A DNA stretch of 64,000 nucleotides from Micromonospora violae (GTDB lineage Bacteria; Actinomycetota; Actinomycetes; Mycobacteriales; Micromonosporaceae): the NCBI RefSeq assembly GCF_004217135.1, contig NZ_SHKK01000001.1:6696001-6760000 (forward strand), given 5' to 3'. A program made the translations under genes and the position numbers. The notes beneath the pieces were generated by a model. The model ran no database searches and was not told the origin of the DNA. It was given only the letters and a program-made list of their open reading frames with translations. This document shows, one piece after another, positions 1 through 64,000 of this stretch (within the stretch, counting starts at the first letter, position 1; each line of letters starts with the position of its first letter).

Positions 1-412
1 CTTCGTGCGACCGACGCTCTTCGAGTGCGGCGACGCCGCCCACGAGACCTTCACCACCGAGTACTTCGGGCCGATCCTGGGCGTGCACGTGTTCGACGAC
101 GCCCGTTTCGACGAGGTGGTCGCACAGGCCGAGTCGATCGCCCCGTACGCGCTGACCGGCTCGGTGTTCGCCACCGATCGCCGGGTCGTCGAGTCGGTCG
201 GCGAGCGGATGCGGTACGCGGCTGGCAACTTCTACATCAACGACAAGCCGACCGGCGCGGTGGTCGGGCAGCAGCCCTTCGGTGGCGCCCGCGCCAGCGG
301 CACCAACGACAAGGCGGGCTCCTGGCTCAACCTGGTCCGCTGGATCTCCCCGCGGACGATCAAGGAGACCTTCGTGCCGCCGACCGACCACACGTACCCC
401 CACATGGGCTGA
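1..412 (+). CDS. pruA: 1-pyrroline-5-carboxylate dehydrogenase (C-terminal part, 5' end outside window)
   Basis: The frame is open from the first bases and ends at a TGA at 410-412, so only about 136 C-terminal residues are seen. They carry the TEYFGPILGVHVF segment and the FGGARASGTNDKAG segment characteristic of the aldehyde dehydrogenase family branch that oxidises glutamate-gamma-semialdehyde to glutamate with NAD+ (second step of proline degradation). The catalytic Cys and Glu lie upstream of the window and cannot be checked. The GTG at 5 is internal, not a start. A related semialdehyde dehydrogenase is possible, but the fit to PruA is good. Confidence 0.88.
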   Translation, partial: FVRPTLFECGDAAHETFTTEYFGPILGVHVFDDARFDEVVAQAESIAPYALTGSVFATDRRVVESVGERMRYAAGNFYINDKPTGAVVGQQPFGGARASGTNDKAGSWLNLVRWISPRTIKETFVPPTDHTYPHMG

Positions 413-422
413 CCGGCGAGGA

Positions 423-453
423 CCGCCGGCGGCGCGCGTGACGCCGCCGGCGG
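423..453 (+). terminator. GC-rich hairpin after pruA
   Basis: Perfect 12-bp stem CCGCCGGCGGCG (423-434) with CGCCGCCGGCGG (442-453) and a 7-nt loop, 11 bp after the pruA stop. There is no T tract, which is common for terminators in high-GC actinobacteria. Function is inferred from position. Confidence 0.55.
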
Positions 454-586
454 GTGCCCGGATGTCGCAATCCATCGATAGTCCTCAACGGACAGTCTGT
501 GGCCGACAGTGCACTTAGGAAGTCCTGTCGGGTGGCAAACCGGCAAATCCTGGACGCCGCGTGCGCAAAGTGGCAGCGTAGTGGGC

Positions 587-1102
587 ATGGCGGATTCCGG
601 AGTCAACCCTACGGCGGCGGCCCTGCTCGGCCTCCTCCACGAGGGCCCGATGACAGGCGGTCAGTTGATGGCCGCCGCTGAGCGCCGTCTGGCGCCGTAC
701 TGGTCGATGACCCGCAGTCAGGTGTACCGCGAGTTGCCGGTGCTGGCTGAGCGAGGTTTTGTGCGGCTCGGCAAGCCGGGCCCGCGGATGAGCCAGCCGT
801 ACGCACTGACTGCCAGCGGAAAGCGGACGTTCTCCCGCTGGCTCGCGGAGAACCCGGGGCGGGACACCATCCGCAACCCGATAGCGCTCCGCATGGCCTT
901 CGGCAACCTGCACTCCGCCAGCCAGCTCAAGGGCCTGTACGCCTCGGCCAATGAATATCACACCGAGGCCCTCGCCCAGGTCCGGGAGCAGGTGAAGAAC
1001 GCCAAACGGGAAGGCGACACGTACGACGCCAGCGCGTTGGAGTTCGCCGTCGCCTACCACAAGGCGGCCCTGTCCTGGCTGAAGTCCGCCCCCGTCGGGT
1101 GA
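587..1102 (+). CDS. PadR-family transcriptional regulator
   Basis: 171 residues. The N-terminal winged helix (about residues 8-85) shows the PadR pattern: a short LLGLLHEGPMTGGQLM helix pair, then SRSQVYRELPVLAERGFV as recognition helix and wing, and LTASGKRTFSRWL. The C-terminal half (about 90-171) is a helical dimerisation region. Such proteins bind DNA as dimers and usually repress a neighbouring or own promoter in response to a ligand; no ligand can be inferred. The ATG at 587 is chosen because the PadR fold begins just after it; the upstream in-frame extension has no family character. It stands alone between pruA and prfB, about 60 bp before prfB. Confidence 0.8.
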   Translation: MADSGVNPTAAALLGLLHEGPMTGGQLMAAAERRLAPYWSMTRSQVYRELPVLAERGFVRLGKPGPRMSQPYALTASGKRTFSRWLAENPGRDTIRNPIALRMAFGNLHSASQLKGLYASANEYHTEALAQVREQVKNAKREGDTYDASALEFAVAYHKAALSWLKSAPVG

Positions 1103-1166
1103 TCTTCGGCGGGTTCGCGCATAGGGAACGAGCTGCTCCGCTCCCGGCACAGTACGCTTGTCTGTC

Positions 1167-2288
1167 GTGACCGCTGCCGATTACGCCGAACAGCTCAAGG
1201 AACTCGACGCGACCCTGCGAAACATCGAGGCCGTCCTCAACATCGACCGGCTCCACGAGGACAAGGCCCGCCTTGAGCAGGAGGCCTCCGCCCCCGACCT
1301 GTGGGACGACCAGGCCAAGGCCCAACAGGTGACCTCGCAGCTGTCGTACGTCAACGGCGAGATCAGCAAGCTGGGCAGCCTGCGTTCCGGCCTCGACGAC
1401 GCCCAGGTGTTGCTGGAGCTGGCCGAGGCCGAGGCCGACCCGGGTGTGTTGACCGAGGTCGAGTCGGAGATCACCGGGCTGACCAAGGCCATCCAGGAGA
1501 TGGAGGTCCGCACCCTGCTCTCCGGCGAGTACGACTCCCGGGAGGCGCTGGTCGCCATCCGGGCCGGCGCGGGTGGCGTGGACGCGGCGGACTTCGCCGA
1601 GATGTTGCTGCGGATGTACCTGCGCTGGGCGGAGCGGCACGGCTACCCGACCGAGGTCTACGAAACGTCGTACGCCGAGGAGGCGGGCCTGAAGTCGGCC
1701 ACCTTCGCGGTCAAGGTCCCGTACGCGTACGGCACGCTCAGTGTCGAGTCGGGCACGCACCGGCTGGTCCGGATCAGCCCGTTCGACAACCAGGGTCGTC
1801 GGCAGACCAGCTTCGCGGGCGTCGAGGTCCTGCCGGTCACCGAGCAGACCGACCACATCGACATTCCGGAGAACGAGGTCCGGGTCGACGTCTACCGTTC
1901 CTCCGGGCCGGGTGGGCAGAGTGTCAACACCACCGACTCGGCGGTGCGGCTCACGCACATCCCGACCGGCATCGTGGTGACCTGCCAGAACGAGAAGTCC
2001 CAGCTGCAGAACAAGGCCTCGGCGCTGCGAGTGCTCCAGGCTCGACTGCTGGAGCGCAAGCGCCAGGAGGAGCAGGCCAAGCTGGAGGGGCTCAAGGAGA
2101 ACGCGGCGGGTTCGTGGGGCGATCAGATGCGCTCCTACGTCCTGCACCCCTATCAGATGGTGAAGGATCTCCGAACTGAGCAGGAGACCGGCAATCCGAG
2201 CGCGGTCTTCGATGGCGAGTTGGACGGTTTCATCGAGGCCGGTATCCGTTGGCGCAAGCAGCGGCAGCTCGCCAACGACGGTGCGTGA
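1167..2288 (+). CDS. prfB: Peptide chain release factor 2
   Basis: 373 residues. Recognises UGA/UAA at the ribosomal A site and triggers peptidyl-tRNA hydrolysis. The codon-recognition tripeptide SPF is visible in [12 protein letters not shown], and the catalytic GGQ in [17 protein letters not shown]. The coiled N-terminal domain covers about residues 1-110. The frame is uninterrupted from start to end, so there is no programmed +1 frameshift like that of E. coli prfB. The GTG start at 1167 is supported by a TACGCT -10 box at 1153-1158 followed by 8 nt, i.e. a leaderless transcript; the TTG at 1158 overlaps that box and is rejected. It opens the prfB-ftsE-ftsX-smpB-ssrA block. Confidence 0.97.
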
Positions 2289-2406
2289 CGGTGCGCGGGC
2301 GGAGCGCGTCATCGATCTCCAGGTAGAGGCCTGATTCGACGACTCGCGCCGGTTCGGCGGGGCGTGGGGCTTGGCTCAGTTGTTACACCGCGTAGACTCA
2401 CCACCC

Positions 2407-3087
2407 GTGATTCAGCTTGAGCAAGTGACGAAGACGTACCCGAAGGCGTCCCGGCCTTCGCTCGACAACGTGTCCGTCTCGATCGAGAAGGGCGAGTTCG
2501 TCTTCTTCATCGGTCCATCCGGCTCCGGCAAGTCCACGATCATCAAGATGCTGCTGCACGAGGTGGCCCCCAACAAGGGACGCGTCGTCGTCAACGGCAA
2601 GGACGTCACGTCGATGCGCTCCTGGAAGCGACCCCACTTCCGGCGTTCGATCGGCTGTGTCTTCCAGGACTTCCGGCTGCTGCCCAACCGCACCGCGTAC
2701 GAGAACGTGGCGTTCGCCCTCGAGGTGATCGGCAAGACGAAGGCGGTGGCCCGCCGTGTCGTGCCGGAGGTGCTGGAGCTGGTCGGTCTCGGTGGCAAGG
2801 AGCACCGCTACCCGCACGAGCTCTCCGGTGGTGAGCAGCAGCGGGTCGCCGTCGCCCGGGCGTTCGTGAACCGTCCGCTCATCCTGCTGGCGGACGAGCC
2901 CACCGGAAACCTGGACCCGGACACCTCGATCGAGATCATGCGTCTGCTGGACCGGATCAATCGCACCGGCACGACCGTCGTGATGGTCACCCACGACTCC
3001 AACATCGTGAACCAGATGCGCCGCCGCGTCGTTGAGATCGAGAGCGGTCGCATCGTGCGTGACCAGGCCCGCGGCGTCTACGGGTGA
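2407..3087 (+). CDS. ftsE: Cell division ABC transporter ATPase FtsE
   Basis: 226 residues, normal family length. Cytoplasmic ATPase that pairs with FtsX and, in studied bacteria, transmits ATP-driven conformational change to periplasmic or extracellular peptidoglycan hydrolases during division. Walker [10 protein letters not shown] (about residues 36-44), Q-loop in [10 protein letters not shown], signature [14 protein letters not shown] and Walker [13 protein letters not shown] are all intact. The GTG at 2407 gives the conserved start [13 protein letters not shown] and lies 8 nt after a TAGACT -10 box (2393-2398), so a leaderless transcript is predicted. FtsX follows after 67 bp. Confidence 0.97.
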
Positions 3088-3154
3088 GCCGGCGCTCCAC
3101 CCCTGCGCAGCCTGACGACGAACACCTCATGCCGGAGACCCGGAGGAAATCCCG

Positions 3155-4030
3155 ATGCGCGTGAAATACGTCCTGTCCGAGGTACTGGTCGGACTGTGGC
3201 GCAACGTGACCATGTCCATCGCGATGATCATCACGATGGCGGTCTCGCTGACCATGCTCGGCGCCAGCGGTCTCATGTACCGCCAGGTCGACGACATGAA
3301 GGACCTCTACTACAAGAACATCGAAGTCTCGATCTTCTTGACCCAGGAGGTGACCGAGCAGGAACGCACTGAGCTGCAGACCAAGCTCGACAGCGACCCC
3401 CTGGTGAAGGATGTCCTCTACGTCGACAAGGACGAGGCGTACAAGCGCTTCAAGGAGATGTACCAGGACGCGCCGGACCTGGTGAACGCGGTCAAGCCCG
3501 ACCAGTTGCCCGAGGCGTTCCGGCTCAAGCTGAACAACCCGGAGCAGTACAAGGACGTCTACGACCAGTACAAGGACACGGCGGGCGTCGAGGAGATCAT
3601 CGACCAGAGTCGACTGCTCGACAAGATCTTCAACATCCTCACCTCGATCCAGAACATCGCCCTGGCCGCCGCCATCGTGATGGCGATCGCGGCCCTGCTG
3701 CTCGTCGCGAACACCATTCAGGTGGCCGCGTACAGCAAGCGGCGTGAGGTGGCGGTCATGAAGCTGGTCGGCGCGTCCAACTGGTTCATCCAGGCGCCGT
3801 TCGTGCTGGAGGCCGTGGTGGCCGGCCTGATCGGTTCACTGCTGGGTCTGGTCGCCCTGGTCGCGGCGAAGTATCTGCTCTTCGACGGGTCGTTGAGCGC
3901 GTTGCAGGGTCTGCTCTCGCCGATCACCTGGGGCGACATCCTGTTCATCTTCCCGCTGATGGCCGGCGTCGGTGGTCTGGTCAGCGCGGGCACCGCCTGG
4001 ATCACCCTGCGCTTCTACCTGCGGGTCTAG
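3155..4030 (+). CDS. ftsX: Cell division permease-like protein FtsX
   Basis: 291 residues. Membrane partner of FtsE. One transmembrane helix at about residues 18-40, then an extracytoplasmic domain (about 45-165) that in this family contacts hydrolase or adaptor proteins, then three helices at about 165-187, 213-240 and 262-287; this is the standard FtsX topology. The ATG at 3155 is preceded by a strong Shine-Dalgarno GGAGGAA (3142-3148), in contrast to leaderless ftsE, which suggests translation from the ftsE mRNA. Confidence 0.96.
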   Translation: MRVKYVLSEVLVGLWRNVTMSIAMIITMAVSLTMLGASGLMYRQVDDMKDLYYKNIEVSIFLTQEVTEQERTELQTKLDSDPLVKDVLYVDKDEAYKRFKEMYQDAPDLVNAVKPDQLPEAFRLKLNNPEQYKDVYDQYKDTAGVEEIIDQSRLLDKIFNILTSIQNIALAAAIVMAIAALLLVANTIQVAAYSKRREVAVMKLVGASNWFIQAPFVLEAVVAGLIGSLLGLVALVAAKYLLFDGSLSALQGLLSPITWGDILFIFPLMAGVGGLVSAGTAWITLRFYLRV

Positions 4031-4061
4031 GCACCGTACGGGTCGTCCCGTCGCCTCTCGG

Positions 4062-4109
4062 GGACCCTCCCGCAGCCGGAAATAAACGGCGCGGGAGGGT
4101 CCTTGTCAT
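4062..4109 (+). terminator. Rho-independent terminator after ftsX
   Basis: 12-bp perfect stem GGACCCTCCCGC (4062-4073) / GCGGGAGGGTCC (4091-4102) with a 17-nt loop, followed by TTGTCATT. It separates the ftsEX unit from smpB. Confidence 0.75.
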
Positions 4110-4178
4110 TCGGGTAGCATGATCGGTTGTCCGGCCGGGGTGAACCCGGCCGCGGGCGACGGAGAGGGGGTGGCACCG

Positions 4179-4658
4179 ATGCCACGGGAAAAGGGGCGCA
4201 AGGTGGTCGCCTCCAACAAGAAGGCGCGCCACGACTACGCCATCCTCGACACGTACGAGGCGGGCATGGCGCTGACCGGCACCGAGGTCAAGTCGCTGCG
4301 GGCCGGGCGTGCGTCGCTTGTTGACGCGTTCGCGCAGGAACGTGACGGCGAGTTGTACCTGCATGCGATGCACATCCCGGAGTACACCCAGGGCACCTGG
4401 ACCAACCATGAGCCCCGGCGTACCCGCAAGTTGCTGCTCAACCGGGGCGAGATCGACAAGCTCGTCGGCAAGACCCGCGAGGGTGGTTTCACCATCGTTC
4501 CGTTGCAGGTCTACTTCTCCGACGGCTGGGCCAAGGTCGAGATTGCCCTGGCCAAGGGCAAGAAGTCGTACGACAAGCGTCAGGACCTCGCCAAGCGCGA
4601 CGCGGACCGGGAGATCGCCCGGGTGTCCGGTCGGCGAGGCAAGGGAATGGACGACTAG
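4179..4658 (+). CDS. smpB: SsrA-binding protein SmpB
   Basis: 159 residues, typical length. Binds the tRNA-like domain of tmRNA and delivers it to stalled ribosomes for trans-translation. Conserved [29 protein letters not shown] and the C-terminal basic tail [19 protein letters not shown] are intact; that tail occupies the empty mRNA channel. The ATG at 4179 has a purine-rich Shine-Dalgarno GGAGAGGGGG (4161-4170). Its RNA partner ssrA begins about 100 bp downstream, a common pairing. Confidence 0.97.
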
Positions 4659-4725
4659 TTCATCCTGTTTGTCCGGGTCGGCGTGCCGGGCCGGGGCTCG
4701 GGATGAAAGCGGTTGCGGCAGGCGT

Positions 4726-4731
4726 TAGTCT
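4726..4731 (+). promoter_or_regulatory. Probable -10 box of ssrA
   Basis: TAGTCT lies 31 bp before the mature tmRNA 5' end, leaving room for a short 5' leader removed by processing. No convincing -35 element was seen. Confidence 0.4.
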
Positions 4732-4762
4732 TGTCAGTGCCGCCACATCGGTGGCCTGTCGA

Positions 4763-5138
4763 GGGGGTGACTGGTTTCGACTTCGTACGCAGCGACAGGG
4801 GAAGCGAGCCGAGGAAGCCGACGTCGTCTCGAGAATCGGTCGTCGGAAACTTATAAGCGCCAAGAACAATCGCGCTGACTTCGCTCTCGCCGCCTGAGGC
4901 GAGTAGCTAAGTCTGTCGGCCTGGGAACGCCTTCGTCCCAGTAGCCGGCATCAGCTAGGAGGCTGGCCAATCGGACCCGGTCGCGGGGTCCGTGCGGCGA
5001 GATTAATCAGCGACTGGGCCCGTCACACCAACTTGCTCGCGTGAGCGGTGGGGCCGAGTAGAGGCACAGCGAGCTGCGCTCGGAGAAGCCCTGACAAACC
5101 GGCGAAGGACCCGGGTTCGATTCCCGGCACCTCCACCA
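4763..5138 (+). ncRNA. ssrA: Transfer-messenger RNA
   Basis: 376 nt. The 5' end GGGGGTG (4763-4769) pairs with CACCTCC (5128-5134) to form a 7-bp acceptor stem with a G3-U pair, the alanine identity element; a discriminator A and an encoded CCA follow (5135-5138). The T arm CCGGGTTCGATTCCCGG precedes. The downstream sequence TGACTGGTTTCGACTTCG is typical of the 5' part. The mRNA-like segment runs from resume codon GCC at 4859 to TGA at 4895-4897 and encodes the degradation tag AKNNRADFALAA, with the ALAA ending recognised by ClpXP-type proteases. The intervening part holds the pseudoknots. Confidence 0.97.
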
Positions 5139-5147
5139 CCTCGAACG

Positions 5148-5180
5148 AAGCGCCCCGGCCCACCAGCCGGGGCGCTTTGT
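5148..5180 (+). terminator. Terminator of ssrA
   Basis: 12-bp stem AAGCGCCCCGGC (5148-5159) / GCCGGGGCGCTT (5166-5177), 6-nt loop, then TTTGTT. It starts 10 bp after the tmRNA CCA. Confidence 0.85.
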
Positions 5181-5320
5181 TGTGCGCACCAGGACACCAG
5201 TGCGACTCCTGGGGTCAGTGGGGCCAATGGGGCAGAAGAGGCAGCCCACGGCCCTGGACAGGGCGGGCCGGGCAGGCTCACCATCGCGATATGGGGTAGC
5301 AGCGTCGCGCGGGAGGTGCC

Positions 5321-5830
5321 ATGGTCACCGGTCCGGTCCAGCAGCCGTCACTCGTCGCCCGATCGCGCGTCCCGCATCCGACCGGGCCCGCCGCCGATCC
5401 ACCTCCCGTCGGTCTACCCGGCGAGCCGCGCCCGGCCGGTCTCGCCGGTGACGTACACGCCCTCGGCCGGGCGGTCGCCGTCACCAGCACCGGGCCACGC
5501 TGGCGCGAAGACGTCCTCCTGCGGCTGGGTCCGGTGCGCCAGGGCTTCGCCGAACACGTCCGGGCCACCGAAGGACCCACCGGCCTCTACCGGGAACTGC
5601 TCGCGCAGTCACCGCGACTGGACCACGGCGTGCGGCTGCTGACCCGGGAGCACGCGGTGATCGTCGCCGCGATCCTGGCGGCCCAGCAGATCGCCGAGCG
5701 GCCCGGGACGCACCCCGACGAGCTGCGGCATCGGGTCGGGCACCTGCTGCGGAGGTTGGCCCGGCACCGCCGGCGCGGCGCCGACCTGCTGTGGGAGGCG
5801 TACCAGACGGATCTGGGTGGCGAGACCTGA
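5321..5830 (+). CDS. Hypothetical protein, helical
   Basis: 169 residues, not recognised. The first 45 residues are Pro/Gly/Ala-rich and probably disordered; the rest (about 60-169) is predicted helical, with a recurring pattern of His and Arg (LLTREHAVIVAAILAAQQIAERP, HPDELRHRVGHLLRRLARHRRR) ending in LLWEAYQTDLGGET. The His spacing hints at a hemerythrin-like bundle but the diagnostic metal ligands cannot be assigned. The ATG at 5321 has a good Shine-Dalgarno GGGAGG seven bases upstream, so it is a real gene. No signal peptide. Confidence 0.6.
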   Translation: MVTGPVQQPSLVARSRVPHPTGPAADPPPVGLPGEPRPAGLAGDVHALGRAVAVTSTGPRWREDVLLRLGPVRQGFAEHVRATEGPTGLYRELLAQSPRLDHGVRLLTREHAVIVAAILAAQQIAERPGTHPDELRHRVGHLLRRLARHRRRGADLLWEAYQTDLGGET

Positions 5831-5875
5831 GCCCAGGTCCGGAACCGGCCGGTCGGCGGACGCGTCGAACCGTAC

Positions 5876-6829
5876 ATGCGTCGACTTGCCTCGCTGTTCG
5901 TACTCCCGTTACTGCTCGCGGCGGGTTGCGCCGCGACCGACGCCGGTCCGGCCGGCGACCAGCGCCGCCCGACGCCCGGGGCGGAGGCGTTCGACCAGCG
6001 GGCCGCTCAGGTCGCCGAGGGGTGGCGGCCCGGCCCGGAATGGAGCACCGGGTACGTGCCGCTGGAGGGGCCGACCCTGCTCACCGGTGACCCGGGCTTC
6101 ACCCCCGAGACCGAGGCGGCCTTCCGGTCCGGGTGGTACCGGGCCGAGGTCGCGATACCGCCCACCCGGGTCGGCGCCGAGATCCGCTTCCCGGACGGCC
6201 GGCTGACGTTGCCGTTGGTCAGCGCGGTCGAGGCGTACCGACAGCTCGATCAGGGTGATCCGCTGCCCTGCCCGGGGCGACCGAAGCGGCCCGGCCGGCC
6301 CACCCCCGGCGGCCCCACCGTCGAACCGGGGCCGGACGGCTGGACCACCAGCGCCACGCAGACGGCCTGCCTCCCGCTCACCGTCACCGGGGTGACGTTG
6401 GACGCCGTGCCGGTCCGCACGAGCCGGGGCGTGGCGCAGGTGCCGGCCTGGCTGTTCACCATCAGGGAACTGGCCACCCCGGTGGCCCAGCTCGCGGTCG
6501 CGCCGACGGCGGTCACACCCGTACCCACGCCCACTGCGCCGGCCGGCCCGCTGCCGGACGGGTTCGTGGCGGCCCAGGACCTGGCCGCTGTCGACGACGC
6601 CCGGTTGACCGTGCGGCTCGGCGTAGGCGCGTGTGACACCGGGATCACGCCGTTGGTGTGGGAAGGGCCGGACGTCGTGGTGGTCGGTGGCCGGGTCACC
6701 CCGGCCACCGGCCAGTGCATCGCCGTGCTGAAGCTGGAGCCGGTCACCGCCACCCTCGCGGCGCCGCTGGGCGCCCGGCCGGTGCTGGACGTCGTCACCG
6801 GTGCCGTCCTGTCGATCCGGGCGCGCTGA
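5876..6829 (+). CDS. Putative lipoprotein of unknown function
   Basis: 317 residues. The N-terminus MRRLASLFVLPLLLAAGCAAT has a short basic n-region, a hydrophobic core and the lipobox LAAGC, so Cys18 should be lipidated and the protein anchored on the outer face of the membrane. The body has no domain that I recognise; a Pro/Thr-rich linker near residues 210-225 separates two parts, and four further Cys residues could form disulfides. It begins 45 bp after the previous gene. Start chosen because the signal peptide begins at this ATG. Confidence 0.7.
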   Translation: MRRLASLFVLPLLLAAGCAATDAGPAGDQRRPTPGAEAFDQRAAQVAEGWRPGPEWSTGYVPLEGPTLLTGDPGFTPETEAAFRSGWYRAEVAIPPTRVGAEIRFPDGRLTLPLVSAVEAYRQLDQGDPLPCPGRPKRPGRPTPGGPTVEPGPDGWTTSATQTACLPLTVTGVTLDAVPVRTSRGVAQVPAWLFTIRELATPVAQLAVAPTAVTPVPTPTAPAGPLPDGFVAAQDLAAVDDARLTVRLGVGACDTGITPLVWEGPDVVVVGGRVTPATGQCIAVLKLEPVTATLAAPLGARPVLDVVTGAVLSIRAR

Positions 6830-6834
6830 CCGGG

Positions 6835-8430
6835 TCAGAGGATGCTGGGCACGTCGGTGCTGATCGGCACCGCCAACACGGTGGGCCGGTCGGTGTGCAG
6901 TCCGACGGCGAGCGCCGCGCCGAGCTGGTCGGGGGTCTCCACCACCTCCGTGGCGCAGCCGTAGCCGGCCGCGATCGCGACGATGTCCAACCCCGGCAGG
7001 TCCAGGCCGGGCACCCCGGGGGTGTGCTTCAGCTCGGCGAACGCCTTGAGGATCGCGTACTGCTGGTTCACCGGGACGACGACCACCACCGGCAGTGCCA
7101 GCCGTGCGGCCGTCCAGAGCGCCTGCACCGAGTAGTGGAAGGAGCCGTCGCCAATCACCGCCACCACCGGGCGACCGCGCCCGGTGTCCCGCTCGGCCAG
7201 CGCGATGCCGACCGCCGCCGGCAGGCCGTAGCCGAGGCCTCCGCTGGCCATCGTGAAGTACGACGCCGGCTGGGTGATCCGCAGCTGACGACGCAGCGCG
7301 GACAGATTCGACGGCGACTCCTGAACCAGCACACCGTCGGTCGGCCAGTGGTCGGCCAGCGCGGCGAACAGGGCGTCGGCGCTCAGCGGGGTGCCGACCT
7401 CGGGCGGTGGCAGGGCGTCGCGTCGCGCGGGCGCCGGCCGGCCGCTCGGTGGCACCCGTTCGACCAGCGCGGTCAGGGCCAGCCCCGGGTCGCTGAGCAG
7501 GCTGTCACCGACCGGGGCGCGCGCTGCCTCGTCGGGGTCGTCCGTGACGTGCAGCAGGCGGGCGCCGTCGGGCAGGTGCCCGCCCGGCACGTACGGGTAG
7601 TAGCGGAACACCGGGGCGCCGACGACCAGCACCGTGTCGTGTCCGCGCAGCGCCTCGGCGAGTGGTCCGATCGCGTACGGCAGCACGCCGCGGAAGTGCG
7701 GGTGGTCCTCGGGGAACACGGCCCGCTCGGTGGCGGGAGCCGACCAGACCGGCGCGGCGAGTCGTTCGGCCAGCGCCACGGCGGGCGACCAGCTCGCGGC
7801 GCGGTCCACCCCCGGCCCGTACACGAGCACCGGGTTGCGGCTGCCGGCCAGCACCCGAACGAACTCCGTCAACCGCTCGGGGTCCGGCGCGAACCGGGTG
7901 GCCACCGTTCGCGGCGCGGGCGGCGGGTCGGCGGTCTGGGCCCAGTCGTCCATCGGCAGGGAGAGGAAGACCGGCCCGGCCGGTGGTTGCACCGCCGTCG
8001 CGTACGCCCGCAGCACCGCCGCGGGAATGTCCTGCGCCCGGGCCGGCTCGTAGGCCCACTTCACGTACGGCTGTGGTAGCTCGGTGGGCCGGCGGTTGGC
8101 CAGCCGGGGTTCGAGGAGCAACATTTCCCGCGTCTGTTGGCCGGCGGTGACGATCAGCGGGGTCTTGTTGTGCCAGGCGGTGACCAGGTTGCCCATGCCG
8201 TTGCCGGTGCCCGGGGCGGTGTGCAGGTTGACGTGGGCGGGTGCTCCGCTGGCCTGGGCGTAGCCGTCGGCCATCGCGACGGCCGTCGCCTCGTGCAGCG
8301 CGTGGACGTAGTGGAAGTCGGCGGGGAAGTCCTGGAGGAACGGCTCTTCGGTGGAGCCGGGATTGCCGAAGACGGTGGTCATGCCGAGGGTGCGGAGCAC
8401 GTCGTACGTCGCGTCCCGGACAGTTGCCAT
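6835..8430 (-). CDS. mdlC: Benzoylformate decarboxylase-like ThDP enzyme
   Basis: 531 residues, right length. Thiamin-diphosphate enzymes of this type decarboxylate benzoylformate to benzaldehyde (mandelate pathway). The N-terminal FGNPGSTEEPFLQDFP and the ALHEATAVAMADGYA segment place Ser and His at the positions equivalent to active-site Ser26 and His70 of the Pseudomonas enzyme; the catalytic Glu is in PGSTEE, and the ThDP/Mg site is GDGSFHYSVQALWTAARLAL with NQQY. The ATG at 8430 is chosen over a GTG at 8436 because a GGAGG element sits 9 nt before it. No mandelate dehydrogenase or benzaldehyde dehydrogenase is nearby, so the true 2-oxo acid substrate is unknown. Confidence 0.8.
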   Translation of the reverse strand: MATVRDATYDVLRTLGMTTVFGNPGSTEEPFLQDFPADFHYVHALHEATAVAMADGYAQASGAPAHVNLHTAPGTGNGMGNLVTAWHNKTPLIVTAGQQTREMLLLEPRLANRRPTELPQPYVKWAYEPARAQDIPAAVLRAYATAVQPPAGPVFLSLPMDDWAQTADPPPAPRTVATRFAPDPERLTEFVRVLAGSRNPVLVYGPGVDRAASWSPAVALAERLAAPVWSAPATERAVFPEDHPHFRGVLPYAIGPLAEALRGHDTVLVVGAPVFRYYPYVPGGHLPDGARLLHVTDDPDEAARAPVGDSLLSDPGLALTALVERVPPSGRPAPARRDALPPPEVGTPLSADALFAALADHWPTDGVLVQESPSNLSALRRQLRITQPASYFTMASGGLGYGLPAAVGIALAERDTGRGRPVVAVIGDGSFHYSVQALWTAARLALPVVVVVPVNQQYAILKAFAELKHTPGVPGLDLPGLDIVAIAAGYGCATEVVETPDQLGAALAVGLHTDRPTVLAVPISTDVPSIL

Positions 8431-8659
8431 CGCCACCCGCCTCCGTGTCGCGGGCAGGGGCAGCCGCCTTCACCCTCCCGATCAGCCGAATCTATCGGGA
8501 TGTGACGGACCTTTCGGGCGTTTCTCGGCCGCCGGTCGCCCGGATCCGTCGATCACCGGAAGGTCTGTCGACGGATGTATCAACTCTTCGACTCAACTGT
8601 CTGATCACCCGCCGGTCAGACCTTAGCCAGCACCCGGGACGCAGGCTATGGTGCCAGGC

Positions 8660-8740
8660 ATGGCGTTGACAGCGCGGCTGAACCCGATGCGTCGGGTGGA
8701 TCCGGTCGAGGACCGGCCCCCGGCGCGGGCTCACGGTTGA
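8660..8740 (+). CDS. Possible 26-codon leaderless small ORF upstream of yqgE
   Basis: An ATG at 8660 follows a TATGGT box (8647-8652) by 7 nt, the same geometry as confident leaderless genes in this window. It opens a 26-codon frame (beginning MALTARLNPM, rich in Arg and Pro) that ends with TGA at 8738-8740. The stop overlaps a TTG in the yqgE frame, so it could act as an upstream ORF for reinitiation. The peptide itself has no recognisable motif. Confidence 0.35.
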   Translation: MALTARLNPMRRVDPVEDRPPARAHG

Positions 8741-8754
8741 CGGGTGTGTGGGGC

Positions 8755-9345
8755 ATGCAGGGAGAGGGCCAGGCGATCGGCGGACGAGCGATGGAGTCGA
8801 TGACCGGACGGCTGCTGGTCGCGACTCCGGCGCTCAAGGACCCCAACTTCGACCGTACGGTGGTGCTCCTGGTCGCCCACGAGCCGGGCGGCGCGCTCGG
8901 CGTGGTGCTGAACCGGGCCACCGAGGTGCCGGTCGCCGAGGTGCTCGGTGACTGGAGCGACCTGGCCCGCCATCCGGCGGTGCTCTTCGAGGGTGGTCCG
9001 GTGCAACCCGACTCGGCCATCTGCCTCGCCCGGATGCGGCACCCGATGCGCCGGCTGAAGGGCTTCCACCAGGTGTCCGGGGCGGTCGGCACGATCGACC
9101 TCTCGGTGGACCCGGAGCGGCTGCGGGAGAGCATCGGGGGCATCCGGGTCTTCGCCGGGTACTCCGGCTGGGGCAGCGGCCAGTTGGAGCAGGAGATCGC
9201 CGACGGGTCCTGGTTCGTGCTGGACGGGCTGCCCGGGGACGCCTTCGTCGACCGGCCCGACGATCTCTGGCCGATGGTGCTGCGCCGGCAGGGCGGGATG
9301 ATGGCCGCCGTCGCGCACTTCCCGCCGGACGTGGCGCTCAACTGA
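8755..9345 (+). CDS. yqgE: YqgE/AlgH family protein (UPF0301)
   Basis: About 196 residues. The family has a conserved fold but no settled biochemical function; in Pseudomonas it is named for a role in alginate regulation. Conserved features seen: GRLLVATPALKDPNFDRTVVLLVAHEPGGALGVVLNR, VLFEGGPVQPD, FAGYSGWGSGQLEQEI and WFVLDG. The start is uncertain: ATG at 8755, 8791 or 8800 are all possible, none with a strong Shine-Dalgarno. The first is chosen, and family similarity begins near residue 16. Confidence 0.9.
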   Translation: MQGEGQAIGGRAMESMTGRLLVATPALKDPNFDRTVVLLVAHEPGGALGVVLNRATEVPVAEVLGDWSDLARHPAVLFEGGPVQPDSAICLARMRHPMRRLKGFHQVSGAVGTIDLSVDPERLRESIGGIRVFAGYSGWGSGQLEQEIADGSWFVLDGLPGDAFVDRPDDLWPMVLRRQGGMMAAVAHFPPDVALN

Positions 9346-9372
9346 GGCCGGCTCGGCAGGGGACCCCCGCGA

Positions 9373-9402
9373 GATGACCATGCGAGCCGGTCTGTGTATA
9401 GT
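9373..9402 (+). promoter_or_regulatory. Promoter of tRNA-Ala
   Basis: A TATAGT -10 box at 9397-9402 with ATGACC as a partial -35 match at 9373-9378 (18-bp spacing), 33 bp before the tRNA. Confidence 0.6.
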
Positions 9403-9435
9403 TTCCCAGTGCCCGGGCGACCGGGACAACAGCAA

Positions 9436-9508
9436 GGGGCCGTGGCGCAGCTGGTAGCGCACCACACTGGCAGTGTGGGGGTCAGGGGTTCGAGTCCCCT
9501 CGGCTCCA
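9436..9508 (+). tRNA. tRNA-Ala (anticodon GGC)
   Basis: Acceptor stem GGGGCCG (9436-9442) pairs with CGGCTCC (9501-9507) and contains the G3-U70 alanine determinant. The D arm GCGCAGCTGGTAGCGC, anticodon stem CCACA/TGTGG with loop CTGGCAG (anticodon GGC), and T arm AGGGGTTCGAGTCCCCT are all formed. CCA is not encoded. Confidence 0.96.
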
Positions 9509-9515
9509 CCCTTGA

Positions 9516-9553
9516 GAAACGCCCTGGTCGGGATAACCCGGCCAGGGCGTTTC
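9516..9553 (+). terminator. Terminator after tRNA-Ala, probably bidirectional
   Basis: 17-bp stem (9516-9532 with 9537-9553, one G-T pair) and an ATAA loop, beginning 8 bp after the tRNA and ending GTTTCGCTT. The YciI gene on the other strand ends 19 bp beyond and may use the same hairpin. Confidence 0.8.
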
Positions 9554-9571
9554 GCTTGCTACCGGCAGGTG

Positions 9572-9832
9572 CTACCGGACGATCGGGGACCACTCCCGCT
9601 GGCTGGTGATCGTCACCCCGGGGGTGCGGTAGTAGGGGTCGGCCGCGACGATCTCGGCGAACGCCTCGGCGTCCGGGACGTCGAAGATCAGCAGTGCGCC
9701 GGAGTCGTCGGCGAACGGCCCGGCCATGACCAGCCGGCCCTCCTGGTGCAGGGCCTGGAGACGCTCCCGGTGCGCCGGTCGGGCGGCGAGCCGGTCGGGT
9801 TCGTCGCCGAAGGACAGCTCCAAGATGAACAC
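9572..9832 (-). CDS. YciI family protein
   Basis: 86 residues, a compact ferredoxin-like fold. The family shows His/Asp residues resembling an active site but has no agreed function; here HRERLQALHQEGRLVMAGPFADDSGALLIFDV and ADPYYRTPGVTITSQREW match it well. The start is GTG at 9832 with a strong GAGGAGGAA Shine-Dalgarno 3-4 nt upstream. A TAGGGT box in the 90-bp gap behind it suggests its own promoter, so it is probably not part of the upstream operon. Confidence 0.82.
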   Translation of the reverse strand: MFILELSFGDEPDRLAARPAHRERLQALHQEGRLVMAGPFADDSGALLIFDVPDAEAFAEIVAADPYYRTPGVTITSQREWSPIVR

Positions 9833-9922
9833 CGGTTCCTCCTCATCGGGGCGATCTCTCGAAGCACCCTAGTCGATCCGGTGCGCCACCGTCGTCTGGT
9901 CACGGGCACCCGTCAGTGGTGG

Positions 9923-11227
9923 TCAGGGATCGACGATGACGTCGATCGCCGCGCTCACCTGCCGCTCCAGGTCGTCGAGGTCGTCGAGGGTCGGGGCGTC
10001 GATCAGGAACGTCACCGCACGGTCACCGGACTCGCGCAGCTCACCGAGGCGCGTGCCGCGTTCCTTGAGCACGATGACGTGCCGCAGGGCGGGCGGTTCG
10101 TCGGCCTCGCCCGGCGCGATCACCGGCCACGGTTGCCCCTCCGGCACCCACTGCGGCTCCACGCCCGGCCAGCGCAGCTTCACGTCCTGCAACACTCCGG
10201 TCGGCTGGGGGAGGTAGACCTGGCGGGCGTACCGCCGGGGCGGGGGGTGCGCCGCCGGCTCGTCGAGCGCCACCTCCATGATCGTCTGCTCCAGCGCGCG
10301 ACCGGTCGCCAGGTGGTAGAGCGGCATGATGCCGTCGCCGGGCGTACGGGCCGCCACCTCCATCAGGACCGGCCGACCGTCCCGGTCGAGGCGGAGTTCG
10401 GTGTGGACGATGCCGGCGACCAGACCGAGCCGGCCCACGATGTCGCGGTTGGCGGCGAGCAGGGTCTCGTGTTCCGTGCCGGGAGGCGCCGGCACGGTGT
10501 GGGCCATCTCGACGAACCAGTCGGAGCCGTCCTCGGTGGTCCGTTTCTGGGTCGCCGACTCGAAGACGATCCGACCGTGTTGGACGACCGCCTCCACCGA
10601 ATACTCCGCGCCGGTGACGTACTCCTCGACCAGCAGGGTCTCCGCTTGCGGGTACTCGGTGAGCAGGTCGGGCAGGGCCTCGGGGTCGTGCACCGCCCGG
10701 ACCCCGGAACTCGACCTCCGGCCCGAGGGCTTCAGCACCGCCGGAAACCGCACCGAACTCACGTCGAGCCCGGCGCGCCCCTGCGGTGGGACGACGACCA
10801 GCCGGGGACTCCACTGCGGCAGGTAGAACCGTTGCAGGTACTTGTTGCGACACACCCGCGCCGCGCGGACCCCCGGCCCGGGTAGGCCGAGCGCATCCGC
10901 CACGATCCCGGTCTGCTCGACGAGCATCTCGCCCGCGGCGTAGACCCCGACGATGTCGTACTCCTGCTGCCAGCGCTGGACGTGGGCGACCACACCAGAG
11001 GTGAAACTCCCCTCGATGCCGACCTCGCCGGTGACGAAGGCCGCGTCCGCGAGGTACGTCCCGGGACCCTCGCCCCGGGCCATGGCGGCCGTGGTGTCGG
11101 CCCGCCACTGTTCCGAGGTGATCAGCAGGATCCGCAGCCCTCGACCGGCGAGGTCGGCCAGGAAGCCCCAGTTGCGGGCGATGACCCGGTAGCCGCCGAG
11201 CAACAGGAAGGCGCGGGCCTCACTCAT
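9923..11227 (-). CDS. ATP-grasp ligase, last gene of the five-gene cluster
   Basis: 434 residues. ATP-grasp enzymes join a carboxylate to an amine (or thiol) through an acyl-phosphate. An N-terminal pre-ATP-grasp domain (about 1-110) begins ARAFLLLGGYRVIARN; the ATP-grasp core follows, with FPAVLKPSGRRSSSGV, TLLVEEYVTGAEYSVEAVV as nucleotide-binding elements and HTELRLDRDGRPVLMEVAARTPGDG supplying the Mg ligands; a C-terminal domain (about 310-434) completes it. It resembles L-amino-acid/dipeptide ligases of the carnosine-synthase type rather than PurD/PurK. Its ATG lies inside the end of the sulfotransferase gene (8-bp overlap), so the two are translationally coupled. The substrate is unknown. 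Confidence 0.82.
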   Translation of the reverse strand: MSEARAFLLLGGYRVIARNWGFLADLAGRGLRILLITSEQWRADTTAAMARGEGPGTYLADAAFVTGEVGIEGSFTSGVVAHVQRWQQEYDIVGVYAAGEMLVEQTGIVADALGLPGPGVRAARVCRNKYLQRFYLPQWSPRLVVVPPQGRAGLDVSSVRFPAVLKPSGRRSSSGVRAVHDPEALPDLLTEYPQAETLLVEEYVTGAEYSVEAVVQHGRIVFESATQKRTTEDGSDWFVEMAHTVPAPPGTEHETLLAANRDIVGRLGLVAGIVHTELRLDRDGRPVLMEVAARTPGDGIMPLYHLATGRALEQTIMEVALDEPAAHPPPRRYARQVYLPQPTGVLQDVKLRWPGVEPQWVPEGQPWPVIAPGEADEPPALRHVIVLKERGTRLGELRESGDRAVTFLIDAPTLDDLDDLERQVSAAIDVIVDP

Positions 11228-12185
11228 AGCCGTACTGCTCCAGGATGTCGCCGAACAGTTCGGTGAAACGGGCCTCGTTCCGCTTGGTGAACCGCTCCCG
11301 CCAGGTGCCCGTGGTGCCCCGGAAGAAGCTCCAGGAGCCCTGGTCGTAGACCTTGCCGGCGACCTCCTCGGCGTCGGCGTTGGACCCGACGTGGTGCAGC
11401 AACCGGTCCACGGCCTCGATCTGGCGTTGCCGGGACCCGCCGCCGCGCTCTCCCACGAGATCCTCGTAGCTGACCTTGCACACGTCGGGGTGCCGCAGCA
11501 GCCACAGCCCTCTCTCGAACTGGTCGCGGCCGAGGAAGGACGTGTCCCGCATCGCGTAGTCGAGCTTCTCCTCCCAGGTCGGCAGGGAGGTCAGGATGCG
11601 GTGAAAGATGTCGAACTCGTAGAAGTTGCCGTACCCCTCGCGGGTGCGCCCCTCCAGGAAGTTGACCATGGACACCAGGGCGTCCCGGGGGTCGCGGTAG
11701 TTGTAGATCAGCGGCGGTGTGGCGGTCTCCACCCACTCGGCGAAGAAGGACCCGTCCACCTTGCTGATGTCCAGCTCATGGAAGATCCAGCAGAGCCCGG
11801 CCGGGGTGTCCGCGAACCGGGAGTACGGCAGGTGCGGGTTGGTGATCACCGAGTCGGCGAAGTCGAACCGGGTCTGCCCGTACCGGTTGACGACGTGCTG
11901 GCCCAGCCGGCGTTGCCAATGCCAGCCCAGCGCGGACCAGGCCTCCTGGGTGCGGAGCAGGTACTCCTCCGTGCCCTCCAGTTCCAGCAGCTCGTCGTAG
12001 TCGGACTTCGACAGGGTGAGCGCGGCGATCTGACGCCGCTGCGCGTCGGTGAACTCTGGCGTGTTGCGGGGGGTCGGCCGGGGCACCCCGGCCATCTTGT
12101 ACCCCAGATTGGTCATCAGACCCTGCATGAGGTGAGTGCCGGTCTTCTGCAGCGAGATCACCATGGCACGAGGGGCCAGCGGCAT
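11220..12185 (-). CDS. Sulfotransferase-family protein
   Basis: 321 residues. Predicted to transfer sulfate from PAPS to a hydroxyl or amine. The 5'-phosphosulfate loop is PRAMVISLQKTGTHLMQGLM (consensus PKSGTTW-like, with Lys and Thr retained), and the 3'-phosphate site is YNYRDPRDALVSMVNFLEG. The region between, with HELDISKVDGSF, fits the fold. The ATG at 12185 is chosen because it has a GGGAG Shine-Dalgarno and leads straight into the P-loop strand; the longer in-frame extension overlaps the preceding gene. No signal peptide, so a cytosolic biosynthetic role is more likely than action on the envelope. It is 49 bp after the acyltransferase gene. Confidence 0.82.
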   Translation of the reverse strand: MPLAPRAMVISLQKTGTHLMQGLMTNLGYKMAGVPRPTPRNTPEFTDAQRRQIAALTLSKSDYDELLELEGTEEYLLRTQEAWSALGWHWQRRLGQHVVNRYGQTRFDFADSVITNPHLPYSRFADTPAGLCWIFHELDISKVDGSFFAEWVETATPPLIYNYRDPRDALVSMVNFLEGRTREGYGNFYEFDIFHRILTSLPTWEEKLDYAMRDTSFLGRDQFERGLWLLRHPDVCKVSYEDLVGERGGGSRQRQIEAVDRLLHHVGSNADAEEVAGKVYDQGSWSFFRGTTGTWRERFTKRNEARFTELFGDILEQYGYE

Positions 12186-12234
12186 GTCGGTCTCCCGGTG
12201 GGTCGTGCGTCGGATGCGACGCGGAACGAGGGGA

Positions 12235-13455
12235 TCAGCGGACGTAGGCGGCCAGGTGGCCGGTGGTGCGCTCGTCGAGGAATCGAAGGAGCCGGGCGAA
12301 CGACTCCCGCCGGCGCTCATCGGGTGTCCACAGCCAGAACTCCCGTTTGGCGACCCGGGCGCCCCGGCGGAACTTCGGCGCGAACGCCTCGAACCCCAGG
12401 CGGTACCGGGGTACGCCGGCCCGGATGCACGACTCGACCGGCTGACCGAACACCAGATGGTGGTAGGCGACGCTGGTACCCGTGACGTCGTAGTCGCTGC
12501 CGTAGCCGAGCGTGCAGCAGCCGTGCCGGCCGTACATCTGCACGGTGCACGCGAGGACCTCGGCGTCGGAACGGCCCGCCACGGCCACCCGGATGGCGTC
12601 GGGGAGCACCGCCGCCAGGTACGCGCGGGCCGCCCGCAGTTGCGGCCGGTTCGGTGCCGCGCCGTTGCGCTCGCCGGTACGCGCCTCCAGGTCCACGATC
12701 CGGTCGACGTGATCGGCGAGGGGCACCTCGCGGACCTGGAGCCCGGCCCGGGTCACCTCCCGCTCGGCCAGCCGGTAGTTGCGGCGGATCTCGGCGTTCT
12801 GCCCGTCCAGGAACGCCTGGTAGGTGGGGTAGCCGGCCAGGTGCAACGCGGACGCAGCGGTGACCGAACCCCGGACGAAGCCGGCGGTTTCCAGGAGTTC
12901 GGGCAGCAGTTCGTCGTCGGCGGCCACGTACGGGAGGACCACCGCTCCCGCTCGCCCCTGCCGGACCAACTCCTGAAGGGCCGCCACGACCTCCCGGCCG
13001 GCCTGCCGCCGGCGGGCGATGTCGACGTCGGCGGCGGTGAACAGCGGGCTGCGGTCGTAGGTGCGGACGACGAGGGGCTCTCCGAGGGTGGTGGTGAGCC
13101 ACTCCGCGAGATCGCCCGACTCCGGTGCGTCCGAGCCGAGCGCGCCGAGCAGGGCCCGGTGCTCGGCGCGGATCCGGGTCGCGTCGTCGTCCGGGGTGAG
13201 TCGGAGGAACTGCTCCTCGGTGAGGAGCTTCCACGGGTGGCTGAACAGGCCCGTCCCGGCCACGGCGGTGACCGCGTGGATCGCGGCCACCGGCCCCCGG
13301 TCGTCGTCAGCGGTGACCAGCAACGCGTCGCCGGGCTCCAGTCGTTCGCGAAAGCGCAGGTAACCGTGGGCCGCGTCGGGCTCGGCGTCGGCGGCCAGCC
13401 GGGCCCAGGTCTCCTCGTCGACGGCGGAGATGCCGCCGGTCACGTCAGTCGCCAT
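12235..13455 (-). CDS. GNAT/FemAB-like N-acyltransferase (COG3146-type)
   Basis: 406 residues. The second half carries the FemAB/GNAT-like pattern: ALHLAGYPTYQAFLDGQNAEIRRNYRLAEREVTRAGLQVREV, then VAVAGRSDAEVLACTVQMYGRHGCCTLGYGSDYDVTGTSVAYHHLVF and a Phe/Lys/Arg-rich end. Relatives are annotated as predicted N-acyltransferases or peptidogalycan biosynthesis proteins; they use acyl-CoA or aminoacyl donors to form amides. The acceptor and donor here are unknown. The ATG at 13455 overlaps the end of the MFS gene by 11 bp, showing coupling. The domain call is moderate; the operon position is certain. Confidence 0.7.
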   Translation of the reverse strand: MATDVTGGISAVDEETWARLAADAEPDAAHGYLRFRERLEPGDALLVTADDDRGPVAAIHAVTAVAGTGLFSHPWKLLTEEQFLRLTPDDDATRIRAEHRALLGALGSDAPESGDLAEWLTTTLGEPLVVRTYDRSPLFTAADVDIARRRQAGREVVAALQELVRQGRAGAVVLPYVAADDELLPELLETAGFVRGSVTAASALHLAGYPTYQAFLDGQNAEIRRNYRLAEREVTRAGLQVREVPLADHVDRIVDLEARTGERNGAAPNRPQLRAARAYLAAVLPDAIRVAVAGRSDAEVLACTVQMYGRHGCCTLGYGSDYDVTGTSVAYHHLVFGQPVESCIRAGVPRYRLGFEAFAPKFRRGARVAKREFWLWTPDERRRESFARLLRFLDERTTGHLAAYVR

Positions 13456-14770
13456 GCCGGATGGACCGTTCCTTCCGAGTCGTCGTGTCCGCGAGGGCCT
13501 GCACCTCGGCTATCTGGGCCGCCGTGCGCAGCGGGGAGGCGTACAGCAGCAGCGACGAGACGGTGAGCGAGACGGCCACCACCCAGACCGCCGTGGTCGC
13601 CCCGGCCAGGTCGGCCAACACCCCGCCGAGCAGTGCCCCGACCGGCAGCGAACCGAAGGCCGCGATGCGGTAGCTGGCGGTCACCGCGCCGAGCAGGACG
13701 GGAGGGGGGACCTGCTGCCGCACGGTGACCGCCAGGACGTTGTAGACCGCCAGCGCCGCCCCGTTGATCACGAAGCCCGCCCCGATCAGCACGGTCGCCG
13801 TGCCGGCCGCGGCGAGCCCGGGCACCAGCAGCAGCCCGAGCGCGGCGACCGTGATCGAGACGGTCAGCGCGCGTCCGAGGTGCAGTCGGGCCCCGATCCG
13901 CCCGGCGACGAGGGAACCGACCAGCGCCCCGACGCTGCCGAGCCCGATGACCAGGCCGATCAGGCCGCCGGAGAGCCCGAGGGTTCGCACGCCGTACACC
14001 AGGAAGACCGTCGCGAAGGCCTGCTCGTGCAGGTTGAAGAGGGCCGACTGTACGCACAGGTCCCGGATCGGTCGGCTCCGCCAGACGTAGGCCAGCCCGG
14101 CGCGGATCGTGGGCGCGTCGCCCCGGTCGGCCGCCGGACCCAGGGCGCGAGCCGGGAGGGCCGCCATCGCCATCGCCGCCGCGCAGAACAGCGCCCCGGT
14201 GACCACCGCGGCCCAGGAGGCGCCGGCGGACTGGACGATGAACCCGGCCGCCGCCGGCCCGGCCATCTGGGTCACCGAGGTGGTCGCCTGCAACAGGCCG
14301 TTGCCGGCCACCAGCCGGTCGCCGTCCAGCAGCCGGGGTGCGGTGACCTGGGACCCGATGTCGTGCAGCACCGCCGCCGAGCCGATGAGGAACGCGCCCA
14401 CCAGCAGTGCAGTGAAGACCAGGCGGTCGGTGGCGGCCAGGGCCCCGATGCCGAACAGCACGACGCCGCGCGCCGCGTTGCCGGTGACCAGGATCCAGCG
14501 CAACGAGGTACGGGCGGTCCAGGTGCCCACCAGCAGGGAGAACGCCAGCACCGGCACGAACTGGGCCGCGCCGACCAGCCCCACCTGGGTGCCGCTGCCG
14601 GCCAGCAACGTCACGACCAGCAGGGAGAGCCCGAAGGCGGTGATCTGGTGTGCCGACCGGGCGGCCAGGTCGCCCAGCCAGAGGGTACGGAAGGCCGGCT
14701 CCCGCAGCGGGGGGCGCGGTGGCGCGCCGACGTCCGTACCCTCTGGCAGGCGCCGGATGTCAGCTGACAC
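13445..14770 (-). CDS. MFS transporter of the carbamoyltransferase cluster
   Basis: 441 residues with about 12 hydrophobic helices beginning near residue 25 (FRTLWLGDLAARSAHQITAFGLSLLVVTLLAG) and ending near 405. The pattern matches the MFS_3/enterobactin-exporter-like (EntS-type) branch, usually drug or siderophore exporters. Gly- and Arg-rich loops between helices 2-3 are visible. Its ATG overlaps the carbamoyltransferase stop by 11 bp and its own stop lies inside the next gene, so it is made in step with the enzymes; export of the pathway product, with self-protection, is the likely role (inference). Confidence 0.85.
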   Translation of the reverse strand: MSADIRRLPEGTDVGAPPRPPLREPAFRTLWLGDLAARSAHQITAFGLSLLVVTLLAGSGTQVGLVGAAQFVPVLAFSLLVGTWTARTSLRWILVTGNAARGVVLFGIGALAATDRLVFTALLVGAFLIGSAAVLHDIGSQVTAPRLLDGDRLVAGNGLLQATTSVTQMAGPAAAGFIVQSAGASWAAVVTGALFCAAAMAMAALPARALGPAADRGDAPTIRAGLAYVWRSRPIRDLCVQSALFNLHEQAFATVFLVYGVRTLGLSGGLIGLVIGLGSVGALVGSLVAGRIGARLHLGRALTVSITVAALGLLLVPGLAAAGTATVLIGAGFVINGAALAVYNVLAVTVRQQVPPPVLLGAVTASYRIAAFGSLPVGALLGGVLADLAGATTAVWVVAVSLTVSSLLLYASPLRTAAQIAEVQALADTTTRKERSIRHGD

Positions 14771-16508
14771 CGGTGCCGGTGACGCTCGCTGACGCGTCCG
14801 ACGAGGTGACCCTGCGGTACAGCGCGTTCTCGCTCCAGATGAGGTCGACCTGGCCCCACTCCATCGCCGACACCACGTCGGGGAAGAAGCTGCGGCCGTT
14901 GTAGTTCGCGCTGGTGTTGCAGAGCACCGGGATGCCGCTCCACTTGTGGTACTCGCGCAGGACGGCCGCGAGCATCGGGTTGTCCTCGGCGCTGACCGTC
15001 TGCAACCGGGCCGTCCCGTCGAGGTGGATCGCCGCCGGGATCCGGTCCACCCAGTCGGGGCGTACCCGGTGGTCGAAGAGCATGTACGGGTCCGGGGTGC
15101 CCGGGTCGAAGACCGTCGGAGCCTGATCGGTCAGGCAGATCGGCGCGACCGGCCGGAAGCTCTCCCGACGCTTCATCCGGTTGAGTTCGTCCTTCATCGC
15201 CGGGTCCACCGCCGGGGCGAGGATGCTGCGCGCCCCGAGTGCGCGGGGGCCCAGCTCGGCGCGGCCGTGCAGGACCACCACCGGCTTCCCGGTGCGGTGC
15301 AGCAGCCGGGCCAGCTCCTCCGGTCGACATGGTGCCACCGTCCAGCCCGCCGGTACGTGTGAGTTGTGCACGAGGTCGGGGCCGGCGAAGACGTTCCACG
15401 AGATCGGCGTCAGGCGCTGCTCTCCGCTGATCAGGATGGCGCCGGTGCCGATGGCCGAACCGGAGTCGTCCGGGAAGGGGGGCACCCACATCTCCCGGAT
15501 GGCCTTGTGTGCCCGCATGGCGCTGTTCCACTTGATGTTCAGGGCGCAGCCGCCGGCGAAGCAGAGGTTCCAGGGGCCGTCGCCCTTCCAGGATTCGGCC
15601 TTGGCCACGAGCCGCTCGACGAGCAGCTCCTCGATGAACTCGTGCACGCTGGCGAGCACGTCGTCGTCGGAGACGCCCAGTTGGTCCGTGCGCCGACGGA
15701 CGTCCTCAAGATAGGCGTGCACGTAGGCGTGGGAGGGCTCGCCGGTGCTGCCGCAGCCGATGATCTCCTCCCGGTATTTGCGGACGGCCGGGCTGTCGGC
15801 CTCGAAGTGCTCGTGAAACAGCTCCCCGAGGACCTGCTTGATCGGTTCCCGGGCGGTGCCGAGGGCGATGTAGGCCATCAGCTTCCCGGCCACCGAGAGG
15901 TCGTCGACGTTGCGGGACAGCTTGTCGCGCCGGTACGGCCCGAAGTGCTGCGAGGCCATCGAGTAGAAGTGCCCGATCAGGGGAAAGACCTCGCCGCCGG
16001 GCTCGATGCGGCCGTCCTTGTCCACGGAGTAGAGCCGGGGGAAACACCCGCCGTCCCAGACCAGGACGAGGCTCGGCTCGCCCCGGCGGGCGAAGGGGCT
16101 GGTGCTGTACGCGGCCGCGAGGTGGCTCGCCACATGCACGTGACTGACGTACGGCACGGTGGCGTCGCCGATGGGCAACTCGCCCCGGTGGCCCGGCTGC
16201 GCCGGATTCGGCACCCGCTCGGTCTCCCGGTAGGGGGCCAGGTGAACGTCGACCGGGCTGCCGTTGTTGAGCCGGTGCGCCTGCCCGTGGATGGCGCCGT
16301 CCCAGCCGTCCAGTGCCCACTGGTCGACGTCGGAGATCTTGTAGCCGAAGTCGCCCAGGATCCGGGCGATCAGCGTGAGGTCGTCCACGTCGCTGTATCG
16401 GCGGTTGTTCTCCAGTTTCTGCGCCTCGACGTTGAACTCCAACACGTCGTCGTGGAAGAGGGCGACGCCTCCGCTCTGTGTGAGCTTTACTCCGCAGGTA
16501 ATACGCAT
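14760..16508 (-). CDS. O-carbamoyltransferase (NodU/CmcH/TobZ family), first gene of the cluster
   Basis: 582 residues, family length. These enzymes make carbamoyl-adenylate from carbamoyl phosphate and ATP and transfer the carbamoyl group to a hydroxyl of a natural product. The TsaD/Kae1-like domain carries the metal His pair in SHVHVASHLAAAYSTSPF and FAGGCALNIKWNSAM; the C-terminal domain has ELGPRALGARSIL, FRPVAPI and NTSANYNGRSFFP. The N-terminus (MRITCGVKLTQSGGVALF) departs from the usual GINxxHDAS pattern. The ATG at 16508 has a GGGGAGAGA Shine-Dalgarno and a TTGACT/TAGGAA promoter. It is the operon leader; the following gene overlaps by 11 bp. Confidence 0.9.
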   Translation of the reverse strand: MRITCGVKLTQSGGVALFHDDVLEFNVEAQKLENNRRYSDVDDLTLIARILGDFGYKISDVDQWALDGWDGAIHGQAHRLNNGSPVDVHLAPYRETERVPNPAQPGHRGELPIGDATVPYVSHVHVASHLAAAYSTSPFARRGEPSLVLVWDGGCFPRLYSVDKDGRIEPGGEVFPLIGHFYSMASQHFGPYRRDKLSRNVDDLSVAGKLMAYIALGTAREPIKQVLGELFHEHFEADSPAVRKYREEIIGCGSTGEPSHAYVHAYLEDVRRRTDQLGVSDDDVLASVHEFIEELLVERLVAKAESWKGDGPWNLCFAGGCALNIKWNSAMRAHKAIREMWVPPFPDDSGSAIGTGAILISGEQRLTPISWNVFAGPDLVHNSHVPAGWTVAPCRPEELARLLHRTGKPVVVLHGRAELGPRALGARSILAPAVDPAMKDELNRMKRRESFRPVAPICLTDQAPTVFDPGTPDPYMLFDHRVRPDWVDRIPAAIHLDGTARLQTVSAEDNPMLAAVLREYHKWSGIPVLCNTSANYNGRSFFPDVVSAMEWGQVDLIWSENALYRRVTSSDASASVTGTGVS

Positions 16509-16872
16509 AGCTGTCTCTCCCCGTTATCGGCGACCTCAAATTCCTATCGATGTTCCACCGGCAAGTCAACCCCTAGACCCATTGCCTAAGCCGATCGGCA
16601 ACCCTTGAGCTGCGCGAACATGAGTGACGCTGCTCGATGTTGTGCGTCACCTGCGTCAGGCCAGGAAGATGTCGGTGAGAGCCCTCTCCGAGATGCCGCA
16701 ATGCCTATGGGTCTAATAGGATTTAGATTTTCCGTCATCTGAAATTCGCGCGTCACGAGTTGGTAACGCCGCGTTGTCAGCTGACAGGGTTGGGGGCGTA
16801 CCGGATCACCCGGACGGCGTTCCAGTTGACGTATTAGCAGCTCAGCAGGGCTGCGATCGGCATGGGGGATCA
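16509..16872. other. 364-bp divergent regulatory region between the cluster and the 81-residue gene
   Basis: No gene is supported here. It holds the operon promoter (16541-16569), an AT-rich patch at about 16705-16755 that is unusual for this genome, and a perfect 12-bp dyad TGTCAGCTGACA at 16775-16786 that could be an operator. A TTGACG at about 16827 might be a -35 for the rightward gene, but no matching -10 was found. Confidence 0.5.
16541..16569 (-). promoter_or_regulatory. Promoter of the carbamoyltransferase operon
   Basis: On the minus strand, TTGACT (16569-16564) and TAGGAA (16546-16541) are separated by exactly 17 bp, a near-consensus housekeeping promoter and the strongest seen in the window. 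The 5' untranslated region would be about 25 nt. Confidence 0.7.
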
Positions 16873-17118
16873 ATGAGTGGCAATGAGGCCAGTCGGCGGC
16901 TATCTTCGACCAGGGGTCCGGCGCGGTCCGGCGGCCCTCCGGTCGACGAAGCGGATCTTGAGCGATGGATACGCGATATCCTGCAATCGACGCATCCACT
17001 CCGACTCGGCTCAGAATTGCGTCGAGCGGAACGCGCCGCGAGAGCCAGATTCTCTGACCCGACAATTGCGCAAGCGGTCCACCGCGCCGTCACCGCCACA
17101 ATGAACAGGCGTGATTGA
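16873..17118 (+). CDS. Small hypothetical protein facing the carbamoyltransferase cluster
   Basis: 81 residues, unrecognised. The N-terminal 30 are Ser/Gly/Arg-rich; the rest is predicted as two or three helices (DEADLERWIRDILQSTHPLRLGSELRRAERAARARF and DPTIAQAVHRAVTATMNRRD). No HTH, signal peptide or Cys residues. The ATG at 16873 has GGGGAT close upstream; a longer in-frame extension from 16774 would start inside the dyad and is less likely. Divergent from the cluster promoter, it could be a regulator or accessory protein, but nothing in the sequence shows that. Confidence 0.5.
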   Translation: MSGNEASRRLSSTRGPARSGGPPVDEADLERWIRDILQSTHPLRLGSELRRAERAARARFSDPTIAQAVHRAVTATMNRRD

Positions 17119-17168
17119 GCGCCCATCAGTAAGTTCACGACACCTGCTGGTTTCGGTCCGGAATGGTG

Positions 17169-17189
17169 TTGGCGAAAACATTGTTCGCC
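17169..17189. promoter_or_regulatory. Inverted repeat, possible operator or hairpin
   Basis: TGGCGAA (17169-17175) and TTCGCCA (17183-17189) form perfect 7-bp arms around 7 nt. It lies 50 bp after the 81-residue gene, with no T tract following. Confidence 0.35.
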
Positions 17190-17250
17190 AGGGCGACCTT
17201 TCCTTGTCCGGCGACCGGTGTCCGTGTCGTCCGGTCAGGGGCGTACGCAA

Positions 17251-17285
17251 AAACGCCCCGACCGGATGACCCGGTCAGGGCGTTG
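17251..17285 (-). terminator. Terminator of rpmJ2
   Basis: 14-bp stem (17252-17265 with 17271-17284, one mismatch). Read on the minus strand it is followed by TTTTTGCG, i.e. a terminator for the L36 gene, starting about 30 bp after its stop. Confidence 0.75.
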
Positions 17286-17312
17286 GTGACGATATGTCCG
17301 GTAAGGGCTACA

Positions 17313-17435
17313 TCAGCCCTGCCGGCTCTTCCACTGCGGGTTGGCGCGGTTCACCACGACCACCCGGCCGCGACGGCGGACCACCACCGAACCCGGCTTC
17401 TGCTTCAGTGCACGCAACGAGCTACGTACCTTCAT
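17313..17435 (-). CDS. rpmJ2: 50S ribosomal protein L36 paralogue without zinc ligands
   Basis: 40 residues starting [20 protein letters not shown] and ending NPQWKSRQG, a clear bL36. It has no Cys, whereas the primary L36 binds zinc through three Cys and a His; it is therefore the C-minus paralogue (YkgO-like) that in several bacteria replaces the zinc form under zinc starvation, often under Zur control. The ATG at 17435 has a GGAGG Shine-Dalgarno 5 nt upstream. I could not identify a convincing Zur box in the roughly 185 bp upstream. Confidence 0.93.
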
Positions 17436-17621
17436 CTCTGCCTCCTCGGTGCAAGCGGTTCCGAGTATCGAAACGCCGCACCCACCCGCCAGATTCCCGC
17501 GACCTGGGCGTACCGGTGGCGTCGGTGACCGACCTCGGCGGCCGGCAGTGCGAGGTCCGCAACCACCGGGCCGGGCGGCGTCGGATCTGGTGACCCGACC
17601 CGCCCGCGACCGGTGCGGTGC

Positions 17622-18611
17622 TCAGCTCAGCTGCTGCTCGATCTCGGCCAACTCGTCGGCGGTGAAGTCGAGGTTGTCGAGTGCGGCGATGTTCGTCTCC
17701 AACTGCTCGACGCTGCTCGCCCCGATGATCAGGCTGGTCATCCGTGGGTCGCGCAGCGCCCAGGCCAGCGCGAGCTGCGCCAGGGACTGGCCGCGCCGCT
17801 CCGCGATCGCGCCGAGCCCACGGATGGTGGACATCTTCTCCTCGCTGAGGTCGCTCTCGTTGAGGAAGACGCTGGTGCGGACCCGCGAGTCGGCCGGGAT
17901 GCCGCCCAGATAACGGTCGGTCAGCAGACCCTGGGCCAGCGGGCTGTACGCGATGCAGCCCGCACCGACCTGCTCCAGCGTGTCGAGCAGGCCGTCGGAC
18001 TCGGTCCAGCGGTTGAGCATCGAGTACGAGGGCTGGTTGATCAGCAGCGGCGTACCCAGGTCGCGCAGGATCGCGGCAGCCCGCGCGGTCTGCTCGGAGG
18101 TGTAGTTGGAGATGCCGACGTAGAGCGCCTTGCCGGAGCGGACGACGGCGTCCAACGCCCCCATCGTCTCCTCAAGCGGAGTGTCCGGGTCGAAGCGGTG
18201 CGAGTAGAAGATGTCGACGTAGTCCAGCCCCATCCGGCTCAGCGACTGGTCCAGCGACGAGATCAGGTACTTGCGCGAGCCCCACTCGCCGTACGGGCCG
18301 GGCCACATCAGATACCCGGCCTTGCTGGAGATGACCAGCTCGTCCCGGTACGGCTTCAGGTCGGTGGCGAGCATCCGACCGAAGTTCTCCTCCGCCGAGC
18401 CGGGCGGTGGGCCGTAGTTGTTGGCCAGGTCGAAGTGGGTGACCCCCAGGTCGAAGGCGCGCCGCACGATGTCGCGCTGCCGTTCGAACGGGCGGTCCGG
18501 ACCGAAGTTGTGCCACAGGCCGAGCGAGACGGCGGGCAGTCGCAGGCCACTGCGTCCGCTGCGCCGGTAGGTCATGGTGTCGTAGCGGTCATCCGCGGCG
18601 AGATAGGTCAC
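17622..18611 (-). CDS. Aldo/keto reductase (L-glyceraldehyde-3-phosphate reductase-like)
   Basis: 329 residues, TIM barrel, NADPH-dependent. The catalytic tetrad is visible: Asp and Tyr in FDLANNYG, Lys in VISSKAGY, His in DIFYSHRFD. The phrase LANNYGPPPGSAEENFG and the overall length match the YghZ/GprA branch, which reduces L-glyceraldehyde 3-phosphate and other aldehydes. The GTG at 18611 is chosen because a TAGGCT box (18624-18619) sits 7 nt before it; the ATG at 18617 would overlap that spacing. It is divergent from a second aldo/keto reductase 76 bp away. Confidence 0.88.
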   Translation of the reverse strand: MTYLAADDRYDTMTYRRSGRSGLRLPAVSLGLWHNFGPDRPFERQRDIVRRAFDLGVTHFDLANNYGPPPGSAEENFGRMLATDLKPYRDELVISSKAGYLMWPGPYGEWGSRKYLISSLDQSLSRMGLDYVDIFYSHRFDPDTPLEETMGALDAVVRSGKALYVGISNYTSEQTARAAAILRDLGTPLLINQPSYSMLNRWTESDGLLDTLEQVGAGCIAYSPLAQGLLTDRYLGGIPADSRVRTSVFLNESDLSEEKMSTIRGLGAIAERRGQSLAQLALAWALRDPRMTSLIIGASSVEQLETNIAALDNLDFTADELAEIEQQLS

Positions 18612-18687
18612 GATCATGAGCCTAGTGCGGGCGCAGCGTGGCGGGGATCGGGCGTGCGAACCGGGACATCGGGGTAGTTTCGACGCC

Positions 18688-19668
18688 ATGCGGTTCATTG
18701 CGCTCGACACCCCCAAACCGCTGTCCAAGATCGGGTTGGGCACCTGGCAGTTCGGTTCCCGGGAATGGGGGTACGGCCCGGACTTCGAGCGGCAGGCGGC
18801 GCAGATCGTCCGGCGGGCCGTCGAGCTGGGCGTGACGGTCTTCGACAGCGCGGAGGTCTACGGCTTCGGGCGCAGCGAACGCATCCTCGGCGCGGCCCTC
18901 GGCGACGACCGGCCGAAAGTGGTGGTCGCCAGCAAGATCCTGCCCGTGCTGCCGGTGGCCGCGGTGGTGCAGCAACGGGCGGTCGCCTCGGCGGCCCGGC
19001 TCGGCGTCACCCGCCTCGACCTCTACCAGGTGCACCAGCCCAACCCGCTGGTCGCCGACCACAGCACCATGCGTGGCATGCGGACCCTGCAGGACGTCGG
19101 GCTGGTCGACGAGGTGGGCGTGAGCAACTACGGGCTGCGCCGCTGGCAGGTCGCCGAAGCGGCGCTCGGCCGGCGGGTGCTCAGCAACCAGGTGCGCTAC
19201 AGCCTGCTGGACCGCGCACCCGAACGGGACCTGCTGCCGTACGCGCGGCAGGCCGGCCGGGTGGTCATCGCGTACAGCCCGCTCGCGCAGGGCTTCCTCT
19301 CCGGCCGCTACGACGCCGCGAACCCGCCGACCGGCGCGGTCCGGCGCGCCAACCCGCACTTCCTGCCGGAGAACCTCGAACGTGGCGCCCCGCTGATCGA
19401 CACCCTGCGCCAGGTCGCCGACGCCCACGACGCCACTCCCAGCCAGATCGCCCTGGCCTACCTGCTGCGCCACCCGAACGTGCTCGCCATCCCCGGGGCG
19501 TCCGGGGTCGAGCAGATGGAACGCAACGCCGCCGCGGCCGACATCGACCTCGCCGACGACGAGTACGCGGCGCTGGCCGAGGCCGCGAAACGCTTCCGCC
19601 CGATCACCGGACTCGCCGCGATGCCCGCGATGCTGCGCGCCCGGTTCGGCAACCCAACCGGAAAGTGA
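18688..19668 (+). CDS. Aldo/keto reductase
   Basis: 326 residues. NADP-binding barrel with the tetrad in FDSAEVYG (Asp, Tyr), VVASKIL (Lys) and LYQVHQPN (His), and the cofactor-phosphate segment IPGASGVEQMERNAAA. The substrate is not predictable. The ATG at 18688 lies 7 nt after TAGTTT (18675-18680), so a leaderless start is predicted and the 24-codon in-frame extension is rejected. The next gene starts inside its stop codon. Confidence 0.87.
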   Translation: MRFIALDTPKPLSKIGLGTWQFGSREWGYGPDFERQAAQIVRRAVELGVTVFDSAEVYGFGRSERILGAALGDDRPKVVVASKILPVLPVAAVVQQRAVASAARLGVTRLDLYQVHQPNPLVADHSTMRGMRTLQDVGLVDEVGVSNYGLRRWQVAEAALGRRVLSNQVRYSLLDRAPERDLLPYARQAGRVVIAYSPLAQGFLSGRYDAANPPTGAVRRANPHFLPENLERGAPLIDTLRQVADAHDATPSQIALAYLLRHPNVLAIPGASGVEQMERNAAAADIDLADDEYAALAEAAKRFRPITGLAAMPAMLRARFGNPTGK

Positions 19669-20171
19669 GCACAGTGGACGACATCACCGCACTGATCCTG
19701 GACGACCACGCCGCCTTCCGGCGCGGCTTCGCCCGCCTCGACGACGCCCGCGACGAGCAGGAGATGCTCGCCATCTGGGACGCCCTCGCCCTGCACCTGG
19801 ACATCCACGCCGAGGCCGAGGAGGCGATCCTCTACCCGCACCTGGTCAAACACGGCGACGACGGCGAGGACGAGACCGCCGACGCGATCGGCGACCACAA
19901 CAAGATCCGCGACGCCATCGCCGAGGCGAAACTGCACCCGGTCGGCTCGGATCAGTGGTGGGCGGCGGTCGGCACGGCCCGCCGGGAGAACAGCGAGCAC
20001 CTGGCCGAGGAGGAGGACGAGGCGCTGCCCGACTTCCGCCGGCACGCCAGCACCGACCTCCGCGCCGAACTGGGCCGACGCTGGCTGACCTTCTACGGCG
20101 AGCACAAGAACGGCCGCAACCTTCCGTTCCGCGACAAGGACCCGCAGCAGTACGTCGCCGACCACCGCTGA
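19665..20171 (+). CDS. Hemerythrin HHE domain protein
   Basis: 168 residues. Four-helix bundle with the His/Glu metal-ligand pattern: DDHAAF, HLDIHAEAEEAILYPHL, IGDHNKIRDAI and SEHLAEEEDEALPDF. Such proteins bind a di-iron centre and are linked to oxygen, NO or iron handling. The GTG at 19665 overlaps the upstream reductase stop (GTGA), suggesting coupled translation; a GTG at 19674 is an alternative. The C-terminal part (DLRAELGRRWLTFYGEHKNGRNLPFRDKDP) is outside the bundle and unassigned. Confidence 0.82.
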   Translation: MSTVDDITALILDDHAAFRRGFARLDDARDEQEMLAIWDALALHLDIHAEAEEAILYPHLVKHGDDGEDETADAIGDHNKIRDAIAEAKLHPVGSDQWWAAVGTARRENSEHLAEEEDEALPDFRRHASTDLRAELGRRWLTFYGEHKNGRNLPFRDKDPQQYVADHR

Positions 20172-20226
20172 CATCTCCCCGGCACGGGGGAGTCGCCGGG
20201 GCCGGCCCCGACCGCAGAATGGCGGG

Positions 20227-21471
20227 GTGACCCTCCGCGCGGCGCTGGCCCCGCTGGTCGCCGGCACCACCTGGCGACGCGGCGTGTTCCTGCTGCTCGG
20301 CGGCGTGCTGGCGCTGCCGTACGGGATCCTCGCGGTGATCTTCGCCCAGATGCTCGCCGACTCGGCGATCCCGCGCCCGCTGGTCTACATCCTGCTGGTC
20401 ATCGCGGTGCTGATCGCCGTGGTCCCGTTGCTGCTCGACGGCAGCCGGGTGTTGGAGATCGCCGCCGTCCGGGCTCTGCTCGGTGTCGACCTGCCCGAAC
20501 CCGCGCCCGGGCACCACGGCGACCGGGAGACCCGGCTGCGCAGCGCGCTCTGGATCGCCACCCACCTCATCGTCGGCGCGCTGGTGATGATCGCGCTGAT
20601 CAGCGCCCTGCCGATGGCGCTGGCGTTCATCGCCCAGCAGTTCGGCATCGGCGTCGAGGTGACCAGCCGGGGAGGGCTCGGGCCGCTGGACGGACAGGAC
20701 AGCGGCTGGTTGGCCCTGACCGGGGTGCTCCTGCTGGTCGGTCTCGGCTACGCCGTCGCCGGGCTCGGCGCGCTCGCCGGATCCATGGCGCCCGTGCTGC
20801 TCGGCCCGGCCCCGGCGGAGCGGATCGCCGCCCTCGAAGCGCAGGCCACCCGGCTCGCCGAACGCAACCGGCTGGCCCGGGAGCTGCACGACTCGGTCGG
20901 TCACGCGCTGACCGTGGCCACCCTCCAGGCCGGGGCCGCCCGCGAGGTCCTCGACACCGACCCGGAGTTCGTCCGGCGGGCGCTCACCGCCATCGAGGAC
21001 GTCGGGCGGACCGCCATGGACGACCTCGACCACGTGCTCGGGCTGCTCCGGGAGAACAGACGCGACCGGCCGGTGGTGGCGCCGCAGCGTACCCTCGCCG
21101 ACCTGGACCGGTTGGTCACCGACGCCCGCGCGACCGGCCTGGCGGTGCACGCTCACCGCGCCGGCGACCCGACGCGGGTGCCCGCGGCCGTCTCCCGGGA
21201 GGGTTACCGGATCGTTCAGGAGGGACTGACGAACGCCGCCCGGCACGGCCACGGACCCGTGACGGTACGCCTGGACCTGCACCCGGACGCGCTGGAGCTG
21301 GAGTTGGTCAACGCGGTGCGCCACCCCGACCGGGCCGGGCCGGGGCGGGGCGGTCGAGGTCTGGACGGCATGCGGGAGCGGGTGCTGCTGCTCGGCGGCC
21401 GGCTCACCGTCGGTCCGGACGGCGACCGGTGGCTGATCCGGGCCCGCCTGCCCTACCAGGAGACCCGATGA
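20227..21471 (+). CDS. Two-component sensor histidine kinase, NarL type
   Basis: 414 residues. Four hydrophobic segments in the first 190 residues (about 20-45, 55-75, 115-140, 165-190) form a membrane sensor without a large extracellular domain. The HisKA_3 dimerisation domain is NRLARELHDSVGHALTVATLQAG with the phospho-accepting His, and the ATPase has the N box IVQEGLTNAARHGHG and G box GGRGLDGMRERV. It is predicted leaderless (CAGAAT box at 20215-20220, 6 nt before GTG). It overlaps the response regulator by ATGA and is its partner; the signal is unknown. Confidence 0.92.
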   Translation: MTLRAALAPLVAGTTWRRGVFLLLGGVLALPYGILAVIFAQMLADSAIPRPLVYILLVIAVLIAVVPLLLDGSRVLEIAAVRALLGVDLPEPAPGHHGDRETRLRSALWIATHLIVGALVMIALISALPMALAFIAQQFGIGVEVTSRGGLGPLDGQDSGWLALTGVLLLVGLGYAVAGLGALAGSMAPVLLGPAPAERIAALEAQATRLAERNRLARELHDSVGHALTVATLQAGAAREVLDTDPEFVRRALTAIEDVGRTAMDDLDHVLGLLRENRRDRPVVAPQRTLADLDRLVTDARATGLAVHAHRAGDPTRVPAAVSREGYRIVQEGLTNAARHGHGPVTVRLDLHPDALELELVNAVRHPDRAGPGRGGRGLDGMRERVLLLGGRLTVGPDGDRWLIRARLPYQETR

Positions 21472-22124
21472 CCACCGGCGTGCTCATCGTCGACGACGAC
21501 GAACTGATCCGGGTCGGGCTGCGGGCCATCATCGACGCCCAACCCGACCTGCGCGTGCTCGCCGAAGCCGCCGACGGGGCCGAGGTGCCACCGCTGGTCG
21601 CCCGGCACCGGCCCGACGTGGTGCTGATGGACGTGCGGATGCCCGGCATCGACGGCATCCAGGCCACCCGGCACCTGCTGGCCACCTCCGCCGACCCGCC
21701 CCGGGTGCTGGTGGTCACCACGTTCGCCAACGACGAGTACGTCTACGAGGCGCTGCGCGCCGGCGCCTCGGGTTTCCTGCTCAAACGGGCCCGGCCCGCC
21801 GAGGTGGTGGAGGCGGTCCGGGTGGTCGCGGCCGGCGAGTCGCTGCTCTTCCCGGCCGCGATCCGCCAGCTCGTCGGGGCGTACGGGCCGGCGGGCGGGG
21901 ACCGGTTGAGCGCCGCCCGGCTCACCGAACGGGAAGCCGAGGTGCTGCGGTTGATGACCACCGGCCGGTCCAACCCGGAGATCGCCGCGCACCTGGTGGT
22001 CGGGGTCGAGACGGTCAAGACGCACGTCGGCAACGTGCTGGCCAAGCTGGGCGTCCGCGACCGTACGCAGGCGGTCATCGCCGCCTACGAGTCCGGTTTC
22101 GTCACCCCGTCCGGCCCAGCTTAG
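21468..22124 (+). CDS. Response regulator, NarL/FixJ type
   Basis: 218 residues. The receiver domain has the acidic pair in IVDDDELIRVG, the phosphorylated Asp in VVLMDVRMPG, and the conserved Thr/Lys in VVTTFANDEYV and FLLKRA. The C-terminal LuxR-type HTH is LTEREAEVLRLMTTGRSNPEIAAHLVVGVETVKTHVGNVLAKLGVRDRTQAVI. The ATG at 21468 overlaps the kinase stop and has an AGGAG element upstream. It acts as a DNA-binding output of the upstream kinase; targets are not evident. Confidence 0.94.
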   Translation: MTTGVLIVDDDELIRVGLRAIIDAQPDLRVLAEAADGAEVPPLVARHRPDVVLMDVRMPGIDGIQATRHLLATSADPPRVLVVTTFANDEYVYEALRAGASGFLLKRARPAEVVEAVRVVAAGESLLFPAAIRQLVGAYGPAGGDRLSAARLTEREAEVLRLMTTGRSNPEIAAHLVVGVETVKTHVGNVLAKLGVRDRTQAVIAAYESGFVTPSGPA

Positions 22125-22164
22125 CCCCGGGTTGCCGCGCAAAATGTGAGCTAGCGTGGGTCGG

Positions 22165-23613
22165 GTGACTGCGCCTACCCCGGTAATCCCGGTTCCACCG
22201 GCCGACCTGCCCGGCACGCTCGGCGCGCTTCGGGCGGCCGGTCACCAGTACCGCACCGTCAAGCAGGAACTCCGCGACAACCTCCTCGCCCGGATGCGCT
22301 CCGGCGAGACCCGTTTCCCCGGCATCGTCGGCTACGACGACACGGTGCTGCCCGAGGTCGAGCGGGCCCTGCTCGCCGGGCACGACCTGGTGCTGCTCGG
22401 CGAGCGCGGCCAGGGCAAGACCCGGCTGATCCGCTCGCTGGGCGCGCTGCTCGACGAGTGGACCCCGGTCCTGCCCGGCTCGGTGCTCAACGAGCACCCG
22501 ATGCACCCGCTCACCCCGGCGTCCCGCGCCCAGGTCGCCGAGGCCGGCGACGATCTGCCGATCGGCTGGCTGCACCGCTCGATGCGGTACGGCGAGAAGT
22601 TGGCCACCCCGGACACCAGCGTCGGCGACCTGATCGGTGACGTCGACCCGATCCGCATCGCCCAGGGTCGTACCCTCGGCGACCCGGAAACCATCCACTT
22701 CGGGTTCGTGCCGCGCACCAACCGGGGCATCTTCGCCGTCAACGAACTGCCCGACCTGGCCGAGCGCATCCAGGTGGCGTTGCTCAACGTGTTGGAGGAG
22801 CGGGACATCCAGGTTCGCGGCTACCAGCTGCGGCTGCCCCTGGACCTGCTCCTGGTGGCCAGCGCCAACCCGGAGGACTACACCAACCGGGGCCGGATCA
22901 TCACCCCGCTCAAGGACCGGTTCGGCGCGGAGATCCGCACCCACTACCCGGTCGACCTGGAGTTGGAGCTGGCGCTGATCCGGCAGGAGGCCGACCTGGT
23001 CGCCGAGGTGCCGGAGCACGTCCTGGAGGTCCTGGCCCGGTTCGCCCGTGCCGTCCGCGAGTCGCCGTCGGTGGACCCGCGCTCCGGTGTCTCCGCCCGA
23101 TTCGCCATCGCCGCCGCCGAGACGGTCGCCGGTGCCGCGCTGCGCCGCGCCGGTCTGCTCGCCGCCGGTACCCCGCAGGGGCGCCCCGAGGCCGCCGTCG
23201 CCCGCGTCGGTGACGCGGTGTCTGTGACCAGCACCCTGCGCGGCAAGGTCGAGTTCGAGAGCGGCGAGGAGGGCCGGGAGACCGAGGTCCTCGCGCATCT
23301 GCTGCGTACCGCGACCGCCGAGACGTTCCGGGCGCACCTCGCCGGGCTGGACCTGTCCGGGTTCACCGCCCTGGTCTCCGACGGTGCCGCGATCGAGACC
23401 GGCGAGTTGGTCAGCGCCGCTGAGCTGCTGCGCCAGGTCGGCACCGTGCCCGGGTTGGCGAAGGTCCTGGACCGGCTCGGCCTGGGCGACTCGCCCACCT
23501 CGGAGGAGGCCGCCGCCGCCGTCGAGTTCGTGCTGGAGGGGTTGCACCTGACCCGCCGGCTCGGCAAGGACGTCGCCGACTCGGGGCGCACCGTCTACGG
23601 CGGCCGGGGCTGA
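22165..23613 (+). CDS. MoxR/magnesium-chelatase-type AAA+ ATPase
   Basis: 482 residues. Walker A LGERGQGKTRLIRSL, Walker B-like RGIFAVNELPDL, sensor VASANPEDYTNRGRI and arginine-bearing TPLKDRFGAEIRTHYP identify a chelatase-type AAA+ protein. Such ATPases work with VWA-domain partners to remodel or insert cofactors into target proteins; the VWA partner begins 2 bp after this stop. The GTG at 22165 follows a TAGCGT box (22152-22157) by 7 nt, so a leaderless start is predicted. The client protein is unknown. Confidence 0.88.
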   Translation: MTAPTPVIPVPPADLPGTLGALRAAGHQYRTVKQELRDNLLARMRSGETRFPGIVGYDDTVLPEVERALLAGHDLVLLGERGQGKTRLIRSLGALLDEWTPVLPGSVLNEHPMHPLTPASRAQVAEAGDDLPIGWLHRSMRYGEKLATPDTSVGDLIGDVDPIRIAQGRTLGDPETIHFGFVPRTNRGIFAVNELPDLAERIQVALLNVLEERDIQVRGYQLRLPLDLLLVASANPEDYTNRGRIITPLKDRFGAEIRTHYPVDLELELALIRQEADLVAEVPEHVLEVLARFARAVRESPSVDPRSGVSARFAIAAAETVAGAALRRAGLLAAGTPQGRPEAAVARVGDAVSVTSTLRGKVEFESGEEGRETEVLAHLLRTATAETFRAHLAGLDLSGFTALVSDGAAIETGELVSAAELLRQVGTVPGLAKVLDRLGLGDSPTSEEAAAAVEFVLEGLHLTRRLGKDVADSGRTVYGGRG

Positions 23614-23615
23614 CC

Positions 23616-25568
23616 GTGGCCGGCAACCGGTTCCGGTACGGGCAGTGGACCGGCGGGCCCGACCCGCTCGCACCCCCGTACGACGTGCGCGAGGCCGTTG
23701 ACGCGGTCGGTGCCGAGGTGCTGGCCGGCGGCAGCCTGCGGGAGGCGCTGCGCGACCTGTTGCGCCGTGGCCCGCAGGGGCGCGGTGGGCTGGACGACCT
23801 GGCCGCCCGGGCTCGGCGGCTGCGCCGGGAGGCGCTGCGCAGGGGCGACCTGGACGGCGCGGTGACCCGGGCCCAGGCGTTGCTCGACCAGGCCCTCGCC
23901 GCCGAGCGGGACGAGCTGCGGGGCCGCGACGACGACGCCGCGCGGTTCGCCGAGACGGTGTTGGACAATCTGCCCCGCTCGACCGCGCGGGCGGTGGAGG
24001 AGCTGTCCGGCTACCAGTGGGCCAGCGACGACGCCCGCCGTTCGTACCAGCAGATTCTCGACCAACTCCGCGACGACGTGCTCGGTCAACGCTTCGCCGG
24101 GCTGCGCGACGCGGTACGCGCCTCCGCCGACCCGGCCGCCCAGCAGCGGCTCGCCGAGATGATGGCCGACCTGAACGACCTGCTCGCCCGGCACGGTCGC
24201 GCGGAGGACACCACCGACGCGTTCGCCGAGTTCATGCGCCGGCACGGTGACTTCTTCCCGGAGAAGCCGGCGACCGTCGACGAGTTGATCGACGTGCTGG
24301 CCCGCCGGGCCGCGGCCGGGGAGCGGCTGATGAACTCGCTCTCCGAGCGGCAGCGCGCCGAGCTGGCCGGCCTCATGCAGCAGTCGCTCGGCGACCGCCT
24401 CGCGGGCGAGCTGTCCGCGCTCGACGCGAACCTGCGGACGCTGCGACCCGATCTGCGCTGGGGGCGGGGCGAGCGGGTCCGAGGCGACCGGCCGCTCGAC
24501 TACGCCGACGCGGCGGGCGCGTTGGGCGAGATCGGCGAACTGGACGACCTGCTGGACCAGCTCGACCAGGACCACCCGGGGGCGACCCTCGACGACGTGG
24601 ACGTCGACGCGGTGGCCCGCACGCTGGGCCGGGACGCGGCCGACGACGTTCGCCGGCTGCGCGATCTGGAGCGGGAGCTGCGCCGCCAGGGCTGGGTGAG
24701 CCGGGACGCGGAGGGGCTCACGCTGAGCCCGAAGGCGCTGCGCCGGCTCGGTGGGACGGCGCTGCGGCGGGTCTTCGCCGAGCTGACCGCCGGGCCGCGC
24801 GGCCAGCACGACCTGCGTTCGGCCGGTGCGGCGGGCGAGGTCAGCGGCGCGTCCAGACCCTGGCAGTACGGCGATGAGCAACCGTTGGACGTGGTCCGGA
24901 CGCTGACCCGGGCGGTCAGTCGGGCCGGGCCGACGGTTCCGGTGCAGCTCGCGGTGGACGACTTCGAGGTGGTGGAGACCGAGAAACGGGCCTCGGCCGC
25001 GGTGGTGCTCTGCGTCGACCTGTCGTACTCGATGATCTCGCAGGGTCGTTGGGGGCCGATGAAGCAGACGGCGCTGGCGCTGGCACACCTGATGGAGACG
25101 CGCTTCCCGCAGGACGCCCTGCAGATCGTGGGCTTCGGCCGGGAGGCGATGACGCTCACCCAGCAGGAGTTGGCGGCCGTGGAGCCGGACATGGAACAGG
25201 GCACCAACCTGCAGCACGCGCTGCGGTTGGCGGGCCGGCACCTGCGCCGGCATCCGGACGCCGAGCCGGTCGTGCTGGTGGTCACCGACGGCGAGCCGAC
25301 CGCCCACCTGGACCCGGACGACGGGGAGGCGCTGTTCCACTGGCCGCCGCTGCCGGAGACGATCGAGGCGACGGTCCGCGAGGTGGACCGGCTGAGCCGC
25401 TACGGCGCCACGCTCAACCTGTTCATGCTCGGCGACGACCCGGGTCTGCGCCGCTTCGTCGACGCGGTGGCCCGCCGCAGCCGGGGCCGCATGTTCACCC
25501 CCGACACCGACGACCTGGGCGAGTACGTGGTCAGCGACTACCTTCGCTCCCGCCAGTCTCGCCGCTAG
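23616..25568 (+). CDS. VWA domain protein, partner of the MoxR ATPase
   Basis: 650 residues. The long N-terminal part (about 1-420) is highly charged and helical; the C-terminal VWA domain (about 450-640) has a full MIDAS motif DLSYS in VVLCVDLSYSMIS, with later Thr and Asp in EQGTNLQHAL and VVLVVTDGEPTAHLD. No transmembrane segments, so a cytosolic chaperone-like complex with the ATPase is likely. GTG start 2 bp after the upstream stop. A 75-bp palindrome follows about 35 bp after its stop. Confidence 0.85.
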   Translation: MAGNRFRYGQWTGGPDPLAPPYDVREAVDAVGAEVLAGGSLREALRDLLRRGPQGRGGLDDLAARARRLRREALRRGDLDGAVTRAQALLDQALAAERDELRGRDDDAARFAETVLDNLPRSTARAVEELSGYQWASDDARRSYQQILDQLRDDVLGQRFAGLRDAVRASADPAAQQRLAEMMADLNDLLARHGRAEDTTDAFAEFMRRHGDFFPEKPATVDELIDVLARRAAAGERLMNSLSERQRAELAGLMQQSLGDRLAGELSALDANLRTLRPDLRWGRGERVRGDRPLDYADAAGALGEIGELDDLLDQLDQDHPGATLDDVDVDAVARTLGRDAADDVRRLRDLERELRRQGWVSRDAEGLTLSPKALRRLGGTALRRVFAELTAGPRGQHDLRSAGAAGEVSGASRPWQYGDEQPLDVVRTLTRAVSRAGPTVPVQLAVDDFEVVETEKRASAAVVLCVDLSYSMISQGRWGPMKQTALALAHLMETRFPQDALQIVGFGREAMTLTQQELAAVEPDMEQGTNLQHALRLAGRHLRRHPDAEPVVLVVTDGEPTAHLDPDDGEALFHWPPLPETIEATVREVDRLSRYGATLNLFMLGDDPGLRRFVDAVARRSRGRMFTPDTDDLGEYVVSDYLRSRQSRR

Positions 25569-25604
25569 CCAACCTCCTAGCCGCCCTCCATGCCGCCCCA
25601 CCCC

Positions 25605-25679
25605 GTCGATCATGCAGTTGTGGTGGGTGACAAATGCTGCCCGTCCGGGTGAACCGGGCACCACAACTCCATGATCGAC
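25605..25679. repeat. 75-bp palindromic element, copy 1
   Basis: Outer arms begin GTCGATCA and end TGATCGAC, with AGTTGTGGTG/CACCACAACT inside and a conserved GGTGACAAAT at the left of the loop. Here the dyad extends into the flanks: 25593-25625 pairs with 25659-25691 (33 bp, one mismatch). It shares size and core with the copy at 34665. A transcript would form a very strong hairpin between the VWA gene and the next gene. Confidence 0.85.
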
Positions 25680-25703
25680 GGGGTGGGGCGGTGGGGTAGG
25701 GTT

Positions 25704-26171
25704 GTGGTGGAGAGTGGCGGGTTGCGGCGTGCCTATGACGGGGTGTTTGGTGAGATCGACATTGGGGGGTTTGGTCCGGCTCCGCAGGGACAGCTCAGCG
25801 CCGAGCAGATCGTCGCGCATCTGGTCGCCAACGACGAGCTGATGATCCAGGCCACCGAGGCGCTGCTGGCCGGGTCGCCGTTCGCGTACTACGAGTTGGA
25901 AGAGGACATGCACCGTCCGCAGCTCGACGCGCTCGCCGCCGAGCAGGGTGGTCTGCGTGGACTGACGGCGCTGCTGCACGGCACCAGTGATCGGCTGTGC
26001 GGGCTGGTCGACCAGCTCGGGCTGGCTGCGGAGACTCCGGTCGAGACGCACCTTCGCGAGGGCTTCGACCTCATCGTCGACGAGCCGCTGCCCTGGTCCC
26101 GGACCCTGGACCTGCACACCCGGGTCCACCTCCCCAAACACCAGGCCCAACTCCGACTCCTCCGCGCCTGA
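25704..26171 (+). CDS. Maleylpyruvate isomerase/DinB-like protein
   Basis: About 155 residues. The helical segment GQLSAEQIVAHLVANDELMIQATEALLAG fits the N-terminal domain of mycothiol-dependent maleylpyruvate isomerase-like or DinB_2 proteins, a family of metal-binding four-helix bundles that use mycothiol in actinobacteria. The C-terminal DLHTRVHLPKHQAQLRLLRA supplies His residues. The start is uncertain: ATG at 25671 lies within the right arm of the palindrome, while GTG codons at 25704 and 25707 avoid it. Function is tentative. Confidence 0.6.
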   Translation: MVESGGLRRAYDGVFGEIDIGGFGPAPQGQLSAEQIVAHLVANDELMIQATEALLAGSPFAYYELEEDMHRPQLDALAAEQGGLRGLTALLHGTSDRLCGLVDQLGLAAETPVETHLREGFDLIVDEPLPWSRTLDLHTRVHLPKHQAQLRLLRA

Positions 26172-26231
26172 GACGCATCGCCGGCGCGGGGCGGCAGCGC
26201 CCGGGCTTGGCGCGGGCAGGGGCAGGCCGGT

Positions 26232-26286
26232 CTGCTGAGCCTGATGTCTGTGAGGCATCAGGATGTCGCACAGACATCACGCTCTC
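26232..26286 (+). repeat. Palindromic repeat family 2, copy A
   Basis: TGATGTCTGTG (26242-26252) pairs with CACAGACATCA (26269-26279) around an inner CATC-AG-GATG dyad; the right flank begins CGCTCT. It lies between two convergent genes and is related to copies at 40643 (opposite strand) and 56579. Confidence 0.8.
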
Positions 26287-26356
26287 CGGAGTTGCCGGCC
26301 CGGGCGGGCGCGTTTCACCGGCGTGCGTGCTGGGCCGGGTGGCGTGGCCGACCGAC

Positions 26357-27346
26357 TCAGGTGTCGACCAACTCGGGGCGGGGGTGGAAGGTGCGGCGGT
26401 AGGTGGAGGGGGCCACCCCGATGCGCTGGTGCAGTTGCTGGCGTAGGGCGGCGGTGGTGCCGAAACCCGAGCGGTGGGCGATCTGGTCGACGGTGAGGTC
26501 GGTTGTCTCCAGCAGCAGCCGCGCGTGGTCGGTGCGCTGTTGCAGCAGCCACTGGGCCGGGCTCAGACCGGTCTCCGACCGGAAGCGCCGGGTGAAGGTG
26601 CGCACACTCATCCGGGCCTGCTCGGCCAGGTCGCGCAGCGCGATCGGCTCGTGCAGCCGCTGCCGCGCCCACTCCCGGGCGCCCGCCGTGCTGGAGTCGG
26701 TCGCCTTCGGCACCGGCTGTTCGATGTACTGCGCCTGGCCGCCGTCGCGCCACGGTGGCATCACGCAGCGGCGGGCCGCCCGGTTGGCCACCTCGCTGCC
26801 GTGGTCGAGGCGGATGACGTGCAGGCAGAGGTCGATGCCGGCGGCGACCCCGGCCGAGGTGAGCACCCGGTCGTCGGCGATGAAGAGCACGCCCGGGTCG
26901 AGGTCCACCCGGCCGTGCAGGTGGCGGAAGCGCTCGGCGTACGCCCAGTGGGTGGTCGCCCGCCGCCCGTCGAGGAGCCCGGCGGCGGCGAGCACGAACG
27001 CCCCCGTGCAGATCGACATGATCCGGGCCCCCCGCTCGTACGCCGCGCGCAGCGCCCCGGTCACCTCCGGCGAGATGGTGCCCGACGTCAGCACGGCGCC
27101 GTCGTGGATGCCGGGGACGATCACCGTGTCGGCGGTGTCGAGCAGTTCCAGGCCGTGGTCGGGGACCACCTGGAAGCCGGCGGTGCTGCGCACCGGCTGC
27201 CCGCCCGGGGTGCACACCCGCGCGTCGTAGAAGGGTGTCCCGTCGGCGGCCCGGGCGGTGCTGAACACCTGGGACGGGGTGCCGAGGTCCAGGCCAACCA
27301 CCTGGTGCAGAGCGAGGACGGCGATTCGGTGCGGGCCAGCGGTCAT
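26357..27346 (-). CDS. GlxA-type AraC-family transcriptional regulator
   Basis: 329 residues. The N-terminal DJ-1/PfpI domain (about 1-170) contains the nucleophile-elbow Cys in IMSICTGAFVLAAAGLLDGRRATTHW; the C-terminal AraC domain (about 225-325) has two HTHs: RDLAEQARMSVRTFTRRFRSETGLSPAQWLLQQR and IAHRSGFGTTAALRQQLHQRIGVAPSTYRRTF. Regulators of this kind often control quaternary-amine or aldehyde metabolism. ATG at 27346 is chosen because the DJ-1 strand HRIAVLALHQVVGLDLG begins there. It is divergent from an MFS gene 70 bp away, its probable target. Confidence 0.88.
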   Translation of the reverse strand: MTAGPHRIAVLALHQVVGLDLGTPSQVFSTARAADGTPFYDARVCTPGGQPVRSTAGFQVVPDHGLELLDTADTVIVPGIHDGAVLTSGTISPEVTGALRAAYERGARIMSICTGAFVLAAAGLLDGRRATTHWAYAERFRHLHGRVDLDPGVLFIADDRVLTSAGVAAGIDLCLHVIRLDHGSEVANRAARRCVMPPWRDGGQAQYIEQPVPKATDSSTAGAREWARQRLHEPIALRDLAEQARMSVRTFTRRFRSETGLSPAQWLLQQRTDHARLLLETTDLTVDQIAHRSGFGTTAALRQQLHQRIGVAPSTYRRTFHPRPELVDT

Positions 27347-27416
27347 GGCCCGATTATTGCGCATGATGGCTTTCCGGCCACTCGTCGCGGTGCCCGGCGC
27401 GGCCCAGACTTGCTCC

Positions 27417-28721
27417 GTGACCAAGAACCGTCGTCTGCATCCCGCCTGGCTGGTCGCCGCCGTCGCCTTCGTGGCGCTGGTCGGCGCGGCGGGCTTCCGC
27501 GCCACCCCGTCGGTGCTGCTGCACCCACTGCACGAGGAGTTCGGCTGGCCGCTGGCCACCATCTCCGCGGCCGTCTCCGTCAACCTGTTGCTCTACGGGC
27601 TCACCGCGCCGTTCGCGGCAGCCCTGATGGACCGGTTCGGCATCCGCCGGGTGGTCTCGGTGGCGCTGCTGCTGGTCGCCGCGGGCAGCGGGTTGACGGT
27701 GTTCATGACCGCCAGCTGGCAGCTCCTGCTCTGCTGGGGTGTGCTGGTCGGGCTGGGCACCGGCTCGATGGCGCTGGCGTTCGTGGCCACCGTCACCGGC
27801 CGCTGGTTCGTCCGCAGACGGGGTCTGGTGACCGGAGTGCTGACCGCTGGCGGGGCGGCCGGGCAACTCGTGTTCCTGCCACTGATCGCCATCCTGGTAC
27901 GCGATCACGGCTGGCGGACGGCGGCGCTCGTCGTCGCCGCAGCGGCGCTGGCGGTCGTACCCCTGGTGGTGTGGCTTCTGCGCGAGCACCCGGCGGATCT
28001 CGGCCTGCCCGCCTACGGGGCGACCGAGGTCGTCGCGGCACCACCGGCGACCGGTGGCGCGGCGACCCGGGCGCTCGGCGCGCTGGCGACGGCGGCCCGG
28101 ACCCGACCGTTCTGGCTGCTGGCCGGAGGGTTCGCGATCTGCGGCGCGACCACCAACGGCCTCGTCGGTACGCACTTCGTGCCGGCCGCGCACGACCACG
28201 GCATGGCCCAGACCACCGCGGCCGGGTTGCTCGCCCTGGTGGGGCTCTTCGACATCGTCGGCACTATCGCCTCCGGCTGGCTCACCGACCGGGTGGACAG
28301 CCGGCTGCTGCTCGGCATGTACTACGCGCTGCGGGGGTTGTCCCTGCTGGTGCTGCCGAGCCTGTTCTCCGGCAGCGCTGAGCCGAGCATGCTGGTGTTC
28401 ATCGTCTTCTACGGCCTGGACTGGGTGGCCACCGTGCCGCCGACCGTGGCGCTGTGCCGGGAGTACTTCGGCGGGGCCGGGGCGGTGGTGTTCGGCTGGG
28501 TGTTCGCCGCGCACCAACTCGGCGCGGCGGTCGCCGCCACCGGCGCGGGGCTGGTCCGGGACCGGCTGGGCGACTACGCGATGGCCTGGTACGTGGCGGG
28601 CGCTCTGTCGATCGGCGCCGCCGGGCTGTCGTTGCTGCTGCGTCGACGACCGGGCCGAGCGGTGCCGGAGGCCGTGCTGCTCGCCGCGACCGCGCCCCGG
28701 GCCTGGAGCTACCGGGGCTGA
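27417..28721 (+). CDS. MFS transporter
   Basis: 434 residues with 12 predicted membrane helices (first at about residues 10-35). The loop DRFGIRRV after helix 2 and DRVDSRLLLG later correspond to the MFS A-motif positions. The pattern resembles the oxalate/formate-type and monocarboxylate (MCT-like) branch, but the substrate is open. The GTG at 27417 sits 6 nt after a CAGACT box (27405-27410), predicting a leaderless start; the longer frame overlapping the divergent regulator is rejected. Confidence 0.85.
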   Translation: MTKNRRLHPAWLVAAVAFVALVGAAGFRATPSVLLHPLHEEFGWPLATISAAVSVNLLLYGLTAPFAAALMDRFGIRRVVSVALLLVAAGSGLTVFMTASWQLLLCWGVLVGLGTGSMALAFVATVTGRWFVRRRGLVTGVLTAGGAAGQLVFLPLIAILVRDHGWRTAALVVAAAALAVVPLVVWLLREHPADLGLPAYGATEVVAAPPATGGAATRALGALATAARTRPFWLLAGGFAICGATTNGLVGTHFVPAAHDHGMAQTTAAGLLALVGLFDIVGTIASGWLTDRVDSRLLLGMYYALRGLSLLVLPSLFSGSAEPSMLVFIVFYGLDWVATVPPTVALCREYFGGAGAVVFGWVFAAHQLGAAVAATGAGLVRDRLGDYAMAWYVAGALSIGAAGLSLLLRRRPGRAVPEAVLLAATAPRAWSYRG

Positions 28722-28734
28722 GCGGGTTGGCTGG

Positions 28735-29439
28735 TCAGCCCAGGGTCCACTGCTGGGCGGGTCGGCCGTCGCAGGCGCGCTGGCGGATCTCGTCGTCGGG
28801 CTCGTTGCCGTCGTCGTCGGCCTGCGCGCACCTGCCGCTGTGCGCGGCCACCACCAGCACCGGGCCGGTTCCGGTGGCGGACAGCCGCCATTGCTGGTTG
28901 GCCCCACCGTGGCAGGGGAACTGGAGCAACCGCGCGCCGTCGTCGGTACTGCCGCCCTCGACGTCCAGGCACTGCCCGTGGGCGGCGTTGGTCAGCGTCA
29001 CCACGCCCGCGCCGGCCGGGTTGACGACCCACTGCTGCTCCGGACCGCCGGTGCAGACGGCCAACTCCGCCCCCGCCTCCTTGTCGTCGCCGTCGAGCCC
29101 CAGGCAGAGCCCGGACGCGACCCGTAGCACCCGGGGGCCGGTGGTCGGTGCCGCCGAGGGCGTCGGTGACGGCTCGACCGATGGGGTCGGGCTCGGCTCG
29201 GCCGCCGGGCTGGTGGCCTCCGCCGCGCTGGCCGGCGCGCCGACCGGGGCCGGCACCGTCGGCTCGTCGTCGCCGTCGAGCAGCCCGGTCGCGAAGACCA
29301 CCCCGAGGAGTACGCCCACCAGGCCGACTCCGAGCGCCACCCGCAGCAGCGGGTCGGCGAGCGGGCCGGAACGCGCGGCCCGTCGGCGGCCGCCGTAGAC
29401 GGTGCCGGCGGGGTCGGGGCGTTCCTCGGGCGCGGGCAT
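28735..29439 (-). CDS. Membrane-anchored ricin-type beta-trefoil lectin protein
   Basis: About 234 residues. Short cytosolic Arg-rich N-terminus, one membrane helix (LLRVALGVGLVGVLLGVVFATGLL, about residues 30-53), a Pro/Ser/Thr linker, then a RICIN domain (about 100-234) with three QxW repeats: PEQQWVV, ANQQWRL and PAQQWTL. The domain should bind carbohydrate outside the cell. No catalytic domain is fused. Start choice among GTG 29454, ATG 29448 and ATG 29439 is based on a GAGG 9 nt before the last. Convergent with the MFS gene. Confidence 0.82.
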   Translation of the reverse strand: MPAPEERPDPAGTVYGGRRRAARSGPLADPLLRVALGVGLVGVLLGVVFATGLLDGDDEPTVPAPVGAPASAAEATSPAAEPSPTPSVEPSPTPSAAPTTGPRVLRVASGLCLGLDGDDKEAGAELAVCTGGPEQQWVVNPAGAGVVTLTNAAHGQCLDVEGGSTDDGARLLQFPCHGGANQQWRLSATGTGPVLVVAAHSGRCAQADDDGNEPDDEIRQRACDGRPAQQWTLG

Positions 29440-29486
29440 ACGGGCCATCCTCACCCACCGCCGTCGGCCACGGCCAGTCGGTGCCG

Positions 29487-29771
29487 TCAGTCGACGACCC
29501 GGACGTCCTTCCAGAACGCCACCCGGTCACGCACCATCTCGGCGTCCGGTTTGGGCTCCGGGTAATACCAGACCGCGTCCTTGCTGGTGCTGCCCTCGTG
29601 CTCAAGGGAGTAGTAGGAGGCGGTGCCCTTCCAGGGGCAGACGGTGTGCGTCGTGGACTCGCGGATCAGGTCGTCACGCAGGGCGGAGCGAGGGAAGTAG
29701 TGGTTGCCCTCCACCAGCACGGTGTCGTCGCTCTCGGCGACGACCAGGTCGTTCCACACGGCTTTTGGCAT
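29487..29771 (-). CDS. DUF427 domain protein
   Basis: 94 residues, complete for the family. Conserved PKAVWNDLVVAESDDTVLVEGNHYFPRSAL, CPWKGTASYYS and KDAVWYYPEPKPDA are present. Function unknown; the fold is a small beta barrel. The ATG at 29771 is 6 nt after a TAGTGT box (29783-29778), i.e. leaderless. Confidence 0.88.
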   Translation of the reverse strand: MPKAVWNDLVVAESDDTVLVEGNHYFPRSALRDDLIRESTTHTVCPWKGTASYYSLEHEGSTSKDAVWYYPEPKPDAEMVRDRVAFWKDVRVVD

Positions 29772-29808
29772 GCCCCAACACTATTCCGCGCCGCCCACCG
29801 GGCTGTGC

Positions 29809-30279
29809 TCAGCGGGCGGGCTGTGGGTCGGTGACGTCGGCGACGGTGGCGTCGAGGGCGGCGATCGCGACGTCGGCGGCGATCGCGATGGCGAGACCAC
29901 GCTCGCCGGCGCCCAAGGTGATGTCCCGGCCGCGCAGGCGCTCGTCGGCGACCACCGGCCAGGCCGTGCTCGCGCCGAACGGGGTGATGGTGCCGCGTTC
30001 GTAGCCGGTGGCGGCCAGGGCGCCCGCCGCGTCCGGCATGGAGAGCCGGTGCACCCCGAGCAGGGCGCGCAGCTTGGGCCAGGCGATGACCCGGTCGCCG
30101 GGGGTGAGCACGAACAGGTGATCGGCTTCACCGCGGCGTACCACGATCGTTTTGACCACGTCGGGGACGGCCACGCCCTGGGCGGCGGCGGCCTCCGCGA
30201 GACTGCCGACCGCACCGTGGCTGACCAGGCGATACGGGAGTTGGGCGGCGTCCAGGGCGGCGATCGCTGGCGATGGCAT
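29809..30279 (-). CDS. YbaK/EbsC-type aminoacyl-tRNA deacylase
   Basis: 156 residues. The fold matches the ProRS editing-domain superfamily that hydrolyses mischarged Cys- or Ala-tRNA(Pro). Visible: VSHGAVGSLAEAAAAQGV, VVKTIVVRRGEADHLFVLTPGDRVI with the catalytic-type Lys, and GYERGTITPFGAS with the GxxxGxxxPFG glycines. Exact tRNA substrate is not predictable. The ATG at 30279 lies 7 nt after TACCGT (30292-30287), so a leaderless start; the long upstream extension overlaps the divergent tmsA-like gene and is rejected. Confidence 0.86.
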   Translation of the reverse strand: MPSPAIAALDAAQLPYRLVSHGAVGSLAEAAAAQGVAVPDVVKTIVVRRGEADHLFVLTPGDRVIAWPKLRALLGVHRLSMPDAAGALAATGYERGTITPFGASTAWPVVADERLRGRDITLGAGERGLAIAIAADVAIAALDATVADVTDPQPAR

Positions 30280-30372
30280 GCCCGCCACGGTAGCCGCCGG
30301 GCCTGCCACCGGACGGGAAACTGCCACCGCCGACATCCCACGGTTTCCGAACGGCGAGCGTAAGGTGATCAC

Positions 30373-31770
30373 ATGCGCGCTGAGCGTGTGGATCACCCCA
30401 TTGACCATGATCAAGCGGTGGACACGCTGCGACGGTCGTACGCCGCGGTGCCCACGGGCGAACCTGTCCGGCTCGCCAAACGCACCTCCAACCTGTTCCG
30501 CCCCCGGTCCGCTCCCCGGGCTCCGGGGCTCGACGTGAGTGGCCTGCACGGCGTGCTGTCGGTCGACCCGGCCGGCCGCACCGCCGACGTGCAGGGCATG
30601 TGCACCTACGAGGACCTGGTCGACGCGACGCTGCCACACGGGCTGATGCCGCTGGTGGTGCCGCAGTTGCGCACCATCACCCTGGGCGGCGCGGTGACCG
30701 GCCTCGGGATCGAGTCGACCTCGTTCCGCAACGGCCTACCGCACGAGTCGGTCCAGGAGTTGGACGTGCTCACCGGCTCCGGCGAGATCGTCACCGCCCG
30801 ACCCGACGGCGAGCACGCCGACCTGTTCACCGCGTTCCCCAACTCGCTGGGCAGCCTCGGGTACGCCACCCGGCTGCGCATCGAACTGCAACCGGTGGGC
30901 CGGTACGTGGCCTTGCGCAACGTCCGGTTCACCCAACTGGAGGCGCTGACCGACGCGATCGCGGAGGTGAGCGCGACCCGATCCTGGGCCGGCGAGCCGG
31001 TCGACGCCATGGACGGGGTGATGTTCAGCCCCGGCGAGGCGTACCTGGTGTTCGCCACGTTCACCGACGCGGCCGACCCGCCCAGCGACTACACCGGTCA
31101 GGCGATCTACTACCGGTCGTTGCGCCAGCGCACCCGCGACGTGCTCACCGCGTACGACTATCTGTGGCGCTGGGACACCGACTGGTTCTGGTGCTCGGCG
31201 GCGTTCGGCGCGCAGCACCCGGTGGTGCGCCGGCTCTGGCCGGCGCGTTACCGGCGCAGCGACTTCTACCACCGACTGGTCCGGTTGGAGCACCGCCACC
31301 AGGTGGCGGCCCGGATCGACCGGCTGCGCGGGCAACCAGCCCGGGAGCGGGTGGTACAGGACGTGGAGATCCCGCTGGACCGTACGGCTGACTTCCTGCG
31401 CTGGTTCGCGGGCAGCGTGGGGATGAACCCGGTGTGGCTGTGCCCGTTGCGACTGCGTGAGCCGGCCGGTCCCGGTTCGGCGCGGTCCTGGCCGCTGTAT
31501 CCACTCCGGCCGGGGCAGGACTACGTCAACATTGGGTTCTGGGGGAGCGTGCCGATCGCGCCGGGCGCCGCCGACGGCGACGTCAACCGCACGATCGAAC
31601 GCAGGGTGTCGGAGTTGGGCGGGCACAAGTCGCTCTACTCCGACGCGTACTACGACCGGGACGCCTTCGATCGCCTGTACGGCGGCGACACGTGGCGCGC
31701 GGTGAAAGACCGCTACGACCCGGACCACCGGCTGACGGGACTGTACGAAAAGGCGGTAGCACGAGCATGA
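30373..31770 (+). CDS. tmsA: FAD-binding oxidoreductase, TmsA/BfaA-like (10-methyl fatty acid reductase)
   Basis: 465 residues. The PCMH-type FAD domain spans about residues 20-190 (GRTADVQGMCTYEDLVDATLPHGLMPLVVP, TLGGAVTGLGIESTSFRNGLPHESVQELDVLTGSGEIV); the rest resembles the DHCR24-like reductase group. In mycobacteria and corynebacteria, the flavoprotein TmsA/BfaA reduces the 10-methylene intermediate made by TmsB/BfaB to 10-methylstearate. The gene overlaps the methyltransferase by ATGA, the same pairing. Leaderless start: TAAGGT (30361-30366), 6 nt, ATG. Assignment rests on the pair, not on a single diagnostic residue. Confidence 0.78.
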   Translation: MRAERVDHPIDHDQAVDTLRRSYAAVPTGEPVRLAKRTSNLFRPRSAPRAPGLDVSGLHGVLSVDPAGRTADVQGMCTYEDLVDATLPHGLMPLVVPQLRTITLGGAVTGLGIESTSFRNGLPHESVQELDVLTGSGEIVTARPDGEHADLFTAFPNSLGSLGYATRLRIELQPVGRYVALRNVRFTQLEALTDAIAEVSATRSWAGEPVDAMDGVMFSPGEAYLVFATFTDAADPPSDYTGQAIYYRSLRQRTRDVLTAYDYLWRWDTDWFWCSAAFGAQHPVVRRLWPARYRRSDFYHRLVRLEHRHQVAARIDRLRGQPARERVVQDVEIPLDRTADFLRWFAGSVGMNPVWLCPLRLREPAGPGSARSWPLYPLRPGQDYVNIGFWGSVPIAPGAADGDVNRTIERRVSELGGHKSLYSDAYYDRDAFDRLYGGDTWRAVKDRYDPDHRLTGLYEKAVARA

Positions 31771-33110
31771 GCCTGACCGACAGAGATCAGGGGGCGGCGA
31801 GCGCCCCGGCCACCCCGCCGGCGGGGGGCCGGCACACGGGCCCGACCGTCGCGGATGTCGTCCGCGCGGTCACCGCAGGGCCGTTGCCGGTGCGGATCAC
31901 CGGGTACGACGGCAGCGCCGTCGGCCCGTCCGACGCCGGCATCACCCTGGAGGTCCGTTCCGAGCGTGGACTGTCGTACCTGCTCACCGCACCTGGCGAC
32001 CTGGGCATGGCCCGGGCGTACGTCAGTGGTGACCTGGCGTTGCAGGGCGTGCACCCGGGTGACCCGTACGAGGCGTTGCGGGTGCTCAAGGACGAGTTGC
32101 GGTTACGCCCACCGTCGCTGGCCGAGGGGTTGGCGCTGGTCCGTGGGCTGGGCTGGGAACGGCTGATGCCGCCGCCGGCGCCGCCGCAGGAGGCGCAGCC
32201 CCGCTGGAAGCGGGTGATGAACGGGCTGCGGCACTCGCGGGTGCGGGACAGCACGGCCATCTCACACCACTACGACGTCTCCAACGCCTTCTACGAGAAG
32301 GTGCTCGGCCCGTCGATGACGTACACCTGCGCGGTTTTCCGGTCTCCAGACGACACGTTGGAGCAGGCCCAGGCGGCGAAGTACGACCTGGTCGCCGGCA
32401 AGTTGGCGCTCAGGAAGGGGATGCGGCTGCTGGATGTCGGCTGCGGCTGGGGTGGCATGGTGCGCCACGCCGCCCGCGAGTACGGCGTCAAGGCGCTGGG
32501 TGTCACCCTGTCGAAGGCGCAGGCGCAGTGGGCGCAGGCCGCGATCGAGCGGGAGGGGTTGACCGAGCTGGCCGAGGTGCGGCACCTGGACTACCGGGAC
32601 GCGCCGGCCGAGCAGTTCGACGCCATCTCGTCGATCGGGTTGACCGAGCACATCGGGGTGCGCAACTACCCGGCCTACTTCGGGGCGTTGCGCAGTCGGC
32701 TGCGGCAGGGCGGGCGGTTGCTCAACCACTGCATCACGCGGGCGGACAACCGGGCGCCGCACCGCTCCGGCGCGTTCATCGACAGGTACGTCTTCCCGGA
32801 CGGTGAGTTGGCCGGTCCGGGCCGACTGGTCAGTGAGATCCACGACGCCGGGTTCGAGGTGCACCACGAGGAGAACCTGCGCCAGCACTACGCGCTGACG
32901 CTGGCCGCCTGGTGCCGCAACCTCGTCGAGCACTGGGACTTCTGCGTCTCGGAGGTGGGCGCGGGCACCGCCCGGGTGTGGGGGCTCTACATGGCCGGGT
33001 CGCGGATGGCGTTCGAGCGCAACGGCATCCAGCTGCACCAGGTGCTGGCCACCCACAACGGCCCGGACGGGGTGAACGGCTACCCGTTGCGGCCCGACTG
33101 GTTGCCCTGA
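31767..33110 (+). CDS. tmsB: SAM-dependent fatty acyl methyltransferase, TmsB/BfaB-like (CFA synthase family)
   Basis: 447 residues, longer than E. coli Cfa. The N-terminal 150 residues (LTAPGDLGMARAYVSGDLALQG) match the Cfa N-domain; the methyltransferase follows with ISHHYDVSNAFYEKVLGPSMTYTCAVF, the SAM motif LLDVGCGWGGMVRHAA, and HIGVRNYPAYFGALRSRLRQGGRLLNHCI. Family members make cyclopropane or, with TmsA, 10-methylene fatty acyl chains on phospholipids. The Cfa bicarbonate-site residues cannot be judged by eye. The start overlaps the upstream stop (ATGA). Confidence 0.83.
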   Translation: MSLTDRDQGAASAPATPPAGGRHTGPTVADVVRAVTAGPLPVRITGYDGSAVGPSDAGITLEVRSERGLSYLLTAPGDLGMARAYVSGDLALQGVHPGDPYEALRVLKDELRLRPPSLAEGLALVRGLGWERLMPPPAPPQEAQPRWKRVMNGLRHSRVRDSTAISHHYDVSNAFYEKVLGPSMTYTCAVFRSPDDTLEQAQAAKYDLVAGKLALRKGMRLLDVGCGWGGMVRHAAREYGVKALGVTLSKAQAQWAQAAIEREGLTELAEVRHLDYRDAPAEQFDAISSIGLTEHIGVRNYPAYFGALRSRLRQGGRLLNHCITRADNRAPHRSGAFIDRYVFPDGELAGPGRLVSEIHDAGFEVHHEENLRQHYALTLAAWCRNLVEHWDFCVSEVGAGTARVWGLYMAGSRMAFERNGIQLHQVLATHNGPDGVNGYPLRPDWLP

Positions 33111-33172
33111 TCATCCGCTGAGTGCCGCCTGAAGCCGCGTCGAGAAAGTCGGCGCGGCTTCTCGCGAAGCCA

Positions 33173-33201
33173 TTGACAAAGAAGTTTTGTACGTACAAAC
33201 T
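33173..33201 (+). promoter_or_regulatory. Promoter and operator of the ArsR-type gene
   Basis: TTGACA at 33173-33178 is a consensus -35. The perfect 14-bp dyad TTTGTACGTACAAA (33186-33199) covers the expected -10 position and ends 11 bp before the ATG, a classical repressor site; autoregulation by the gene product is inferred. Confidence 0.65.
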
Positions 33202-33210
33202 GATTTTGCC

Positions 33211-33768
33211 ATGAGAGAGATCCTGTACCTGGAGCAGATCGAGCAGGCCGAGGTCCTGCTCAAGCCGCAGCGCGTCGAGGTGCTGCGGCAACTGGCCGAA
33301 CCGCGCACCTGCACCGAGGTCGCGGCCCGACTCGACCAGACGCCACAACGCGTCTACTACCACGTCAAGCAGCTCGTCGCGGCCGGTCTGGTCGAGCTGG
33401 TCAACGAGCGCAAGGTCCGGGGCATCACCGAAGGCATCTACCAGGCCGCCGCCCGGTCCTACTGGCTGTCCCCACGCCTGGTCGGCCGGATCGGGCTGCG
33501 CAAGGCCCGCGACGAGCTGAGCCTGGGCTACCTGCTCGACCTGATGGAGGAGGTCCAGGCCGACATCGCCGCCCTGGACCGGGCCGCGCCCGAGCTGCCC
33601 TCGATCGGGGTGTCCGGCCAGATCCGGGTGCCGGCCGAACAGCGCCAGCAGTTCCTGCACGACCTGCAAACCGCACTGCAAGACCTGTTCACCCGCTACG
33701 GCGGCAGCGAAGGAGATGCCTTCAAGCTGGCCGTCGCCTGCTATCCGAAAGGGAACGACAATGAGTGA
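33211..33768 (+). CDS. ArsR-type winged-helix regulator
   Basis: 185 residues. HTH_20/ArsR-like DNA-binding domain (about 10-85): LKPQRVEVLRQLAEPRTCTEVAARLDQTPQRVYYHVKQLVAAGLVELV, followed by a wing and a helical C-terminal domain (about 95-185). No Cys metal-binding motif, so probably ligand- or partner-responsive. It is coupled to the AHSA1-domain gene (ATG inside its stop region), a very common ArsR-AHSA1 pairing in actinobacteria. ATG at 33211 is preferred over TTG at 33187, which lies in the operator. Confidence 0.85.
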   Translation: MREILYLEQIEQAEVLLKPQRVEVLRQLAEPRTCTEVAARLDQTPQRVYYHVKQLVAAGLVELVNERKVRGITEGIYQAAARSYWLSPRLVGRIGLRKARDELSLGYLLDLMEEVQADIAALDRAAPELPSIGVSGQIRVPAEQRQQFLHDLQTALQDLFTRYGGSEGDAFKLAVACYPKGNDNE

Positions 33769-34630
33769 GCCGATGAAGGTTCAGGCCCGTCTCTCCGCGC
33801 CCGTCGCGCGGGTCCGCCAGGCCCTGACCGACCCGGCCGAGCTGCGTCTCTGGCTGGCCGAGCACGCCGAGGTCGACCTGCCCCAGCGGTACGAGTTCTG
33901 GGGTCGCTACACGCCCGAGGGCGACGCCCCGCACCAGCGGCTGCTGCACGCCGACGACGACACGCTGCGCTTCAGCTGGCTGCTCGACGGGGTGGAGACC
34001 ACCACCGAGTTCCAGGTGACCGCCGAGAGCGCCGACAGCACCGTGCTGACCCTGACCCAGAGCCACTTCGACTTCGCCGAGGCGATGAGCGGCTCCAGCA
34101 TCCGAGGCGTGCTCCAGACGTTCTGGGCGCTTGCCATCGCCAACCTCGCCGCCCACCTGGACGGCCAGCCGCTGCTGCCCCGCACCGACTTCACCTCCGC
34201 CGACCTGCGCGGCGAGCTGGTCATCGCCGCACCCGCCGACAAGGTGTGGGAGTCGCTGACCAACTCCGAGCAGGCCAGCGCCTGGTTCGGCTACCCGATC
34301 GGCATCGAGCCCTGGGTCGGCGGCCGGTACGCCATGGGCGGCTTCGAGACCGGCTACGCGGCCAAGGTCATCGACCTGGAGCCCGGCCGCCGGATGTCCG
34401 TCGACTGGGGGCCGACCGGCGTGACGAACTGGGAGCTGGCCGAGTCCGGTGGCCGGACCACGCTGACCTTCGTGCAGAGCGGCTTCGACGAGGCCAACCC
34501 GCCGTACGGGGCCTGGAGCGGGTCGGTGGCCGGGCTGTTCGAGTTGCGTCGCTTCCACGAGGTGCCGAACTGGCAGCCGATCTGGCTCGCCGAGGAGATC
34601 CCCGGCCTGGAGCCCGCGCCGACCAACTGA
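33761..34630 (+). CDS. SRPBCC/AHSA1 protein with tandem domains
   Basis: 289 residues. Two START-like (AHSA1) domains in tandem: about 1-140 (MKVQARLSAPVARVRQALTDPAELRLWLAEHAEVDL...) and about 150-285 (ELVIAAPADKVWESLTNSEQASAWFGYPIGIEPWVGGRYAMGG). These helix-grip folds bind hydrophobic ligands; paired with an ArsR regulator they may act as ligand sensor or chaperone. It overlaps the ArsR gene by 8 bp and is followed by a 75-bp palindrome. Confidence 0.84.
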   Translation: MSEPMKVQARLSAPVARVRQALTDPAELRLWLAEHAEVDLPQRYEFWGRYTPEGDAPHQRLLHADDDTLRFSWLLDGVETTTEFQVTAESADSTVLTLTQSHFDFAEAMSGSSIRGVLQTFWALAIANLAAHLDGQPLLPRTDFTSADLRGELVIAAPADKVWESLTNSEQASAWFGYPIGIEPWVGGRYAMGGFETGYAAKVIDLEPGRRMSVDWGPTGVTNWELAESGGRTTLTFVQSGFDEANPPYGAWSGSVAGLFELRRFHEVPNWQPIWLAEEIPGLEPAPTN

Positions 34631-34664
34631 CGGCCTGGCCGCGTTCGTCAGCCCGTCCCGCCTC

Positions 34665-34739
34665 GTCGATCAAGGAGTTGTGGTGGGTGACAAATCACCC
34701 GGTGACCACCAAAGCAGGCACCACAACTCCTTGATCGAC
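34665..34739. repeat. 75-bp palindromic element, copy 2
   Basis: Perfect 21-bp arms, 34665-34685 and 34719-34739, beginning GTCGATCAAGGAG and ending TTGATCGAC, with the same left-loop GGTGACAAAT as copy 1. It lies 35 bp after the AHSA1 gene and 68 bp before the zinc-ribbon gene. Confidence 0.88.
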
Positions 34740-34807
34740 AAGCGGCGGAGCTGGTTTGGGTGGCGGGAGCTGGTGACTTTTCGCGGTCGGGTGGGTACTG
34801 GCGGGCG

Positions 34808-35041
34808 ATGTTCTTCATCTTTGGTCTGCGTACGAAGGTCGACCGGTCCGGCGTCGTGCAGCAGGTCTGCCGCCACTGCGGCAACCAGGCCGCACAGGTG
34901 ATCACCCGCCGCTCGACCAAGTTCACCCTCTTCTTCATTCCGCTCATTCCGATCCGTACCCGGTACGCGCAGCAGTGCACGTTCTGCGCGGCGGAGTACG
35001 AGATCTCCAAGTCCGACGCCGAACGCCTCCCGGTCGGCTGA
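34808..35041 (+). CDS. Small zinc-ribbon protein
   Basis: 77 residues. Two CxxC knuckles (VCRHCGNQ and QCTFCAAEYEI) separated by a hydrophobic stretch FTLFFIPLIPI, a common actinobacterial zinc-ribbon protein of unknown function. The hydrophobic stretch is short for a membrane helix. ATG at 34808 is chosen because conserved sequence (MFFIFGLRTKV) begins there. Confidence 0.75.
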   Translation: MFFIFGLRTKVDRSGVVQQVCRHCGNQAAQVITRRSTKFTLFFIPLIPIRTRYAQQCTFCAAEYEISKSDAERLPVG

Positions 35042-35355
35042 TCGACGATGGAACGTTTCCTCTGCTGGCTGATCGGCCGACCAACGCCCCCGGTCGACGT
35101 GGCCGTGCACACCGTTGCCCGCCCACCCTGCACCCCCGGCCGACGCAGACGCCGCCGGCTGCGCCGTCCGTTGGCCGGCACCACGCTGCCCCGCGCACCC
35201 TGGAACCGATCCGCAGGGCGCTGACCTGAGCCGGGCTCGGGGCGGGCGTGCACGTTCGGCTCTGGCGGCGGTTCTGAGCGCTGGTTAGGCTTTCGGGGTT
35301 TGCCGTGGACCGGCGCTGCCGAGGGTGCCCGTACGACGAAAGAGCCGGAGCGACC
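35042..35355 (+). other. 314-bp intergenic region upstream of the GGDEF-EAL gene
   Basis: No convincing gene: open frames here lack Shine-Dalgarno sequences and family character. A TAGGCT -10 candidate lies at 35286-35291, giving a transcript start near 35298, upstream of both possible starts (35305 and 35356) of the next gene. Confidence 0.5.
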
Positions 35356-37611
35356 GTGTCCCGACAGGACGGAAGGCAGGCTGCGGGGGCACGCAGCCCC
35401 GCCGGTGTGGTCGTCGCCGCCGCGGTCATCCTGGTGGAGGCGTGCTGGCTGGTCGCCGCGCTGCCCGGCGCAGCACTGGTCAGTGATCTTGGCGCGATGG
35501 TGGTCGCGGGCTGGGCGACGGTCGCGTGCATCGGGGTGGCCCGTCGACATCCGGTGCCACTGCGTCGGTTCTGGACGCTGCTCGCCGTCACCATGGCGCT
35601 CGCCGCGGCCGGCCGGGCGATCTGGACGACGCAGCGGCTGATCGGCGACGACCTGCCGCACACGCCGGTGGTCGGGGTGGTCTTCACCGCCGGCATCCTC
35701 ACCGGCACGGCCGCGCTGCTCAGTTCGCCGTCCGCACCACGCAGCGCCGTCGGTCGGGCCCGTACCCTGCTGGACGGGGTGATCGTCGCCCTGGCCCTGG
35801 TGCCGATCGGGTGGGTGCTGGTCTTCCGCGGGGTCGCCGCCGCCGAGTTGGCCGACCCGGCGCGCACGCTGGGGCTGCTCTACCCGATGTTCGACCTGAT
35901 GCAGCTCACCATCCTGGTCGCCGTCTCCGGCCCGGCCCGGCCGTTGTGGCGGCCGATGACAGTCATCGCGGCGAGCCTCACCCTGCGGGTCGTCGCCGAC
36001 GTCGGCTACGTGTCGCTGGTCGCCCACGCCGACTACGCCGCCGGTCACCTGATCGACCTGTGCTGGCCGTTGAGCTACCTGCTGATCGGCCTGGCCACCC
36101 GGAATCCGCCGCCACCGGACTGCGACGGCACCGACGAGACCGCCGAGTCGCCGCTGCCGCCGTGGTGGCGGGTGGCGCTGCCGTACCTGCCGGTGGGTGG
36201 GGCGATCGTCGCGGTGGTGCTGGCCCGGCGGCCCACCGGGCAGACCCCGCCGCTGGTGTTCGTGACCATGATGGTGTTGCTGGCGGCCCTCGCCATCCGT
36301 CAGGGGTTGGCCGCCAACGAGAACCTCCGGTTGGTGGCCCGGCTGCGCCGCCTCGCGTACGGCGACCAGCTCACCGGGCTGCCCAACCGGTTGTTGTTCA
36401 ACCGGCGGCTGCGGCGGGCCCTGCGCGACGGGGGACCGGTGGCCGTGCTGCTGCTCGACCTGGACGGGTTCAAGCAGGTCAACGACCGGTTCGGGCACGC
36501 CACGGGGGACGCCCTGCTGACCGGGCTCGCGGCCCGGATGCGCGCTGCCGTGGACGGTGACGGCACCATCGCCCGGCTCGGCGGTGACGAGTTCGCGGTG
36601 CTGCTGGACGGCGACCGGCCGGTGTCACCGGAGCGGCTCGCCGAGCGGCTGCTGGACGCGTTGCGGCCCTCCGACGACGAGGAGGACGTCGGGGTGCACC
36701 CGTCGGCGAGCATCGGTATCGCCGAGTTCGGCCCGCAGCACGCCACCCACAGCGACCTGCTGCGCGACGCCGACATCGCCATGTACGCGGCGAAGGCGGC
36801 CGGGAAGTCCGCGTACCGGACGTGCACGCCGGCGCTGCGCGAGTCGGCCGTCTCCCGCGCCGAGTTGATCGCCGACCTGCGCCGGGCTGTCGACGAGGAC
36901 CAGTTGCACCTGGAGTTCCAGCCCATCGTCGACCTGGGCACCGGCGCGGTGCGCAGCGCGGAGGCGCTGGTGCGCTGGCGGCACCCCCGGTTGGGGATGT
37001 TGCCGCCGGCGAAGTTCCTGCCGCTGGCCGAGGAGACCGGGCTGATCCTGCCGATCGACCGCTGGGTGATCCACGAGGCGTGCCGGGCCGCCGTGACCTG
37101 GCGGGGTCGGGTGCCGGAGGCGACCGTCGCGGTGAACATCGCCGCCGCGCACCTGCGTCGGCCCGACCTGATCGCCACTGTCACCGCGGCCACCAGCGCG
37201 GTCGGCCTGGCACCGCGGGCGTTGACCCTGGAGTTGACCGAGTCGGCGCTGATCGAGGGCACCGAGGCGGTGCTGGAGCGGCTGCACCAGCTCCGGGAGT
37301 TGGGCATCAAGATCGCCATCGACGATTTCGGCACCGGGTACTCGTCGCTGAGCTACCTGCACCGCATCCCGGCCACCGAGTTGAAGATCGACAGGTCGTT
37401 CGTGGCCCGGCTGGGCACCGACGACCGGGCGTACGCCACGGTGCAGATGGTCACCCGGCTGGCCGGCGCGTTCGACCTGGCGGTGGTCGCCGAGGGGGTG
37501 GAGACCGAGCGCCAGCACGACGCGGTCACCGCCATCGGCTGCCCGCGCGGCCAGGGCTATCTGTACGGGCGCCCGGACAGCCCCGCCACGGTGGGTCAGA
37601 ATCGGGCTTGA
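35356..37611 (+). CDS. Membrane GGDEF-EAL cyclic-di-GMP enzyme
   Basis: 751 residues. About nine hydrophobic helices in the first 315 residues form a membrane sensor region resembling integral seven-to-nine-helix sensors. The GGDEF domain has LGGDEFAVLLDGD (about residue 408) with intact substrate residues, so synthesis of c-di-GMP is possible; the EAL domain has SAEALVRWRHP (about 535), NIAAAHLRRPDL and the loop-6 motif AIDDFGTGYSS (about 656), so hydrolysis is possible too. No RxxD inhibitory site was identified. GTG at 35356 has a CCGGAG Shine-Dalgarno; GTG at 35305 is the alternative. Confidence 0.9.
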   Translation: MSRQDGRQAAGARSPAGVVVAAAVILVEACWLVAALPGAALVSDLGAMVVAGWATVACIGVARRHPVPLRRFWTLLAVTMALAAAGRAIWTTQRLIGDDLPHTPVVGVVFTAGILTGTAALLSSPSAPRSAVGRARTLLDGVIVALALVPIGWVLVFRGVAAAELADPARTLGLLYPMFDLMQLTILVAVSGPARPLWRPMTVIAASLTLRVVADVGYVSLVAHADYAAGHLIDLCWPLSYLLIGLATRNPPPPDCDGTDETAESPLPPWWRVALPYLPVGGAIVAVVLARRPTGQTPPLVFVTMMVLLAALAIRQGLAANENLRLVARLRRLAYGDQLTGLPNRLLFNRRLRRALRDGGPVAVLLLDLDGFKQVNDRFGHATGDALLTGLAARMRAAVDGDGTIARLGGDEFAVLLDGDRPVSPERLAERLLDALRPSDDEEDVGVHPSASIGIAEFGPQHATHSDLLRDADIAMYAAKAAGKSAYRTCTPALRESAVSRAELIADLRRAVDEDQLHLEFQPIVDLGTGAVRSAEALVRWRHPRLGMLPPAKFLPLAEETGLILPIDRWVIHEACRAAVTWRGRVPEATVAVNIAAAHLRRPDLIATVTAATSAVGLAPRALTLELTESALIEGTEAVLERLHQLRELGIKIAIDDFGTGYSSLSYLHRIPATELKIDRSFVARLGTDDRAYATVQMVTRLAGAFDLAVVAEGVETERQHDAVTAIGCPRGQGYLYGRPDSPATVGQNRA

Positions 37612-37637
37612 CCCTGACGTAGCGGCAGGCGGGAGCC

Positions 37638-37662
37638 TGGTTCCCGGAAGGGAGGGGAACCA
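37638..37662 (+). promoter_or_regulatory. Dyad enclosing the tipA-like Shine-Dalgarno
   Basis: TGGTTCCC (37638-37645) pairs with GGGAACCA (37655-37662); the 9-nt loop GGAAGGGAG carries the Shine-Dalgarno and the start ATG begins at the last base. It could be a MerR operator in DNA or a translational hairpin in RNA. Confidence 0.5.
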
Positions 37663-38420
37663 TGGCGTACACGGTGGGTCAGGTGGCGAAGGTCGCCGGC
37701 GTGACGGTGCGGACGCTGCATCACTACGACGAGATCGGTCTGCTCTCGCCGAGCGGGCGGACCTCGGCCGGTTACCGCCGCTACGACGACGCGGACCTGC
37801 AACGGTTGCAGCTCGTCCTGTACTACCGGGAGCTGGGTTTCCCGCTTGAGGAGATCACCGCGATCATCGACGACCCGGCGGCCGATCCGGCCGCCCACCT
37901 GCGTCGTCAGCACGAACTGCTGACGGAACGGATGAAGCGGTTGCAGGAGATGGTCACGGCGATCGAGTTCGCGATGGAGGCGAGCAAGTTGAACATCCAA
38001 CTCACCCCGGAAGAGCGGTTCGAGGTCTTCGGTGACTTCAAGCCGGAGCAGTACGAGGCCGAGGCGGAGCAGCGTTGGGGAGGCACCGACGCGTACCGGG
38101 AGTCGAACCGCCGGGCCTCCCGTTACGGCAAGGAGGACTGGCTGCGGATCAAGGCGGAGAACGAGGACTGGGGTCGACGGATCGTCGCGCTGATGGCCTC
38201 GGGCGCGCCGGCCGACGGCCCGGAGGCGATGGACCTGGCCGAGGAGCACCGGCAGATCATCAGTCGCTGGTTCTACGAGTGCTCGTACGAGGTGCAGACC
38301 GGGTTGGCCGACATGTACATGGCCGACGAGCGGTTCACCGCGTACTTCGAGAACATCGCCGCGGGGCTGGCGGCGTATCTGCACGAAGCGATCCACGCCA
38401 ACGCGATCAGCCGGGCGTGA
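37662..38420 (+). CDS. tipA: TipA-like MerR-family regulator
   Basis: 252 residues. N-terminal MerR HTH (YTVGQVAKVAGVTVRTLHHYDEIGLLSPSGRTSAGYRRYDDADLQRLQLVLYYRELGFPLEEITAII), coiled-coil dimerisation helix (about 75-110), then a TipAS-type domain (about 120-252: ERFEVFGDFKPEQYEAEAEQRWG, WFYECSYEVQTGLADMYMADERF). TipAL of Streptomyces binds thiopeptides covalently through a Cys; here a Cys is present in FYECSYE, in the corresponding region. It may thus be a drug-responsive autoregulator. Strong Shine-Dalgarno GGGAGGGGAA. Confidence 0.9.
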   Translation: MAYTVGQVAKVAGVTVRTLHHYDEIGLLSPSGRTSAGYRRYDDADLQRLQLVLYYRELGFPLEEITAIIDDPAADPAAHLRRQHELLTERMKRLQEMVTAIEFAMEASKLNIQLTPEERFEVFGDFKPEQYEAEAEQRWGGTDAYRESNRRASRYGKEDWLRIKAENEDWGRRIVALMASGAPADGPEAMDLAEEHRQIISRWFYECSYEVQTGLADMYMADERFTAYFENIAAGLAAYLHEAIHANAISRA

Positions 38421-38473
38421 CGACGGGCGGTCCGGCTACTCTGGCCGGACCGCACCGCCCGGGGGAGATGACC

Positions 38474-39244
38474 GTGCCGAAACCGAAGCTGATCGCCGCC
38501 GTCGCCGTGCTCGTGGCGGCGGTCGGTGCCGGGGTGTGGGCGCTGGTCGCCGCCGCCGACGAGCCCGACCCGGGTCGCCCGGCGGCGTCGGCGAGCCCGA
38601 CCGACCCGGTCGGTGTGCTGAAGGCCGCCGCCGCGAAGGCCGACGAGCAGCCATACAAGCTGACCGTCGGCACCGGCGGCGTGGACGGGGACGCCACGGT
38701 GCTGCTCTGGGACCCGACGGCGAAGCGTGGTGTGGAGACCACCTCGCTGAAGGTGCGCACCGGCGTGGTGAAGATCGAACGGTTGACCACCGGACCGGAC
38801 GTGTACGTGCGGGTCACCGCCCCGGACCGCCGCGTCCCGGTCTGGGACGGCAAGACCTGGTGGCACGTCGGCAAACCGGGTGCCCCGGCGGCCAAGCAGG
38901 GCCTGGACAACACCCGGCTGGCCAGCACGCTGGGCGCGCCGGCGGGGGTGCGGCAGACCGCCGAACGGGAGTACGCGGGCACGCTGGACCTGCGGCAGAG
39001 CGGCGCGGTTCTGGGCAGCGGTTTCGGCAGCGTGCTCGGTGAGCGGGCCGGGGCGGTCCCGTTCACTGCCACCGTCGACGAGCAGGGGCGGCTGGTCCGC
39101 TACCGCATCGAGTTGGCCAGCGAGCAGTCGCAGACCGCCCAACTCGACCTGACGTACTCGGATTTCGGGCTGTCGGTGTCGGCCGACCGGCCGGCGGCGG
39201 ACCTGGTCGGCGAGGACCCGCCGGCGAACATTCCTGGCGCCTGA
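38474..39244 (+). CDS. Membrane-anchored exported protein, LppX/LprG-like fold possible
   Basis: 256 residues. Single N-terminal hydrophobic helix (LIAAVAVLVAAVGAGVWALVAAA) without a lipobox Cys, then a mature domain whose pattern (VGVLKAAAAKADEQPYKLTVGTGG, VYVRVTAPDRRVPVWDGKTWWHVGK, TVDEQGRLVRYRIELASE, YSDFGLSVSADRP) resembles actinobacterial LppX/LprAFG-like lipid-carrier proteins. This similarity is of pattern only. GTG at 38474 is chosen for its GGGGGAG Shine-Dalgarno; ATG at 38468 would leave too little spacing. Confidence 0.65.
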   Translation: MPKPKLIAAVAVLVAAVGAGVWALVAAADEPDPGRPAASASPTDPVGVLKAAAAKADEQPYKLTVGTGGVDGDATVLLWDPTAKRGVETTSLKVRTGVVKIERLTTGPDVYVRVTAPDRRVPVWDGKTWWHVGKPGAPAAKQGLDNTRLASTLGAPAGVRQTAEREYAGTLDLRQSGAVLGSGFGSVLGERAGAVPFTATVDEQGRLVRYRIELASEQSQTAQLDLTYSDFGLSVSADRPAADLVGEDPPANIPGA

Positions 39245-39252
39245 CCTCGGGT

Positions 39253-40569
39253 TCACTCCTCGACCGCCCCGTCGGCCGGGGTGACCAGGAAGTCGTAGAC
39301 GGTGCGGGCCATCCGCCGGACCGTCTCGTCACCGGTGGCCATGGGCCCGGCGGTGAGGAACGCGACGGCGGTCTCGGTGCCGGGGATCAGGTAGTAGCCG
39401 ACGTCGTGTGACGCGTCGGGCAGGTCACCGGTCTTGTGGGCCACCGGCACGCCGGGCGGCAACGCCGCCGGGATCTTCGTGTTCAGGGTCTGCTCCCGCA
39501 TGAACTGGATCATCAGGTCGCGGGAGGCGGGGGTGAGGATCTCAGCGTTCCAGACCGCGCCGAGCAGGGACACCACGTCGTCGGGGCTGGTGTAGTTCTC
39601 CTCGCCGCGTTGCGCGGCCGCGCTGTCGAGCATCCGGCGGGCCAGGATGGTGGACCGTTGGTTCATCGAGTCGATGAGCGCGTTGACCGGGGCGAATCCC
39701 CCGAGGTAGGTGATCAGCACGTTCGCGGCCACGTTGTCGCTGTACTTGATCAGGTACTGGGCGAGCCGGTGCAGGGTGACCACCTGCGGGAATGTCTCGA
39801 ACTGCAGTTGACCGGTGCCGCCGACCACGTCCTGGGGGGTGACCAGCACCCCGTCGTCGAGGAAGGCCTGTCCACAGTCGACGCGACGCAGCAGCTCGAC
39901 GAGGATCCACAGCTTGATGACGCTGGCCGCCTTGGGGCGCAGCGATCCGTTGACGGCGATCTGCTGGTCGCCGTAGCGGCCGGACAGGTCGCGGACGGTG
40001 GCCCCGGCCGGGTTGAGGCTCGCGTCGGCGACCACCCGGGCGAGTTGCCCGCTGAGCGGGAACAGTCGGGCCCCGGCGACCGGGTCGGTGGGCGGCTGCG
40101 GACTGGTGACCACCACGCCGGTCAGCGTCGTCGGCGGGCGGTGCCGTTGGATCACCTCCAGCGTGCCCTGGCTGCGCCCGACCAGCGGCACCCGGTAGCG
40201 GTAGGCCGTGCCGCCGACGACGACCACGCCGCTGGCCACCCCGGCGGCGACGAGCATGTTCGGGTCAGCGACCCGGCCGGTGTCGCCGTCGCAGGCGCGG
40301 TAGCGCACGGTGTGCCCGAGCGAGTCCACCGCGAACACCCCGCCGGGAAACGACAGCCAGGACACCTCGCTGGTCGGCGCCCGCTCCGGCGTCGGTTCCA
40401 ACCCGGGCTCGTGGCTCTCCGCGGTGGGCTCGCGGCCCGTGCCGTCCGCGGTGGCCGGCCCGGTCGTCGCGACCACCGCGAGCGCGACCGCCGCCGACAG
40501 CAATTTCAGGGGTACGCGGGCAGAGTTCGCAAGCAGGGAAGATGAGCGTTTCTTGTCGCTTTTTCTCAC
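39253..40569 (-). CDS. Exported class A beta-lactamase-like serine hydrolase
   Basis: 438 residues, long for a class A enzyme (about 290). A signal peptide (LKLLSAAVALAVVATTGPATA) is followed by a roughly 130-residue non-catalytic region, then the hydrolase with SxxK in ASVIKLWILVELL, SDN in KYSDNVAANVLI and KTG in VAHKTGDLPDASHDVG. These motifs support acylation chemistry on beta-lactams or cell-wall peptides; the Glu166-type Omega-loop residue was not identified by eye, so lactamase activity is not certain. The GTG at 40569 is 6 nt after TATCGT (40581-40576), predicted leaderless. Confidence 0.82.
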   Translation of the reverse strand: MRKSDKKRSSSLLANSARVPLKLLSAAVALAVVATTGPATADGTGREPTAESHEPGLEPTPERAPTSEVSWLSFPGGVFAVDSLGHTVRYRACDGDTGRVADPNMLVAAGVASGVVVVGGTAYRYRVPLVGRSQGTLEVIQRHRPPTTLTGVVVTSPQPPTDPVAGARLFPLSGQLARVVADASLNPAGATVRDLSGRYGDQQIAVNGSLRPKAASVIKLWILVELLRRVDCGQAFLDDGVLVTPQDVVGGTGQLQFETFPQVVTLHRLAQYLIKYSDNVAANVLITYLGGFAPVNALIDSMNQRSTILARRMLDSAAAQRGEENYTSPDDVVSLLGAVWNAEILTPASRDLMIQFMREQTLNTKIPAALPPGVPVAHKTGDLPDASHDVGYYLIPGTETAVAFLTAGPMATGDETVRRMARTVYDFLVTPADGAVEE

Positions 40570-40642
40570 GTTTGCACGATATGAAGCGGCGGGGACGGGT
40601 GAGGCCGGCGTGGCCGGTGTCACCCGTCTGGGCGGCAACGCT

Positions 40643-40700
40643 CTGATGAGCGTGATGACTGAGGGGCATCACGATGACTCACCGACATCAGGCTCATCAG
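40643..40700 (-). repeat. Palindromic repeat family 2, copy B (inverted orientation)
   Basis: 58 bp. Outer arms CTGATGAGCGTGATG (40643-40657) and CATCAGGCTCATCAG (40686-40700) pair with one mismatch. On the minus strand it aligns with copies A and C: TGATGTC, GTGAG, CATCGTGATG, CATCACGCTCATCAG. Confidence 0.8.
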
Positions 40701-40756
40701 AAACCCCGACCCCAGCCGGATCCGGTCGACGGGGCGGGGGTCGGCGGGGCGAAGCC

Positions 40757-40880
40757 GGTCGGCACCCGCCGCTGGCACCCGCCGCTGGCACCGGTCAGGT
40801 CGGCACCCGCCGCTGGCACCGGCCAGGCCGGCACCCGCCAGGCCGGCATTTGTTAGGCCGGCACGCGTCAGGTTGGCGGT
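40757..40880. repeat. Short tandem repeat array between two minus-strand genes
   Basis: Imperfect repetitions of GGCACCCGCCGCTGGCACC and of CAGGCCGGCA/CAGGTCGGCA, decaying towards 40880. No ORF with a start signal uses it. It reaches into the 3' end of the sugar kinase gene. Confidence 0.65.
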
Positions 40881-42409
40881 TCCGGGCCGGTGGGCAGGCC
40901 GGGGGCCATCCGGCGGAGCGAGGCGAAGGTGGGCGTGAGGGCGTCGTACAGCTCGGCGAAGAGCGGCAGCAGCGCGGCGTAGGTGGCGGCGGCGGCCGGG
41001 TCGGGGCGGACCGTCTCCTCGATCTGCACCAGGTCGGCGGCGACGTCGATGCTGGGGATCAGCCCGAGCGCCTCCATGCCGAGCAGCGCAGCGCCGAAGC
41101 CCGACCCCTCGTGCGCGGTCGGGAAGCTCACCGGCATGCCGAGCACGTCGGCGAGCATCTGCCGCCACAGCCCGCTGCGGGCGAAACCGCCACCGGCCCG
41201 GATCTCGCGGACCTCGTTGCCGGCGGCGCGCACCGAGCTGAGCACCAGCGCGAGCTGCTGACAGACACCCTCCAGCGCGGCCCGGATCAGGTGTTCGCGG
41301 CGGTGCGCGTGGGTCAACCCGACGTACGCGCCACGCGGCAGGGCGCTCCAGTGTGGTGCCCGTTCGCTGTGCAGGTACGGCAGCATGATGAGCCCGCCCG
41401 AGCCGACCGGCGCGCGGGCCGCCACGGCGACCAGCTCCTCCTCGGCGTGCTCGCCCAGGTCCGGGGCGAGCGCCGTGCCGGTCCACTTGAGCGCGATCCC
41501 GCCGTTGTTGATTGCGCCGCCGACCGCCCAGCGCTGGTCGGTCAGCGCGTAGCAGAACACCCCGCCGAGCGGGTCCACTCCGGGCCGCTCGACCATCACC
41601 CGCATCGCGCCGCTGGTGCCGATCGAGCAGGCCACCATGCCGGGGTGCACCGCGCCCAGGCCCAGGTTCGCCAGTGGTCCGTCGCCCGCGCCGACCACCA
41701 CCGGAGTGTGCTCCGGCAGCCCGGTCTCGGCCGCGGTCTGCGGGGTGAGGGTGGGCAGCACCGCAGTGGTCGCGACGAGCTGCGGGAGTTGTTCCGCGGT
41801 GATGCCGGCGATGCTCAGCGCCTCGGGGTCCCACTCCAGCTTGTGGATGTCGAGCAGGCCGGTGGCCGAGGCGATCGAATGGTCGGTGACCAGCCTGCCG
41901 CAGAGCCGCAGCAGCACCCAGTCCTTGATGCTCACCCAGTGCGCCACCCGCTGAAAGAGTTTCGGTTCCTGCTCGGCGAACCAGAGCAGCTTGGGCAGCG
42001 GTGACATCGGATGGATCGGTGTGCCGGTACGTCGGTGCAGGGCCAGCCCCGACGGTGCCGCCCGTAACCGCTCGGCCTGTCGGGTCGACCGGGAGTCGGC
42101 CCAGGTCACCGACGGGGTGAGGGGATTGCCGTCCGGGTCCAGCCCGATCAGGCTGTGCATGGCGGAGCCGAACGACAGCCCGGCCACCGGCTGGACCAAC
42201 TCGGCCACGACGATGCTGATCGTCCTGAGCACCGCGTCGTGGATGAGGTGCGGGTCCTGCTCGGCGTAGCCGGGTTGCGGGTTGTCCAGGGGGTAGTCGG
42301 CCAGGTGGCTGCCGAGCTGCCGCCCGTCGGTGTCGTACGCGACGGCCTTCGTGCTGGTGGTGCCGATGTCGACCCCGATCACCACCCCGGGCCGCGTGGT
42401 TGCCGGCAC
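40868..42409 (-). CDS. FGGY-family sugar kinase, gluconokinase-like
   Basis: 513 residues. Actin-like fold: phosphate-1 motif VIGVDIGTTSTKAV, the sugar-binding region PLDNPQPGYAEQDP and LSFGSAMHSLIGLD, ATP-binding GAGDGPLANLG, CSIGTSGAMR, and GGGFARSGLWRQMLADVLGMPV. The sequence is closest in feel to gluconokinases, with xylulokinase or ribulokinase as alternatives. GTG at 42409 has a GAGGGGG Shine-Dalgarno 7 nt upstream. No gluconate transporter or dehydrogenase is adjacent. Confidence 0.83.
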   Translation of the reverse strand: MPATTRPGVVIGVDIGTTSTKAVAYDTDGRQLGSHLADYPLDNPQPGYAEQDPHLIHDAVLRTISIVVAELVQPVAGLSFGSAMHSLIGLDPDGNPLTPSVTWADSRSTRQAERLRAAPSGLALHRRTGTPIHPMSPLPKLLWFAEQEPKLFQRVAHWVSIKDWVLLRLCGRLVTDHSIASATGLLDIHKLEWDPEALSIAGITAEQLPQLVATTAVLPTLTPQTAAETGLPEHTPVVVGAGDGPLANLGLGAVHPGMVACSIGTSGAMRVMVERPGVDPLGGVFCYALTDQRWAVGGAINNGGIALKWTGTALAPDLGEHAEEELVAVAARAPVGSGGLIMLPYLHSERAPHWSALPRGAYVGLTHAHRREHLIRAALEGVCQQLALVLSSVRAAGNEVREIRAGGGFARSGLWRQMLADVLGMPVSFPTAHEGSGFGAALLGMEALGLIPSIDVAADLVQIEETVRPDPAAAATYAALLPLFAELYDALTPTFASLRRMAPGLPTGPEPPT

Positions 42410-42576
42410 TACCGCACCCCCTCGGAGAACATGAACGCCGACACCAGTATCCCCCTATCGTGCTGATTGATCCGCCGATCGGGTACTTCGCCCGTTTCGG
42501 CGTGTCTGGCCTCCGCGCCGTGCCGGTTAAACCGGCGACACCCCAGATTGGTGGCCTACGCGGCGAAGGAGTCGGC

Positions 42577-43728
42577 GTGGCAAAGACTGATTCGACGGGT
42601 TCGACCTGGCGGTACCGGTGGGCGCACCGGCAGAACGTGCGGCGGGTCAGCACGTACCGCGGCGCTGAGGCGGCGTGGCGGCGACGCGACGACGAGTTAC
42701 GGCGGCTCCGCGCCCTGGCCGCCGACTTCCAGGGCTCGGTGGCCGCCGGTGCCGGTCTGGCGTTGGAGTTGACCGCCGACGAGGTGGTGCTCTGGGCACT
42801 ACCCGCCGCGCAACTGGTCGAGGTGCGGCACACCACCGTCCTGCCCGCACCGGACCTCACGGTCGCCCCACGAAACGGTCCGCTGCGTCCACGCCGCCCG
42901 GACGGCGTACGCGTCACCGACGCCGGCATGGCCGTGATCACCAGTCGCCGACTCGTGCTGCTCGGCGGACGGGGTCGGCGTGACTGGGCGTACGGTCGGA
43001 TCACCGGCCTGGCCCACGACCCGGCGGCGCCGGTCACCCTGATCCAGGTGCTGGACCGGCGGCGCACCTCCGGGTTGTTGCTCCCCGTCGATGCCGCGCC
43101 GGACTTCCGGTTCAAGCTCACCCTGGCCTTCGCCGACGCGATCGAACAGCGCGCCGCGGTGCTGGCCCAGCTCGACGAGCTGATCGACGAGCACGCCCAG
43201 CTCAAGCCGTTCCGGCCGGCGGTGGCCACGCCCGGGCAGGCCCGGCTGTCGTCGTTCGTGCCCGGTGGCCGCCGGACCATCGCGGTGGCGGCGGCCATCG
43301 CGCTGCTGGTGCCGGCGGCGCTGATCGAGTCGGACCCGTCCGACCCGACCGGTGGCCCGGAAGTCGCCGTCGCCGCGACCCCGGCACCGACGGCCAGCGT
43401 GGCGCCCGCGCTGCTGCGCCCGCCCAACCCGACGCTCGCGCCGAAGCCCCCGTCGTCGAAGCGGACCACGTCGCCACGCCCCACGCCCACCGCGACCCAG
43501 GCCCCCCGCTGCGGAGCGCCGGCGAACCCACTCGGGTACGACTTCTGCGGTGGCACCCGGATCCGCAAGCCAGCCGTCGAGGTGTGCGACTGGTTCGACT
43601 GCGTACCGCAGTTCTGGGCGGGTCGCGGTTACCTCGTGCAGTGCCGCGACGGCTCGGTCAGCCTGACCGGCGGCCGGTCCAACGCCTGCGCCGAGCACAA
43701 GGGCGTACGGCGAACCATCACCAAATGA
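42577..43728 (+). CDS. Uncharacterised membrane-anchored protein, paralogue 1
   Basis: 383 residues. N-terminal region (about 1-225) begins WRYRWAHRQNVRRVSTYRGAEAAWRRRDDELRRLRALAADF, then a mixed domain with a conserved AVITSRRLVLLGG...RDWAYGRITGLAHDP pattern; one membrane helix (RRTIAVAAAIALLVPAALI, about 228-247); a Pro/Thr linker; and a Cys-rich tail (about 308-383: RCGAPANPLGYDFC, VEVCDWFDCVPQFWAGRGYLVQCRDG) that should be extracellular with disulfides. Homologous over the first 220 residues to the protein at 45752. No known family recognised. GTG at 42577 has GAAGGAG upstream. Confidence 0.72.
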   Translation: MAKTDSTGSTWRYRWAHRQNVRRVSTYRGAEAAWRRRDDELRRLRALAADFQGSVAAGAGLALELTADEVVLWALPAAQLVEVRHTTVLPAPDLTVAPRNGPLRPRRPDGVRVTDAGMAVITSRRLVLLGGRGRRDWAYGRITGLAHDPAAPVTLIQVLDRRRTSGLLLPVDAAPDFRFKLTLAFADAIEQRAAVLAQLDELIDEHAQLKPFRPAVATPGQARLSSFVPGGRRTIAVAAAIALLVPAALIESDPSDPTGGPEVAVAATPAPTASVAPALLRPPNPTLAPKPPSSKRTTSPRPTPTATQAPRCGAPANPLGYDFCGGTRIRKPAVEVCDWFDCVPQFWAGRGYLVQCRDGSVSLTGGRSNACAEHKGVRRTITK

Positions 43729-43773
43729 CCGATTACGCACCTAACGTCCGCTTCGCTCGGCCAGAATGATCGA

Positions 43774-44307
43774 GTGGAGATCCGGTCTGACGATGGCGCG
43801 CGGGTGCGGCTACGCCCCGTCGGCTACCAGCCCGGCATCGACCCGCCCGACGACCCTGACGGGGGCGCGACCGGCTGGCACGACTGGCTGCTGATCGAGG
43901 TGGACGCCCGCACCGCCGACGGTCAGACCTGGTCGCACCACTACCCGAGCCTGATGGTCGAGGAGGCCCGTGCGCTCGGCGGCTGGCTGCACGGCCAAGC
44001 CACCGCCGCCCTCGGGGCCAACGCCGCACCGGCGTTGGTCCGGTTCACCGAACCCAACCTGGCCCTGCGCAGCCGGGTGCTGCGTCGCCGCCGGCTGGAA
44101 CTGATCGTGGAGTTCTCCGCCGAGTCGCTGCCACCGTGGATGCGCCGCCCGTCCACCGCGATCTACCCGCTGATCCTCACCGTCTCCGCGGACGCCCTGG
44201 TCGCCGCCGCCGAGCAGTGGGCCGAACACTGTTCGGCGTACCCGCCGCGGACCCAGTCGCGGTTCCCGGCTCGCGACCCGATGACCGACCGGCGGCGAGC
44301 CGGCTGA
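43774..44307 (+). CDS. Hypothetical protein, possibly WapI-like
   Basis: 177 residues, cytosolic, no motif of known function. Strands such as DWLLIEVDARTADGQTWSHHYPSLMVEEARALGGWL, RFTEPNLALRSRV and RLELIVEFSAESLPPW resemble the small actinobacterial WapI-like family found near toxin-immunity loci, but this is a weak impression. The GTG at 43774 lies 6 nt after a CAGAAT box (43762-43767), like the leaderless genes here. Confidence 0.6.
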   Translation: MEIRSDDGARVRLRPVGYQPGIDPPDDPDGGATGWHDWLLIEVDARTADGQTWSHHYPSLMVEEARALGGWLHGQATAALGANAAPALVRFTEPNLALRSRVLRRRRLELIVEFSAESLPPWMRRPSTAIYPLILTVSADALVAAAEQWAEHCSAYPPRTQSRFPARDPMTDRRRAG

Positions 44308-44340
44308 CCGCCTTCGCGTACCATGATCGTCGTCAGCCAC

Positions 44341-44465
44341 GAGAGGAGGTGAGCCCGGTGACCACACATCGTCATTCCTGGGCGCTCCTCTCGGCCGTCC
44401 CCCTCAGCTGACCTCTCGCGTCGGGGAGCGCCCTGGCGGGCTCAACCGGCCCTCCTTATCGGAGG
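44341..44465 (+). promoter_or_regulatory. Leader region with alternative hairpins upstream of the epoxide hydrolase
   Basis: GAGAGGAG (44341-44348), which overlaps the leader-peptide Shine-Dalgarno, is perfectly complementary to CTCCTCTC (44385-44392) within the leader ORF; CCTCTC at 44413-44418 can compete. CCTCC (44451-44455) pairs with GGAGG (44461-44465), the hydrolase Shine-Dalgarno, around a TTATC loop. This resembles translational attenuation. Confidence 0.55.
44358..44411 (+). CDS. 17-residue leader peptide
   Basis: GTG at 44358 with a strong GAGGAGGTGAG Shine-Dalgarno opens MTTHRHSWALLSAVPLS, ending TGA at 44409-44411, 59 bp before the epoxide hydrolase start. Its size, strong ribosome site and flanking hairpins fit a regulatory leader peptide. 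The H-R-H run could respond to His or Arg charging, or the C-terminal part to a stalling ligand; none of this is shown. Confidence 0.55.
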   Translation: MTTHRHSWALLSAVPLS

Positions 44466-44470
44466 ACCCA

Positions 44471-45607
44471 ATGTCTTTCTCTTCCTTCCGCATCGACGTA
44501 CCCGATGCGGTCCTCGACGACCTACGGGCCCGACTGGCCCGGACCCGATTCACCGACCGCAGCGGCAACCAGCCGTGGCAGGGCGGTGTCGACCCCGACT
44601 ACCTGCGGGACCTGGTGTCCTACTGGCACGACGGCTTCGACTGGCCCGCTCGCCAAGCCGAACTCAACGCGTACCCCCAGCACCTGGCCGTCGTCGGCGG
44701 CCGGAAGCTGCATTTCCTGCATGTCCGGGCCGCGCGCCCGGCGGGTGCGCCCGCGCCGTTGCCGTTGATCCTCAGCCACGGCTGGCCCAGCAGCTTCGTC
44801 GAGATGCTGCCGCTGGTCGACCGACTGACCGACCCTGACCGGCCCGGCGGCGCGTTCGACGTGGTGGTGCCCTCGCTGCCCGGCTTCGGCTTCTCGGAGG
44901 TCCCGGACGAGCCGGTCACCCGGGCGATGCTGGCCCGGACGCTGCACGAGCTGATGACCGACGTGCTCGGCTACGAGCGCTACGGTGCCTTCGGCGGCGA
45001 CGTCGGGGGAGTGGTCACCGGTTGGCTCGGTGCCCTGTACCCGGAACAGGTGGCCGGCATCCACATGATCCACCCACCGTTCCCCGCCAGCTTCGACGCC
45101 CGTCCACTGTCGGCGGCCGAACAGGCGTACCTGGACGCCGAAGCCGCGTACGACGAGACCGACGGCGGCTACAGCGCCATCATGGGCACCCGCCCGGACA
45201 CCCTCGCGGCGGCGCTCGCCGACTCGCCCGCCGGGTTGGCTGCCTGGATCGTCGACAAGTACCGGGACTGGAGCGACAACCACGGTGACCTGGCGAACAG
45301 CATCGACCGGGACACCCTGCTGACCATCATCACGCTCTACTGGGTGACCGGCACGATCGGTTCGTCGTTTCGGCAGTACGCCGACTTCGACCACAACACC
45401 CCACGGCCGATGATCACCGTGCCCGCCGCGTTCACGGTGAGCACCGAACCCTCGCAGGCCGGCATGCCCCGCTCGATCGCCGAGCGGGCCTGCCTCGACA
45501 TCCGGCACTGGAGCGAGCCGGGCCGGGGCGGGCACTTCATGCCACTTGAGGAGCCGGACCTGCTCGCCGATGAGATGAGGAAGTTCTTCACCTCGCTGCG
45601 CCCGTAG
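44471..45607 (+). CDS. Epoxide hydrolase, microsomal-type alpha/beta hydrolase
   Basis: 378 residues. The N-terminal EHN domain (about 1-105: FRIDVPDAVLDDLRARLARTRF, WQGGVDPDYLRDLVSYWHDGFDWPARQAELNAYPQ) precedes the hydrolase, with oxyanion HGWPSSF, nucleophile Asp in GAFGGDVGGVVTGWLG and catalytic His in GRGGHFMPLEEP. It opens epoxides to diols through a covalent ester. The ATG at 44471 has GGAGG at 44461-44465, which is itself half of a hairpin. No pathway partner is adjacent. Confidence 0.9.
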   Translation: MSFSSFRIDVPDAVLDDLRARLARTRFTDRSGNQPWQGGVDPDYLRDLVSYWHDGFDWPARQAELNAYPQHLAVVGGRKLHFLHVRAARPAGAPAPLPLILSHGWPSSFVEMLPLVDRLTDPDRPGGAFDVVVPSLPGFGFSEVPDEPVTRAMLARTLHELMTDVLGYERYGAFGGDVGGVVTGWLGALYPEQVAGIHMIHPPFPASFDARPLSAAEQAYLDAEAAYDETDGGYSAIMGTRPDTLAAALADSPAGLAAWIVDKYRDWSDNHGDLANSIDRDTLLTIITLYWVTGTIGSSFRQYADFDHNTPRPMITVPAAFTVSTEPSQAGMPRSIAERACLDIRHWSEPGRGGHFMPLEEPDLLADEMRKFFTSLRP

Positions 45608-45751
45608 TCCTGACCTGAGGCGGAGCCGGTCCGATCGTGGCCGGCTCCGCCGCTGTCGGTCGTGATCCTGCAATTCTCTCCTTTCGGGCGCAACGGGAGG
45701 CATCGATCCGGCCCGCGTTGCCTGTCACGTACGTGAGCGGTTGTACCGCGT

Positions 45752-46978
45752 GTGACCGTGACCTCACTGGCCTCGTCCCCCTGGCGGATCGCCTGGTCCG
45801 CGCGCGAGAACCAGCGCCGGCAGCACGCGTACCGCGACGCCACCGACGCCTGGCAGCGCCGCGACGACCACCTGGCCCGGCTCCGCGTCGAAGCCGCCAG
45901 CTTCCTCGGGTGTACGCAACCCCGCACCGGCCTACCGGTGGACCTCGACGACGACGAACTCGTCTTCCGCGTCCTCCCCGTCGCCACGCTCGTCGAGGCC
46001 GAGGCGCGGCACACCCCCGGTCTGCCCACCCCGGGCGGTTTCGGCTCCCTCGCTGAGGCTTCGTCCGAGGTCCTGCCGGCGGGCCTGCGGGCCGTCGACA
46101 CCGGCATCGCCGTGGTGACCAGTCGACGAGTGGCCTTCGGTGGCCGGGAACACCGGCGCGAGTGGCGGTACGCCGACCTGATCGGCCCGGCCCACCACCC
46201 CGACGTGCCGGTCACCCTGCTGCCCGACCGCGGTCGACTCGCTGGTCTGCTGGCCCCGGCGACTGCCGTGGTGAACTTCCGCTTCTATCTCACCCTCGCG
46301 GTGGCCGCGGACCGCGCTGTCGTGTTGGCGCACGTGGACACGCTGCTCGCCGCGCACCGGGCTGCCCGGCCCACGCCGCTGCCGCTGGTCGGGCCGGACG
46401 ACGCGCCCCTGACCGCGGTCCGCCCCGACCGCCGCGTGCTCGTCGCCGCCGCCGTCGCCGCCGTGGTGGTCACGACAGTCGGCCCAGGCGCGCTGGGCCC
46501 GGGGACGTCAGGTCCCCACGCGTTGGGGCCGGTGCCGCTCGCGGAGACCATCGTCCTGGACGTGCCGCGAGCGGGGGAAATCCTCGTTCCAATCGGTCCC
46601 GTCGGGCCGGTGGCACCCACGGTCAGGACCCGATCGGTCAACCGTGTCGTCCCGAACTCGCCGTACGCCCCGTCGAGCACGACGCCGGCCCGACCAGACG
46701 CCTCCACAGTGGCGGAACCAGCCATCGCGGTGGCCCCGCCGCCGGCTGCCCCGCCGTCCGTCGCCCCGACCCCGCCGGCCAGCTCAGCGCCGACGCCCGG
46801 CCCGACCCCCACGGACCCGCCCACGTCGGTTCCTTCGACGCCGCCCGCCGCGTCGACCTCGCCGACCCCCACCACGACCCCGACGCCCCCACCGGACCCG
46901 GGGCTGCTGACGATCTGCCTGGACCCCCTGAAGCTGCCGCTACTGGACCCGCTGCTCTGCCCCTCATCGGCACCCTGA
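45752..46978 (+). CDS. Uncharacterised membrane-anchored protein, paralogue 2
   Basis: 408 residues. The first 220 residues align with the protein at 42577 (WRIAWSARENQRRQHAYRDATDAWQRRDDHLARLRVEAASFLG; AVVTSRRVAFGGREHRREWRYADLIGPAHHPDVPVTLL). One membrane helix follows at about 230-250, then a Pro/Thr/Ser-rich tail of about 140 residues ending in LLTICLDPLKLPLLDPLLCPSSAP instead of the Cys-rich domain of paralogue 1. Start GTG 45752 or GTG 45758. Function unknown. Confidence 0.7.
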   Translation: MTVTSLASSPWRIAWSARENQRRQHAYRDATDAWQRRDDHLARLRVEAASFLGCTQPRTGLPVDLDDDELVFRVLPVATLVEAEARHTPGLPTPGGFGSLAEASSEVLPAGLRAVDTGIAVVTSRRVAFGGREHRREWRYADLIGPAHHPDVPVTLLPDRGRLAGLLAPATAVVNFRFYLTLAVAADRAVVLAHVDTLLAAHRAARPTPLPLVGPDDAPLTAVRPDRRVLVAAAVAAVVVTTVGPGALGPGTSGPHALGPVPLAETIVLDVPRAGEILVPIGPVGPVAPTVRTRSVNRVVPNSPYAPSSTTPARPDASTVAEPAIAVAPPPAAPPSVAPTPPASSAPTPGPTPTDPPTSVPSTPPAASTSPTPTTTPTPPPDPGLLTICLDPLKLPLLDPLLCPSSAP

Positions 46979-47001
46979 TCAGCGACCCTGGCCTGCGCGG
47001 C

Positions 47002-47430
47002 TCAGTTCATGGCGCTGAAATCGGGGACGGTGAGACTGCCGTCCTCGGCGAGGGCGAAGCCCGGATTCCAGGCGATCTCCCAGAGGTGACCGTCCAGGTC
47101 GGCGAAGTAGCCGGCGTAACCGCCGTAGAAGGTCTCCTCAGCCGGCTTGGTCACCGTGGCACCGGCCCTCGCCGCCATGGCGATCACCTCGTCGACCTCG
47201 GCCCGGGAGCGGACGTTCTGCGCGAGGGTCATCGCACCAGTCCCCGGCCCTTCGATGCCGGCGTCTTCGGCCAGCTTGTCGCGGCCCCACAGGACGACCG
47301 CCAGGCCGCCGGCCTGGAAGAAGACTGTCTCCTCGACCTCCTGGCCCCGCCAGCCGAGCTGCTCGTAGAACGCCTTCGCGCGAGCTACGTCCGCGACTCC
47401 CAAGGTGATCAGGCTGATCCGCTGCTCCAT
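47002..47430 (-). CDS. VOC-family (glyoxalase/bleomycin-resistance fold) protein
   Basis: 142 residues. The beta-alpha-beta-beta-beta repeats are seen in ISLITLGVADVARAKAFYEQLGW and in TVTKPAEETFYGGYAGYFADLDGHLWEIAWNP, the last carrying the conserved DPDG-like and E-metal positions (DLDGHLWEI). Members bind metals or sequester small ligands; no specific substrate. The ATG at 47430 lies 7 nt after TAGGTT (47443-47438), leaderless. Confidence 0.86.
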   Translation of the reverse strand: MEQRISLITLGVADVARAKAFYEQLGWRGQEVEETVFFQAGGLAVVLWGRDKLAEDAGIEGPGTGAMTLAQNVRSRAEVDEVIAMAARAGATVTKPAEETFYGGYAGYFADLDGHLWEIAWNPGFALAEDGSLTVPDFSAMN

Positions 47431-47582
47431 AGGTTTCAACCTAATGCGCAATCAGTGGGAGGTTGACATGCGGTCGCGACGTTGTCGCCGACTGGGACCG
47501 GGCACGGGCAGCGCAATAGTCCTCGACGACACGCGTTTGGATGAACGCTCGCGGAGAACAACGACCCCATAGCATCAACGCT

Positions 47583-47936
47583 ATGGGTTGGGGTAGCGTG
47601 GAGCTGGAACCAGAGGTCCGAGAGTGGCTGGAGGAACTACCAACTGCCGACTTCGCCCGCGCGGCGTTCTACATCGATCTTCTTGCTGGCCGGGGTGTGC
47701 TGCTAGGAGAGCCGCACAGCAGACAGCTTGATGGCAAATTGCGAGAGCTGCGGTTTTATCTGGAGCGCGACGCGGTCCGCGTGACGTACTGGATAGCTTC
47801 CGACCGGAGAATCATCCTGCTCACGGTGTTCCGCAAGACGCGAATGCGGGAGGACCGGGAAGTCGAGCGGGCTCGCCGCGCGTTCGAGCGGTGCGTGGCG
47901 GAGCGGCACATCGTGAACGAGGGGGCAGAGCGATGA
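47583..47936 (+). CDS. higB: HigB/RelE-type toxin
   Basis: 117 residues. Fits the Gp49/HigB-like mRNA interferase family: VELEPEVREWLEELPTADFARAAFYIDLLAGRG, RQLDGKLRELRFYL, VRVTYWIASDRRIILLTVFRKTRMR. These cleave mRNA at the ribosome when released from the antitoxin. Leaderless start: TAGCAT (47570-47575), 7 nt, ATG; the 14-codon extension is rejected. Toxin-first order with an XRE antitoxin overlapping by ATGA is the HigBA arrangement. Confidence 0.85.
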   Translation: MGWGSVELEPEVREWLEELPTADFARAAFYIDLLAGRGVLLGEPHSRQLDGKLRELRFYLERDAVRVTYWIASDRRIILLTVFRKTRMREDREVERARRAFERCVAERHIVNEGAER

Positions 47937-48232
47937 GTGATCGCCTGGACTGGAACGACCTGCGTGAGCGCCGGATGGCGGAGCCGGGAGCGGCCGAGAC
48001 CTACGAGGCCACCCGGATCGCCTTCGAGCTTGGGCAGGAGGTGCGCCACCTGCGCGAAGGGCATGGCTGGAGTCAAAGCCAGTTGGCGCGCGCCGCCGGC
48101 ATGACTCAGTCTGCGGTGGCCCGCTTCGAAGCGGGTGGGACCGTACCGACCCTGCCGGTCCTGGAGCGTCTGGCCCGGGCCCTGGACCGAAGGCTGGACG
48201 TCAGGTTCGCTTCGAACGTGGACGCGGCTTGA
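47933..48232 (+). CDS. higA: XRE-family antitoxin
   Basis: 99 residues. HTH_3 domain (VRHLREGHGWSQSQLARAAGMTQSAVARFEAGGTVPTLPVLERLARAL) follows a roughly 45-residue N-terminal extension (LDWNDLRERRMAEPGAAETYEA) of the type that occupies the toxin groove. It should neutralise HigB and repress the operon. ATG overlaps the toxin stop. Confidence 0.86.
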   Translation: MSDRLDWNDLRERRMAEPGAAETYEATRIAFELGQEVRHLREGHGWSQSQLARAAGMTQSAVARFEAGGTVPTLPVLERLARALDRRLDVRFASNVDAA

Positions 48233-48281
48233 CCGCATTCAACGCCTCTCGCCGACGGTTGTTGATCTATGATTTCAGGTC

Positions 48282-49046
48282 ATGCGGGAGTTCCTCACGG
48301 TTGGCGGTCGGAAGCTCTCGTACCTGGACTTTGGTGGTCCGGGTCATCCGCTCCTGGCTCTGCACGGGCACTACAACGAGGCGTCCGCTTTCGCGCCGCT
48401 GGCTGAGGCGTTGGCGCCGCGATGGCGGGTGATCGCGCTCGATCAGCGGGGGCATGGGGCGTCCGACCGTGCCGAGAGCTATGAGCGGGACGACTACGTT
48501 GCCGACGTCGCCGCGTTCCACCAGCATCTGAACGTGGGCCCCGCTGCGGTGCTGGGCCACTCACTCGGCGGGGTGAACGCCTACCAGTACGCCAGCCGGC
48601 ACGCCGACCGGGTCACCGCGCTGATCGTCGAGGACATCGGCGCGGTCGTCGACTGCGACTGGTCGTTCACCACCAGGCTTCCTCGCCCGGCACCATCCCG
48701 CGATGCGCTGGCCTCGGCGCTGGGTGGGGCGGCTCCCTATCTGGAGTGCTCCTTCCGGGAGTCGAAAGACGGCTGGGGCTTCTCCTTCGACATCGATGAC
48801 ACGGTGGCGTCCCAGAAAGCGCTCAACGGTGACCACTGGACGGACTGGGAAGCGGTGACCTGCCCTACCCTTCTGATCCGCGGAACACGCAGCGATGAAC
48901 TGATGGCAGACCACGCTCGCGAGATGATCGCCCGTCGCCCCGATCAGGCCCGGCTTGTCGAGCTGCCAGCAGGTCACGTCGTGCATCACGATGCGCAAGC
49001 GCAGTTCGCCGCTGCGGTCAGTGCCTTCCTGTCCCAGCTTCCCTAG
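48282..49046 (+). CDS. Alpha/beta hydrolase
   Basis: 254 residues. Oxyanion region ALHGHYNEASAF, nucleophile elbow VLGHSLGGVNAYQYASR, acid in LIRGTRSDEL and His in GHVVHHD. Substrate unknown; haloperoxidase/esterase-type. Predicted leaderless: TATGAT (48268-48273), 8 nt, ATG. The helicase on the other strand ends 4 bp into its stop region, so the two are convergent and overlapping. Confidence 0.84.
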   Translation: MREFLTVGGRKLSYLDFGGPGHPLLALHGHYNEASAFAPLAEALAPRWRVIALDQRGHGASDRAESYERDDYVADVAAFHQHLNVGPAAVLGHSLGGVNAYQYASRHADRVTALIVEDIGAVVDCDWSFTTRLPRPAPSRDALASALGGAAPYLECSFRESKDGWGFSFDIDDTVASQKALNGDHWTDWEAVTCPTLLIRGTRSDELMADHAREMIARRPDQARLVELPAGHVVHHDAQAQFAAAVSAFLSQLP

Positions 49047-52000
49047 GCGGCGATCGTCCGGGCCGTGGCGTACACGTCGGCGGGTAGGGCGTGGTCAAGC
49101 TGCCACAGGACGCGCATGGGCCGGTCACCGGTGTGGGACTCGTACGTCATGGTGCCGGCGTACAGGTACGGCGGCGCGCCCAGGTCGCGGTCGGCGACGC
49201 GGGTCTCCCGAACGAACAGGTGCACCGTCGACCCGCCCGACGTGTAGCGCTGACCCGTCGCCGACGCCGCCGACGTGGTGCTCTGCGACTCCCATTGAAA
49301 GAGCGTGTCGGTGATGGCCCGGTCGGCGTACATGGTGGTGGGGGAGTAGTGCGCCTCCGACTTGACCAGGGTGACGAAGAACAGGTCGGCCTGGGCGTCG
49401 GGCAGCCACTTCACCCCCTCGCGCAGCGACCCCGGGTTGGTCATGCCGAAGGCGGCACATGCTTCGTTGCGGCTGTACCGGGCGTGCACCCGAAGCGGCA
49501 CCGCACTCGGGGCGGCGGTCGGCGTGACCCGGTGGATGCGATCCCGCAGCACCTCGGCGACCTGCCGCAACTCGGCGCAGCGGGCCGGCTCCTTCCACAG
49601 CCGCGCCAGCCGCTCATCGCGGGTGGTGAGCGGTGCGGTCGGGCCCCAGAGGCTGAAGTGCAGCATGTCCAGCAACCGGCTGCTGCCCGCGTACACCTGC
49701 TGGCCTGGCGCGGGCGGTCCGGCCGCGACCTTCGTCAGTAGCTCCAGCCGGTCGGTGTCGTCGGTGTGCAGCATGCGGCCGATGGCCCGGCCCAGCTCCC
49801 GGTCGTCCGGACCGGGCGCGGACGTTTCGATGCCCGCGAGGCGGCGCAGGCCGGTCCAGCCGCCGATGCTGGCCGACCGGTAGACGTCCTCGATTTCGAG
49901 GCCGGTCTCGCGCAGGAACGTCGCCAGGCTGACGTCGCCGAGTTGCCGCAGCTCGGCCACCAGGCCGGCTTTCGAGGTGGGCAGCGCGCTCTTCAGGTTG
50001 GCGAGCACGACATCCTTTGCCACCCGGTCCAGCTCGACGTGGCAGCCGCTCGGCAAGCCCGGGAAGTCGTCGCGGACCGCCTCGGTGACCGCCCGCCGGC
50101 TGACCCCGGTCAACGCACGCCAGCGCAGGTCGAAGCGGAAGTTGGCGTGTTGCCCGCCGATGAAGTCGAGCACCGTGAGGCACGGCTTGTCGTCGTCGAG
50201 ACGCAGGCCACGACCGAGCTGTTGCAGGAAGATCGTGGCGCTCTCGGTGGGCCGCAACATCAGGATCGTGTCGACCATCGGCAGGTCGACGCCCTCGTTG
50301 AACAGGTCCACGGTGAAGAGCACCCGCAGCTTGCCGGCCTTGAAGTCGCGCAACAGCCCGGCCCGATCGGTGCCGGCCCGCGAGGTCACCGCTGCGGACG
50401 GCACGCCGTGGTCGTTGAACCACCTGGCCATGAACTCGGCGTGCCCGATGCTCACGCAGAACCCGAGCGCCCGCATCCGCCCGACGTCCACCTTGTCGCG
50501 GACCGCGCGCAGCACCGACCGCGCCCGTGCGTGGTTGCCGGTGTAAACGGTGTCCAGCTCCGCCGGGTCGTAGCCCTGGCCGCGTTTCCAGGCGAGGTGC
50601 GACAGGTCCACGTCGTCGTGGAGCCCGAAATATTGGAACGGTGACAACAACTGCCGCTCCAACGCGTCCCACAGGTGCAGCTCAACGGCCGCGCGCCCGT
50701 CGAACCACCGGCGCACGTCGCCGCCGTCCGCGCGGTCGGGGGTCGCCGTCAGGCCGAGGAGTACGCGGGGACGCAGCCGCTCCAACAGCCGCGTGTATGT
50801 GGGCGCCTCGGCGTGGTGGAACTCGTCCACGATCACCATGTCGTACGCCTCGGGGTCGACCTCGCGGCGGTGCAGCGACTGGATGGAGGCGAAGACGTGC
50901 TTCCAGCCGTTCGGCTTCTCGCCCGCGACCAGCGTCTCACCGAAGCTGCCATCGCCCATGACCTGCCGGAACGTCGACAGGCTCTGCCGCAGGATCTGCT
51001 CCTGATGAGCGACGAAGAGCAGTGAGTCCACCCTGTTGCTGCGGTGCAGCCGCCGGTAGTCCAGTGCAGCGACCACGGTCTTGCCCGTGCCGGTCGCCAT
51101 CACCACCAGGTTGCGCCAGCGTCCGTGGACCAGCCGCTCGGCGTCCAGGTCGGCCAGGATCTCCGCCTGGTACGGGTACGGGCGCACGTCGATGTTCGAG
51201 ATCTCGGTCGGTGACTCATCGCGGCGTTCTCCGGTGAGTGCCTGCCGTAGCCGCTCGGCGTCCCTGGCCGCGTCGTACGCCTCGAAAGCCGGATCGTTCC
51301 AGTAGTCCTCGAACGTCGCGGTGAACGTGTCGATGACGTGCGGCTGCTCGATGTTCGAGATGCGCACGTTCCACTCCACGCCATCCACCAGCGCGGTCTT
51401 CGACAGGTTGGACGATCCGACGTATGCAGTGGTGGTGCCGTTGCTGCGGCGGAACAGCCACGCCTTGGCGTGCAGCCGAGTGGTCCGCGTCTCGTACGAC
51501 ACCTTGACCTCGGCGCCCAGCTCGGCGAGTCGGTCGAGCGCCCGCTGATCGGTCGCCCCGAGGTAGGTGGTGGTGATGACCCGGACCTTGCCACCCCGGG
51601 CGATCAGGTCGCGGATGGCGTGCTCGACGACGCGCAGGCCGTACCACTTGATGAACGCGCAGAGCAGGTCGACGCTCTCCGCCGAGGCCATCTCGTGGTT
51701 CACCTCATGGCCGATGCGGGGCTGGTGACGGCCGTTGACCAGCAACGCCCCGGTGGAGAGGGGCGTGGTGGGGCGCTGCGGGAAAGCCGGCAGAGCCGGT
51801 GGGGTTGGTGGGGCGGCGATGGCGTGGAGCAGGTGCTTGGCGTCAGTCACCTGGTCCTGTTCAGTCGCGGCCTTTGGGCTGAGGGCGGTGATGGCGTCGG
51901 CGATCCGGTTCGCCATCTCGACCTGGTGGTGGAGCTTGTCGTCACCGCTCGGCACGGATTGGAGAGCGCGGGCGGCCAGGGTGGCGATGTGCCGGGCGAG

Positions 52001-52126
52001 GGCGGTGTGCGCGTCGGCGGGGTCGAGTTTGTGGTGCTGGACCAGGGCGGGGTCGACGTGTTGGAGCTGGTTAGCCAGCTCGCGAGTGATGAGGTGTTCG
52101 TAAACACCCCGCTCAAGATCCGTCAT
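49043..52126 (-). CDS. PLD-domain SF2 helicase with DUF3427
   Basis: 1027 residues. Domains in order: N-terminal helical region (1-120); phospholipase-D-like nuclease domain (about 135-300) with the single HKD motif RLHAKAWLFRRSNGTTTAYVGSSNLSKT; SF2 helicase (about 325-700) with Walker A VMATGTGKT, DEFH box IVDEFHHAEA, motif III GLTATPDRADG, and motif VI QLGRGLRLDDDK; and a C-terminal DUF3427 domain (about 800-1020). Such proteins are frequent in defence islands and act on DNA, but the function of this architecture is unproven. Leaderless start: TAGATT (52138-52133), 6 nt, ATG. Confidence 0.9.
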   Translation of the reverse strand: MTDLERGVYEHLITRELANQLQHVDPALVQHHKLDPADAHTALARHIATLAARALQSVPSGDDKLHHQVEMANRIADAITALSPKAATEQDQVTDAKHLLHAIAAPPTPPALPAFPQRPTTPLSTGALLVNGRHQPRIGHEVNHEMASAESVDLLCAFIKWYGLRVVEHAIRDLIARGGKVRVITTTYLGATDQRALDRLAELGAEVKVSYETRTTRLHAKAWLFRRSNGTTTAYVGSSNLSKTALVDGVEWNVRISNIEQPHVIDTFTATFEDYWNDPAFEAYDAARDAERLRQALTGERRDESPTEISNIDVRPYPYQAEILADLDAERLVHGRWRNLVVMATGTGKTVVAALDYRRLHRSNRVDSLLFVAHQEQILRQSLSTFRQVMGDGSFGETLVAGEKPNGWKHVFASIQSLHRREVDPEAYDMVIVDEFHHAEAPTYTRLLERLRPRVLLGLTATPDRADGGDVRRWFDGRAAVELHLWDALERQLLSPFQYFGLHDDVDLSHLAWKRGQGYDPAELDTVYTGNHARARSVLRAVRDKVDVGRMRALGFCVSIGHAEFMARWFNDHGVPSAAVTSRAGTDRAGLLRDFKAGKLRVLFTVDLFNEGVDLPMVDTILMLRPTESATIFLQQLGRGLRLDDDKPCLTVLDFIGGQHANFRFDLRWRALTGVSRRAVTEAVRDDFPGLPSGCHVELDRVAKDVVLANLKSALPTSKAGLVAELRQLGDVSLATFLRETGLEIEDVYRSASIGGWTGLRRLAGIETSAPGPDDRELGRAIGRMLHTDDTDRLELLTKVAAGPPAPGQQVYAGSSRLLDMLHFSLWGPTAPLTTRDERLARLWKEPARCAELRQVAEVLRDRIHRVTPTAAPSAVPLRVHARYSRNEACAAFGMTNPGSLREGVKWLPDAQADLFFVTLVKSEAHYSPTTMYADRAITDTLFQWESQSTTSAASATGQRYTSGGSTVHLFVRETRVADRDLGAPPYLYAGTMTYESHTGDRPMRVLWQLDHALPADVYATARTIAA

Positions 52127-52180
52127 CCACGCAATCTAATCGGTACCGGCGCTTTGCTGTCGTCCCTGTCTCCTGTCTCT

Positions 52181-53122
52181 TCAGGTGTGTCGGTTCGCCG
52201 ACAGACGTACTTCCTGGTGGCTTGGCGAGAGATTGGCGAAGGGTGTCCAACGGGCCGCCGGGTCATCGTTTCGCACTGACTGGAGGCGGTTTATGAACTC
52301 TTCCGCGACACTGGCCGAGTTGCTAATGAGCGGCACGGCGGCTGCGATCATCTTCAACTCGCGGGCTTCGCGCAGGACTGTCCATGACTGGTCCGAGGTC
52401 ACGTCGTAGCCGTAGGCGTTAGCCAGCCGTTCGTGTAGGCCCGTGCCTCCGAACCGTGCTTCACCTACCGCCACCGCTGCCAGGTCAACCTGCCATGGCC
52501 CGATGCACGTGGCATCGAAGTCGCACATCACCGGCCGGCCCGATGGCTCTCGCAGCAGGTTGCCGACATGCGCATCCCCGTGGACGAGCTTTGGCTCCTC
52601 CTGGTGGTTGAGCGCAACGAGTTGCGGTTCCAATCGATCGCACCACTTCACGAGAAAGTCGCGGTCATTCGCATCGAGACCCTCGGCGTCAACCAGGCGT
52701 CGTCGGGCGTCGCCGACCGGATCCCAAGCCGGTAGTGCAATGGACGCCGCGTCGAGAGCATGGAACTCACGCAGAACATGCCCGAGATCCTCCACCGTTG
52801 GAGCAGGCGGTGTCGGTTTTACGTAGGACCAGACTGAGGCGACGACGCCGCCGACTCGCACCGGTTGGTTGACATCCGGCGCGAGCCGGATCGTCGGCGC
52901 GTCGATCCGAGCAAACCAACGCCCAAGCTGAACTACCTTGGTCACCCGGCTGCGGAGTTGATGAGTTCGCGCGATCCGGATGACGAGTCCAGATCGAGGC
53001 AATGCGAAGACGGCGTTGTTGGTCAACTGCAACAGTTGAGCAGCCTCAGGAGAGACGCCAAGGGCGGCAGCGATGTTCCGCAGGGCTTCCGTCATCACGG
53101 CCTCGGAGAAGCGCCCGGTCAT
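52181..53122 (-). CDS. Aminoglycoside-phosphotransferase-family kinase
   Basis: 313 residues. Protein-kinase-like fold: catalytic loop LVHGDAHVGNLLREPSGRP and metal-binding DFDATCIGPWQVDL. The family includes antibiotic, choline and homoserine kinases; nothing here points to a drug. Its ATG overlaps the stop of the upstream XRE regulator (ATGA), so the two are made together. The 3' end faces the start of the helicase gene on the same strand, 54 bp away. Confidence 0.86.
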   Translation of the reverse strand: MTGRFSEAVMTEALRNIAAALGVSPEAAQLLQLTNNAVFALPRSGLVIRIARTHQLRSRVTKVVQLGRWFARIDAPTIRLAPDVNQPVRVGGVVASVWSYVKPTPPAPTVEDLGHVLREFHALDAASIALPAWDPVGDARRRLVDAEGLDANDRDFLVKWCDRLEPQLVALNHQEEPKLVHGDAHVGNLLREPSGRPVMCDFDATCIGPWQVDLAAVAVGEARFGGTGLHERLANAYGYDVTSDQSWTVLREARELKMIAAAVPLISNSASVAEEFINRLQSVRNDDPAARWTPFANLSPSHQEVRLSANRHT

Positions 53123-54579
53123 GCGGCGTCCGTGGTCCAATCGGTGATGCGCCGGCCGAACGCGGCTACCTCCGGAACCTCCCGATACCGAGTGAGATCT
53201 CGACGAAGGTTGATCACCCGATCGATGATCCGCTTAGAAATCATCATTTGCGACTTCTCCAGAACCCGATTGCCGACCGCGACGGCCTGCTCGGGCTCAT
53301 CGGCCAGGAACAGCGCGCTGCACAGCCCGACTTCGTTGAGCACTGTGCTGCGTACGTTCGCCGAGCTCAACGCCGCGATGGAATCCCTGCCCCAACGCAC
53401 CGCCTCCGACGCGTGCCTGCGATCTCGCCGTGCCATGTCCCGGTACACCCGCCCGTATTGAGCGAGCAGTTCGCCGCGGTCGTAGAAGCCCATCCAGTTC
53501 GGCTCGCGCTCCTTGTCGATGCGCTCGAACTGGTCGCTCGCCTTCCCGAGGGTTCTCACAGCGGTTTGGCCGTCACCAAGTGCCGCGACTGAGGCTGCCT
53601 CCGCGCCCCACAGCAGGGCTTTGGTCGCCGGGGTCGCGTGTGACCCAAGCTGGGCGTAGGTGAGTTGCAGTGTCGCGAGGGCATCCCGGTTGTGCCGAAG
53701 GTGTTGAAGCTGCTTCGCCTGCGCGTACCGAATCATCGCGACCAGCGGCGCATTGTCAGCAGCCAAGGCTGCGCGCTCCCCAGCGACGAAGTGCCGTTGG
53801 GCGTCGTCATGGCGGCCTGCGTCGAGCGCGGTCCAGCCGGCCAGTTGCCGGGCTGTCGCCACCGCTGTGATGAGGGGCGGTGTGAGCCCGGCTGGATGCG
53901 ACCAGTCGAGCATCCGGTATACCGACTCCGCGAACCGGGCCACCTCCCGATATAGCAGGCCACCACCAGATTCCCGGTCCACGGACCGGTAAAGCTCCAG
54001 CACCGCGTTCAATCGAGCGATATCCGCTGTGCCGATTCGCCGAGGGTGGACCAGTTCGCTGCCACCCAGCAGCCCGGCGCCGGCAGCGACAGCGGCGATC
54101 CCGGCCAACAAGGCACGCCGACCCTCGTCCGGCCCGGCACCATCCGGATCGGCTGAGGTGGTGGTTGCCTTGGCCTTCTCGACTGATCGCTGAGGCTGTC
54201 CGGGGAGAGCGAACCAGAGACAGGAAGCAGGAATCCGGAGAAGCCGCGCCCAGTGCGTCAGTCGGTCCAGGTGCACCATCGGTGGGCCGTTCTCAACCCG
54301 ACTCAACTGCGCCTGCGTGATCCCCAACCACCCCGCCACCACGGTCTGCGGCAAGGCGACCCGCCCGTGATACGGATGGCAGCGGTACGCCCGGATCACC
54401 CGCCCCAGATGCCGCTCGGCGAGGGCCTGTCGCAGCGGTTCGTGCTGCCAGAAGCTCGCCGGCACCATGGGCGGTGCGCTCAACCGGTCCCGTTCGGCGG
54501 CCTGGCACGGCGTACACCGTCCGCTGTCGTTGTCCCGGGCCAGCCGGCCGCCGCACCGGGGGCAGTTCGCGTGGGTCAC
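53119..54579 (-). CDS. XRE-type regulator with N-terminal zinc ribbon and TPR-like C-terminal region
   Basis: About 486 residues. Zinc ribbon CPRCGGRLARDNDSGRCTPC near the N-terminus; HTH_3 at about 55-115 (LPQTVVAGWLGITQAQLSRVENG); then a hydrophobic patch ALLAGIAAVAAGAGLLGG and a helical TPR-like region to the end. Typical of actinobacterial large XRE regulators, which often control neighbouring genes. GTG at 54579 is chosen for its ACGGAG Shine-Dalgarno; ATG at 54618 is the alternative. Confidence 0.8.
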   Translation of the reverse strand: MTHANCPRCGGRLARDNDSGRCTPCQAAERDRLSAPPMVPASFWQHEPLRQALAERHLGRVIRAYRCHPYHGRVALPQTVVAGWLGITQAQLSRVENGPPMVHLDRLTHWARLLRIPASCLWFALPGQPQRSVEKAKATTTSADPDGAGPDEGRRALLAGIAAVAAGAGLLGGSELVHPRRIGTADIARLNAVLELYRSVDRESGGGLLYREVARFAESVYRMLDWSHPAGLTPPLITAVATARQLAGWTALDAGRHDDAQRHFVAGERAALAADNAPLVAMIRYAQAKQLQHLRHNRDALATLQLTYAQLGSHATPATKALLWGAEAASVAALGDGQTAVRTLGKASDQFERIDKEREPNWMGFYDRGELLAQYGRVYRDMARRDRRHASEAVRWGRDSIAALSSANVRSTVLNEVGLCSALFLADEPEQAVAVGNRVLEKSQMMISKRIIDRVINLRRDLTRYREVPEVAAFGRRITDWTTDAA

Positions 54580-54701
54580 CGGCGGCTCCGTCCATCCAGC
54601 TTCATCGAGCCTATCCATTGAACACGCTGGGTAGAGCACTGGTATACGCGCGACGCATATCGTCAAAGAACCGCCGGACAAGCGGAACGAACGGCAGTTG
54701 C

Positions 54702-55220
54702 TCAGGACGGTCGCGCCGCCCGTAGCGCCTCGATGACCACGCCCCAACGTTCCGGCCCGTCCACCGAGTTCAATGGTTTCCCGTCAGCCACGGCCACGCC
54801 GGCGGCGCGCAGCACCGCCAGGTGACCCGCGTACGCCGGATGCGCCGCCAACTCCGCCTTGACGTGCGGAAAGGCAATGATCGGCAGGCCCGCGCCCAGT
54901 GACTCGTTGAGGACGCCGAGCGCCAGCGTGTCGTTGATGCCCAGCGCCCACTTCGTCACCGTGTTGAACGTGACCGGGGCGGCCAGCACCACATCTGCCG
55001 GCGGGTGCGGCTCGGGGTCGCCGGGCATCCGCCACTCCACGCGTACCAGATAGCCGGTCTTGTCCTGCAACGCCTGACGGTCGAGCCACCGCACGGCAGT
55101 GGGGCTGACGATCATGCAGACCCGCCACCCGTCGTGGATCAGGAGGTCGACCAGCTCGTCGATGTGCTCCGCCGGGCCTGCGGCGCAGACGACCAGATAC
55201 AGCACCGGGCGTTCCGTCAT
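54702..55220 (-). CDS. Flavoprotein of the PPC-decarboxylase (HFCD) family
   Basis: 172 residues. Rossmann-like LYLVVCAAGPAEHIDELVDLLIHDGW and the FMN/active-site segment VVLAAPVTFNTVTKWALGINDTLALG resemble the PASANT motif of phosphopantothenoylcysteine decarboxylases and lantibiotic LanD enzymes. Catalytic His is not evident, so the reaction is unknown. Predicted leaderless: CAGACT (55232-55227), 6 nt, ATG. It precedes the XRE regulator gene on the same strand. Confidence 0.82.
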   Translation of the reverse strand: MTERPVLYLVVCAAGPAEHIDELVDLLIHDGWRVCMIVSPTAVRWLDRQALQDKTGYLVRVEWRMPGDPEPHPPADVVLAAPVTFNTVTKWALGINDTLALGVLNESLGAGLPIIAFPHVKAELAAHPAYAGHLAVLRAAGVAVADGKPLNSVDGPERWGVVIEALRAARPS

Positions 55221-55440
55221 GCCCGCAGTCTGCCCGATTAGACAGTCGCCGCGTGGCGCACATACCGGTCACACATGCCGGCAACGATCACCGCGGCATG
55301 CCGTTGTGCCTGGTCAAGCGCGACAGTCGACGCATGGCCCGGGGCGGGTGCCTTGTCCCGGAGTTGCGCCGGCCCTCAACGGCGCAGCTCCGCCCCGCCC
55401 GCCCCGGTGCCAGCCCAGGAATCAACCACTTGGAGCCGGC

Positions 55441-56601
55441 ATGCGCACCGTGAACGACGACCACGCGACTCGTGCGAGCCTGGCCGCCGCTTGGGAGTCG
55501 GTCGACGTCCGGGCCGCCGGGGACTTCTGGTGCACAGTCGAAGACCGCCGACCCGGGTTGCTCCCGCAGCGCGACGCGCCGCTGTTCTTCACCGCGCTGG
55601 GCTGCCTCCTGATCGGCGATGACGCCCCGGCGAACCGGGCGGCGCTGCTCCTGCTGCTCGGCCGCGCGTACCGTCGTTTCGACCTGCTCCCGCACACCAG
55701 CACCATCGGCGACGCGCTGCTCGCCACCGTGGCCCGCCATGCCCGTCCGCTGTGGACCCCGCAGCTCGCCACCGCCGCCGAGCGTGCCCTGTGCCGCGCC
55801 ACGCGCGCCATCCGCCGCGCCGCCGCGCAGGCCGACGCCGGCCCGGCCTGGTGGCACGTCGAGGTGATCGGCCATGACCGGCCGTCGCCCAACATCGCCA
55901 TTCTGACGGTACGTCCCTGGCGGCGGCTGCCCTTCCAGCCAGGTCAGGCCCTGCCGGTCTGCACGCCGCGCATGCCCGGTCACTGGCGCTGGCTCTCGCC
56001 GGCCAACGCCCCACGCCCCGACGGCACCGTCGAGCTGCACGTCCGCGCCGTACCCGCCGGCACCGTCTCCCACCGCCTGGTCCATGAGGTACGCGCCGGA
56101 GAGCCGCTCTGGCTCGGCCCACCCGCCGACACCGGGCTGAGCCTCGACCCGGCGAGCACGGGCGATCTGTTGCTCGTCGCCGGTGGCACCGGCCTGGCGC
56201 CGCTGCGCGCCCTGGTCGAGCAGGTCGCCGCCGCACCGGACGGCCGGCGGGTGACGCTCGTCGTCGGTGCGCGCACCTTCACCGACCTGTACGACCCGAT
56301 CGCCCTCGACAAGCTGCAATGCGCCCACGACTGGCTGACCGTCGTGCCGGCGCTCTCCGACGACCCCTGCGCCGAGCCCGCCGAGCGGGGCGACGCCCTG
56401 ACCATCGCCCTCGACTGTCACCAGCCCGACCAGGAGATCTACCTTTGCGGCCCACAGGCGATGCTGGCCGCCGCGCGGCCACGGCTGCGCGCCCTCGGCG
56501 TCCCCGCCACCCGCATCCACCTGCCCCACGCCCCAGCGCCCGGGGTGCCGGGCGGTGGGGTGCAGTTCCCCGAGAAGGTTGATGTCTGTGAGTCATCGTG
56601 A
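55441..56601 (+). CDS. Flavohaemoprotein-like globin-reductase with altered haem site
   Basis: 386 residues. Globin-like helical domain (about 10-135), FAD domain (about 140-240: FQPGQALPVCTPRMPGHWRWLSPANAP) and NAD domain (VAGGTGLAPLRALVEQV, IYLCGPQAMLAAARPRL). In flavohaemoglobins, which detoxify NO, the proximal haem ligand lies in KHxSLGI; here the equivalent is GRAYRRFDLL, with Tyr77 in place of His. Haem binding is therefore doubtful. ATG at 55441 has TTGGAG upstream. The last codons and stop fall in a family 2 palindrome. Confidence 0.75.
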   Translation: MRTVNDDHATRASLAAAWESVDVRAAGDFWCTVEDRRPGLLPQRDAPLFFTALGCLLIGDDAPANRAALLLLLGRAYRRFDLLPHTSTIGDALLATVARHARPLWTPQLATAAERALCRATRAIRRAAAQADAGPAWWHVEVIGHDRPSPNIAILTVRPWRRLPFQPGQALPVCTPRMPGHWRWLSPANAPRPDGTVELHVRAVPAGTVSHRLVHEVRAGEPLWLGPPADTGLSLDPASTGDLLLVAGGTGLAPLRALVEQVAAAPDGRRVTLVVGARTFTDLYDPIALDKLQCAHDWLTVVPALSDDPCAEPAERGDALTIALDCHQPDQEIYLCGPQAMLAAARPRLRALGVPATRIHLPHAPAPGVPGGGVQFPEKVDVCESS

Positions 56602-56627
56602 TGACCCACAGACATCACGCTCATCAG
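56579..56627 (+). repeat. Palindromic repeat family 2, copy C
   Basis: TGATGTCTGTG (56580-56590) and CACAGACATCA (56607-56617) enclose GTCATC-GT-GATGAC, a nearly perfect 38-bp dyad, followed by CGCTCATCAG. It contains the stop of the reductase gene and lies 67 bp before the end of the convergent CBM3 gene. Confidence 0.85.
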
Positions 56628-56693
56628 GACAAGGCCATCCGGACCCGGGGCGCGCCGGTCGCCCGGCGCATGGTCGGGAGTGGCTGGGAGCGG

Positions 56694-57581
56694 TCAGGAG
56701 TAGGTGTCGCCGAACTCGCGTACGCCGTCCACATCAAGCGTGATCCGGTCGTTCGAGGTCCACTGCCCGGTCGCGGCGAGCCAGCTCGGGTCGTCGCGCT
56801 CGTCGATGGCGCTCCAACTGTGCCGGTGGTGCCGTAGCTGGATCGGCCCGGTCGACTGGCCCGGCGCGAGCGTGCCGTCGGTGAAGGTCAGCTCCACCCA
56901 GCCGGGGACCGGCGTTCCCGGGAGCGGGTAACCCGGCGGAGCTGGCGTCGTCAACGCCCCGGGCGGCGGCCCGCCCGGCGGGACGAAGAACTGCACGGTC
57001 TGCTGGATCCGGTCACAGCCCAGCGCCGCCCAGTCGCAGTTCGGCACCAGCGAGGTGTTGCCGCCCTCGAAGATCAGGTGGTAGCGCACCTGCACGGTGC
57101 TCAGGTCGAGCGGCCCGGCGCCGGTGTTGGTGACCTTCAGAAGGTGTTGGATCTGACTGTTGGTCGGCGACCAGTCGAGGTTGAGGTAGCTGACCGTCGC
57201 GCGGCCCGCTGCGGTGCGCACGGTGGTGGTGGGCGAGGTGTCGGAGTAGCCGCCGAGCGCGCGGGCGGCAATCCCGATCCGGTACGTCGTGCCGGGCGCG
57301 AGGTCGGTCAGCGTGATCGTGGTGTCGGTCGTGGAGCCGAGGAAGCGGTACGTGTTCGGCCCCAGCGGCACCTGCACCTCGTAGTTGATCGGCTGCTCCG
57401 CGCCGGGCTCCACCCAGGCCGAGGGTGCCCAGCTGAGCGTGAGCTGATGCGGCTCGTTGACGACCACGGTGGGGGTGCCGGGGGTGCTGATCGCCGGGCC
57501 GTCGGCCCGGGCGGCGTTGACGGCGAGCAGGCTCGCCAGCGCGGCGAGGGCGATGGTGGCGGTGACGCGGCGAGCAGACAT
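56694..57581 (-). CDS. Secreted FN3-CBM3 protein
   Basis: 295 residues. Signal peptide (VTATIALAALASLLAVNAARA, cleavage near residue 26), a fibronectin type III domain (about 30-125: PGTPTVVVNEPHQLTLSWAPSAWV, DLAPGTTYRIGIAARALGG), and a cellulose-binding module family 3-like domain (about 130-295: VSYLNLDWSPTNSQIQHLLKVTNTG, LDLSTVQVRYHLIFEGG). No catalytic domain, so it may be a polysaccharide-binding accessory protein. Leaderless start: TATCAT (57593-57588), 6 nt, ATG. Confidence 0.84.
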   Translation of the reverse strand: MSARRVTATIALAALASLLAVNAARADGPAISTPGTPTVVVNEPHQLTLSWAPSAWVEPGAEQPINYEVQVPLGPNTYRFLGSTTDTTITLTDLAPGTTYRIGIAARALGGYSDTSPTTTVRTAAGRATVSYLNLDWSPTNSQIQHLLKVTNTGAGPLDLSTVQVRYHLIFEGGNTSLVPNCDWAALGCDRIQQTVQFFVPPGGPPPGALTTPAPPGYPLPGTPVPGWVELTFTDGTLAPGQSTGPIQLRHHRHSWSAIDERDDPSWLAATGQWTSNDRITLDVDGVREFGDTYS

Positions 57582-57765
57582 AGCCGAATGATATGCACCA
57601 GCGTCGATGCCTGCGCATCGTCCGTCAGTCCAGTGACGCCGCCGATGGAGCCACGCCCATGCCACCGATACCGCGGTTTGCCGTCGGCGGGCGGCGCCGG
57701 GAAGCGCCCGCCCATAGCGTCCGACCCACTGGGTTCCGCGAGCGCGCGACCTGATGGAGGCGACC

Positions 57766-58410
57766 ATGCAGACGACCGAAGGTGTGGTGTTACCCGGCGA
57801 GCGGGCCCCGGTCACGGTGAACGTCGACCGGTGGCGGGCGGGGCTGCCGCCGGACGCGTGGCCGGACACTCTTCCGGCCAGCGGTGAGATCTGGCGGCAT
57901 GACGTCTTCGCGGTGAGCGAGGCATGCCGCGCGGGTGTCGCGAGCCCGCGGCAACTACTGACGGCCGTGCTGGTCTGGGCTTACGGACCCATCGGGTACG
58001 GCCCGTGGCGCGCCGCCAGGTCGCTCGACGCCGACCCGGAGGGCAAACGCCTGGCGTGCGCGCTGGAAGGGGTGTCCACGCCATCGCCTGACGAGGACGC
58101 GCTCTGTACGGCGTACCGCCGCTTCCGTGACCCCGACCAGGCCCGTCTGCCCTGGTTGGGGCCGGGCCTGGTCACGAAGGTCCTCTACTTCGTCGGCTAC
58201 CGGCGTGGGACGGGCGGGGTGGGCGGGGTGCAGCCCCTGATCCTCGACCGTGTCGTGGCCAGCCGACTCCCGGCCGAGGCGGGTGTCGGCCGGCGCAACG
58301 GCTGGTCGTCCGAGGAGTGGTTGGCCTACCTGCGGTGGGCGGCCGAGCAGGCTCGGGTCAGGGGAGTGGAGCCGGACGCGGTGGAGATGGCGCTCGCGCC
58401 CGACCGGTGA
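57766..58410 (+). CDS. Hypothetical protein, OGG-like fold possible
   Basis: 214 residues, cytosolic. Segments LLTAVLVWAYGPIGYGPWRAARSL, AYRRFRDPDQARLPWLGPGLVTKVLYFVGYRR and PLILDRVVASRL recall the 8-oxoguanine-glycosylase-fold family of actinobacteria, but catalytic Lys and Asp were not assigned. A strong GGAGG Shine-Dalgarno precedes the ATG at 57766. Convergent with the DUF4180 gene. Confidence 0.6.
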   Translation: MQTTEGVVLPGERAPVTVNVDRWRAGLPPDAWPDTLPASGEIWRHDVFAVSEACRAGVASPRQLLTAVLVWAYGPIGYGPWRAARSLDADPEGKRLACALEGVSTPSPDEDALCTAYRRFRDPDQARLPWLGPGLVTKVLYFVGYRRGTGGVGGVQPLILDRVVASRLPAEAGVGRRNGWSSEEWLAYLRWAAEQARVRGVEPDAVEMALAPDR

Positions 58411-58415
58411 GGTGG

Positions 58416-58784
58416 CTATCCTCCGGCGCGCAGGCGGGCGTCCAGTGCGTCGAGGTCGGGGACGAACCAGATGTGCCCACCCTGGTTCGACTCGTGCACC
58501 AGCGCGCGCAGCGCGGAACTCTCCGCGAGCTGCGCCGAGATGTCGCCGACGACTGCCAGCCGCACCCGGTAGTTGACGAACTTCTGCATCACGTCCCCGG
58601 CGAAGCGGGTGCCCAACGAGAAGAAGCGGTCGTCGAGCCGGTTGGCCGGCACGGCGACCACCTGCGCGCCGAGGAAAGCAGCCCCGATCAGGTCCAGTGC
58701 ATCCTGCTCGGTAGCCACCGGTGGCCCCGCCGGGTCGCAGACCAGCACCGGCACTCCGGCGCGCTCCTGGATCTCGTCAGGCAT
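58416..58784 (-). CDS. DUF4180 domain protein
   Basis: 122 residues. VLVCDPAGPPVATEQDALDLIGAAFLGAQVVAVPANRLDDRFFSLGTRFAGDVMQKFVNYRVRLAVVGDIS is characteristic of DUF4180. Function unknown. Its ATG lies inside the end of the HTH gene (8-bp overlap), so the pair is coupled; it resembles a toxin-antitoxin-like or regulator-effector module. Confidence 0.8.
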   Translation of the reverse strand: MPDEIQERAGVPVLVCDPAGPPVATEQDALDLIGAAFLGAQVVAVPANRLDDRFFSLGTRFAGDVMQKFVNYRVRLAVVGDISAQLAESSALRALVHESNQGGHIWFVPDLDALDARLRAGG

Positions 58785-59229
58785 CGTGGACCTCCCGGTC
58801 GAGCAGGCCGTTGTCGGCGTTGAGTACGGCGTCGAGCAGGTGTAGCAATTCAGCGGTGGCAGCCGGGTCACCCAGGATGATGATCTTCATGCGGTGGCGT
58901 TGCTCGTCGTACACGGTCTGCACCCGCAGCGGGTTGGCCTGGTCGTGGCCGGTGTTGGCGCTGGTGAGCACGAGCGTGCCGAGCCGGTCGGCGGCGGCTC
59001 TGTCGACACCGTCGATCTGGACGATGCTCGACACCTCCGCCTGCCTGGCGACGCTGGGCGTGGTCGGGGCGTGGCCGGTGAGCGCGTCGAGATCACTGGC
59101 GGCGATCCGGTACTGCTTGCCGATCCGCACCGCCCGCAGCCGGCCCGAGCGGATATAGCTGCGCACCGTCCTTACGTGCAGCCCAAGCCGGTCGGCGACC
59201 TGCTCAACTGAATACATGTCCTCCGTCAT
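58777..59229 (-). CDS. HTH (excisionase/MerR-like) regulator paired with DUF4180
   Basis: 150 residues. The N-terminal HTH_17-type domain MYSVEQVADRLGLHVRTVRSYIRSGRLRAVRIGKQYRIAASDLDAL occupies residues 5-55; the rest (about 70-150) is a beta/alpha domain (VQTVYDEQRHRMKIIILGDPAATAELLHLLDAVL) of unknown role. ATG at 59229 follows a TACGAT box by 8 nt. A perfect operator-like dyad overlaps that box. Confidence 0.82.
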   Translation of the reverse strand: MTEDMYSVEQVADRLGLHVRTVRSYIRSGRLRAVRIGKQYRIAASDLDALTGHAPTTPSVARQAEVSSIVQIDGVDRAAADRLGTLVLTSANTGHDQANPLRVQTVYDEQRHRMKIIILGDPAATAELLHLLDAVLNADNGLLDREVHDA

Positions 59230-59232
59230 CAC

Positions 59233-59255
59233 TCCCTATCGTACGCGCATAGGGA
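59233..59255 (-). promoter_or_regulatory. Operator dyad of the HTH/DUF4180 operon
   Basis: TCCCTAT (59233-59239) and ATAGGGA (59249-59255) are perfect 7-bp arms separated by 9 bp. The left arm overlaps the -10 box TACGAT (59243-59238 on the minus strand), so binding would block RNA polymerase. Confidence 0.65.
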
Positions 59256-59399
59256 AGGTTAGGGACAGATGGGGGATGATTTGTTGACGACATCAGCTCT
59301 CAAGCGCCCGGACAACGCATGCGCTCCCACGTCCAGGAGAGGGGGTCGGCCGGCTAACTCGCTCGCGCTGTCGGACGGTTGCCGTACCGTCTGGAAACC

Positions 59400-62300
59400 A
59401 TGGACGCGCGGCGCGGCGACGCCATCATCGGGCGGGATCATCCTGCGGGCCTGTTGCGCGCCGAGTTGGATCGCGCCACCACCAGCCACGGCGGGCTCGT
59501 CCTGGTCACCGGCGAGCCGGGCATCGGCAAGACGACCCTCGTCACGTCGGCCGCCCGCGAGGCCCGGCAACGCGGCGCGCTGGTGCTCGGCGCCGCGTGC
59601 TGGGATTCCGACAGCGCTCCCGGCTACTGGCCGTGGGTGCAGGTGCTGCGCGGCCTGCGGCGATCCGCCGACGACTGGGCGGTGGCGCGGGCGGACGCCG
59701 AGCCGGCCCTCGCGGCGCTGCTCGGCGACGCCGACACCAGCAGCGAACAGGCCGTGCGCGCCGCCAGTTGGGCCGGCGTCGACACCGGTGGGGACAGCGT
59801 CGACCAGGAGGCGTTCGCGCTGTACGACGCGGTGACCGCCGCGCTGGTCTCGGTCTCCCAGCAGCGGCCGGTGGTGGTCGTCCTCGACGACCTGCACTGG
59901 GCTGACCCGGCCTCCCTGCGGTTGCTGAGCTTCGCCGCCCAGCACACCTGGTTCGAACGGTTGCTGCTGGTCGGCACCTACCGCGACGCCGAGGTCGAGG
60001 CGGGCGAGCAGCACCCGCTGCGCCCCCTCCTGATGCCGCTGGTCGCGAAGGCCACCACGATCACCCTCACCGGTCTGGCCCGCGACGAGGTGGCCGCGCT
60101 GATGGCACGCACCGCCGGGCGGGAACCCGACGGCGACCTCGTCGACGAGGTGCACCGGCGTACCGGGGGCAACCCGTTCTTCGTCGAGCAGACCGCCCGG
60201 CTGTGGCACGCCGACGACGCGGCCGGCGCGATCGCACCCGGCGTACGGGAAGCGGTGCGTCTCCGCCTGGCCCAGTTGCCGCCGGCCGTGGTCGAGGCGC
60301 TCACCGTCGCGGCCGTGCTGGGCCGCGAGTTCCACCGCCAGGTCCTGGCGGCCTGCGACGCCGCCCCGGTGGCACAGGTCGATCGGCTGCTCGACCGCGC
60401 GGTGAGCGCCCGGTTGGTGATCGCCCGGGGCGGCGGCCGGTTCGCCTTCGCGCACGACCTGGTCCGGGAGACCCTCTACGACGGGCTGTCCCACGACGAA
60501 CGGCAGGCGCGGCACGGCGCGGTCGTCCGGGCGGTCGACGACCTGCGGGAGCTCACCGATCAGTTGGTCCCGGCCGACCTCGCCCGGCACGCCTACCTCG
60601 CCGGCCCCGCACTCGACCGCGCCCGGGTGGCCACGCTGCTGGTCGCCGCCGGGCGGGACGCATTCAGCCGGCTGGCCGCCGACGAGGCGGCGGTGCACTT
60701 CCGCCGGGCGTTGGAGGTCGTCGAAGACCGGGAGCAACGGGTGCGGATCCTCGTCGAGTTCGGCGAGGCGCAATATCACCACGCCGGCCGGGAAGAGGCC
60801 ACGGCACTGCTCATCGAGGCCGGGGCGCTGGCGCGCACACTCGACGACCCGGTGCTGCTGGCCCGCGTCGCCCTCATCGTGAACCGCGCCCGTCAGGTGG
60901 AGACCACCCACTCGGTCGACGCGGCGGAGCTGCTGCGTGACGCGTACCGGAAGTTGATCGGCGAACCGGCCGCCGACGCGTCGGTCGGCACGCTGGTCGC
61001 CGACCTGATCACCGCCACCGAGACCATCGCCCGTCGAGGGCAGGACGACGAGGCGCTCACCTTCAGCCTCTGGGCCCGCCACGACACCACCTGGGGGCTG
61101 GGCACGGCGGCGGCCCGCGCCGCGCTGACCACCGAGATCCGGGACGTGGCCCGCCGCACCGGAGACCGGGAGACCGAGCTCTGGGCCACCTCGCTGCGCT
61201 GGGTGGCGCTGCTCGAGTTGGGCGACCCGCACTTCAACGAGGAGTTCGCCACGTTCGTCACCGTGGACCAGCACGGCGACTCCACCCGGCACCACGTGGC
61301 GGCGACCGTCGACAGCGGGATCATCGCCGCCTTCCGGGGTGACTTCGCGGAGGCCGACGAGCGGTTCGCCTTCCTCGGTGATTCCTCCGACCCGAGCCAT
61401 GCCGAGTTCGGGTTCATGGGCCATCACCTGCGCTGGTCCCGGCTGCTGCTCCAGGGTCGGTTCGCCGAAGCCGAGACGCTGCTGGACGGGCTGGCCCCGG
61501 TCGACTACCCCTACCAGGAGTTGCTGCGGGCGATCACCGCGGCGGAGCGGGGCGACAGCGCGACGGCGATCCGGCTGACCGCCGGGATCGAGGCCGCGGC
61601 GATCCGGTACCCGCGTCCGGTGTCGCCGCTCTGGCTGCGGTTACGGGCGCAGGTCGCCGCCGCATCCGCCGACCCGCGGCGCTGCGACGCCGCGCGGGCC
61701 GCACTCGCCCCGCACCGGGGAGAGTGGACCGTGGGGCTTTTCGGCTGCGACATCAGCGGCCCGGTCGACCACTGGTTGGCACTGATCGACGCCGCCCAGC
61801 AACGCTGGGACGACGCCATCGCCGGCTTCACCGCCGCCCGTGAGTCCGCCGAGCGGTTGGGCGCCCGCCCCTGGTCGCTCATCGCCCGTGCCGGTCTCGT
61901 GAACGCCCTCGCCGGCCGGGGTCACCCGGGCGACGCCGCGACGGCGGCCGCGCTGCGCGCCACCACCGTCGAACACGCGGCGGCTCTCGGCATGACGCAG
62001 GTGCTGCACCGGCTCGCCGCCCCGACCGCTCCCGACGCCGACCACCCAGATCAGACCGTCGCGCCGGGCCAGGCCGTGCCGGGCGTGCCGGCCATCGAGG
62101 GGTACGAGTTTCGGCGCGACGGGCCGGTCTGGCAGCTCGCGTACGACGGTGTCGTGGTGCATCTGCCCGACGCCAAGGGTCTGCACGACCTGCACCTGCT
62201 GTTGAGTAGGCCGGGCAGCGACGTGCCGGCGGTGGAGTTGCTCGACCCGGCCGCCGGGCCGGAGTTGGTCGCCGCCCGCCGGATGGGGGCCGACCCGGTC

Positions 62301-62645
62301 CTCGACGACGAGGCGAAGGCCCGTTACCGGCGGCACCTGGCCCGTCTTGACGAAGAGATCGACCGGGCCGCTGCCCGCGATGACGACGAGAAGGTGTCCA
62401 AGCTGGACGCCGAGCGGGGCGCGTTGCTCGACGAGTTGCGTGCGGCGGCGGGGCTGGCCGGTCGGAGCCGCCGCCTGGGCGACGAGGCCGAACGGGCCCG
62501 CAAAACGGTGACCGCGCGAATCCGCGACACGCTCCGCAAGCTCGACGACCGGCACCCGGCACTGGCAAGCCACCTGCGCGACTCCGTCTCCACCGGCACC
62601 ACCTGCTGCTACCGACCCGCCGAGCCGCTGCCCTGGCGGCTCTGA
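59400..62645 (+). CDS. Large STAND-type ATPase, regulator-like
   Basis: 1081 residues. AAA_16 P-loop VTGEPGIGKTTLV (about 40-52), Walker B VVVVLDDLHWADPASLRLL (about 160), winged-helix remnants, and a long TPR-like helical region (about 430-880). The C-terminal 150 residues (DGVVVHLPDAKGLHDLHLLLSRPG; EAERARKTVTARIRDTLRKLDDRHPALASHL) lack a LuxR HTH, unlike LAL regulators, but match a recurrent actinobacterial C-terminal domain. Role likely signal transduction. ATG at 59400 is 9 nt after TACCGT. Confidence 0.78.
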   Translation: MDARRGDAIIGRDHPAGLLRAELDRATTSHGGLVLVTGEPGIGKTTLVTSAAREARQRGALVLGAACWDSDSAPGYWPWVQVLRGLRRSADDWAVARADAEPALAALLGDADTSSEQAVRAASWAGVDTGGDSVDQEAFALYDAVTAALVSVSQQRPVVVVLDDLHWADPASLRLLSFAAQHTWFERLLLVGTYRDAEVEAGEQHPLRPLLMPLVAKATTITLTGLARDEVAALMARTAGREPDGDLVDEVHRRTGGNPFFVEQTARLWHADDAAGAIAPGVREAVRLRLAQLPPAVVEALTVAAVLGREFHRQVLAACDAAPVAQVDRLLDRAVSARLVIARGGGRFAFAHDLVRETLYDGLSHDERQARHGAVVRAVDDLRELTDQLVPADLARHAYLAGPALDRARVATLLVAAGRDAFSRLAADEAAVHFRRALEVVEDREQRVRILVEFGEAQYHHAGREEATALLIEAGALARTLDDPVLLARVALIVNRARQVETTHSVDAAELLRDAYRKLIGEPAADASVGTLVADLITATETIARRGQDDEALTFSLWARHDTTWGLGTAAARAALTTEIRDVARRTGDRETELWATSLRWVALLELGDPHFNEEFATFVTVDQHGDSTRHHVAATVDSGIIAAFRGDFAEADERFAFLGDSSDPSHAEFGFMGHHLRWSRLLLQGRFAEAETLLDGLAPVDYPYQELLRAITAAERGDSATAIRLTAGIEAAAIRYPRPVSPLWLRLRAQVAAASADPRRCDAARAALAPHRGEWTVGLFGCDISGPVDHWLALIDAAQQRWDDAIAGFTAARESAERLGARPWSLIARAGLVNALAGRGHPGDAATAAALRATTVEHAAALGMTQVLHRLAAPTAPDADHPDQTVAPGQAVPGVPAIEGYEFRRDGPVWQLAYDGVVVHLPDAKGLHDLHLLLSRPGSDVPAVELLDPAAGPELVAARRMGADPVLDDEAKARYRRHLARLDEEIDRAAARDDDEKVSKLDAERGALLDELRAAAGLAGRSRRLGDEAERARKTVTARIRDTLRKLDDRHPALASHLRDSVSTGTTCCYRPAEPLPWRL

Positions 62646-62692
62646 ACCCACGGCCGGCGCGACAGATGGTCGGCGCCGGCCGCGGGCCCGGC

Positions 62693-63661
62693 TCAGTCCT
62701 TGAGATCGGGGCTGGGTTCCAGGACCCGGGCGAGCCAGTCGGCCTGGGTGCGCCGTGCCGCGTCGGAGACGCGAACGTGCGGGAACAGCGCCGAGAATCC
62801 GTGGAAGCCGCCAGCCCACAGGTGCAGTTCGGCCTGGCCGCCGGCGGACCAGATCCGGGTGGCGTAGGCGACGTCCTCGTCGCGGAACACCTCGGCGGTC
62901 CCGGCGTCGATGTACGTGGTCGGCAGACCGGACAGGTCGTCCGCCAGCGCGGGTGAGACGTACGCGGAGACGTTCTGGTCGGGGTGCTCGCCGAGGACGC
63001 TGCGCCACCCGAACTCGTTCATCTCCCGGGTCCACACGCCGTCCAGCCCGCTGTACTGGCGACTGGAGGTGGTGTCGTTGCGGTGGTCGAGCATGGGGCA
63101 GGACAGCAGTTGGGCGGCGATGGTCGGGGTGTTGCGGTCGCGGGCCATGAGAGTGACCCCTGCGGCCAGGCCACCTCCGGCGCTGGCGCCGGCCACGACG
63201 ATGCGGGCCGGGTCGATGCCGAGATCCGCAGCGTTCTCGGCGACCCAGAGCAGACCGTGGTAGCAGTCCTCGACCAGGGTTGTGCCGGTTGCCTCCGGGG
63301 CCAGCCGGTAATCCACGGTAACCACGACGGCACCGAACCGGTCGAGCCATTCCAGCGGAACGTCGATGTTCGAGAATCGGTCGCCCCACATCATCCCGCC
63401 GCCGTGGATCCAGTAGACGCAGGGCGCGCCGGCGGCCCGATCGGTGGGGCTGAGGATGGACAGCGGGATCGGCGTTCCGTCACCGGCGGGCACTGTGACC
63501 TCGCGCCGGGAGACCGCGCGGCCTTCCAGGTGGGTCTCGATCGACGGCTGGGGGAAGTGGCGCAGTTGGTCGATCACCTCGGGGCCGAGGGGCGGCATGG
63601 GCGGCAGTTCGGTCAGGGGTACGAGCAATTCGGGGTCGATGCCCGGTCGGGGGAGGTTCAT
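62693..63661 (-). CDS. HSL-family alpha/beta hydrolase (lipase/esterase)
   Basis: 322 residues. HGGG motif in YWIHGGGMMWG, nucleophile elbow VAGASAGGGLAAG, Asp in TYIDAGTAEVFRDED and His in GGFHGFSALFP: a complete hormone-sensitive-lipase-type triad. Acts on short-chain esters in studied homologues. The ATG at 63661 has AAAGGA upstream. It is 66 bp behind the monooxygenase gene on the same strand. Confidence 0.9.
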   Translation of the reverse strand: MNLPRPGIDPELLVPLTELPPMPPLGPEVIDQLRHFPQPSIETHLEGRAVSRREVTVPAGDGTPIPLSILSPTDRAAGAPCVYWIHGGGMMWGDRFSNIDVPLEWLDRFGAVVVTVDYRLAPEATGTTLVEDCYHGLLWVAENAADLGIDPARIVVAGASAGGGLAAGVTLMARDRNTPTIAAQLLSCPMLDHRNDTTSSRQYSGLDGVWTREMNEFGWRSVLGEHPDQNVSAYVSPALADDLSGLPTTYIDAGTAEVFRDEDVAYATRIWSAGGQAELHLWAGGFHGFSALFPHVRVSDAARRTQADWLARVLEPSPDLKD

Positions 63662-63727
63662 CGTGGGTCCTTTCGCGGGTGCGGGGTGCGGGGTGCGGGT
63701 GCGGGGTGAGGGGGTGCGGTCGCCGGC

Positions 63728-64000
63728 TCAGAAGGTCGCCTTGCCGCCGACCGGCACGGCGTCGGTGTACGTCGAGTCGCCGGCCAGCAGCGGCTGAAGC
63801 TTCGTGACCAGGGCCTGCGCCTGCTCCCCGGCGAAGAACGCGCTGTGCGCCTCGGCGCTGGTCCAGCCTTCGGTGACGTGGACGACGTCGGGGTTCGAGG
63901 CCGAGCGGGACACCAGGAAGACGAGGCAGTCGTCGTGCGGCAGGGACGGCGCGTCGAGCAACAGGTGGATCAGCTCGTCCGCCTTTCCCGGCTGGGCGGT
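63728..64000 (-). CDS. Antibiotic biosynthesis monooxygenase (ABM) domain protein, 5' end outside window
   Basis: The frame runs through the right edge; about 90 C-terminal residues are seen, including AQPGKADELIHLLLDAPSLPHDDCLVFLVSRSASNPDVVHVTEGWTSAEAHSAFF, characteristic of the ABM/YgiN-type quinol-monooxygenase fold. Possible operon with the lipase downstream. Confidence 0.82.
   Translation of the reverse strand, partial: TAQPGKADELIHLLLDAPSLPHDDCLVFLVSRSASNPDVVHVTEGWTSAEAHSAFFAGEQAQALVTKLQPLLAGDSTYTDAVPVGGKATF

Follow-up and report, generated by a model that had tools for sequence, protein, structure and literature searches.

A compact Micromonospora operon that may encode an NRPS-independent pathway to a carbamoylated, sulfated amino-acid amide

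Gene content of the locus

The locus lies within a 64,000-nucleotide stretch of the Micromonospora violae genome, which is referred to here as the window and numbered from its first letter. Five genes stand head to tail on the minus strand (16508–9923), encoding a carbamoyltransferase, an MFS exporter, a FemAB-like protein, a sulfotransferase and an ATP-grasp ligase. The features of the locus are the following.

14760..16508, minus strand: carbamoyltransferase (CT) of the NodU kind, 582 aa (PF02543, 2.7e-60; PF16861, 4.7e-46)
13445..14770, minus strand: MFS exporter, 441 aa, GTG start (PF07690, 8.7e-29; PF05977, 2.4e-22)
12235..13455, minus strand: FemAB-like/GNAT transferase, 406 aa, candidate aminoacyl- or acyltransferase (PF04339, 1.6e-6)
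11220..12185, minus strand: sulfotransferase (ST) of the PAPS-dependent type, 321 aa (PF00685, 28.5 bits against a cut-off of 22)
9923..11227, minus strand: ATP-grasp ligase of the L-amino-acid-ligase type, 434 aa (PF13535, 3e-15)
16541..16569, minus strand: conserved promoter-like site upstream of the CT gene, present in 5/5 species
16873..17118, plus strand: divergent orphan ORF within the insertion, 81 aa (dN/dS 0.12–0.20 against three species)
9850..17250, no strand: whole insertion, about 7.4 kb, relative to the site in genome G004
9436..9510, plus strand: tRNA-Ala (GGC), close to the insertion (Rfam/tRNA call)

Neighbouring genes overlap by 11, 11 and 8 bp and are otherwise separated by a single gap of 49 bp, and these coordinates agree with the one-strand, head-to-tail arrangement described in an earlier note on this DNA. 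Matches above curated Pfam cut-offs were obtained for Carbam_trans_N/C, MFS_1, FemAB_like, Sulfotransfer_1 and ATP-grasp_4, which bears out the five enzyme families that the note had named, and its statement that PKS and NRPS genes are absent holds for all ORFs of the insertion. The Sulfotransfer_1 score was obtained on a longer, 366-aa ORF starting at 12320, a start that was rejected as an over-extension. The ORFs are not chance reading frames, since their third-codon GC is 0.91–0.94, their order recurs in four other species, and their dN/dS values lie between 0.05 and 0.17.

The promoter-like site reads TTGACTTGCC-N4-GAACATCGATAGGA, with TTGACT at 16569, 17 nt, and TAGGAA at 16546–16541. The second element is TAGGAC in M. 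foliorum and M. saelicesensis. An automatic scan for the sigma-70 consensus did not flag this site upstream of the CT gene. The single promoter proposed in the earlier note is retained as a putative one, conserved in five species, and the five genes are probably co-transcribed. In an Rfam search of positions 9000–19000, tRNA-Ala alone reached its gathering score.

Conservation and boundaries of the insertion

The same genes, in the same order and with the same promoter-like site, are found in four other Micromonospora species, represented by M. alfalfae MED01, M. foliorum PSH25, M. saelicesensis DSM 44871 and M. arida LB32. Conserved gene order had been suggested as a check on the operon, which proves to be syntenic across five species of the genus. 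In comparisons with three of the other carriers, all but M. foliorum, dN/dS is 0.05–0.07 for CT and ST, comparable to the 0.04–0.08 of the neighbouring AlgH gene, and 0.12–0.17 for the FemAB-like, ATP-grasp and MFS genes. The operon is under purifying selection in the three species compared.

The ends of the insertion are defined by a relative that does not carry the operon (G004, locus L090). Its sequence aligns at 9572–9849 and at 17251–17411 with 666 bp between, which places the insertion (about 9850–17250) between a YciI-like gene and an L36 gene. This operon-free site bounds the insertion at about 7.4 kb, and consequently no larger cluster surrounds the operon there. The YciI-like gene (9572–9832) was considered as a sixth operon member and rejected, because it stands at the same place in the operon-free genome. 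Elsewhere, the insertion site holds different genes (G002) or a second, partial tRNA copy (G016), and the vicinity of the tRNA-Ala gene is likely to be a hot spot. The flank with an aldo-keto reductase pair is present in three of the four other carriers, the M. foliorum contig stopping short of it.

The orphan 81-aa ORF has no Pfam match and a single weak relative among about 5.8 billion proteins searched. Its frame is shifted close to the start in M. foliorum, and its dN/dS is 0.12–0.20 against three species.

The enzymes and their relatives

CT shares 49% identity with NodU of R. tropici over 570 columns. Against the NodU model NF041651 it scores 655.6 bits and does not reach the equivalog cut-off of 1000 bits, so that it is best described as kin to NodU rather than NodU itself. 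Motifs common to both, exactly or nearly, are GGCALNIKWNSA, PPFPDDSGSAIG, GRAELGPRALG, NRMKRRE..RPVAPICL and LCNTSAN. The conserved motifs of both domains are kept, and CT was also aligned to TobZ, a novobiocin-type CT and another CT chain. NodU acts on an oligosaccharide, and the acceptor of CT could likewise be a sugar. The search for CT covered 84 of the 160 genus genomes (37 + 47). Among the best 120 of 4220 matches, relatives at 60–73% are spread across several actinomycete genera; one idea is that those at 66–73% are streptothricin carbamoyltransferases. The chemistry of class III carbamoyltransferases is treated in PMC9633730.

The ATP-grasp protein carries an ATP-grasp_4 domain and is assigned to the L-amino-acid-ligase type by profile. 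A profile of seven sequences, the window's included, matches the L-amino acid ligase BL00235 (3vot) at 1.2e-35 and BacD at 1.6e-25, and the window protein alone matches 3vot at 2e-16. This profile match is what the operon has in common with the two ligases; the LAL_C2 region of its protein (residues 374–432 of 434) scores 19.9 bits, below the cut-off of 29.4. An enzyme of this type would favour a short peptide or an amino-acid amide. The amide-type product of the earlier note is therefore kept in this narrower, still predicted form.

Relatives of the ligase are often accompanied by an exporter. An MFS gene directly adjoins the ATP-grasp relative in six of nine loci examined (S. lavendulae pSA3239, Streptomyces NBC_01276, S. 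clavuligerus, G108, G168 and G143) and lies about 4–7 kb away in the other three (S. canus, NBC_01343 and G083); the nine exclude Embleya NBC_00896, whose record is unannotated there, and many weaker matches. In G143, ATP-grasp, MFS and ST genes fall inside 5 kb. The plasmid loci of S. lavendulae (pSA3239) and S. clavuligerus encode ATP-grasp proteins 55% and 42% identical to the window's, each with an adjoining MFS gene. They differ from the operon in their other genes, namely a SidA/IucD/PvdA monooxygenase, a tRNA-ligase-like protein and an NRPS on pSA3239, and isochorismatase- and arginase-family genes in S. clavuligerus, and neither has a CT/ST pair listed beside ATP-grasp and MFS. At E 0.001, ATP-grasp matches turn up in 142 of 160 genus genomes, and with matches this common little weight can be put on weak co-occurrence. 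The MFS protein itself scores below the cut-offs of the TIGR00900 and EntS models.

The FemAB-like protein has a marginal FemAB_like match (PF04339; 27.9 bits against a cut-off of 27), and no PDB sequence, solved FemX included, was matched at E 1. The motif K361-x(3)-G-A is invariant in eight aligned sequences, the window's included. Matches at other loci are weak (23–37% identity); a phylum search matched two of 396 genomes, its own genome counted, and a plasmid search gave none. A GNAT/FemAB-like gene occurs together with ATP-grasp-like and MFS genes in three independent loci (L134/L135, which are one locus in two species, L136 and L138). In L134 and L136 the model matched by the GNAT is Acetyltransf_6, not FemAB_like, and the ATP-grasp scores in L136 and L138 lie under Pfam cut-offs. 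Gene context was covered for seven of the 19 FemAB-like places outside the operon (L134–L140), of which L134, L135 and L136 had been preselected for a known nearby ATP-grasp match. Among the remaining four, an ATP-grasp-like gene lies within 4 kb in L138 and about 7.5 kb away in L137 and L139, and the context of L140 holds none. The FemABX-type/GNAT-fold aminoacyl-tRNA enzymes VlmA, DhpH, PacB and Orf11, as described in PMC12945691, share with the protein only a distant family likeness (FemAB_like/GNAT).

ST has a Sulfotransfer_1 match above cut-off together with SxxKxGTHL and YRDPRD, the 5' and 3' PAPS-binding motifs, and can thus be classed as a sulfotransferase of the PAPS-dependent type. 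Both motifs are invariant in seven aligned sequences, the window's included. In two other genomes (G018 and G015), an ST gene whose product is 68% identical to the window's adjoins a CT-like gene. The ST there is under strong constraint, and the CT-like protein has lost the CT motifs. In a CT tree of 60 rows, the branch that bears the two CT-like proteins has a length of 3.89, and the tree therefore does not place them relative to the window CT. Viewed by eye, the region around this pair holds deoxysugar and halogenase genes. Relatives of ST are found in very different loci, so that context does not fix the substrate.

A candidate pathway and its alternatives

On balance, though with little more than even confidence, we favour a reading in which the operon is a complete pathway that makes a small peptide without an NRPS, its product being a short amino-acid amide that bears carbamoyl and sulfate groups. 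The ATP-grasp ligase would couple an amino acid to a second one, or to an amine, via an acyl-phosphate. The FemAB-like protein may append a further aminoacyl group, perhaps from aminoacyl-tRNA. CT, as a NodU-type enzyme, would convert carbamoyl phosphate and ATP to carbamoyl-AMP and with it carbamoylate a hydroxyl (or amine), ST would transfer sulfate from PAPS, and the MFS protein would export the finished product. Because no enzyme that makes precursors could be recognised within the insertion, these would be drawn from primary metabolism. The product and its role, the substrates, the order of steps and any use of tRNA are all predictions from sequence.

A more specific version, in which CT and ST form a two-step unit and ST sulfates the CT-made carbamate to an N-sulfocarbamate on the ligase-made dipeptide, is quite unlikely; we know of no such chemotype from actinomycetes. 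It takes up the recurrence of the CT-like/ST pair in G018 and G015, where the CT-like protein might be a non-catalytic partner of ST.

The enzyme types are known ones, and what is new is their combination. The gene set is also very small, with five genes and an orphan ORF in 7.4 kb with defined ends, and could be transferred entire to a laboratory host. As it holds neither PKS nor NRPS, it could escape cluster finders that rely on those cores. Legume-associated Micromonospora are among the carriers, so a secreted sulfated, carbamoylated peptide could, speculatively, bear on plant/microbe interactions.

The kinship of CT to NodU raises the alternative that the CT–ST pair tailors a sugar-bearing product to which the ligase joins an amino acid, so that the product would be an aminoglycosyl peptide and not a plain one. 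The deoxysugar and halogenase genes seen by eye around the CT-like/ST pair would fit, but the CT-like protein of that pair has lost the CT motifs, and neither a glycosyltransferase nor a sugar-nucleotide gene could be recognised within the insertion. We regard this as unlikely.

Tailoring of the envelope or an exopolysaccharide is rather unlikely as well. Here a sugar polymer or glycolipid would be the target of CT and ST, peptidoglycan-type peptides that of the FemAB-like protein, and the MFS protein would move a precursor. Pfam describes PF04339 in terms of peptidoglycan biosynthesis and recognition, and NodU, the closest characterised CT seen, has an oligosaccharide substrate. The patchy distribution of the gene set, its variable site, its own exporter and its L-amino-acid-ligase-type enzyme speak against such a role, as do the metabolite loci in which relatives of the operon enzymes sit.

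Transferases and an MFS exporter at a variable site could also form a module for detoxification or self-resistance, in which a toxic compound is modified and then exported. This is very unlikely, as two ATP-dependent anabolic enzymes, the ligase and CT, would in our judgement be unusual in such a module.

Nod-factor-like signalling, with CT, ST and the GNAT acting as NodU, NodH and NodA, is extremely improbable. The 49% identity of CT to NodU is in its favour, and three of the four named carriers are described as plant isolates (M. alfalfae MED01 and M. foliorum PSH25, PMC8990736; M. saelicesensis DSM 44871, PMC5765111), but M. arida LB32 is recorded from Atacama desert soil and the CT relatives extend across several actinomycete genera. 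In R. tropici CIAT 899, NodU neighbours nodABC, nodS, nodI, an ABC permease and a sulfotransferase. ST is unlike that NodH (best segment 19 residues, 22 bits), the FemAB-like protein gave no match to its NodA, and the insertion has no recognisable nodB- or nodC-like gene. The reading fails on these two dissimilarities, and the gene content largely refutes it. Saxitoxin biosynthesis likewise includes carbamoylation and sulfation; its core assembly genes are missing from the insertion, as the earlier note had stated, and this pathway was rejected on gene content.

The note had also known of no characterised pathway with exactly this set. The open-licence literature yielded no paper on the five-enzyme combination, and only one related cluster, an uncharacterised set of seven genes in Pantoea agglomerans Eh318 that includes a CT, MFS, ATP-grasp, sulfotransferase and aminotransferase (PMC4010436). 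Likened by gene description, this gvg-like (PNP-1) cluster resembles the operon in its compactness, NodU/CmcH-family CT, MFS, ATP-grasp and ST; it differs in its pnp1B and pnp1C homologues and aminotransferase, and the description consulted mentions no FemAB-like gene. We give almost no credence to the operon being a variant of such oxyvinylglycine-type clusters, which have a NodU/CmcH-family CT (PMC8064604) and to which the Eh318 variant adds MFS, ATP-grasp and ST (PMC4010436). Of the core described as gvgA, gvgB, gvgC and gvgF (PMC8064604), nothing but a CT is present; the five genes and small ORF include no SGNH hydrolase or aminotransferase, and a search of plasmid records at 1e-5 matched the window ST to nothing from Pantoea. 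Membership is refuted by the gene content of the bounded insertion, judged against the core set as that paper describes it.

A bounded and conserved gene block

The five open reading frames that an earlier note had placed on the minus strand, at 16508-9923, were recovered at those coordinates. Their junctions are also as it claimed: three are overlaps, of 11, 11 and 8 bp, and the fourth is a 49-bp gap. The families it named were all identified by Pfam: Carbam_trans_N/C for a carbamoyltransferase (CT), MFS_1 for an exporter, FemAB_like (a marginal match, 27.9 bits against a cut-off of 27), Sulfotransfer_1 for a sulfotransferase (ST), and ATP-grasp_4 for a ligase. GC content at the third codon position is 0.91-0.94. 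The proposed promoter is absent from the output of a sigma-70 scan, but in each of the five species a promoter-like site, TTGACTTGCC-N4-GAACATCGATAGGA, lies 5' of the CT gene.

Scanning genome contigs with the FemAB-like protein gave matches of 93-94% in Micromonospora foliorum, M. alfalfae, M. arida, and M. saelicesensis, and the five genes are syntenic in all four, in keeping with the operon the earlier note had proposed. One flank carries AlgH and a benzoylformate-decarboxylase-like gene in every one of these carriers. The other carries an aldo-keto reductase pair in three, the M. foliorum contig stopping short of that flank. With the own genome counted, identical sets of five genomes carry the ATP-grasp protein (at least 95%; 160 genus genomes), the ST (at least 97%; the same 160), and the FemAB-like protein (at least 93%; 354 family genomes). 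The CT, searched in 84 of the 160 genus genomes, is present in those five at 98%. A search of approximately 5.8 billion proteins, with the 8000 best candidates scored, found four relatives of the FemAB-like protein: a 31-member cluster at 94%, two proteins at 70-72%, and a frame-shifted fusion with ST, which probably stems from the same operon because it is so close in sequence.

Selection was estimated by comparing the window with M. alfalfae, M. arida, and M. saelicesensis (Nei-Gojobori dN/dS). Values are 0.05-0.06 for CT, 0.06-0.07 for ST, 0.12-0.16 for MFS, 0.14-0.15 for the FemAB-like gene, and 0.13-0.17 for ATP-grasp. For comparison, AlgH, which neighbours the operon, gives 0.04-0.08 in the same species. 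The five genes are a real, bounded, and conserved gene block.

The insertion and its tRNA-Ala site

In the operon-free relative G004, window parts 9572-9849 and 17251-17411 are aligned, separated there by 666 bp. Relative to G004, the operon therefore occupies an insertion of about 7.4 kb, and these bounds show that it is not a fragment of a bigger cluster at this site, an outcome that would have counted against the earlier note. The local features are:

9436-9510, tRNA-Ala flanking the variable site
within 9572-9849, YciI-like gene in the aligned block
16873-17118, plus strand, orphan 81-aa ORF inside the insertion, divergent from CT
17313-17435, minus strand, gene for a 40-residue ribosomal protein L36-like product (named by eye) beside the insertion, partly covered by the second aligned block

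A further genome, G002, whose AlgH is 99% identical, has different genes at the site, including an FAD/NAD-type oxidoreductase and a response regulator. The site is probably a hot spot adjoining the tRNA-Ala gene. No integrase was recognised within the insertion. G016 has part of the tRNA-Ala 3' region a second time (L091:5311-5373), approximately 4.4 kb away, which suggests an integrative element in the past.

The orphan ORF has a dN/dS of 0.12-0.20 against three species and is under purifying selection among the four that were compared; in M. foliorum its frame changes close to the start. Pfam gave no match, and a protein search returned a single weak relative (59% across 57% of the ORF). 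It may be a putative regulator.

Enzymes and proposed pathway

The CT shares 49% identity with Rhizobium tropici NodU over 570 columns and retains the motifs of both domains; its score on the NodU equivalog model (655.6) is below the cut-off of 1000. Among the best 120 of 4220 matches, relatives at 60-73% are spread across several actinomycete genera. PAPS-type motifs of the ST are invariant in seven aligned sequences, including that of the window. A seven-sequence ATP-grasp profile matches two L-amino-acid ligases, BL00235 (1.2e-35) and BacD (1.6e-25). Eight aligned sequences of the FemAB-like protein share an invariant K361 ahead of G365-A366. If it is analogous to Lys305 of FemX and Lys329 of DhpH (PMC12945691), K361 might be a candidate catalytic residue.

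The gene families and the conserved block are established. On balance, the data slightly favour an NRPS-independent peptide pathway, for which we infer substrates, step order, and product. The ATP-grasp enzyme would ligate, and the FemAB-like protein may transfer an aminoacyl group. The CT would carbamoylate via carbamoyl-AMP, the class III route described in PMC9633730, the ST would sulfate from PAPS, and the MFS protein would export the product. The CT acceptor need not be a hydroxyl, because a NodU-like domain can carbamoylate a lysine amine (PMC13174530, preprint).

The closest described set, likened by gene description, is the Pantoea agglomerans Eh318 cluster, for which PMC4010436 lists homologues of pnp1B, pnp1C, and CT, together with MFS, ATP-grasp, sulfotransferase, and aminotransferase, with no product assigned there. 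The operon differs in having a FemAB-like gene and no counterpart of the aminotransferase or of either pnp1 homologue. Membership of Nod-factor, gvg-like, or saxitoxin pathways was rejected on the gene content of the insertion, which lacks the saxitoxin core enzymes, as previously remarked. The combination was not found described in the open-licence literature searched, which agrees with the earlier statement that no characterised pathway is known to have exactly these five genes. Every enzyme type in it is already known.

Related modules in other loci

An MFS gene directly adjoins the ATP-grasp relative in six of nine loci examined (S. lavendulae pSA3239, NBC_01276, S. clavuligerus, G108, G168, and G143), a count that includes both pSA3239 and NBC_01276, near-copies of one cluster. 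In the remaining three (S. canus, NBC_01343, and G083), the distance between the two genes is approximately 4-7 kb. In G143, ATP-grasp, MFS, and ST genes fall inside 5 kb. Three independent loci (L134/L135, L136, and L138) combine GNAT/FemAB-like, ATP-grasp-like, and MFS genes, a biased sample in that L134, L135, and L136 were chosen for an ATP-grasp match already seen nearby. The domain scores are weak: the GNATs of L134 and L136 match Acetyltransf_6 instead of FemAB_like, and the ATP-grasp matches of L136 and L138 are below Pfam cut-offs. Beside its ATP-grasp-like and FemAB-like genes, the L138 locus (L138:4890-17391) also holds genes for an aromatic amino acid lyase, a cupin, a MetRS-like protein, and, by eye, a SidA-like monooxygenase; it may represent a hydrazine-type (N-N bond) pathway.

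Relatives of the ST at 68% (G018 and G015) adjoin a CT-like gene, those at 46-48% (G143 and G083) lie near lysine/ornithine-monooxygenase genes, and in S. globosus and Streptomyces sp. Mg1 those at 36-37% belong to class I lanthipeptide loci. On Streptomyces plasmids, an ST gene sits directly between the class I lanthipeptide precursor and LanC/LanB genes (L094:13932-14966, L095:13995-14972), making sulfated lanthipeptides possible products.

The CT-like genes beside ST are:

L060:7889-9565, minus strand, CT-like gene
L061:7249-8916, minus strand, CT-like gene

In these two Micromonospora genomes, the region contains deoxysugar and halogenase genes (by eye). The CT-like proteins have lost carbamoyltransferase motifs (GPRALG has become GPGPVG, and GGCALNIKWNSA is gone). 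Between G018 and G015, the CT-like gene has a dN/dS of 0.34, compared with 0.06 for the ST next to it and 0.25 for a control gene resembling a halogenase. Despite the motif loss, the CT-like proteins are near full length, and the adjacent ST is constrained; the CT-like gene may encode a functional pseudoenzyme or may be decaying. Elsewhere, contig C13 of genome G167 carries three near full-length NodU-type carbamoyltransferases (44-46%) inside 41 kb (L145, L146, and L147).
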